Shown in pieces: positions 1-36,412 of a stretch of DNA of 36,412 bases (position 1 is the stretch's first letter; each line of letters begins with the position of its first letter). The notes beneath the pieces were generated by a model. That model was not told the DNA's origin. It did no database searches and worked only from the letters and a program-made list of their open reading frames with translations. The stretch covers positions 1-36,412 of the forward strand of contig JACCYJ010000230.1 in the NCBI GenBank assembly GCA_013696555.1, written 5' to 3'. The DNA comes from Nocardioidaceae bacterium. GTDB lineage: Bacteria > Actinomycetota > Actinomycetes > Propionibacteriales > Nocardioidaceae. A program made the position numbers and the translations under genes.

Positions 1-254
<254 letters not shown>

Positions 255-399
255 CTCGTCGGTCCGATCTGTCAGGCGGAGCCGCGATCGCGGTCCCCGC
301 CGGCATCCCTGGCTGGTCTCACCAGCGTCGAGCAGTTCGCCTTGTTGCCGTCGTCCGCGCAACCGACCGAGCGTCGAACCAACCAGCGGGCGGCGCGCA

Positions 400-681
400 T
401 CAGCTCGCCGTTGACGCCGATCTCGGGAGCGGGAGTCGGCATTCATCAGCCTTCGGAAGAGCAGCAAAATCACGCTTGGTCTTCCGGTACCACTCCATAC
501 CTGATAGTGGGTTCTTCCACCGACCCTGCATCTCCTTCAACGCACTCTTGTGCGTTTCATCGTTCCTTGCGACCATTTCCTTCAGATGTTTGTCCTGCGC
601 CTTGATGACATCGTTGGCGGTTCTTCCGTGCAGTGGAAGATCGCATGGCCCACCTGGCTGTTCACATGTCGTTGTCTTCAT
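400..681 (-). CDS. Small conserved protein, DUF1059-like
   Basis: 93-aa [79 protein letters not shown]...; resembles MKT.TC.QLGG.CD... small proteins; purine-rich SD (aaggaag) upstream of ATG. Confidence 0.6.
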
Positions 682-800
682 AGAGCGTCGCTTCCTTTAG
701 TCGTATTCGGTCCTCGACTAGGACGCTTGGAAACGGATGAGAGATCTCGTCTCAGCGACCCACGGTCTGTGCAGGGTCATGGCTGCGATCGTCGGGCGGC

Positions 801-1211
801 TCAGCGCAGTTCCTGAATGCGGATCATGTTGCCGGCCGGGTCGCGGAATGCGCAGTCGCGGACGCCGTACGGCTGCTCGGTCGGCTCCTGCACGACCTCG
901 GCGTCGCTGGCCTGCAGCCGCTCGAAGGTGCCGTCGAGGTCTTTGGTGGCCAGCAGGATCCAGCCGTAGGTGCCCTTGGCCATCATCTCGACGATGGTGC
1001 GGCGCTCGTCGTCGGTGATGCCGGGGTCGGCGGCCGGCGGCGCCAGGAGGATGGACGTGCCGGGCTGGTCGGCGGGGCCGACCGTGATCCAGCGCATCTT
1101 GCCTTTTCCGACGTCGTTGCGGACCTCGAAGCCGAGGGTGTCACGGTAAAAGGCCAGGGAGGCATCCGGGTCGTCGTGCGGAAGGAAGCTCGTGTGAATG
1201 GTGATGTCCAT
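801..1211 (-). CDS. VOC superfamily / glyoxalase-bleomycin resistance-like protein
   Basis: MDITIHTSFLPHDDPDASLAFYRDTLGFEVRNDVGKGKMRWITVG...GVRDCAFRDPAGNMIRIQELR; typical VOC start and C-terminal DPAGN motif. Confidence 0.9.
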   Translation of the reverse strand: MDITIHTSFLPHDDPDASLAFYRDTLGFEVRNDVGKGKMRWITVGPADQPGTSILLAPPAADPGITDDERRTIVEMMAKGTYGWILLATKDLDGTFERLQASDAEVVQEPTEQPYGVRDCAFRDPAGNMIRIQELR

Positions 1212-1216
1212 GGCAG

Positions 1217-1666
<450 letters not shown>

Positions 1667-1724
1667 CTGCGCGATCGTGCCACGTCGCACCGGAGTTACC
1701 TAGCGCCGCTGGTTCCGTTCCCGA

Positions 1725-4064
1725 CTACTCGGCCACCGTTACCAGCGCGTCCTCGCGGTTCCTGTCGCGTGCGCGTTCCATGCTCGAGCGACGTAGCGGC
1801 CCGAATAATGAGGTCGGCAACCAGGTCGCCAGCCAGCGCGTCCGAGCAGAGCGAGTCGCGGCCACGGCGTCTGAAACAGTTCTCACGGCTTCCCGCAGGT
1901 CGCCGCTGGTCGAGACGTGTCGGGCGTACCGCGCCTGCTCGGTCGCCAGGACGATGCGGTTCAGGGCTTGGACGAAGGTGTGGTCGTTCGACACCTGCGC
2001 CCGGAGCTGGCGTCCCATGGCGCGCGGAGTGGCCTGCGGATCCCACTCCATGCGCAGGTCCACGACGGTGTCGCGCAGCTCTGCCCAAGCAGCTTCGGTG
2101 GTGACCGTCGGTCCGCCTGCGCGCGACCAGCGGCGCCGAGCGGTGACAGTCCGGGCAATTCGGGGGGCCACGAGCGCCAGCAGGGACGCTGCGATGAGGA
2201 GCAGCGCGGTACCGGTGCTCGACCACGGTCCCGAGCCGGAGGAATCCCCGGCCGCGGCAGGTGTGGGAAGTTCCTCCGGGGTGAGCGGCGTGCTCGTCGG
2301 GTCCGTCGCATCGGTCAACCGGCCGCCACCCGGGCCGGTGTTGCCGGCGACCTGGTTGTCCCTGAAGTTCGGTGCCGCACCCGTGCGGGTGCCTGGCGTC
2401 GGCTCAAAGCGAACCCAGCCAACGCCGTCGAAGTACAGCTCCGGCCAGGTGTGCATGTCGGTGCCTCGGTAGACGTACTCGGTGCCGACGGGGTCAGGAC
2501 GCAGGAAACCGACCGCCACCCTGGCCGGGATTCCCAAGTCCCGAGCCATCAGCGCCATCGCGCTCGCGAACTGCTCGCAGTAGCCAACCCGGTCGTCCCC
2601 GAGGAACGACTCGATCGTCTCCAAGCCGGTCCCGGAGCTCGCCTCAACCGAGTAACGGAATTTGTCGCTGCGGAACCACGCTTGCAGTGCCAACGCCTGA
2701 CCGAACGCACTCGTTTCCCCCTCCGTGACCTCACGGGCCCGCTCCCCGATGATCGCCGGGAAGTTGTCGTTCGGGAGCGCAGTGAACGCAGCTATCTCCG
2801 GCGGCACCGGGCGGCGGCCGGCCCGGCGCAACAGGGCAGGTGTGGGTTCGCTCAACAATGCGCTGAACGAGTAACTGATGCCAGCGGTCGACTGGCCCTC
2901 GTCGGCGGCGGCTGCATCCAGACTCCTCACGTCGACCCGCCACTGTTCCTCAGCGGTGATGCCTGTCGGCGCGTAGACCAGTGGCAGCCAGGTTGAGACC
3001 AAGTTGTCGGAAACCTCGACGTCGTAGCTGTAGCCGGAGCGGGGCACGGTCGAGTCGAATCCTGGGGCTGCGGGGAGTCCCTCGTCGCTGCCGACACTCG
3101 TGTCGGCAGCCCGCGTCCCCGGTTCCCAGGTGTCTTCGGTGAACAGGTTCAGCGATGCGAGCCGTAGGTAACCGGGATCCGGATCGTTGGTGCTGAACCG
3201 GATCAGGATCTCGTCGCTGGGCTCGACCAGGTTGCGGCGCAGGTCGAGCACCGGGTTGGTCACCACGGTCGTACCACCCCCGTTCGCGCCTTGTTGACTC
3301 GAGCTGCTCTCGCCGAAGTAGTGCGGTGACAGAGTCGGGATCAGCACCGGTAGCACCACGGCGGCGGCCACGGCGCCTAGGCCGATGCGGCGCCCGGTGG
3401 AGCGGATGCCCTGCGCATTGACGTCCTCGGCGGGGTCCTCCCACACCGGGCCGGTAGGGCTGATCTGCCGCCCCCAGTGAGTGAGTCGTTCACGTTCGTC
3501 GGCGGCCATCAAGAACACGAAGCCTGCGGCACCCGGGATGAAGACGAACAGCGAAACGTCGCCACCGAGCAACGCGACCGGAGCCATGTAGATGGCGAGG
3601 AAGAGCAACCCGAGCAACGGCACTCGTCGCCACGTCACCGCCACCGCATCGACAACGATCGCCAGCGCCATCATGCCGAGGGCCAGTGTCATCGTCAGGT
3701 CGGGATCCGGCGGGACCGGTGCCGCGTACCTCTCGGTCATCGCGAGGAAATCCGCGACCCGGTCTGCGAGTTCGACGATGGCAGCCTTGGTGGGGATGAG
3801 CGCCCAGAGCGCCTCCCCCCTGGCGTAGACGATCACGGACCACTCCGCCAGGACCGCCACCTGCGCCAACATGATCAGCGACCAGTGGCCTCCACGCGCC
3901 CGCAGTGCGGCTCCCACTACGGCGAGGACAGCGGCCCCGGCGGCACCGTGCACCAGGTACGTCTTCTGATACACGAGGGGCGCGATCATCACCGCGGCAC
4001 CCACGGTGGCGAGCCAGGCCCAAAAAGTCAGCCGCACCTGTTCTGACCAGTGGCGCCGGATCAC
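1725..4064 (-). CDS. Transglutaminase-like membrane protein (DUF3488/TgpA-type)
   Basis: GTG at 4064 overlaps the DUF58 stop; N-terminal multi-TM region, then transglutaminase core (GYCEQFASAMALMARDLGIPARVAVGFL ... DMHTWPELYFDGVGWVRFEPTPGT) and a C-terminal TM. Confidence 0.9.
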   Translation of the reverse strand: MIRRHWSEQVRLTFWAWLATVGAAVMIAPLVYQKTYLVHGAAGAAVLAVVGAALRARGGHWSLIMLAQVAVLAEWSVIVYARGEALWALIPTKAAIVELADRVADFLAMTERYAAPVPPDPDLTMTLALGMMALAIVVDAVAVTWRRVPLLGLLFLAIYMAPVALLGGDVSLFVFIPGAAGFVFLMAADERERLTHWGRQISPTGPVWEDPAEDVNAQGIRSTGRRIGLGAVAAAVVLPVLIPTLSPHYFGESSSSQQGANGGGTTVVTNPVLDLRRNLVEPSDEILIRFSTNDPDPGYLRLASLNLFTEDTWEPGTRAADTSVGSDEGLPAAPGFDSTVPRSGYSYDVEVSDNLVSTWLPLVYAPTGITAEEQWRVDVRSLDAAAADEGQSTAGISYSFSALLSEPTPALLRRAGRRPVPPEIAAFTALPNDNFPAIIGERAREVTEGETSAFGQALALQAWFRSDKFRYSVEASSGTGLETIESFLGDDRVGYCEQFASAMALMARDLGIPARVAVGFLRPDPVGTEYVYRGTDMHTWPELYFDGVGWVRFEPTPGTRTGAAPNFRDNQVAGNTGPGGGRLTDATDPTSTPLTPEELPTPAAAGDSSGSGPWSSTGTALLLIAASLLALVAPRIARTVTARRRWSRAGGPTVTTEAAWAELRDTVVDLRMEWDPQATPRAMGRQLRAQVSNDHTFVQALNRIVLATEQARYARHVSTSGDLREAVRTVSDAVAATRSARTRWLATWLPTSLFGPLRRSSMERARDRNREDALVTVAE

Positions 4065-5398
4065 TGTTGCATCCCCGTCGCTGTCACGGCGCCTCGGGCG
4101 CCGGAGCCGTGGTTCATCAAGGCTCCGAGACGCTGCCACACCGCGGTGACCGAGTCTTCCGGACCGGCGCTGGTGGCGAACCAGCCATGGCTGCCGAGCA
4201 TCGCGGCCACCCCTGAGCTGTGGGAGCCGCTGGCGGGAAGAAGTCCCGAGGTCCGTCCAGGAGCCCGGCTCTGTCGTGGCGGCGGCGCCCAACGGTCTGT
4301 GTCGAGGACGATCCCGAGCACCTTGCTGCGGTAAGGGGACATGCGTGCCAGGTCGGCGAGGTCGGTGCCCTGCACACGGCCGAGGAGCGCCACTACCAGG
4401 CCAGGGGAGCCGACGACGGCATCCACCGCCTCGGACAGCGTGCTGCACCGGGAGTCGGTCATCACGGCGAGCTCGTCCAGGATCGGGCCGGCCTGGCCGA
4501 CGGCGTTCATCGACCGGTCGTGCCACGCATGCGCATCGATGTCGGGTCGGTCGGTGACCAGGCGGACGGCGAAGCCAGCCGAGGCGAGGTGCACGGCGAT
4601 GGAGGCAGCGGCCGAGATCGCCCACTCCAGGGAGGACGCCGGGCCGGAGCCGCGGTGGGCCATGGCTCGGGAGTCGAGCAGGATCGTGGCGCGACTCTGC
4701 CAGGGCTGCTCCTCACGGCGGACCATCAGCTCGCCGACGCGGGCGCTGCTGCGCCAATGCACCCGGCGAAGGTCGTCGCCGCGGCGGTACTCGCGCACCG
4801 TGACGTCCTCGGCACTGCCCACCGCAAAGGCCCGGGGTCGGTTCTCACCCGCGCCGGTCCACTCACCGCTGACGTTGATCGGTGCAAGCGGGTAGATCTG
4901 CGGGATGACCACCACCGACGTCGTGTTCTGGAAGGAGCGCACGAGCTCGAAGAGCCCGAACGGGTCCGAGACGCGAATCGAAAGCGGCCCGATCTCGTAG
5001 CGGCCACGCAGCTCGGAGCGGACGGCGTAGGAGACGCTCTGATGCCAGCGCGGGCCGGCGTGGTCCAGCAGGAACCGCGCCCGGGTACCCAGCACGTACG
5101 GGACGGTGTCCTCGAGCAGCAGCAGCCCCATGGGCATCGAGCCATCGTTGGCCAGGTCGAGCGTGACCGTCGCCGGTTGCCCGGCCGACACCCGAGTGGG
5201 CGCGACCCTGCGCTTGGCCATCAGCCGGTAACGGGCGCGGCTGACTGCCAGCGCCGTCAGGAGAGGGAGTGCCAACGCAAGGACGCCCACTCGCAACAGC
5301 GCATCGAAGCCCAGGATGAACGCGCAGATTGCGATCGTCAGCCCGGCAGCGAGAAAGGCGCGACCGCGGGTCGTCAGCGCTGACAGTGCCTCGCGCAT
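4061..5398 (-). CDS. DUF58 domain protein
   Basis: N-terminal TM pair and DUF58 motif VREYRRGDDLRRVHWRSSARVGELMVRREEQP; located between MoxR and transglutaminase genes. Confidence 0.9.
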   Translation of the reverse strand: MREALSALTTRGRAFLAAGLTIAICAFILGFDALLRVGVLALALPLLTALAVSRARYRLMAKRRVAPTRVSAGQPATVTLDLANDGSMPMGLLLLEDTVPYVLGTRARFLLDHAGPRWHQSVSYAVRSELRGRYEIGPLSIRVSDPFGLFELVRSFQNTTSVVVIPQIYPLAPINVSGEWTGAGENRPRAFAVGSAEDVTVREYRRGDDLRRVHWRSSARVGELMVRREEQPWQSRATILLDSRAMAHRGSGPASSLEWAISAAASIAVHLASAGFAVRLVTDRPDIDAHAWHDRSMNAVGQAGPILDELAVMTDSRCSTLSEAVDAVVGSPGLVVALLGRVQGTDLADLARMSPYRSKVLGIVLDTDRWAPPPRQSRAPGRTSGLLPASGSHSSGVAAMLGSHGWFATSAGPEDSVTAVWQRLGALMNHGSGARGAVTATGMQQ

Positions 5399-6414
5399 CA
5401 GCGGTGAGTGCTCGAGCCGTCCGACGCCGGCCGGCCGGTGTCGCGTACCGGAATTGAAGCCAGGATCGCGCTGAGCACACCGGCGCTGCGACGCCCGCCC
5501 ATGGCGGCCTCCGCCGTGAGCAGCAGCCGGTGGCCGAGCACCGGCTGCACCAGGCGCTGGATGTCGTCGGGTAGGACGTAGCCGCGGCCGTCGAGCGCGG
5601 CGGCGGCCTTGGCGGCGCGAACCAGATGCAGCGTGGCTCGCGGCGACGCGCCGAGGCGAAGCTCCGGAGAGTCACGAGTCGCGCTCGTCACAGCGACCGT
5701 GTAACGCTGCACGGCCGGTGAGACGTAGACCTGCCGGACCAGTGCCGACAGCTTGGCGATCTCAGCCGCGTTGGTGACCGGGGACAGGTCGGCCAGTGGG
5801 TCGGCGTCCGCGTGCGAGTTCAGCATCGCCAGCTCCGCCGACTCGACCGGGTAGCCCATCGAGATACGCGCCATGAACCGGTCCCGCTGCGCCTCCGGCA
5901 GCGGATAGGTCCCCTCCATCTCGATCGGGTTCTGCGTGGCGATCACCATGAACGGCTCGTCGAGGACGTACGTCGTGTTGTCGACGGTGACTTGGCCCTC
6001 CTCCATACACTCCAGCAGCGCCGACTGAGTCTTGGGCGATGCCCGGTTGATCTCGTCGCCGACGACGATGTTGGCGAACACGCCACCCGGTCGGAACTCG
6101 AACTGGCGTGTCTCCTGGTTGTAGATCGAGACACCCGTGACATCGCTGGGGAGCAGGTCGGGTGTGAACTGGATGCGGCGCACGGTGCCGTCGACAGAGC
6201 GGGCCAACGCCTTGCTGAGCATCGTCTTACCGACCCCGGGGACGTCCTCGATCAGCAGGTGCCCTCCGGCCAGCAGCACGGTGATGACCCCGCGGATGGC
6301 GTCGTGCTTGCCTTCGATGACTGTCTCGACGTTGTGCTGGATGCGCTGAGCCACCTCGGTGAGCGACCCGAGGTCTCCGCTCGCCCCCTCCAGCCCAGTC
6401 GTCGTGCTCGTCAC
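5398..6414 (-). CDS. MoxR-family AAA+ ATPase
   Basis: Walker A EDVPGVGKTMLSKALARSVDG, GDEINRASPKTQSALLECMEEGQVTVD, FMVIATQNPIEMEGTYPLPEAQRDRFMARI. Start placed at GTG 6414 with SD gaggagg; the track ORF to 6717 is over-extended. Confidence 0.92.
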   Translation of the reverse strand: MTSTTTGLEGASGDLGSLTEVAQRIQHNVETVIEGKHDAIRGVITVLLAGGHLLIEDVPGVGKTMLSKALARSVDGTVRRIQFTPDLLPSDVTGVSIYNQETRQFEFRPGGVFANIVVGDEINRASPKTQSALLECMEEGQVTVDNTTYVLDEPFMVIATQNPIEMEGTYPLPEAQRDRFMARISMGYPVESAELAMLNSHADADPLADLSPVTNAAEIAKLSALVRQVYVSPAVQRYTVAVTSATRDSPELRLGASPRATLHLVRAAKAAAALDGRGYVLPDDIQRLVQPVLGHRLLLTAEAAMGGRRSAGVLSAILASIPVRDTGRPASDGSSTHR

Positions 6415-6547
6415 GGGTCCTCCTCTAGGCGTCTGCGCGCCGATCCTCTCAGCCCGGGCCAAATTCTGACCACGAGTCCACATAACGATGCAGTCATGAT
6501 GCCGCGATCCGGCGGCCATCCGGTGGCGTGATCGTCGGCTCAGGTCG

Positions 6548-6588
6548 TTGACGGGGGGGCCTTGTGGGGTAAAGTGGCGAGTAGTGGA
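6548..6588 (+). promoter_or_regulatory. Candidate mraZ/dcw promoter with overlapping MraZ box (3 x GTGG at 10-bp spacing)
   Basis: TTGACG at 6548-6553, 16-bp spacer, TAAAGT at 6570-6575; GTGGG 6564, GTGGC 6574, GTGGA 6584, exactly 10 bp apart, upstream of mraZ. Confidence 0.65.
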
Positions 6589-6609
6589 GGATACCGAGGA
6601 GGTCATGGG

Positions 6610-7041
6610 GTGTTTTTGGGGACCCACACGCCTCATCTCGACGACAAGGGCCGCCTGTTCCTGCCCGCCAAGTTTCGCGACGAGCTGCAGGGGGGCCTGG
6701 TGATCACCAAGGGCCAAGACCGCAGCCTGTACGTCTGGACCCGCGCCGGATTCGAGGAGCTCACGTCGCGGGTACGGCAGACGCCGTTCACGCGCAAGTC
6801 CTCCCGCGACTTCATGCGCATCCTGTTCTCGGGCGCCTCGGACGAGATCCCCGACAAGCAGGGCCGCATCACGATCCCGCCGGTGCTCCGCGAGTACGCC
6901 CGGCTCCGGCGGGACTGCGTCGTGATCGGAGCCGGAGACCGGGTGGAGATCTGGGACGCCGCGGCCTGGCAGGGCTACTCCGTCGAGCAGGAAGACGCGT
7001 TCTCGGCGATGTCGGAGGAGGTGATGCCAGGCGTGTTGTGA
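6610..7041 (+). CDS. mraZ: Transcriptional regulator MraZ
   Basis: [26 protein letters not shown]...[42 protein letters not shown] start with SD gaggagg. Confidence 0.96.
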
Positions 7042-7196
7042 GCAGACCGTGCTGTACCTCGTACGGCGAGGTCTCCGCTCCGCCCCTGTCTGCTGGCACC
7101 CCTTCCCCGGCGCCAGCCGACATCAGGTACGCGGACGGAGTCCTGGCTGAACGAATGGCCGAACGAATCCATCACGGTGACGGGCAAGGGGTCGAG

Positions 7197-7400
7197 ATGA
7201 CTGTCGCGGTCGAGGACGACCGTTCGCACGGGCCGCCGCGTCGGCTGCCCGAGCCGGCGGTTCGCGTCGGTGCGTACTCCTACACCGGCAAGCGGGTCCG
7301 CGACGAGGTTCGCGAGGGAGCCGCCGTGGTGGTGTTCTCGCTGGTGGTCTCTACCGGATTTGCGCTGGTGATGACGCTCTGCATCCGACTGGCCGGGTAG
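7197..7400 (+). CDS. Small single-TM protein of unknown function between mraZ and rsmH
   Basis: ATG 7197 gives MTVAVEDDRSHGPPRRLPEPAVRVGAYSYTGKRVRDEVREGAAVVVFSLVVSTGFALVMTLCIRLAG (67 aa); frame extends up to GTG 7038; stop TAG overlaps rsmH GTG (TAGTG). Confidence 0.6.
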   Translation: MTVAVEDDRSHGPPRRLPEPAVRVGAYSYTGKRVRDEVREGAAVVVFSLVVSTGFALVMTLCIRLAG

Positions 7401-8359
7401 TGGCCGTGACGCCGCCCGAGCACATACCGGTGCTGGTAGACCGGGTGGTCGCGCTCTTGACACCGGTCCTGCAGGAACCGGGTGCGGTGGTGGTTGATGC
7501 CACGCTCGGCCTGGGCGGCCACGCCGAGCAGCTGCTGGCACGGTGCCCGAACGCGCACCTGGTGGGCATCGACCGTGATCCGCAGGCGTTGCTCACCGCC
7601 CGACGGCGGCTGGAATCCTTTGCCGGTCGGGTGACCTTTGTGCACTCCGGCTACGACCGGGTGAGCGAAGTACTAGCGAATCTCGGTCATCACTGCGTAC
7701 CGGCGGTGCTCTTCGATCTCGGAGTCTCTTCTCTGCAGCTCGACGACTCCGCTCGCGGATTCGCTTATGCGGTGGACGCCCCGCTCGACATGCGAATGGA
7801 CCCCTCTGGCGGGCTCACTGCGGCTGACGTCTTGAACACGTACGCCCAGGCCGATCTGGCCCGCGTCCTTCGTTGGTACGGGGAGGAGAAGTTCGCCCGA
7901 CGGATTGCGGCGGCGGTGGTGAGCGCTCGACGCGATGGTGCGCTGGTCACCAGCGCCCAGCTGGTGGCGATCGTACGGGAGGCGATCCCCGCCCCGGCCC
8001 GTCGCCATGGTGGGCATCCGGCCAAGCGGACCTTTCAGGCACTCCGGATCGAGGTGAACGACGAGCTCGGTGCGCTGCGCCGTGCCCTGCCCGCGTCGAT
8101 CCGATCCGTGTGCGTCGGCGGTCGCATCGTCGTCATGGCTTACCACTCACTTGAGGACAGGCTGGTCAAGGCCGAGTTCAACCGGCAATCCCACAGCTCG
8201 GTCCCAGACGACCTGCCGATCGTTCCGACAGGTTTCGAGCCGGAGTTGCGGTTGCTGACCAAGGGTGCGGAGAAAGCCGACGTTTCCGAGGTCGCCCGCA
8301 ACCCGCGGGCCCAGTCGGTGCGGCTGCGTGCCGCGGAACGTGTCCGGATCGCAGCGTGA
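7400..8359 (+). CDS. rsmH: 16S rRNA (cytosine-1402-N4)-methyltransferase RsmH (MraW)
   Basis: HIPVLVDRVVALLTPVL..VVDATLGLGGHAEQLL..LVGIDRDPQAL...VLFDLGVSSLQLD...FQALRIEVNDEL...MAYHSLEDRLVK. Confidence 0.97.
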   Translation: MAVTPPEHIPVLVDRVVALLTPVLQEPGAVVVDATLGLGGHAEQLLARCPNAHLVGIDRDPQALLTARRRLESFAGRVTFVHSGYDRVSEVLANLGHHCVPAVLFDLGVSSLQLDDSARGFAYAVDAPLDMRMDPSGGLTAADVLNTYAQADLARVLRWYGEEKFARRIAAAVVSARRDGALVTSAQLVAIVREAIPAPARRHGGHPAKRTFQALRIEVNDELGALRRALPASIRSVCVGGRIVVMAYHSLEDRLVKAEFNRQSHSSVPDDLPIVPTGFEPELRLLTKGAEKADVSEVARNPRAQSVRLRAAERVRIAA

Positions 8360-8874
8360 ACACCGGCGGCCTGCGCAATCAGGCGACCCGGCCGACGCCG
8401 CCGCAGCGAGCCCTGAAGCTGCCGCGGCTCCGGGCGGTGGCGCCCCAGCCGCGCCAGCAACCGACGACGACATTCGCGGCCCTCGTGGTGGTCGTGATGG
8501 GTGCCGGGCTTGTCGGGCTGCTGCTGCTCAACATCGCCATGCAGAACGCCTCCTTCCACCTCGCCGCCTTGGACGAGCAGGTGCAGGATCTTCACGTCCA
8601 GGAGCAGGCTCTGGACCTTGAAGTGGACCGGCTGGGCAGCCCCGAGCGCCTGGCGGAGCAGGCCGCGGAGCTGGGCATGGTGCCCAATCCCAATCCGGTT
8701 TTCCTCGACATGGGCAGCGGCAAGATCATCGGCGACCCGCAACCGGCGCGGCCGGGAACGGGTTTGGTCGATGACTTCAAGCGGGTGCCGGAAGCAACCA
8801 GGAAGCCACAGCCGACGAGAAAGCCTCAACAGACCTCCCCGGAAAACCCGAAGCCGCAGGGTGAGCAGCGATGA
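8356..8874 (+). CDS. ftsL: FtsL-like septum formation protein
   Basis: Basic N-terminus, one TM (TTFAALVVVVMGAGLVGLLLLNIAMQNASF), then coiled-coil-like segment (ALDEQVQDLHVQEQALDLEVDRLGSPERLAEQAAELGMV); position between rsmH and ftsI. Confidence 0.8.
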   Translation: MNTGGLRNQATRPTPPQRALKLPRLRAVAPQPRQQPTTTFAALVVVVMGAGLVGLLLLNIAMQNASFHLAALDEQVQDLHVQEQALDLEVDRLGSPERLAEQAAELGMVPNPNPVFLDMGSGKIIGDPQPARPGTGLVDDFKRVPEATRKPQPTRKPQQTSPENPKPQGEQR

Positions 8875-10619
8875 CCCCCTCGCGGCACGCCCGCCGTACC
8901 GCCTTCCGGATGCGGATCTGCCTGCTCGCCATCGCCTTCGTCCTTTCCCTGTTTGCCGCCCGCCTCTTTCAGCTGCAGGGGTTGGACGGCAACGCCTACG
9001 CGTCGATGGCGACCGCTGAGGGTTCCGCATCGGTCCCGCTGCACGCGTCGCGGGGGGCGATTCTCGACCGGTTCGGTTCCGAGCTGGCTTCGACCATCGA
9101 CGCGGTGGCATTGACCGCTGACCCCATGATGACCAGCGCGAAGGCACCCGAAGTGGCCGCCATCCTCACCCGGCATCTGCACCTCGATTACTTCGCGACG
9201 GTTGCGAAGCTTCGCAGGCCCGAGTCCCGGTTCGTCTATCTGGAGCGGCGGGTCCCCACCTGGCGGGCGAACGCGGTCATGGCCGACCTCGAGGCCGCGC
9301 GGTTGCCCGGAGTCTTCACCGAGCGCGACCCCCTTCGCACCTACCCGGGAGACGAGATCGCCGCCAATGTGGTCGGCCTTGTCGGAGCTAACGGCACCGG
9401 CCTCGCCGGCCTCGAGCAGCAGTACGACGAGCAGCTCTCCGGGGTCGATGGCCTGGCCACGTACATCGTGTCCCCAGCCGGCGAACGCATCCCGCTCGCC
9501 GATACCAGCGTCCAGCAGCCGCAGCCCGGAGTCGCCGTCCAGACGACGATCGACCGTGACGTGCAGTGGTATACCGACCGTCGGTTGCACGAGGCCGTCG
9601 TCGACACCAGGTCGGACTGGGGGGCGGTCATCAGCCTCGATGTCCGGACGGGCCAGATCGTCCAGTTCTCGCAGTACCCGACATTCGATCCGAACGTGTC
9701 CGCCAAGCGGGACATCGACAAGCTGTCGGCCCGTGGCGTGCAGAACGTGTACGAGCCCGGCAGTGTGGAGAAGATCCTCACGTTCGCTGCCCTGTCCGAT
9801 GCCGGGAAGGTCACGCCGCGAACGAGGATGAAGGTCCCCGGGGCATTGTGGATCGACGGCCACGAGGTCAACGACGACTGGTCTCACGGCATGATCCGGT
9901 TGACGGCGACCGGCGTACTGGCGAAGTCGTCGAACCTCGGCACCGTCTTGGCTTCTCGTCGTCTCTCCGATGAGATGTTGTACGACTACCTGCGCAGCTT
10001 CGGCCTGGGTGACGTCACTGGGATCGGGCTTCCTGGTGAGTCCCGGGGGTTGTTGCCCGAGCCGTCCATCTGGGCCGACATCAACCACGCCACCATTGCG
10101 TTCGGCCAGGGACTTTCGGTGACCGTCGCGCAGATGGCGGCAGCGGTGGCGGCGGTGGCCAACGGCGGAACGTACGTCCAGCCGTCGCTGGTCTCCGGCT
10201 TCGTCGAGGCCGACGGCTCGGTCACACCCGCTCCGGAGCCGGCATCGCACCGGGTCGTCAGCGAACGCGCGGCGCGCCAGGTGTCACAGATGCTGGAAGC
10301 AGTCATCCTCGACGGCGGAACCGCGCCGTTGGCTGCCATCCCCGGCTACCGGGTCGCGGGCAAGACCGGAACGGCCCAGCGAGTCAATCCGGAGAGCGGC
10401 CGCTACGTCGCGGGGCAGCGGACGATCTCCTTCGCCGGTTTCGCACCCGCCGACGACCCGCGATTCATGACGTACGTGGTTCTCGACAATCCCAAGGACG
10501 GCAGCTTCGGCGGTACCGCGGCCGCTCCGGTGTTCCAAGACGTGATGTCGATGCTGCTGCAGCGGTACGCGGTGGCCCCGACGGGAACCAAGCAGCCCAG
10601 CAGGGCCTTGGAATGGTGA
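8871..10619 (+). CDS. ftsI: Peptidoglycan D,D-transpeptidase FtsI / PBP3
   Basis: RGAILDRFGSELA; active-site motifs SxxK (YEPGSVEK), SxN (KSSN), KTG (AGKTGTAQ); single N-terminal TM. Confidence 0.95.
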   Translation: MTPSRHARRTAFRMRICLLAIAFVLSLFAARLFQLQGLDGNAYASMATAEGSASVPLHASRGAILDRFGSELASTIDAVALTADPMMTSAKAPEVAAILTRHLHLDYFATVAKLRRPESRFVYLERRVPTWRANAVMADLEAARLPGVFTERDPLRTYPGDEIAANVVGLVGANGTGLAGLEQQYDEQLSGVDGLATYIVSPAGERIPLADTSVQQPQPGVAVQTTIDRDVQWYTDRRLHEAVVDTRSDWGAVISLDVRTGQIVQFSQYPTFDPNVSAKRDIDKLSARGVQNVYEPGSVEKILTFAALSDAGKVTPRTRMKVPGALWIDGHEVNDDWSHGMIRLTATGVLAKSSNLGTVLASRRLSDEMLYDYLRSFGLGDVTGIGLPGESRGLLPEPSIWADINHATIAFGQGLSVTVAQMAAAVAAVANGGTYVQPSLVSGFVEADGSVTPAPEPASHRVVSERAARQVSQMLEAVILDGGTAPLAAIPGYRVAGKTGTAQRVNPESGRYVAGQRTISFAGFAPADDPRFMTYVVLDNPKDGSFGGTAAAPVFQDVMSMLLQRYAVAPTGTKQPSRALEW

Positions 10620-10638
10620 GCGTCGGTAATCTCACCCG

Positions 10639-12183
10639 GTGCCTGGCGGTATGACCGATGTGTCGTCCACGGGAGCGCCGCGTCCCTCCGCTGTGGCCCC
10701 CGTGGCAGTGGCGCGGATCGCGGCACAACTCGGCCTCGCCGATCCCGGCCCGCCGACAGCCGATCCGGTGAGGGGGGTAAGCCTCGCCTCGACGAGGGTC
10801 GCACCGGGTGACCTGTACGCGGCGCTTCCCGGCGCCCGAACCCACGGTGCGCGGTTCAGCACCCAAGCGGTCGATGGTGGCGCGGTCGCCGTGCTCACCG
10901 ACCCAGAGGGCGGCTCGCTTGCAAGCGCCGGTGGCGTGCCGGTGCTCGTGGTCAACGACCCGCGCAGCGTCCTGGGGGACCTGTCGGCGCTCATCTACGG
11001 ACACCCGGCGGATCGACTCGACGTCCTCGCGGTCACGGGCACGCAGGGTAAGACGACGACGACCTCGCTGGCAGTGGCCGGACTCGCCGGCGCCGGCCTT
11101 GCCGGCGGGCTGATCGGTACGATCGGCACCGAGATCGCCGGTGACCGGGTGTCATCGTTCCTGACCACGCCGGAGGCACCCGAGTTGCATGCGCTGTTCG
11201 CGGTCATGCTCGAGCGCGGCATCAAGGCGTGCGCGATGGAGGTCTCGAGCCACGCCCTCGTCCAGAGGCGGGTCGACGGCGTTCGCTTCCGTGTCGCAGC
11301 CTTCCTCAACCTGGGTCGAGACCATCTGGACTACCACGCCGACATGGCGGCCTACTTCGCTGCCAAGGCTTCCCTGTTCACCGTGGCGCGGGCCTCCCGA
11401 GGCCTGGTGAACGTCGACGATCGCTACGGCCGCCGGCTCGTGTCCGAGGCCGAGATCCCCATGGTCACGTTCTCGGCGGCCGGTGCTGAGGCGGATTGGC
11501 GGGCCACTGACATCGTGGCCGGACCAGCCGGGTCGACGTTCACCGTGACGTCACCCGAAGACGGTCGCGGTCGCGTTCAGGTGCCGTTGCCGGGTGCCTT
11601 CAACGTGGCCAACGCGCTGGCTGCGGTCGCCTTGTTGGTCGAGGCGGGCTATGCGTTGGAGCCGGTGATCGCGGGCATCGCGGCCAGTCGTGCCGTCCCG
11701 GGACGCATGGAAACGGTCGACGAAGGCCAGGACTTCGCTGCCCTCGTCGACTACGCCCACAAACCGGATGCCCTGCAGGCTGTCCTCGATGCTCTGCGTC
11801 AGGTCACTCGCGCGCGACTGCTCATCGTCATCGGCGCCGGCGGTGAACGCGACCGGGGCAAGCGTGCGGTGATGGGGGAGATCGCCGCCCGGATGGCGGA
11901 CGTCGTCGTGGTCACCGATGACAACCCGCGCACCGAAGAACCCGGCCAGATCCGGGCGCAACTGCTGTCCGGCGCTCGGGCGAGCGGCGCGGCCGTCGAT
12001 CTGCACGAGGTCGCGGACCGCCGGGCGGCCATCGAGCTGGCCGTGGACCTCGCTCGGGCCGGCGACTGCGTGGTAGTGGCGGGCAAGGGGCACGAGAAGG
12101 GGCAGGAGGTCGCGGGCGTGGTCCACCCGTTGGACGACCGAGAAGTTCTCCGACTGAGCATTCAGCGAGCGGCGGCGCGATGA
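10639..12183 (+). CDS. murE: UDP-N-acetylmuramoyl-tripeptide synthetase MurE
   Basis: VTGTQGKTTTTSLAVAGL, TTPEAPELHALFAVMLERGIKACAMEVSSHAL, NLGRDHLDYHADMAAYFAAKASLF, DDNPRTEEP (DNPR suggests a diaminopimelate substrate). Start may be ATG 10651. Confidence 0.96.
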   Translation: MPGGMTDVSSTGAPRPSAVAPVAVARIAAQLGLADPGPPTADPVRGVSLASTRVAPGDLYAALPGARTHGARFSTQAVDGGAVAVLTDPEGGSLASAGGVPVLVVNDPRSVLGDLSALIYGHPADRLDVLAVTGTQGKTTTTSLAVAGLAGAGLAGGLIGTIGTEIAGDRVSSFLTTPEAPELHALFAVMLERGIKACAMEVSSHALVQRRVDGVRFRVAAFLNLGRDHLDYHADMAAYFAAKASLFTVARASRGLVNVDDRYGRRLVSEAEIPMVTFSAAGAEADWRATDIVAGPAGSTFTVTSPEDGRGRVQVPLPGAFNVANALAAVALLVEAGYALEPVIAGIAASRAVPGRMETVDEGQDFAALVDYAHKPDALQAVLDALRQVTRARLLIVIGAGGERDRGKRAVMGEIAARMADVVVVTDDNPRTEEPGQIRAQLLSGARASGAAVDLHEVADRRAAIELAVDLARAGDCVVVAGKGHEKGQEVAGVVHPLDDREVLRLSIQRAAAR

Positions 12184-13583
12184 TTCCGTTGGCGCTGGCC
12201 GAGATCGCGCAGTGCACGCGTGGCACGGTTCTCGACGCCGACCCGGCCACCCGGGTGAGCGGTGAGGCGACCGTCGACTCCCGTGACGTCGCGCCGCAGG
12301 GACTCTTCGTCGCCGTCAAAGGGGCGCACGCTGACGGCCACGACTACGCCGCTGAGGCGGTAGCGCGCGGCGCGGCCGCCTGCCTGGTGTCTCGGCCGGT
12401 CGGTGTGCCGGCTGTCTTGGTGGCAGACCCGGTCGGCGCGCTTGGTCAGGTCGCTTCGACGGTGCGATCGCAACTGACCGGGTGCACGATCATCGGCATC
12501 ACCGGTTCGCAGGGAAAGACGAGTACGAAAGATCTCCTCCTGCAGCTGCTGTCACACCACGGGGAGACGATCGCGCCGGTCGGCTCGTTCAACAACGAGA
12601 TCGGTGTGCCGTTGACCCTGCTGCGGACGGGCGCCGCCACCCGCCACCTCGTCCTGGAGATGGGCGCCCGGGGTGCCGGTCACATCCGGTACCTGTGCGA
12701 GATCGCCCGGCCGCAGATGGGAGCGGTGCTGAACGTCGGTGTCGCCCACGTCGGCGAGTTCGGCACCGTGGAAGCCACCGGCCGAGCGAAGTCGGAGCTT
12801 CCGGAGGCGCTGCCCGGTGGCGGTACCGCCGTCCTCAACCTCGACGATCCGCTAGTAGCCGCGATGGCCTTTCAGACCCGGGCAACCGTCATTACGTACG
12901 GTGTGCACGAACGGGCCGATCTCCGGATCGAGGCGCTGCGGCTGACGGCAGCCGGCTACCCGTCCTTCGAGCTGACCTACCGAGGTGAGCGAGCGTCCGT
13001 GACGATGCCGCTCATCGGTGAGCACCAGGCGCACAACGGCGCCGCGGCCGCGGCGGTTGCCGTAGCCGTCGGCATGGATCTGACGCAGGTCGCGAGTCTG
13101 CTCGCCTCCGTCGTCGCGACCTCGCGATGGCGAATGGAGCCGCATGAGCGAGCCGACGGCGTGCTGGTGCTCAACGATGCCTACAACGCCAACCCCGACT
13201 CGATGCGAGCCGCGCTGAAGACACTCGCCGCCCTCGCCCGCGGCCGGAGTGGGAGCCGCACGATCGCCGTCCTCGGCGAGATGCTCGAGCTCGGGTCGAG
13301 CTCGTACGAGCAACACGACGCCATCGGACGCCTGGCTGTCCGCCTCGGCATCTGCCGGCTGCTCGTCGTCGGTGAGGGCGCCCGCCCAATTCATCGAGCA
13401 GCCGCCGCCCAGAGCTCCTGGGGCGGCGAGTCAGTGCTGGTGCCAGACGCCGACCGGGCCACCGAATGGCTTCGAGACCGCGTGCGCCCCTCTGATCTAG
13501 TGCTGGTCAAGGCCTCCCGAGCCGTCGGGCTGGAGCGGGTGGCGGCGGCGCTGGTCGACGACGGCACGGTGAATGCCCCGTGA
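12180..13583 (+). CDS. murF: UDP-N-acetylmuramoyl-tripeptide--D-alanyl-D-alanine ligase MurF
   Basis: [82 protein letters not shown]. Confidence 0.96.
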
Positions 13584-14644
13584 GGGCGATCCTCCTCGGT
13601 GGCGGTTTGGGACTGCTCGGCACGCTTCTCGGGACCCGGTTCGCCATCTCCGTGCTGGTGTCCAAGGGCTACGGGCAGCTCATCCGCGACGACGGGCCGA
13701 CGTCCCACCACACCAAGCGCGGTACCCCCACCATGGGCGGTCTGGTGATCATGCTGTCGGTCCTGGCCGCGTACGCGTTGGCCAAGCTGATCACCCACTC
13801 ATCCCCCTCGGCGTCGACCCTGCTGTTGTTGTTCCTGTTCACCGGCTTGGGTGTCGTTGGCTTCCTCGACGACTACATCAAGATCTCCAAGCAGCGCAGT
13901 CTCGGGCTGCGCACCAAGACCAAGGCAGCCGGGCAGACGCTGATCGCGTTGGTCTTTGCCTACTCGGCCCTGCGCTTCGAGGACTCGCGTGGGACCACGC
14001 CGATCTCGTCCGCGATCTCGTTCACCCGTGACCTGCCGAACTGGGAGCTGCCGACCGTCCTAGTGCTGGCCTGGGTGCTGATCATGGTCGCTGGTACGAG
14101 CAACGGCGTGAACCTCGCCGACGGCCTCGACGGCCTGGCCACCGGGTCGGCGGCGATGGTCTTCGGCGCCTACACGATCGTGAACATCTGGCAGAACAAC
14201 CAGTTCTGCCAGCTCACTCAGGGGCCGAAGTGCTACGAGGTGCGTGACCCGTTGGACCTTGCCGTGGTGGCCGCGGCGCTGACCGGGGCATGCTTCGGCT
14301 TCTTGTGGTGGAACGCCGCCCCGGCGAAGATCATCTTGGGTGACACCGGGTCGCTGTCCCTCGGCGGCGCCATGGCCGGGTTGGCGCTGATGACCAGGAC
14401 AGAGACGCTGCTGCTCGTCATCGGTGGCCTCTTCGTCGTCATCACGTTGTCGGTGATCGCTCAGGTGGGCTGGTTCAAGGTCACCAACGGCAAGCGGCTG
14501 TTCCGAATGGCCCCGCTCCATCACCACTTCGAGTTGAAGGGGTGGGCCGAGGTCACGATCGTCATCCGCTTCTGGATCATCTGCGGCCTGTGCGTGGCCG
14601 GCGGTCTGGGCGTCTTCTACGCCGAGTGGGTGGTCGGAGCGTGA
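13580..14644 (+). CDS. mraY: Phospho-MurNAc-pentapeptide-transferase MraY
   Basis: [92 protein letters not shown]. Confidence 0.97.
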
Positions 14645-16077
14645 AGCTCGCAGGCACCGAGGTCGTCGTCGGCGGCTTCGGGGTCTCCGGCTACGCCGCG
14701 GTCGCTGCCCTAACCCGGATAGGTGCTCGGGTGACCCTCGTCGACGACCGCGACGATCACCCGCCGCAACGAGTGGCGGCGCTGGAAGAACTGGGCGCGC
14801 GGGTACGGCTGGGAGCCGGTGCGACCGCCGCACTCCCGCCGAGCACCGACCTGGTCGTGATCTCACCGGGGTGGCCGCCCCGAACGCCGTTACTCGTCGA
14901 GGCGGCGGCGCAAGCGGTCCCGGTGTGGAGCGAGGTGGAGTTGGGCTGGCGGCTGCGCCGCCCCGGCGCGCCGCCATGGCTGTGTGTCACCGGTACGAAC
15001 GGCAAGACCACCACCGTGCAGATGCTCGCCGCCATCCTGACGGCGGCCGGTCTCCGGGCCGCCGCGGTCGGCAACGTCGGCCGGCCGGTGACAGCCGCCG
15101 TCACGGACCCCGAGCCGCTCGACGTGCTCGCCGTCGAGTTGTCGAGCTTCCAGCTCCACTGGGTTACGTCGTGGTCGCCGCAGGCAGCGGCGCTGCTCAA
15201 CGTCGCGCCCGATCACCTCGACTGGTACGACGGCTCGTTGGCGGCGTACGCGCGGGACAAGGGTCGGGTCTTCGAGCGCGCAGCACGGGCCTGCATCTAC
15301 AACGCCGCCGACGAAACGACCGAGCGTCTTGCCCGCGCCGCCACGGTGGCCGACGGGTGCCGGGTCGTCGGTTTCACCCTGAATGCTCCCGGCGCCGGCA
15401 CCCTGGGAGTGTCCGATGGCGTGCTCGTCGACCGGGCCTTTGCCTCCGGGTCGACGGCCACCGAGCTGGCATCGATGGCCGATATCACGCCGAGTGCACC
15501 GCACAACGTCGCCAACGCCCTGGCGGCGGCAGCCCTCGCCCGAGCTCACGGGGTGCCCGCCACCGCCGTCCGAGACGGGTTGCGGGCTTTCCGGCTCGAC
15601 GCGCACCGTGTCGCCCCGGTGGCAACGCTCGATGAGGTCGAGTACGTCAACGACTCCAAAGCCACCAACCCGCACGCCGCCGAGGCCTCGTTGCTCTCCT
15701 TCCCCTCGGTGGTCTGGGTCGGCGGCGGGCTGGCTAAGGGTGCCGCCTTCGACGAGCTCGTTCGAGCGACCCGCGACCGGCTGCGCGGCGCGGTGCTGAT
15801 AGGGGCCGACCGGCATCGGATCGCCGCAGCGCTTGCTCGACACGCACCTGATGTACCGGTTGTCGAGGTGGACGGCGGCGAGACTGGCACCGTCATGGAC
15901 CGTGTCGTCGATGCGGCCGCGGCGATGTCCCGTCCGGGCGACATCGTCCTGCTGGCTCCCGGATGCGCCTCCCAGGACATGTTCGCCGACTACGGCGCGC
16001 GGGGCGACGCGTTCGCTGCCGCGGTCCAACGACGCGTTGGTCTTGCAGGCCAGGAAGAAAGGAACCGCAGGCGGTGA
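14641..16077 (+). CDS. murD: UDP-N-acetylmuramoylalanine--D-glutamate ligase MurD
   Basis: GTG 14641: [105 protein letters not shown]. Confidence 0.96.
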
Positions 16078-17306
16078 GCACAGCGCAGCGCAGCGGCGGC
16101 GTCGCGTGGTTACGGGCCAGCATGGACCGCCCGCTGACGTCGTACCAGCTGGTCATCGGGGTGACCGGATTGCTGCTGTCGCTGGGACTGATCATGGTCT
16201 TGTCCGCCAGCTCGGTGCTGTCCTTCGAGCAGTACGGCACGAGCTATCACGTCTTCGGCAAGCAGGCGCTGTGGGTCGTGGTCGGAGTACCCGTTGCCTG
16301 GCTGACGTCACGCCTGCCGGTCCGGGTCATGCGGTGGCTCGCCTATCCGGCACTGCTCGGCTCGGTCGCCCTCATCGCATTGACCTACGTCCCGGGTGTG
16401 GGAGTCAGCGTCAACGGCAACCGCAACTGGTTGTCCTTCGGCGGGCCTATCACGATCCAGCCCTCCGAGGTCGCCAAGCTCGCCATCGTGTTGTGGGCAG
16501 CGGACCTGTACGCCCGCAAGGAGCGGCTCCTCGGTGACTGGAAGCACCTGCTGATCCCCATGGTGCCGGTCACGGCGCTGGTGACGCTGCTGGTGGTGGG
16601 CCAACGAGATCTCGGGACTGCGCTCGTGCTGTTCACGATCATCCTCGGGATGCTGTGGGTGGTCGGCGCACCGGCCCGGTTATTCGCGGGCGCACTGGTG
16701 GTCGTCGGCGGTCTGGTCGCGTACCTGGCGAGCACCGACGCCGAACGCGTCAAACGAGTGATGTCGTTCCTCGACCCGTTCGCCGACATGCAGGGCGACG
16801 GGTGGCAGGCGGCGCACAGCTTCTTCGCGCTGGCGACCGGACAGTTCTGGGGCGTGGGACTGGGGGCCAGCAGGCAGAAGTGGGGGACGTTGCCGGAGGC
16901 GCACACCGACTTCATCTTCGCCGTCATCGGTGAGGAGCTGGGATTGTTCGGCACGCTGGTCGTGCTGGCGTTGTTCATGTTGTTGGCCTACACCGGGTTC
17001 CGAATTGCCTCGCGGACCCGCGAGCCCTTCGTCCGCTACGCCAGCGCCGGCATCACGGTGTGGCTGCTGGCACAGGCGGTGATCAACTTCGGGATGGTGC
17101 TCGGCTTGCTCCCGGTGATCGGGATCCCGCTGCCGCTCGTCTCCTACGGTGGGTCGGCCCTCCTGCCAACCCTCATCGCGCTCGGGATGCTGCTGGCGTT
17201 CGCCAAGACCGAACCGGGCGCCCGCGCTGCGCTGCGGGCGCGTCGTTCGAACCGGGCGCCATGGCTCCGGAACAGGTCCGGGGACCGCTCCGTCGGCGGA
17301 GGGTGA
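16074..17306 (+). CDS. ftsW: Lipid II polymerase / SEDS protein FtsW
   Basis: GTG 16074 overlapping murD stop; multi-TM; SASSVLSFEQYGTSYHVFGKQ, AHTDFIFAVIGEELGLFG, GLLPVIGIPLPLVSYGGSALLPTLIALGMLL. Confidence 0.95.
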   Translation: MSTAQRSGGVAWLRASMDRPLTSYQLVIGVTGLLLSLGLIMVLSASSVLSFEQYGTSYHVFGKQALWVVVGVPVAWLTSRLPVRVMRWLAYPALLGSVALIALTYVPGVGVSVNGNRNWLSFGGPITIQPSEVAKLAIVLWAADLYARKERLLGDWKHLLIPMVPVTALVTLLVVGQRDLGTALVLFTIILGMLWVVGAPARLFAGALVVVGGLVAYLASTDAERVKRVMSFLDPFADMQGDGWQAAHSFFALATGQFWGVGLGASRQKWGTLPEAHTDFIFAVIGEELGLFGTLVVLALFMLLAYTGFRIASRTREPFVRYASAGITVWLLAQAVINFGMVLGLLPVIGIPLPLVSYGGSALLPTLIALGMLLAFAKTEPGARAALRARRSNRAPWLRNRSGDRSVGGG

Positions 17307-18400
17307 GGATGGTCGTGCGGGTGTTGCTCGCCGGAGGTGGCACCGCGGGGCACGTCTCACCGCTGCTTGCCACCGCGGACGCGGTGCGCAGGATCGAGCG
17401 CGACAGCGCCATCATTTGCCTGGGCACCGAGCGCGGCCCGGAGGTCACCCTGGTCGCGGCGGCAGGCTTTCCGCTCGAGCTGGTGCCGGCGATCCCGATG
17501 CCGCGATCGTTCTCGACCGACCTGGTCCGGCTGCCGGGCCGGGTGCGGGCCGCGGTGAGCGCCGCGATGGAGATTCTGGACCGGATCCGCCCCCATGTGG
17601 TCGTGGGATTCGGCGGCTACGTGGCCGTGCCTGCCTATCTGGCGGCCCGCCGCCGCCGGGTGCCGCTCGTCGTGCATGAGGGCAACGCGCTACCCGGCCT
17701 CGCGAACAGGCTGGGCTCGCGCCTGACGTCCAACGTCGCCACCAGCTTTCCGGCGACTGTCCTGCCGCATGCGACCTGCACCGGCCTGCCCATACGCCGG
17801 CTCATCTCAGGGATGGACCGTTCGGCGCTACGGAGCGCGGCACGCGCGGAGTTCGGCCTCGACGAGCACCGACCGACACTCCTCGTGACCGGTGGCTCGC
17901 AGGGGGCCCGGCGCCTCAACGAGGCCGTGGGCGGGGCGGCCAGCGCCCTGGCGCACTCCGGGGTCCAGGTTCTGCACGTCACCGGGCGCACCAACGAGGT
18001 GGCCGTCCAGCGCAGCCCTGAAGACCCGCCCTACGTCGTGGTGCCGTTCCTGACCCGCATCGACCTGGCGTACGCCGCAGCGGACCTGGTGATCTGTCGT
18101 GCCGGCGCGAACACGGTCACCGAAGTGGCCGTGGTCGGCCTGCCGGCTGTCTTCGTCCCACTGCCCATCGGGAACGGCGAGCAGGCGCTGAACGCCGCGC
18201 CCGTCGTCGAGGCCGGAGGCGGGCTGCTGGTCGAGGATGTCTCGATGACGGCGGCGTGGGTGGCCGCGCAGGTGCCTGGTCTGGTGCACGACCGGGACCG
18301 GCTCGCAGCCATGTCGGCCGTTGCCGCCACGTTGCTTCCCCGGAGCGCGGATGTGGCAGTGGCCCGGATGGCACTTCGAGCTGCTGGGGAGGCAGCGTGA
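17303..18400 (+). CDS. murG: UDP-GlcNAc--MurNAc-(pentapeptide) pyrophosphoryl-undecaprenol GlcNAc transferase MurG
   Basis: VRVLLAGGGTAGHVSPLLATADAVRR; VVGFGGYVAVPAYLAARRRRVPLVVHEGNALPGLANRL; LLVTGGSQGARRLNEAV; VICRAGANTVTEVAVVGLPAVFVPLPIGNGEQALNA. Start GTG 17303 or ATG 17309. Confidence 0.96.
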   Translation: MRMVVRVLLAGGGTAGHVSPLLATADAVRRIERDSAIICLGTERGPEVTLVAAAGFPLELVPAIPMPRSFSTDLVRLPGRVRAAVSAAMEILDRIRPHVVVGFGGYVAVPAYLAARRRRVPLVVHEGNALPGLANRLGSRLTSNVATSFPATVLPHATCTGLPIRRLISGMDRSALRSAARAEFGLDEHRPTLLVTGGSQGARRLNEAVGGAASALAHSGVQVLHVTGRTNEVAVQRSPEDPPYVVVPFLTRIDLAYAAADLVICRAGANTVTEVAVVGLPAVFVPLPIGNGEQALNAAPVVEAGGGLLVEDVSMTAAWVAAQVPGLVHDRDRLAAMSAVAATLLPRSADVAVARMALRAAGEAA

Positions 18401-19827
18401 AGGTGCCCTTTCCGGACGACATCCCGGCACTCGATCGGCTGGGCCGGGTGCACTTCGTCGGAATCGGCGGCGCGGCCCTGTCCGGGATCGCCCGCATCAT
18501 GTTAGCCCGTGGAGCGACGGTCAGCGGGAGCGACGCCGTGGACTCGGCGACGCTGCAAGCACTCCGGGAGCTGGGCGCCGATTGTTTCGTCGGCCACGAT
18601 GCCGCTCACGCCGCCGGTGCGGGCACCGTGGTGGTGTCGACGGCGGTCAAGGACGACAACCCCGAGGTCCTGGCCGCGCGGCGCGCGGAAACACGGCTAT
18701 GGCCGCGCTCGGCGGCGATGGTGTGTGTGATGGCCGGTCACACGGTCCTGGCGGTGGCAGGGACGCACGGCAAGACCACCACGACCTCACTGCTCGCAGT
18801 GTCGCTCGGAGCAGCCGGACTCGACCCGTCGTACACACTCGGGGCGGACCTGAGCGCGACCGACAGCAACGCACACGCTGGCACCGATGACCTCTTCGTC
18901 GCCGAGGCGGACGAGAGCGACGGCGCGTTCCTCCGATACGCGCCCACCGGTGCCGTGGTCACCAATGTCGAGGCCGACCACCTCGACCACTACGGCACCG
19001 AGGCGGCCTACTACGCGGCATTCTCGACGTTTCTGGGCACGATCCGGCCAGGCGGTTACCTGGTCGCGGGCGTCGATGACCCGGGGGCATCCCGGCTAGC
19101 AGCCGAGGCAGTCGGACGAGGGTTGGAAACCGTCCGCGTCGGCATCGGACCCCAGTCGGACGTGCGCGTGGTGGATCTGAAGCTTCACGGGGCCGGCTCC
19201 GGGTTCGCCGTGGAGCGGGCCGGAGAGCGCCTCGGCCGCGTCGAGCTGCAGATACCCGGCCGGCATTACGTGCTGGACGCCGCGGCGGCTCTCGCGGCTG
19301 GGTTGCGTACGGGCGCACCGTTCGACGACCTCGCCCGGGGCCTGGCCACCTACACCGGTGCCCGGCGGCGGATGGAGCGCAAGGGGGAGGCGGGTGGGGT
19401 GCGCGTTTACGACTCCTACGCGCACCATCCCACCGAGATCAGGAGCGACTTGCAGGCCGCCAGGACGATTGTCGGGGACGGTCGGCTCGTCGTCTGCTTC
19501 CAACCACACCTGGCCTCGCGTACCCGCATCTTCGCGACCGCGATGGGACAGGCGCTGTCCGCTGCCGATGCCGTGGTTGTGACCGACGTCTACCTGGCCA
19601 GGGAGGCCGCTGAGACCGGCGTCAGCGGTCGGCTGGTCGCCGACGCCGTGGCCCTGCCCGTCGAGCTGGTGCGATACCGACCCCACTTGGGCGACGTCCC
19701 CGGCGCGCTGGCCGATCTGGTCGGAGCAGGTGACCTCGTCTTGACACTAGGGGCGGGTGACGTGACCGACGTGGGGCCACGGCTGTTGGCGATGTTGGCG
19801 ACCTCGACGAGAGAGGTTCGGCAGTGA
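18397..19827 (+). CDS. murC: UDP-N-acetylmuramate--L-alanine ligase MurC
   Basis: GTG 18397: LGRVHFVGIGGAALSGIARIMLARGATVSGSD; VAGTHGKTTTTSLLAVSL; EADESDGAFLRYAPTGAVVTNVEADHLDHYG; VYDSYAHHPTEIRSDLQAAR. Confidence 0.96.
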   Translation: MKVPFPDDIPALDRLGRVHFVGIGGAALSGIARIMLARGATVSGSDAVDSATLQALRELGADCFVGHDAAHAAGAGTVVVSTAVKDDNPEVLAARRAETRLWPRSAAMVCVMAGHTVLAVAGTHGKTTTTSLLAVSLGAAGLDPSYTLGADLSATDSNAHAGTDDLFVAEADESDGAFLRYAPTGAVVTNVEADHLDHYGTEAAYYAAFSTFLGTIRPGGYLVAGVDDPGASRLAAEAVGRGLETVRVGIGPQSDVRVVDLKLHGAGSGFAVERAGERLGRVELQIPGRHYVLDAAAALAAGLRTGAPFDDLARGLATYTGARRRMERKGEAGGVRVYDSYAHHPTEIRSDLQAARTIVGDGRLVVCFQPHLASRTRIFATAMGQALSAADAVVVTDVYLAREAAETGVSGRLVADAVALPVELVRYRPHLGDVPGALADLVGAGDLVLTLGAGDVTDVGPRLLAMLATSTREVRQ

Positions 19828-20537
19828 GCGACCTTTTCGCACGGCGCCGGATGCTGGGCCGGTTGAGCAGGCTCCGGCTGCTGCTGATCGCGGTCGGCCT
19901 CGTCGTGGTCGTGACGTTCGGCGGGTGGGTGGTGTGGTTCTCGTCGTGGGTGGCGGTCCGGAACGTTGAGGTCGTCGGTGCCCGGCACATCGACGTCAGG
20001 GAGCTGGAGCAGGTGGCCGCGGTGGAGCTGGGCATGCCGTTGGCTCGCCTGGATTTGTCGGCTGTGGAAGGGCGGCTCGAGCAGTTGCCCGCGGTGGATG
20101 TCGCGGTGGTGGAGCGGTCATGGCCGCACGGCGTCACGATCCGTATCACGGAGAGCACGCCGGTGGCGGCGCTGCTCGACGACGGCGGCTACATCGCGCT
20201 CAACGCCGAGGGAGAACTCTTCCGCCAGCTGCCGCGTGGGCCGTCACGGCTTCCGGTGGTCCGCGCCGATCAGCTGGAGGCGGAGCGGCGGGCCGCGGCG
20301 CTCGCCGAGGTTGCCGAAGTCGTCAGTTCGTTGGCCCCGGCCATCGCCGCCAAAGTGGATCACGTCGAGGTCGCAAGTCCCGATTCGATCATGTTGGCAT
20401 TGCGCAACGGTGACCAGGTCGAGTGGGGGAGTGCGGCGTCGTCGGAGCGCAAGGCGGTGGTACTGGCGGCCCTGCTGCATCTCGATGCCACTGTCTACGA
20501 CGTCCGGGTGCCCGAACAGCCCGCGACGCGGTCCTAG
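19824..20537 (+). CDS. ftsQ: Cell division protein FtsQ (POTRA domain)
   Basis: N-terminal basic + TM, POTRA-like VAVRNVEVVGARHIDVRELEQVAAVELGMPLARLDLSAVEGRLEQLPAVDVAVVERSWPHGVTIRITESTPVA; between murC and ftsZ. Confidence 0.92.
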   Translation: MSDLFARRRMLGRLSRLRLLLIAVGLVVVVTFGGWVVWFSSWVAVRNVEVVGARHIDVRELEQVAAVELGMPLARLDLSAVEGRLEQLPAVDVAVVERSWPHGVTIRITESTPVAALLDDGGYIALNAEGELFRQLPRGPSRLPVVRADQLEAERRAAALAEVAEVVSSLAPAIAAKVDHVEVASPDSIMLALRNGDQVEWGSAASSERKAVVLAALLHLDATVYDVRVPEQPATRS

Positions 20538-20549
20538 GCTGTCCCCTGG

Positions 20550-20565
20550 GAAGGCTGATGCCTTC
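20550..20565 (+). terminator. Possible weak hairpin after ftsQ
   Basis: GAAGGC-TGAT-GCCTTC perfect 6-bp stem, 12 nt after the ftsQ stop; no U-tract. Confidence 0.3.
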
Positions 20566-20598
20566 TGCTCTGGCGACCGCGATGCAGAACTTTCGTTT

Positions 20599-20747
20599 CT
20601 GGCGCAACCGCCACCGACCCCAGCTCGCGGCGGGTGGCGCAAATCGGCGGGATGCTTGCCGAGTGGCGCAATCTTGCTGGCTCTCACGTCCTGAGTGGCG
20701 CAAATTGGTCAGCAAACGGCGTCCAGGGCGACGAATTTGCGCCACTC
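20599..20747 (+). repeat. GTGGCGCAAAT repeat cluster with perfect 14-bp inverted repeat
   Basis: ctggcgcaac 20599 (degenerate), gtggcgcaaat 20634, gagtggcgcaat 20661, gagtggcgcaaatt 20693-20706, reverse copy aatttgcgccactc 20734-20747 (exact reverse complement). Confidence 0.8.
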
Positions 20748-20885
20748 GCGGGCCTGAAAGGCCCCCGCAGGTGAGTTCGCTCGGCGAAAGTTTCTCGCCC
20801 GATCCGCGACACGCGGCCGCGCTCGTTGATTGCTGACACCCAGCGACCTAGTTTGCTGCGCAGTCGGCAGGTTGACATAACTATA

Positions 20886-20902
20886 ACCCTCCACTAGAGG
20901 GT
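20886..20902 (+). promoter_or_regulatory. ftsZ upstream palindrome ACCCTC-CACTA-GAGGGT adjacent to TTGACA (20872-20877)
   Basis: gTTGACAtaactataACCCTCcactaGAGGGTgag; 6-bp perfect inverted repeat about 100 bp upstream of the ftsZ start. Confidence 0.55.
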
Positions 20903-20995
20903 GAGATGAAAACCAACCTTTCGGCCTTCCCCGGACAGCCGAACCGCGTGCCGTACCCACCGGGTCCGGCCACCACACATTGAGAGGTGCGCGCC

Positions 20996-22273
20996 GTGGC
21001 AGCGCAGAACTATCTGGCGGTTATCAAGGTCGTCGGCATCGGTGGCGGCGGAGTCAACGCGGTCAATCGAATGATCGAGGTCGGGCTCAGGGGCGTCGAG
21101 TTCATCGCGATCAACACCGACGCTCAAGCACTGCTGATGAGTGACGCCGACGTCAAACTGGACATCGGGCGCGAGCTCACCCGCGGGCTGGGCGCCGGCG
21201 CCGATCCCGACGTCGGGGAAAAAGCGGCCGAGGACCACGCCGACGACATCGAGGAAGTCATCAAGGGCGCCGACATGGTCTTCGTCACCGCCGGTGAGGG
21301 AGGCGGCACCGGAACCGGTGGCGCACCCGTCGTCGCGCGGATCGCCCGATCACTGGGAGCACTGACGATCGGCGTGGTCACCCGCCCGTTCTCGTTCGAG
21401 GGGCGCCGGCGGGCCAACCAGGCCGAAGAAGGCATCGCCGCCCTGCGCGAGGATGTCGATACGTTGATCGTCATCCCCAACGACAGGTTGCTCTCGATCA
21501 GCGACCGCAGTGTCAGTGTCCTCGACGCGTTCAAACAGGCCGACCAGGTCCTGCTGCAAGGCGTCTCTGGGATCACCGACCTGATCACCACACCGGGCCT
21601 GATCAACCTCGACTTCGCTGACGTGAAGTCGGTGATGTCCGATGCGGGCTCGGCGTTGATGGGTATCGGGTCCTCGCGGGGCGACGAGCGGGCCGTGGCC
21701 GCCGCCGAGATGGCAGTGTCCAGCCCCCTGCTCGAGGCGTCCATCGACGGGGCGCACGGAGTGCTGCTGTCGATCGCCGGCGGATCAGACCTTGGGCTGT
21801 TCGAGATCAACGAGGCGGCCGCGCTGGTCAGCCAGGCGGCGCACCCGGAGGCAAACATCATCTTCTGGGCGGTCATCGACGATGCGCTCGGTGATGAGGT
21901 GCGGGTCACCGTGATCGCTGCCGGATTCGACGGCGGAACACCTAAGCGACGTGACCTCGGTCAGCCGGTGCTGCGTCGTGAAGGGGCTGCCGTCCCGCAG
22001 GCGTCGCAGCCGTCGGCTGGTCAGCCAAAGGCCGCGCAGGCTCCGCAGCGAACCCCAGCGGTCGTCGGAGCCGGCGCAAGCGCGGTAACGGCGCCAGCGA
22101 ACGGCGACAAGGCGGGCTCACCGCAGCCGGCTCGGCCTCGGGTCCCGGTGCAGCCAGTTCCGGTGGGAGTCGGAGCGCAGTCTGGGGGCGACCCGTCGAG
22201 CAGCCCGCAGCGGAAACCGCGACCGGTGAGCTTCGATGACGACGAGCTCGACATCCCGGACTTCTTGAAGTAG
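20996..22273 (+). CDS. ftsZ: Cell division protein FtsZ
   Basis: [64 protein letters not shown]-terminal [14 protein letters not shown] gagagg 8 nt upstream of GTG 20996. Confidence 0.98.
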
Positions 22274-23005
22274 GTGTTCGCGTTCCGCGACCGCCTCGGT
22301 CGAGTCGAGGTCGCGTTCACCGATCGGTACGGAGGCGTCAGCGAGGGCCCTTGGTCCTCGCTGAACCTCGGTACCAGCAACGGTGACGAGCCCGCCCGAG
22401 TGGTGCACAACTTCGCTGCCCTGGCGCACGGTCTGGGTGTCGACGTTCACCGGGTGGCGCGGATGAGCCAGGTCCAGGGGCGCCATGTCGAGTTCCTCGA
22501 CGATGTGCCGGACGGGATTCCGGTCGCGGACGCACTGGTGACGCGGACCCCCACACTGACGCTGTTGGTACGCGCTGCCGACTGCGCGCCTGTGGTGCTG
22601 GCGGATCCGGACGCTGGTGTGGTGGCGGTAGCGCATGCCGGGCGCCAAGGAATGCTGCTCGGAATCGTGCCGGCGACGATCGCCACGCTCCGGGATCGCG
22701 GCGCGACCCGGATCCGCGGTTGGCTCGGCCCTCGAATCTGCGGGGGCTGTTACGAGGTACCGGAGGCCCTTCGGAATGAGGTGACGGCCGCCGTCCCTGA
22801 GGCCTGGGCGGTCACCTCCGCGGGGACACCGGGCCTCGACATCGCCGCTGGTATCCGGGCACAGCTGCGAGCCGAGAGCGTCGACATCGTCGACGTCGCG
22901 GACAGTATGTCGGCATGCACCTACGAGAACGCCGATCTCTTCTCCTACCGTCGCCAGGGCCAGCAGTCCGGTCGTTTCGGCGCCACCGTGAGGATCGCGG
23001 CGTGA
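22274..23005 (+). CDS. pgeF: Purine nucleoside phosphorylase / polyphenol oxidase family protein (PgeF/YfiH)
   Basis: VAFTDRYGGVSEGPWSSLNLG...ADCAPVVLADPDAGVVAVAHAGRQGML...WLGPRICGGCYEVP...; abuts ftsZ stop. Confidence 0.9.
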   Translation: MFAFRDRLGRVEVAFTDRYGGVSEGPWSSLNLGTSNGDEPARVVHNFAALAHGLGVDVHRVARMSQVQGRHVEFLDDVPDGIPVADALVTRTPTLTLLVRAADCAPVVLADPDAGVVAVAHAGRQGMLLGIVPATIATLRDRGATRIRGWLGPRICGGCYEVPEALRNEVTAAVPEAWAVTSAGTPGLDIAAGIRAQLRAESVDIVDVADSMSACTYENADLFSYRRQGQQSGRFGATVRIAA

Positions 23006-23703
23006 TCGAGCGGCGCGCCGAGCTGGCGGGCCGTCTCAGCCACGTGCGAGAGAGGGTGGCCGCGGCCGCCCGCACGGCCGGTCGCGACAACGACTCGATC
23101 ACCCTCGTCGTGGTGACCAAGACCTTTCCGGTGAGCGATGTCGAACTCCTTGCGGGCTTGGGCGTCCGCGACTTCGGTGAGAGCCGGCATCAGGAGGCGC
23201 GGGAGAAGGTGGCCGCGGTGACAGCCGAGCTCACCTGGCACTTCGTGGGCGCGCTGCAGTCGAACAAGGCCGGTGCCGTCGCCGGATACGCCGACGTCGT
23301 CCACTCGATCGACCGGGAACGGCTCGTGAGCGCCCTCGACCACGGCGCGCAGCGCGCGGGGCGGACGTTGGATTGTCTCGTCCAGGTGAGCCTCGACCCG
23401 CCCGATACCCACACGGACCGCTCCGGTGCTCCGCGAGAGCGGATCATCGAGATAGCGGCCAAGGTGTCGGCAGCCGAGCGGTTACGGCTTCGGGGCGTCA
23501 TGACGGTCGCCCCGATGACCGCCGACCCGGGCGAGGCGTTCGGCCAGCTGGCCGACGTCGCCGCTGAGCTCCGCGCTGAGTTCCCCGCCGCGACCGTCAT
23601 CTCCGCTGGCATGAGCGAGGACCTGGAAGCCGCCATCGAGGCCGGCGCGACACACGTACGCATAGGGCGCGCGATCCTCGGTCAGCGGCCCCCGCTCGGG
23701 TAG
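23002..23703 (+). CDS. YggS-family PLP homeostasis protein
   Basis: GTG 23002; [101 protein letters not shown]. Confidence 0.93.
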
Positions 23704-23713
23704 TGTCCGACAC

Positions 23714-23731
23714 GCAGGGTAGCTGCCCTGC
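23714..23731 (+). other. Hairpin in yggS-sepF gap
   Basis: GCAGGG-TAGCTG-CCCTGC perfect 6-bp stem 29 nt before the sepF ATG. Confidence 0.35.
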
Positions 23732-23759
23732 AACATTCCTGGACCGGAGGTCAGAGCCC

Positions 23760-24245
23760 ATGGCTGGCGCGATGCGCAAGGTTGGTGTGTACCTGGGCTT
23801 GCTGGAGGACACCGACCGCTACGACGACGACTACGCAGACAATCCCGACGGTGACCGCGAGACCCGACCAGGACGCGAGGTGCACGTCGCCTCCGGTTCC
23901 ACGGTCACCCAGTTGGCCGAGCGCCGCCGCAGCACCCCATCGTCGGTGCCGACTCGTTCGGCGGAGCTGTCGCGGATCACCACGTTGCATCCGCGGACGT
24001 ACAACGAGGCTCGTACGCTCGGCGAGCACTACCGCGATGGCATCCCGGTGATCATGAACCTCTCGGAGATGGACGACAACGACGCCAAGCGGCTCGTCGA
24101 CTTCGCCGCCGGCCTGGTGTTCGCGGTCCATGGCACTATCGAACGGGTGACCAACAAAGTGTTCCTGCTGTCGCCGCCCAACGTCTCGGTTGCTGCTGAG
24201 GACAAGCAGCGCATTGCCGAAGGCGGCTTCTTCAACCAGAGCTGA
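23760..24245 (+). CDS. sepF: Cell division protein SepF
   Basis: [25 protein letters not shown]...[72 protein letters not shown] ggagg. Confidence 0.96.
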
Positions 24246-24250
24246 AGCCG

Positions 24251-24544
24251 GTGAGCGCTGTTGGCGACGTCATCGGCTTCATCCTGTGGGTCGCTCTGGT
24301 CATCCTGATCGCGCGCATCGTGCTCGATTGGGTGCAGATGCTCGCTCGCTCGTGGCAGCCGCACGGCTTCATTCTGGTCATCTGCGAGGCCATCTACTCG
24401 GTTACTGATCCACCACTTCGCATGGTGCGTCGGGTCCTGCCGCCACTGCGGCTCGGCATGATTGCGTTGGATCTGTCCCCGCTAGTGTTGTTCGTGATCA
24501 TCTACCTGCTCCAGATTCTCAACGGGCTGATCTTCTACGGCTGA
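24251..24544 (+). CDS. YggT family membrane protein
   Basis: MSAVGDVIGFILWVALVILIARIVLDWVQMLARSW...SVTDPPLRMVRRVLPPLRLGMIALDLSPLVLFVIIYLLQIL. Confidence 0.93.
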   Translation: MSAVGDVIGFILWVALVILIARIVLDWVQMLARSWQPHGFILVICEAIYSVTDPPLRMVRRVLPPLRLGMIALDLSPLVLFVIIYLLQILNGLIFYG

Positions 24545-24636
24545 AATCCGACGGCTGCCAGTTGCCTCGGAGGGTGGCGGAACCGGTAGCGTGTGGCACA
24601 CCTGATCACGTTGGTTTCCCGACTCGAGGTGAGCAC

Positions 24637-25392
24637 ATGCCGTTGTCGCCGGAGGACGTGCGTAACAAGCGCTTCACTCCCGTTCGTCTCCGCGAGGGAT
24701 ATGACATGGGTGAGGTCGACCAATTCCTCGACGAGGTCGAGTCCGAGCTGGAGCGCCTCACCGCCGAAAACGACGACCTGCGGGTGAAGCTCACCGCAGC
24801 CTCGTCGGGCGACCCCACCCGAGCCCCGTCCCTCCCATCGGCCGCCCAGCCGGACCAGGCGGCCTCGGTCAGCGAGTCGCGTCCCGCAGCTGCTGCGTCG
24901 CCCCTCGAAGCGGCGCCGGCTGCCGCCTCGACGGTCACCGTGCCGGAGGCTTCGAGCGCTGCTGCCCGGCTGTTGGAGCTCGCCACGCGCAATGCAGACG
25001 AGCTCGTCGCCGAGGCCAAAGAGCAAGCGGACCGCATTCTCACCGAGGCGCGCACCAAGTCCGAGCGCATGGAAAACGATGCGCGTGGCAGGGCCGACCG
25101 GGTGGAATCGGATGCGCGGACAAGGTCGCAGAAGCTCGACTCGGAGACCGCTACGCGTCGCGAGCAGCTCTTCGGCGAGCTGGAGAAGGACAGGGACCGG
25201 CTGGCCCGCGAGGTCGAGCATCTGCGTGGCTTCGAGCGCGAGTACCGCAGCCGGCTGAAGAGCTACCTCCAGAACCAGCTGTCCGCCCTCGACGGCGAAG
25301 AGCCGGTCGGTGCGCCGTTGACCGAGGCCGAGTCAGAGGTCAGCCCGCGTCGGCTACGCACGCTGCTCGGTGAGAGCAGCAACGCCGAATAG
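24637..25392 (+). CDS. divIVA: DivIVA/Wag31 polar growth protein
   Basis: MPLSPEDVRNKRFTPVRLREGYDMGEVDQFLDEVESELERL; long C-terminal coiled coil. Confidence 0.95.
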   Translation: MPLSPEDVRNKRFTPVRLREGYDMGEVDQFLDEVESELERLTAENDDLRVKLTAASSGDPTRAPSLPSAAQPDQAASVSESRPAAAASPLEAAPAAASTVTVPEASSAAARLLELATRNADELVAEAKEQADRILTEARTKSERMENDARGRADRVESDARTRSQKLDSETATRREQLFGELEKDRDRLAREVEHLRGFEREYRSRLKSYLQNQLSALDGEEPVGAPLTEAESEVSPRRLRTLLGESSNAE

Positions 25393-25410
25393 CTGGTGCT
25401 CCACTTGAGT

Positions 25411-25450
25411 GTCACTTCCAGATCAGGCAACCGCCGGGCCACGAAGTGAC
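25411..25450 (+). repeat. Inverted repeat GTCACTTC-N24-GAAGTGAC downstream of divIVA
   Basis: 25411-25418 and 25443-25450 are exact reverse complements. Confidence 0.55.
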
Positions 25451-25610
25451 CGGTGGCTCGGATTGGGCGCGGCACGCCGGCGGCTCACCTCTTGCCACTC
25501 GCGCGGCGTCGGCGCCGTGACGGCCGGGATCGATGACCGCCACGTCGTTCGGCGCGATGCGGTTGCGCCGCCCGGGGCGTGTCGGCAACCGCAGCGCGCC
25601 AAACGATGGA

Positions 25611-25650
25611 GTCGGCGACCCAGTCGAGCTGTCGGCGACCCAGTCGAGTT
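25611..25650 (+). repeat. Two tandem 20-bp units (19/20 identical)
   Basis: gtcggcgacccagtcgagct / gtcggcgacccagtcgagtt. Confidence 0.8.
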
Positions 25651-25665
25651 GTCACTGTCACACCA

Positions 25666-25680
25666 GGTCAGGGCCTGACC
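25666..25680. terminator. Possible bidirectional hairpin between divIVA and ileS
   Basis: GGTCAG-GGC-CTGACC perfect 6-bp stem in convergent intergenic region; no U-tract. Confidence 0.3.
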
Positions 25681-25719
25681 GCGCAGTAACAAGTCGCTGG
25701 AAGGTGGGCAGGGCGGGCT

Positions 25720-28700
25720 TCAGCGGCGACGAAGGCAGTACCTCAGGCCGAGGGCGGGGTCGTGATAGGTGGCGAGTGAGTTGTCCCCCGGCTCACCCCG
25801 CCCGATCGTCGTGGCGAGCACCTCGTCAGCCACCAACGCCTCGTGCTCGAGCAGCGCCTTCGCCAGCTCGTCATCGTCGGTGTCCCACCACAGCTGTATC
25901 CGGTCACTGACGTCGAACCCTGCCGCTTTGCGCGCCTCCTGCAGTAGCCGGATCGCCTCACGCGCGAGCCCGGCTCGGAGCAGCTCGGGTGTGAGCTCAA
26001 GGTCCAGCGCGACGGTTTCGCCGTGCTCGTTGATGACCGACCAGCCCTCGCGGGGACGCTCGGAGACGATGACTTCGTCGGCCAGCAGCCTCACCGGCTG
26101 ACCGTCGACGGTGACCGTCGCGACACCGTCTGCCAGATCCGACGCGAGCTGCCCGGCGTCCGTGGCCGCGATCGCGGCCGCGACGCCGGGGGTGTCCTTA
26201 CCGAAGCGCTTGCCGAGGGCACGGAAGTTTGCCTTGGCCAGGTGCTCGACCAGATTGTCGCCGGCGCCGGCCAGGGAGTCGACCGCACCGACGTTGAGCT
26301 CGGCCGCAACCTCGCGCCGCAGGTCGTCGGACAATGACGACCAGGCACCGGACCCGATCAGCGCCCGCCGCAGCGGCTGCCGGGTGCGTACTCTTGCCTC
26401 GGCTCGAGCGGCCCGGCCCAGCTCGACCACCCGGCGGGCTAGCCGTACCTGCGCCTCGAGTTGGTCGTCCACCAGACTGGCGTCTCCTCGCGGCCAGGCC
26501 GCCAGATGGACCGAGTCCGCGACCGCCGGCGAGCCCGGGCGGAAGACGTCCTGCCAGACGCGCTCGGTGATGAACGGCACCAGCGGCGCCAGCAGCAGGG
26601 TGAGCGCGTGCAGGCATTCATACAGCGTTGCGAAGGCCGCCGCGTCGCCCTCCCAGAAGCGTCGACGAGAGCGCCGGACGTACCAGTTGGACAGGTCATC
26701 GATGTACGCCGCCAGCAGCGCTCCTGCCCGCTGGGTGTCGAAGTCCTCCATCGCCACGGTCACGTCCCCGACCAGCCGGGAAGCCCGCGACACTGCCCAT
26801 CGGTCGAGGACCGGACGTTCGGCAGGGTCGGCCACCGGTTGCGAGCTCGGAGCCCAGCCGGCCGCGGCGGCGTACAGAACGTGAAAAGTCACCGTGTTCC
26901 AGTAGGTCAACAACACCTTGCGGACAATCTCCTGCAGCACCGTGTTCCCGACCCGGCGCGATGCCCAGGGCGACCCGGAGCACGCCATAAACCAGCGAAG
27001 CGCGTCGGCGCCGTGCCGCTCCATCAGCGGCAACGGCTCCAAGATGTTGCCCAGGTGCTTGGACATCTTGCGGCCGTCCTCAGCCATGATGTGCCCGAGC
27101 ACCACCACGTTCTGGTAACTCGACTGGTCGAACACGATCGTGCCGATCGCCATCAGTGAGTAGAACCACCCCCGCGTCTGGTCGATCGCCTCGCAGATGT
27201 ACTGCGCCGGGTACGCCCGCTCGAACTCCTCTCGGGAGCCGTCGACGTACGGGTAGCCCCACTGGGCGAACGGCATCGACCCGGCGTCGTACCAGGAGTC
27301 GATCAGCTCCGGGACGCGCCGCGCAGCCTCCGTGCAGCCGGCTGCCGGGCACTCGAACGTCACCTCGTCGACGAACGGCCGGTGCGGATCGTCGAGCATC
27401 CTCCCTGACAGTGCCGCGAGCTCGGCACGCGACCCCACGCAGCGCAGATGACCCTGCGGACAGCGCCAGATCGGCAGCGGCGTACCCCAGTAGCGCGACC
27501 GCGACAGCGCCCAGTCGACGTTGTTGTGGAGCCAGTTGCCGTAGCGCCCCCACTGAATCGTCTCCGGGTACCACGACGTGCGCTCGTTCTCGCGCAGCAG
27601 TTGGTCCTTGACCTGCGTGGTCCGGATGTACCACGACGGCATCGCGTAGTACATCAGCGGCGTGTGACACCGCCAGCAGTGTGGGTACGAGTGCTCGTAC
27701 GTCTGATGCCGGAAGAGCAGCCCCCGGCTATCGAGATCCGTGACCAGATCAGCGTCCGCGTGCTTGAAGAACTGTCCACCCACGAGGCGGACATCGTCGG
27801 AGAAGTGACCGTCGGCACGGACCGGGTTGACCACCGGCAACCCGTACGCCTTGGCAACCGCGAGGTCGTCGGCACCGAAGGCCGGCGACTGATGTACCAG
27901 CCCGGTCCCATCCGCGGTGGTGACGTACGACCCGAGCACCACGAAATGGGCGGCCGCTGGGAAGTCGACGAGCCAGAACGGGCGCTCGTACTCCCACCGC
28001 TCCATCTCAGTGCCCACGAGCCGCTGTTCGACCACCCAACCCTCTCCTAGCACCGTGCGCAAAAGTGGCTCGGCGACGACCAGGCGTTCTTCACCGTTGC
28101 TCGCGACGACGTAGTTGACGTCTGGGTGCACGGCCACCGCGGTGTTCGACACCAGCGTCCACGGTGTGGTGGTCCATACCAGCAGCGCCGCCCGCCCCGC
28201 CAGCGGACCGGTCGTCAACGGCATGCGTACGTAGACAGACGGGTCGGCGACCGTTTCGTAGCCCTGCGCCAGCTCGTGATCCGACAACGCGGTTTCGCAG
28301 CGGGGGCAGTACGGGGTGATGCGTTGATCCTCGACAAGGAGTCCAGCGTCGAAGATGTGCTTCAGCGACCACCACACGCTATCGATGTAGGTGGAGTCCA
28401 TGGTCCGGTAAGCCGCGGACATGTCCACCCAGTACCCCATGCGCTCGGTCATCGCTTCGAAGGCGTCGACATGTCGCTCCACCGAGGACCGGCAGCGGGC
28501 GTTGAAAGCCTCGACGCCGTAATCCTCGATCGACCGTTTGCCGGACAGCCCGAGCTCTTTCTCGACTCCCACCTCGACGTGCAGGCCCTGGCAGTCCCAG
28601 CCAGCCTTGCGTTCTACCAAATGCCCCTGCATCGTCTTGTACCGGGGGAACACATCCTTGAAAACCCGTGCTTCGACGTGGTGCACGCCGGGTGCGCCGT

Positions 28701-28827
28701 TGGCGGTCGGTGGCCCCTCGTAGAACGTCCACCGCGGCGCTTCCGCCGTCTGCTCGAGGGTTTTGGCGAACGTGCGTTGCGTGCGCCACAGCGCCAAGAT
28801 GTCACGCTCCAAGTCGGGCAGGTCCAC
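25720..28827 (-). CDS. ileS: Isoleucyl-tRNA synthetase (eukaryote-like / type 2)
   Basis: VDLPDLERDILALWRTQRTFAKTLEQ...FYEGPPTANGAPGVHHVEARVFKDVFPRYKTMQGHLVERKAGWDCQGLHVEVGVEKELG...GRKMSKHLGNILEP. Start placed at GTG 28827; the track ORF up to 29052 runs into the T-box leader. Confidence 0.95.
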   Translation of the reverse strand: MDLPDLERDILALWRTQRTFAKTLEQTAEAPRWTFYEGPPTANGAPGVHHVEARVFKDVFPRYKTMQGHLVERKAGWDCQGLHVEVGVEKELGLSGKRSIEDYGVEAFNARCRSSVERHVDAFEAMTERMGYWVDMSAAYRTMDSTYIDSVWWSLKHIFDAGLLVEDQRITPYCPRCETALSDHELAQGYETVADPSVYVRMPLTTGPLAGRAALLVWTTTPWTLVSNTAVAVHPDVNYVVASNGEERLVVAEPLLRTVLGEGWVVEQRLVGTEMERWEYERPFWLVDFPAAAHFVVLGSYVTTADGTGLVHQSPAFGADDLAVAKAYGLPVVNPVRADGHFSDDVRLVGGQFFKHADADLVTDLDSRGLLFRHQTYEHSYPHCWRCHTPLMYYAMPSWYIRTTQVKDQLLRENERTSWYPETIQWGRYGNWLHNNVDWALSRSRYWGTPLPIWRCPQGHLRCVGSRAELAALSGRMLDDPHRPFVDEVTFECPAAGCTEAARRVPELIDSWYDAGSMPFAQWGYPYVDGSREEFERAYPAQYICEAIDQTRGWFYSLMAIGTIVFDQSSYQNVVVLGHIMAEDGRKMSKHLGNILEPLPLMERHGADALRWFMACSGSPWASRRVGNTVLQEIVRKVLLTYWNTVTFHVLYAAAAGWAPSSQPVADPAERPVLDRWAVSRASRLVGDVTVAMEDFDTQRAGALLAAYIDDLSNWYVRRSRRRFWEGDAAAFATLYECLHALTLLLAPLVPFITERVWQDVFRPGSPAVADSVHLAAWPRGDASLVDDQLEAQVRLARRVVELGRAARAEARVRTRQPLRRALIGSGAWSSLSDDLRREVAAELNVGAVDSLAGAGDNLVEHLAKANFRALGKRFGKDTPGVAAAIAATDAGQLASDLADGVATVTVDGQPVRLLADEVIVSERPREGWSVINEHGETVALDLELTPELLRAGLAREAIRLLQEARKAAGFDVSDRIQLWWDTDDDELAKALLEHEALVADEVLATTIGRGEPGDNSLATYHDPALGLRYCLRRR

Positions 28828-28841
28828 GGCACTTCTCGCTT

Positions 28842-29093
28842 CCTCCGTCAGCGCCCCGATCACCTGGGGGCGTTCGCTGGCGGAGGGACGATCGGCGCCG
28901 ATGACGCCGCCCGCGGTACCACCCTCCTTGGCCGCCGACATCTCGGCCCGCTCGAGGTTGCCGCAGCTGGGTCTAGTGAGCCGGCGGGGCCGACCGTTCT
29001 TCCAGCGGCTCAGGGTGATCTTCGCTACGCGCCATTCCTGGGCTCGCACCATCCCCAGGTCGCTGTCGATGCGTTGACGCAGCTACTCGTCCC
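28842..29093 (-). promoter_or_regulatory. T-box riboswitch of ileS (translational type)
   Basis: On - strand: specifier-loop AGTA (29087-29084), GAA (29023-29021), specifier ATC (29019-29017), apical GGTGCGAGCC (29050-29041), T-box AGGGTGGTACCGCG (28925-28912), CCCTCC able to pair either with GGAGGG or with the SD region CGCTGACGGAGG. Confidence 0.9.
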
Positions 29094-29116
29094 GTCACAG
29101 CCGATACGGCCCACTC

Positions 29117-29122
29117 AGTCTA
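29117..29122 (-). promoter_or_regulatory. Candidate -10 element for the ileS leader transcript
   Basis: TAGACT on - strand just upstream of the T-box stem I; no clear -35. Confidence 0.3.
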
Positions 29123-29188
29123 CGTGGGAGTCCTCCGTGCCCGCGAGGGGCGCAGTCTCGTTGCTCCGGATGCCGTCGGATGACCGAC

Positions 29189-29240
29189 TTGCGCCACTTG
29201 GGACGGGGGCCAGCAGGTTTGCACCACTCGGACGGGGGGC
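29189..29240 (-). repeat. Two direct copies of TTGC(G/A)CCACT(T/C)GG(G)ACGGGGG(G)C, 30 bp apart
   Basis: ttgcgccacttgggacgggggc 29189-29210 and ttgcaccactcggacggggggc 29219-29240; reverse complement gives GTGGCGCAA as in the ftsQ-ftsZ cluster. Confidence 0.6.
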
Positions 29241-29341
29241 GCGCGGCGGTTAGGAGTTGAAGCGGGAGGCACGGCTCCCTATCCTCACGGCACGACACGC
29301 GGTGACCCGCAGGTCGCCTACGACGTCAGGGGCCTTCGGAG

Positions 29342-29947
29342 ATGGCGAGCTCGGACAGCAAGGCCAGCGCCAAGAGCGCGGCGGCCGGCACGAAGAAAGC
29401 GCCGGTCAAGAAGGCGCCGGCCAAGACAGCATCGGCGAAGACGACGCCGGCGGAGACGGCGCCGGCCAAGAAGGCGTCGGTGAAGACGACGTCGGCCGAG
29501 AAGGCGCCGGCCAAGAAGGTGCCGGCGAAGAAGAGCCGGGCCAAGAACACGGCGCTGGCACTGGTCGTCCGGGCGGACGAGAAGCCGTGGACCGCCAAGG
29601 AGCTCACGCAGGTTCGCAATGACCTCGAAGCCGACCGGGTACGCCTTCAAGGTGAGGTTGCGTCGGTCCAGCAGGGCCTGGAAGACCTGCTGCGTGACGC
29701 TGGCGTGGGCGCCGGCAACGACCAGGCTGACCTTGGTTCCAGCACCCTGGAGCGCGACGCCGAGATGTCGTTGGCCAACAACACCCGCGAAATGCTCTTC
29801 CAGGTGCAGCGAGCACTGGCGCGACTCGACGACGGCACCTACGGGGTCTGCGAGTCTTGCGAGAACGCCATTGGGAAGCAGCGGCTCATGGCGTTCCCCC
29901 GTGCCACACTGTGCTTGACATGCAAGCAGCGCGAGGAGCGTCGCTGA
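29342..29947 (+). CDS. DksA/TraR-type C4 zinc-finger protein with Lys/Ala/Pro-rich N-terminal tail
   Basis: C-terminal [56 protein letters not shown] (CxxC-x17-CxxC); N-terminal pentapeptide repeats. Confidence 0.93.
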
Positions 29948-30477
29948 GTAACTCCGGCGACCCACAGACCGCACACCCCTCGGACGACCCGGAGACTGTC
30001 GCACCTGCCCGCATCCGATTGTTCATCGCGGTGGTCGCAAGCGTGTACGTCATCGACGTGCTGACCAAGGTCGCAGCCGTCGCGACCCTGACGGACCGGG
30101 CACCGGTGACGATTGTTCCGGGCGTTCTCCACCTCGACCTGACGCGCAACCCGGGTGCGGCGTTCAGCGTGGCGACCGGGATGACCGTGTTGCTGAGCTT
30201 GGTGGCGGCCGGTGTGGCCTTCGTGATCGTGCGGATGGCCAGGCGGTTGCGGGACCGGGCCTGGGCGGTAGCGCTCGGCCTGCTGCTCGGCGGTGCGCTC
30301 GGCAATCTCACCGACCGGCTGCTGCGGGAGCCGGGTCCACTACGGGGGCATGTCGTGGACTTCCTGCAGCTGCCGCACTGGCCCGTGTTCAACGTCGCCG
30401 ACTCCTGCATCGTGGCCGCTGCCGTCCTGATCGTGGTGCAGTCCGTACGCGGAATCGGTATCGACGGGCGTGCCTGA
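29920..30477 (+). CDS. lspA: Lipoprotein signal peptidase LspA (start uncertain)
   Basis: [76 protein letters not shown] (catalytic Asp motifs). Confidence 0.92.
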
Positions 30478-31399
30478 CCAGCGCAGCCTGCCGGTGCCGC
30501 AGGGGTTGGCCGGCGAACGCGTGGACGTCGGGTTGGGCAGGCTGTTGGGGTTGTCGCGCACCCGTGCTGCCGATCTGGTCGAGTCCGGGCACGTCCTGCT
30601 CGACGGTACGCCGCCCGCGAAATCCGATCGGTTGGTGTCCGGAAGCTGGCTCGAGGTGACACTCGCCGACGTGCCGTCCGCCGTTGAGGTAGTTCCGGCG
30701 ATGGTGGCCGGGCTGCGGATCGTCCACGACGACGACCACATCGTGGTGGTGGACAAACCGGTCGGGGTGGCCGCTCACCCGAGCCCCGGCTGGTCGGGTC
30801 CGACGGTGGTCGGGCACCTGGCGGCGACGGGCTTCACCGTCGCGACCTCCGGCCCCGCAGAGCGTGCAGGGGTGGTCCAACGGCTCGACGTCGGCACCAG
30901 TGGGTTGATGGTGGTGGCCAAGTCGGAGCACGCGTACGCCGAGCTCAAGAGGGCCTTCCGGGAGCGCGATGTCGAGAAGGTCTACCACGCCCTCGTCCAA
31001 GGGCACCCCGACCCGTCGACCGGCACGATCGACGCACCCGTCGGCCGCCACCCCAGGCATGACTCCCGCTGGGCGGTGGTGGCCGGGGGCAAGCCCAGCG
31101 TGACGCACTACGAGACCCTGGAGGCGCACCGGTTCGCAAGCCTGCTGGAGGTCACGTTGCAGACCGGACGGACCCATCAGATCCGGGTGCATCTGAGCAC
31201 GTTGCATCATCCCTGTGTCGGTGACCTCACGTACGGTGCGGACCCGACGCTTGCCGCCCGCACCGGCTTGGGCCGGCAGTGGTTGCACGCCGTGCGCCTC
31301 GGCTTCCAGCACCCCGACACCGGGGAGTACGCCCGGTTCACCTCCGCCTACCCCCAAGACCTCGCGCACGCCCTCGACGTGGTACGCGATGCCGCCTGA
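30470..31399 (+). CDS. RluA/RluD-family pseudouridine synthase
   Basis: S4-like N-terminus; [94 protein letters not shown]. Confidence 0.95.
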
Positions 31400-31850
31400 G
31401 CTCGCCTTGCGGCCGGCCGACAAATCGGACGCTGCCCGGGCAGCGCAGGTGTTGCTGGTGTCCCGACGAGCCGCCGAGAACCGGAGCGAGATCCCGGTCG
31501 GTGTCCACAGCGACGACGAGGTCCGCCGTTGGTTCAGTGACGTCGTCATGGTGAGCCGGGAGGTCTGGGTTGCCGAGGCAGCCGGGCTCCTTGTCGCCGT
31601 CTTGGTCCTCGATGACGCCTGGCTCGATCATCTCTACGTGCTTCCTGACCACAGCGGTCGAGGCATCGGGTCTGCACTGCTAGACCTCGCCAAGGCGGTC
31701 CGGCCGGACGGGTTCTCGCTCTGGGTTTTCCAACGCAATGTCCCAGCCCAGCGGTTCTATCTGGGGGCCGGTTTGGTCGAGGTGGAACGCACCGATGGCA
31801 ACGGAAACGAGGAGCGGGCGCCCGACATCCGGTACCGCTGGGAGCGCTGA
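31389..31850 (+). CDS. GNAT-family N-acetyltransferase
   Basis: [54 protein letters not shown]. Confidence 0.88.
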
Positions 31851-31945
31851 GTGTCGGACCAGGACGCGAACCTGGGTCGGCGTAGGCTGACGCGCACTTG
31901 TCACCACTTGACCACCAGATCCATCGCGAGGAAGGCCCTCCCCCG

Positions 31946-34900
31946 ATGTCGAGCAGCGGGTCGTTCGTGCACCTGCACGTCCACACCGAGTACTCCATGC
32001 TCGACGGCGCCGCCCGCATCAAGGACCTCTTCTCGGAGTCGTCCCGGCTAGGCATGCCCGCTCTGGCAATCACCGACCACGGCTACTTGTTCGGCGCGTA
32101 CGAGTTCTATCAAGCGGCCCAGCAGACCGGTGTCAAGCCGATCATTGGTGTGGAGGCCTACCTCACCCCCGGAACGAGCCGATTCGAGCGCCGGCGCGTC
32201 CAGTGGGGCAACGGAGGCGGCGACGACGTGTCCGGCGGCGGGGCGTACACCCACCTCACGATGCTCGCGGAGACCACCCCCGGCATGCACAACCTGTTCC
32301 GGCTGGCGAGCCGAGCGTCCCTCGAGGGTTACTTCTACAAGCCACGGATGGACCGCGAGCTGTTGGCGGAGTACAGCTCGGGAATTCTGGCGACCACGGG
32401 TTGCCCCTCTGGTGAGGTCCAGACGCTCCTGCGGTTGGGGAAGTACGAGGAAGCGGTGCGCTCGGCGGCGGAGTTCCGGGACATCTTCGGAGCCGGCAAC
32501 TACTTCTGCGAGCTGATGGACCACGGGCTCGACATCGAGCGCCGAACACGTCAGGACTTGTTGAAACTCGCGCGGGAGCTGCGGCTCCCGCTGGTTGCCA
32601 GCAACGACCTCCACTACACGAAGCCGCAGGAGGCGGCCGGTCACGCGGCCCTGCTCTGCGTTCAGTCCGCGTCGACGCTGGCCGACCCGAACCGGTTCAA
32701 GTTCGACGCTGACGACTTCTACCTCAAGTCGCCGCAGGAGATGCGCGAGGTGTGGCGTGACCTGCCCGAGGCGTGCGACAACACGCTGCTGATCGCCGAG
32801 CGCTGCCAGGTCGAGTTCGCCGAAGGCCGAGACCTGATGCCCCGGTTCCCGGTGCCGCCAGGCGAGTCGGAGGAGACCTGGTTCGTCCGCGAGGTCGACC
32901 GTGGGCTGGCACGTCGCTATCCAGACGGGGTGTCGGCGGCTGCCCGGGCCCGCGCCGACTTCGAGGTCGGCGTCGTGTTGGCGATGGGCTTCCCAGGCTA
33001 CTTCCTCGTCGTCGCCGACTTCATCAACTGGGCACGTTCGCAGGGCATCCGGGTCGGCCCCGGCCGCGGATCGGCCACCGGCGCGATCGTTGCCTACGCC
33101 CTCGGCATCACCGAGCTCGACCCGCTCGTGCACGGCCTGCTCTTCGAGCGCTTCCTCAACCCGGACCGCGCCGAGATGCCGGACATCGACATCGACTTCG
33201 ACGAGCGAGGTCGCGGCGAGGTCATCCGCTACTGCACCCAGAAGTACGGTGAGGACCGGGTCGCGCAAATCGTGACGTACGGCACGATCAAGGCCAAGCA
33301 GGCGATCAAGGACTCCTCCCGGGTGCTGGGCTACCCGTTCGCGATGGGGGACCGGATCACCAAGGCGATGCCGCCCGCCGTGATGGGCAAGGACATTCCG
33401 CTGACCAGCATCTTCGACGATCAGCACCCCCGCTACGCCGAGGCCGGTGGTTTCCGCACGCTGTACGACAGCGACGCTGACATCCGCCGGATCGTCGACA
33501 CTGCCACCCAGCTGGAGAATCTCAAGCGCCAGTGGGGAGTCCACGCCGCGGGCGTGATCATGTCCAGTGAGCCGCTGGTCGACGTCATCCCGATCATGCG
33601 CCGGGAAGCCGACGGCGCGATCATCACCCAGTTCGACTACCCGGCGTGCATGTCGCTGGGGCTGCTCAAGATGGACTTCCTGGGGCTGCGCAACCTCACC
33701 GTCATCGATGACGCGCTGGCCAATATCAAGAGCAACCGCGACCGCGAGATCGACGTGGACTCGCTGGGGCTCGACGACCTGGAGACATATGCGCTCCTGG
33801 CGCGCGGTGACACGCTCGGTGTCTTCCAGCTCGACGGGGCGCCGATGCGATCGTTGCTTCGGCTGATGCGGCCCAGCACCTTCGAGGACATCTCGGCGGT
33901 CCTGGCGCTCTACCGGCCAGGCCCGATGGCGGCCAACGCCCATCTCGACTATGCCGACCGCAAGAACGGCCGTAAGCCGGCGACCCCGATCCACCCCGAG
34001 CTGGCCGAGCCGCTGGCCGAGATCCTTGACGAGACGTTCGGACTGATCGTCTACCAGGAGCAGGTCCAGGCGATCGCCCGCAAGGTGGCCGGCTACACGT
34101 TGGGACAGGCCGACCTGCTGCGGCGCGCCATGAGCAAGAAGAAGCGTGACGTGCTGGAGATGGAGCACGAGAGGTTCTGCTCCGGGATGGTGGCCAATGG
34201 CTATTCGGCCCGCGCGGTCAAGGCCTTGTGGGACACACTGCTGCCGTTCTGCGACTACGGGTTCAACAAGTCCCACACGGCGGGGTACGGTCTGGTGTCG
34301 TACTGGACGGCGTACCTGAAGGCCAACTTCCCGGCCGAGTACATGGCTGCTCTGTTGACGTCGGTCCGCGACGACAAGGACAAGATGGCGGTCTACCTCG
34401 GTGAGTGCCGCCGGATGGGGATCTCGGTCCTGCCTCCCGACGTCAACGAGTCGGAGTCGACCTTCACACCGGTCGGAATCGACATCCGGTTCGGCCTCAA
34501 CGCTGTCCGCAACGTCGGAAACAACGTGGTCGCAGCCACTGTCGCCACCCGCACCGAGCGCGGCAAGTTCACCGACTTCGCCGACTTCATGGACAAGGTG
34601 CCACCGATCGTCTGCAACAAGCGGGTTGTGGAGTCGCTTGCGAAGGCCGGCGCCTTCGACTCCCTCGGCCACTGCCGACGTGGCCTGGTCGCGATCCACG
34701 AGGATGCCGTCGACCAGTACGCGGACATCAAGCGCAACGAGGCGATGGGGCAGGACTCGCTGTTCGACGGTCTCACCGACGACACCTTCGCAGCCGTGTC
34801 CTTCCGGGTCCCGGACATCGCCGAGTGGGACAAGCAGACCTTGCTCGGCTATGAGCGGGAGATGTTGGGGCTGTACGTGTCGAGCCACCCGTTGCTCGGG

Positions 34901-35464
34901 CTGGAGCACGTGCTGGCCGCTTCCTGCGACTGCACAATCGGGGCGCTGGTGGCCGATGAGTCCCGAGGGGACAACACGCCGGTGGCAATCGGCGGTCTGA
35001 TCACCGGGATCCAGCTGAAGAGGACCCGCAAGGGTGACACCTGGGCAATCGTCACGCTCGAGGACTTGGAGGGGGCGGTCAACGTCATGCTGTTCCCGTC
35101 GGCCTACCTGGTGGCCGCCCCGCTGCTGGTCGAGGACGCCATCGTCGTCGTCAAGGGTCGGCTGCGGCGAAACGAGGACGTTCCGGAGATCACCGCGACC
35201 GACGTCAGCGTTCCGGAGCTGGCGCGCGCCCTGCAGGGGCCTGTGGTGATCTCGTTGCCGGCCGCTCGGTGCACGTCGCCGACGGTGGACGCTCTCAAGG
35301 ACGTGCTCGTCACCCATCCTGGTGTCACCGAGGTCCAGCTGCGGCTGACTACGCCGGAGCGCACCAAGGTCCTCCGGCTGGACGAGAGGCTTCGCGTCAC
35401 CGCGAGCCCGGCCTTGATGGCCGACCTCAAGGCGTTGCTCGGGCCGGCGTGCCTGAGCCGCTGA
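31946..35464 (+). CDS. dnaE: DNA polymerase III alpha subunit (DnaE1-type)
   Basis: PHP domain SFVHLHVHTEYSMLDGAARIKDLF; VGPGRGSATGAIVAYALGITELDPL; MPDIDIDFDERGRGEVIRY; GFNKSHTAGYGLVSYWTAYLKANFPAEYMAAL; OB domain near C-terminus. Confidence 0.97.
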   Translation: MSSSGSFVHLHVHTEYSMLDGAARIKDLFSESSRLGMPALAITDHGYLFGAYEFYQAAQQTGVKPIIGVEAYLTPGTSRFERRRVQWGNGGGDDVSGGGAYTHLTMLAETTPGMHNLFRLASRASLEGYFYKPRMDRELLAEYSSGILATTGCPSGEVQTLLRLGKYEEAVRSAAEFRDIFGAGNYFCELMDHGLDIERRTRQDLLKLARELRLPLVASNDLHYTKPQEAAGHAALLCVQSASTLADPNRFKFDADDFYLKSPQEMREVWRDLPEACDNTLLIAERCQVEFAEGRDLMPRFPVPPGESEETWFVREVDRGLARRYPDGVSAAARARADFEVGVVLAMGFPGYFLVVADFINWARSQGIRVGPGRGSATGAIVAYALGITELDPLVHGLLFERFLNPDRAEMPDIDIDFDERGRGEVIRYCTQKYGEDRVAQIVTYGTIKAKQAIKDSSRVLGYPFAMGDRITKAMPPAVMGKDIPLTSIFDDQHPRYAEAGGFRTLYDSDADIRRIVDTATQLENLKRQWGVHAAGVIMSSEPLVDVIPIMRREADGAIITQFDYPACMSLGLLKMDFLGLRNLTVIDDALANIKSNRDREIDVDSLGLDDLETYALLARGDTLGVFQLDGAPMRSLLRLMRPSTFEDISAVLALYRPGPMAANAHLDYADRKNGRKPATPIHPELAEPLAEILDETFGLIVYQEQVQAIARKVAGYTLGQADLLRRAMSKKKRDVLEMEHERFCSGMVANGYSARAVKALWDTLLPFCDYGFNKSHTAGYGLVSYWTAYLKANFPAEYMAALLTSVRDDKDKMAVYLGECRRMGISVLPPDVNESESTFTPVGIDIRFGLNAVRNVGNNVVAATVATRTERGKFTDFADFMDKVPPIVCNKRVVESLAKAGAFDSLGHCRRGLVAIHEDAVDQYADIKRNEAMGQDSLFDGLTDDTFAAVSFRVPDIAEWDKQTLLGYEREMLGLYVSSHPLLGLEHVLAASCDCTIGALVADESRGDNTPVAIGGLITGIQLKRTRKGDTWAIVTLEDLEGAVNVMLFPSAYLVAAPLLVEDAIVVVKGRLRRNEDVPEITATDVSVPELARALQGPVVISLPAARCTSPTVDALKDVLVTHPGVTEVQLRLTTPERTKVLRLDERLRVTASPALMADLKALLGPACLSR

Positions 35465-35973
35465 CCGCGCGCGCTGAGGCGGTGCGCGCCAGCCTGGTGA
35501 CGCTGGTCGTTTTCATCGTGTTGGGGTGTCTCGGGGGATGGCTGTGGGCGCAGTGGGCGGATCCGGCGAGGTTTGTGGTCACCGCGGACAACGCCGTGAT
35601 GGGCGAGTTGGAAGCGGGTCGCGAATTCGGCGTCGACGTGCTCTACGCCATCATCGCAGCCGTCGCCGGCCTGCTGGCGGGCAGCGTGCTGGGCTGGCGT
35701 TACGGCGGCAGCGGGTGGGCGTTACCCGTCGCGGTCACCGCGGCGGCTCTGCTGGCCGCCATCATTGCCTGGCGCCTCGGCGTCGGGCTGGGTCCGCCGG
35801 AGCCGCTCAGCGCCCTGGAGGGCGCCCAGCGCGATGATCTGGTTCCAGAACGGCTCGACGTCCACGCGAAGGGTCTGCTGCTGCTCTGGCCGATGACCGC
35901 GCTGATAGGTGTTCTTGCCAGCGTGGCCGCTGTTCACCCAAAGCGACGACACCATTACCCGGACGGACAGTAG
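35449..35973 (+). CDS. Multi-TM conserved actinobacterial membrane protein (possibly DUF2567-like)
   Basis: GTG 35449 overlapping dnaE end; about four TM segments (LVTLVVFIVLGCLGGWLWAQWADPARFVV; AIIAAVAGLLAGSVLGW; ALPVAVTAAALLAAIIAWRLGVGLGP; LLLLWPMTALIGVLASVAAV). Confidence 0.7.
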   Translation: MPEPLTARAEAVRASLVTLVVFIVLGCLGGWLWAQWADPARFVVTADNAVMGELEAGREFGVDVLYAIIAAVAGLLAGSVLGWRYGGSGWALPVAVTAAALLAAIIAWRLGVGLGPPEPLSALEGAQRDDLVPERLDVHAKGLLLLWPMTALIGVLASVAAVHPKRRHHYPDGQ

Positions 35974-35982
35974 GCTTCTCAG

Positions 35983-36412
35983 GTGTCTACTCCACAGTGG
36001 GGCTCGCCGCCGGACAGTGCAGGTCAGCCGGAATGGCTCACCAACTCGGCGCCGCCGGAGAGCGGGTCGGGCGGCGGCCGCCGCCGGGGCGTGATCATCG
36101 GCGCATCGGTCGCCGCGCTTGCACTCGTCGGAGGTGGGGCGTTCGCCGCTTACCAGTTCCTCGACAGCGCCGGGGACCAACCCGCGGACGCGTTGCCAGG
36201 CGGCGCAATCGCATACGCCCGCATCGACTTCGACCCGTCCGCCAGTCAAAAGATTGCCGTCGTGCAGCTGTTGCGTCGGGTGCCGCAGTTCGAGGAGGAG
36301 ACCGGCATCACCAGCGATCGGGAGGATCTGCGCCGCGTGATCGTCGACCGATTTCTGGGCGACAGCGAGTGCGCCGAGCTTTCCTTTGCTGACGACTTTC
36401 AACCGTGGATCG
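35983..36412 (+). CDS. DUF3352-like secreted/membrane-anchored protein, N-terminal part (runs off window)
   Basis: VSTPQWGSPPDSAGQPEWLTNSAPPESGSGGGRRRGVIIGASVAALALVGGGAFAAYQFLDSAGDQPADALPGGAIAYARIDFDPSASQKIAVVQLLRRVPQFEEETGI..; open frame to the end. Confidence 0.8.
   Translation, partial: MSTPQWGSPPDSAGQPEWLTNSAPPESGSGGGRRRGVIIGASVAALALVGGGAFAAYQFLDSAGDQPADALPGGAIAYARIDFDPSASQKIAVVQLLRRVPQFEEETGITSDREDLRRVIVDRFLGDSECAELSFADDFQPWI

Follow-up and report, generated by a model that had tools for sequence, protein, structure and literature searches.

The stretch of DNA analysed here, referred to as the window, is 36,412 nucleotides long and contains a gap of about 458 bp between ftsQ and ftsZ, if ftsZ is taken to start at the GTG at 20996 (the longest open reading frame begins at 20987). 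The gap holds an array of short half-sites that includes one palindromic element, and a second copy of this element lies elsewhere in the window.

20598 to 20608, plus strand: degenerate (decayed) half-site, TCTGGCGCAAC.
20632 to 20644, plus strand: additional direct half-site, GGGTGGCGCAAAT, lying 61 bp in front of the left arm of the palindromic element.
20660 to 20672, plus strand: extra direct half-site, 32 bp ahead of the left arm, in which CGAGTGGCGCAA occupies 20660-20671.
20693 to 20747, no strand assigned: palindromic element of 55 bp, consisting of a GAGTGGCGCA arm, a 35-bp centre and a TGCGCCACTC arm.
20750 to 20764, no strand assigned: GGGCCT-GAA-AGGCCC hairpin, GGGCCTGAAAGGCCC, outside the dispersed element.
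29145 to 29199, no strand assigned: second copy of the palindrome, with one mismatch in one arm, located in the gap from which ileS and a dksA-like gene diverge.
29217 to 29227, minus strand: extra half-site, GTGGTGCAAAC, outside the second copy and oriented like its right arm.

All motif positions given in the initial annotation were confirmed when the window sequence was re-read. Direct copies begin at 20634, 20663 and 20695, with spacings of 29 and 32 (GTGGCGCAAAT at 20634-20644 and 20695-20705, GTGGCGCAAT at 20663-20672), an opposite-strand copy occupies 20735-20745, and the hairpin lies where it had been placed. The degenerate copy claimed at about 20599 was found at about 20598. The perfect 14-bp inverted repeat is likewise present, its arms GAGTGGCGCAAATT (20693-20706) and AATTTGCGCCACTC (20734-20747) being separated by 27 nt and reaching 18 nt if one mismatch is allowed. 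The useful unit is larger than the 11-mer originally described, namely GAGTGGCGCA-N35-TGCGCCACTC, in which inverted half-site copies led by GAGTGGCGCA are set at a nearly fixed offset of 43 bp. The GGGCCT hairpin is unique to the ftsQ-ftsZ copy and absent from the other copies, and so forms no part of the element. Loose half-site matches (up to two mismatches) are not enriched in the window, with 12 found and 8.2 expected.

Other motifs also lie upstream of ftsZ. A highly conserved block, about GGTTGACATAACTATAACCCTCTACTTGAGGGTGAG, at roughly 20869-20907 has counterparts at the same position upstream of ftsZ in L109, L111, L113-L115 and L118; by eye, it looks like a MerR-type promoter with a dyad. 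At about 20804-20816 there is a CGCGACACGC-like motif, recurring upstream of ftsZ in relatives, which we take to be reminiscent of the GACAC site of WhiA.

Copies of the palindrome are dispersed through the genome from which the window comes, a 2.8 Mb draft of 300 contigs with 95% completeness. The arrangement exceeds chance expectation by a wide margin: the exact palindrome, GTGGCGCA-N24..40-TGCGCCAC, occurs 10 times compared with 0 for a reversed-pattern control, and spans 51 bp in eight cases, 52 bp in one and 45 bp in one (measured between the outer ends of the GTGGCGCA cores). When one mismatch is allowed, the loci read in this genome amount to about 20 copies. Nearly all palindromes are intergenic, lying in 12 convergent, 17 tandem and 6 divergent gaps according to gene calls by a simple codon-bias finder; those inside genes are probably chance matches for the most part, either in other families or of the wrong length. 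Judged from its sequence, the repeat before ftsZ belongs to a REP-like palindromic element that is dispersed between genes, and is one of its copies. An inserted element of this kind had been the second option of the initial annotation, which is borne out by the further copies, and its proviso that the repeat might have no others genome-wide falls away.

The same annotation had drawn attention to a phasing of roughly 30 bp. This holds within the window's genome, where 15 of 20 elements have extra half-sites at a modal offset of 28-34 bp, but does not extend further: the offset is 21-22 bp in other species, and phasing of extra half-sites is absent in G009. Most copies in G309, G300 and G283 (L140, L144, L148, L142, L146 and L141) have an extra direct half-site at 21-22 bp ahead of the palindrome. 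A c-di-AMP riboswitch is located about 600 bp from one palindrome (L016:2213-2387, on contig C40 of G000).

An operator array or a structured leader controlling ftsZ had also been proposed for this locus. The array does sit in the ftsQ-ftsZ gap, upstream of the conserved promoter-like region of ftsZ, and half-sites in this genome recur with a phase of 28-34 bp, yet such a role is very improbable. Of the genomes in which the gap was read, only the window's genome carries the element there; it is absent from the gap of the congener G001 and of 28 other relatives. About 20 copies lie elsewhere in the window's genome, in gaps of every type. For an RNA leader, Rfam gave no match at the ftsQ-ftsZ locus and the arms do not covary within elements: across 68 elements from five genomes, the arms of one element are no more complementary than those of different elements, with each arm conforming to the consensus of its genome. 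A folded RNA or DNA hairpin under selection is not favoured by this pattern, which is in keeping with protein half-sites on duplex DNA. A hairpin may nonetheless play a part: in G011, the outermost arm bases do change together (ATCGAC/GTCGAT versus GTTGAC/GTCAAC). An ftsZ operator, an RNA leader and a bidirectional terminator were rejected on the distribution of the element, the missing covariation and the copies in divergent gaps.

Other, unrelated repeats occupy the ftsQ-ftsZ gap in some genera. In G008 (L111) there are about seven units of the CGACGATCCGCGACACGGCC type, in G014 (L113) a GGCAGTTTC...GAAACTGCC palindrome centred on CGACACGCC, in G009 (L115) ACCAAGTTCACCAGGTA repeats, and in G006 (L118) a GGTGGGTACGGCACCAG palindrome. 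With such repeats in the same position, the gap resembles a tolerant landing place and not a conserved, regulated site.

Palindromes that share the GTGGCGCA ends and differ inside are found across several genera of one family, with 20 in G009, 15 in G018 and 10 in G006. The family is presumably Nocardioidaceae, as the nearest named matches to ftsQ come from Nocardioides. A class-wide scan of 395 genomes identified the GAGTGGCGCA palindrome in six, five of which belong to this family. A general CGACACGCC core was considered as the defining feature and discarded, since every G006 and G309 copy and most of those in G012 have it, but no copy in G000, G009 or G018. In G283, a second palindrome, GCCCGCCACTC-NN-GAGTGGCGGGC, is nested in the palindrome centre (L141, L145, L149 and L154). 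Name-string and keyword searches of the literature returned no precedent.

Some palindromes are paired about 1.1 kb apart (1129 bp in G009, 1128 bp in G031, 1135 bp in G309 and 1161 bp in G017) and enclose one gene, which is homologous in these genomes. This gene is bracketed on both sides in G009, G031, G309, G006, G030, G016, G015 and G017. Both flanking palindromes are clear in G009, G031, G015, G016 and G017, while both are degenerate in G006, as is the downstream (right) one in G030; some homologues, in G003, G014, G035 and G019, have no clear two-sided palindromes. The product is predicted to be an AbiEi-like/DUF559 protein with an N-terminal winged helix and a C-terminal PD-(D/E)XK nuclease. 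The DUF559 profile (PF04480) matches 19 of 27 members, several of them under the curated cut-off, and MTES_1575 matches 14 of the 27 aligned members. AbiEi models (PADLOC) also match family members, as tallied over the alignment and not for L148, with the winged-helix resemblance in the GTGGCGCA clade judged by eye. The C-terminal domain conserves the E...D...E-x-D...H pattern found in DUF559, MTES_1575 and Vsr-like PD-(D/E)XK nucleases, with invariant E182, D214 and E225 and nearly invariant D227 and H231 (L148 numbering). The literature search found no paper linking the DUF559 family to dispersed palindromes.

Several DUF559/AbiEi-like proteins are present in most relatives sampled, and close homologues of the bracketed nuclease (E below 1e-75) were found in seven relatives when 59 genomes were searched. 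All seven carry the palindrome, compared with 3 of the 52 others (Fisher P=3.5e-7), where a carrier was defined, after the data had been seen, by at least two matches or one of 51 bp; P is 1e-5 when single chance-like matches are counted. Presence of the nuclease goes together with abundance of the cognate palindrome. The eight GTGGCGCA-bracketed nucleases group as a single clade in a maximum-likelihood tree, with a support of 96/96.

A nuclease of the GTGGCGCA clade was not found in the window's own genome (a 300-contig draft of 95% completeness), where the best homologue (C149, L178) falls with the G011 type and is preceded by a palindrome of another kind. G018 and G001, which are also drafts, likewise carry palindromes without a close nuclease homologue. 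Probably, the copies in the window are orphans or the nuclease gene is missing from the draft assembly. Repeat-bracketed genes easily drop out of a draft of 300 contigs, and an orphan palindrome population and a lost gene are equally possible. Searches of phage and viral collections did not find the nuclease gene and those of plasmids hardly did, which is what a chromosomal system would lead one to expect; the viral and plasmid collections yielded no useful relatives.

If palindrome and nuclease form a matched pair, distant homologues would be expected to have different palindromes, scattered in their own genomes only. Across the genomes compared, palindrome and nuclease do differ together from lineage to lineage, with distant homologues bracketed by other palindromes. 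The G011 gene, for example, is bracketed by 62-bp CTGGCGCGTTGCGTAG palindromes, of which there are eight in G011 (two adjoining the gene) and none in the 13 other genomes of the 14 searched. The G012 gene is followed by 55-bp GGGTCACGAACGACA palindromes, present five times in G012 (one adjoining the gene) and absent from the 13 others of 14, among them the congener G033, which has only distant nuclease homologues. Three paralogues in G037, of about 72% DNA identity, are each flanked on either side by a palindrome of their own; the upstream one is degenerate in copy a, whereas copies b and c have clear ones. Over 160 kb of G029, the half-site GCGGTTTGG was counted 15 times, versus 0 for a reversed control, some copies adjoining the gene.

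Exact repeats of at least 14 nt, a cut-off picked after the values had been seen, are common to the upstream and downstream flanks of 12 of 21 homologues compared with about 7 of 225 other genes. Shared flanking repeats are also found at the distant homologues L187, L188, L190-L194 and L198 when slightly wider flanking windows are taken. L187 (G013) is flanked by arrays of TCTACCGCGATAACCCGGTAAACGG-type units in a more tandem arrangement. Recognition specificity appears to change along with the protein, and the comparison suggests an undescribed system made up of a gene and its scattered repeats.

This arrangement resembles that of REP/REPIN sequences and RAYT (TnpA-REP), also known as 'REPtrons', in that short extragenic palindromes, some in inverted doublets or clusters, accompany a single gene that is bracketed by cognate palindromes and co-varies with them. 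REPtrons have a dedicated gene between two cognate palindromes, co-variation of the two, and abundant palindromes confined to genomes with the cognate gene (PMC2817692, PMC3116915, PMC8266576); gene-bracketing, co-variation and abundance tied to the gene were described for the REP/RAYT pair by Nunvar and colleagues (PMC2817692). However, the enzymes are unrelated, the one here being an AbiEi-like/DUF559 PD-(D/E)XK protein and not a Y1 HUH transposase. The palindromes also lack the GTAG tag, their arms fit half-sites at a fixed spacing and do not covary, and they number about 5-25 near-intact copies (by strict patterns, with decayed copies excluded), against the more than 100 per genome used as a criterion for REP/RAYT. 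The Y1 transposase profile PF01797 was absent from G000, G001, G006, G009, G015, G016, G017, G018, G030 and G031. REP/RAYT proper was rejected because carriers lack the Y1 transposase and the copy number is lower.

AbiEi antitoxins, from type IV toxin-antitoxin systems, share the predicted N-terminal DNA-binding region, and AbiEi binds inverted repeats (PMC7319586). Here, in contrast, this region is fused to a DUF559-like nuclease, and the repeats lie on both sides of the gene and are dispersed genome-wide. No AbiEii (DUF1814) toxin was noticed among gene neighbours at G009 and G031, which were read by sequence only.

The signs of mobility are indirect. The neighbourhood of the palindrome-gene-palindrome unit differs between the congeners G009 and G031; a supposed synteny between 200-300 kb in G009 and 3.3-3.7 Mb in G031 did not hold. 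Copies in G011 and G012 have common centres with unrelated flanks right outside the palindromes, which points to copying of the palindrome itself. No clean target-site duplication was found for solo palindromes. Some of the dispersal can be attributed to another transposon: two G009 palindromes (L075:1464-1605 and L083:1431-1695) lie inside small elements with GAGGCTGTTGC...GCAACAGCCTC ends, which we take to be IS5-type. Three G009 sites were compared with orthologous G031 sites that lack the element, and boundaries were clear at L083 only. There, the palindrome arrived inside the MITE, which has a likely duplication of TGA or CTGA and whose site is empty in G031, indicating transposon carriage and not self-movement.

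We consider it probable that the element is a dispersed REP-like palindrome with a cognate AbiEi-like/DUF559 nuclease as its partner, and we infer that this nuclease moves or copies the palindromes through binding and cleavage. What the sequences themselves show is dispersal, intergenic location, presence or absence among species, bracketing, co-occurrence and clade specificity. The AbiEi-like region of the nuclease would recognise the half-sites as double-stranded DNA, as suggested by AbiEi biology, in which the binding of inverted repeats is a precedent for half-site recognition (PMC7319586), and by arms that follow a consensus without covarying. The nuclease domain would then nick or cut at the palindrome. 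Solo palindromes, and sometimes the whole palindrome-gene-palindrome unit, would be copied to new intergenic sites, and selection would leave palindromes in gaps such as ftsQ-ftsZ, where they may have little or no role. Against the copying mechanism, no transposases are known among PD-(D/E)XK nucleases of this type, and the low number of intact palindromes per genome (about 5-25) also counts against this reading. So do the carrier genomes in which no close nuclease homologue was found, the homologues lacking clear two-sided palindromes, the missing target-site duplication of solo palindromes and the two G009 copies carried by a MITE.

Alternatively, the palindromes could be operators of the AbiEi-like protein, used for autoregulation, with the dispersed copies acting as a regulon or as decoys and any movement being incidental or historical. 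Antitoxins of the AbiEi family are bound to inverted repeats within the promoters of their own genes (PMC7319586), the upstream palindrome lies within the promoter region of the nuclease gene, and the arms act as independent consensus half-sites at a fixed spacing. Such a role is nonetheless unlikely given that palindromes are also located 3' of the gene and that 12 elements lie between convergent genes. Element positions also vary among relatives, and the centres of the copies are alike as if by descent. The palindromes might instead be ends or cargo of a conventional MITE/IS family in which the nuclease gene is a passenger. Like MITEs, they are short, non-coding, dispersed and intergenic, with inverted ends, and the two G009 copies within IS5-type-ended elements, one with its duplication and empty G031 site, are in keeping with this. 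However, such ends are missing from the 15 further G009 copies checked, and neither a parent transposase nor a general target-site duplication was found, only the two G009 copies lying in a true MITE. A mere passenger would also not be expected to have, in every nuclease lineage, a distinct palindrome on either side, making this explanation improbable.

AbiEi-like/DUF559 nucleases are common and unexplained in Actinobacteria. To our knowledge, HUH transposases are the only dedicated enzymes known to accompany REP-like palindromes. There is about an even chance that the AbiEi-like/DUF559 nucleases are the enzymes of an unrecognised class of mobile or copying elements, in which each nuclease would recognise a double-stranded palindrome of its own that brackets the gene and spreads between genes as solo palindromes. 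This would make the class a convergent counterpart of REP/RAYT, with a restriction-type nuclease fold as its basis. The gene-palindrome pairs of G009, G011 and G012 and of the three G037 paralogues are ready for a comparison of recognition. If true, the pairing of a restriction-type nuclease with lineage-specific palindromes would mean that such systems arose more than once, and would give DUF559/AbiEi-like proteins a testable role.
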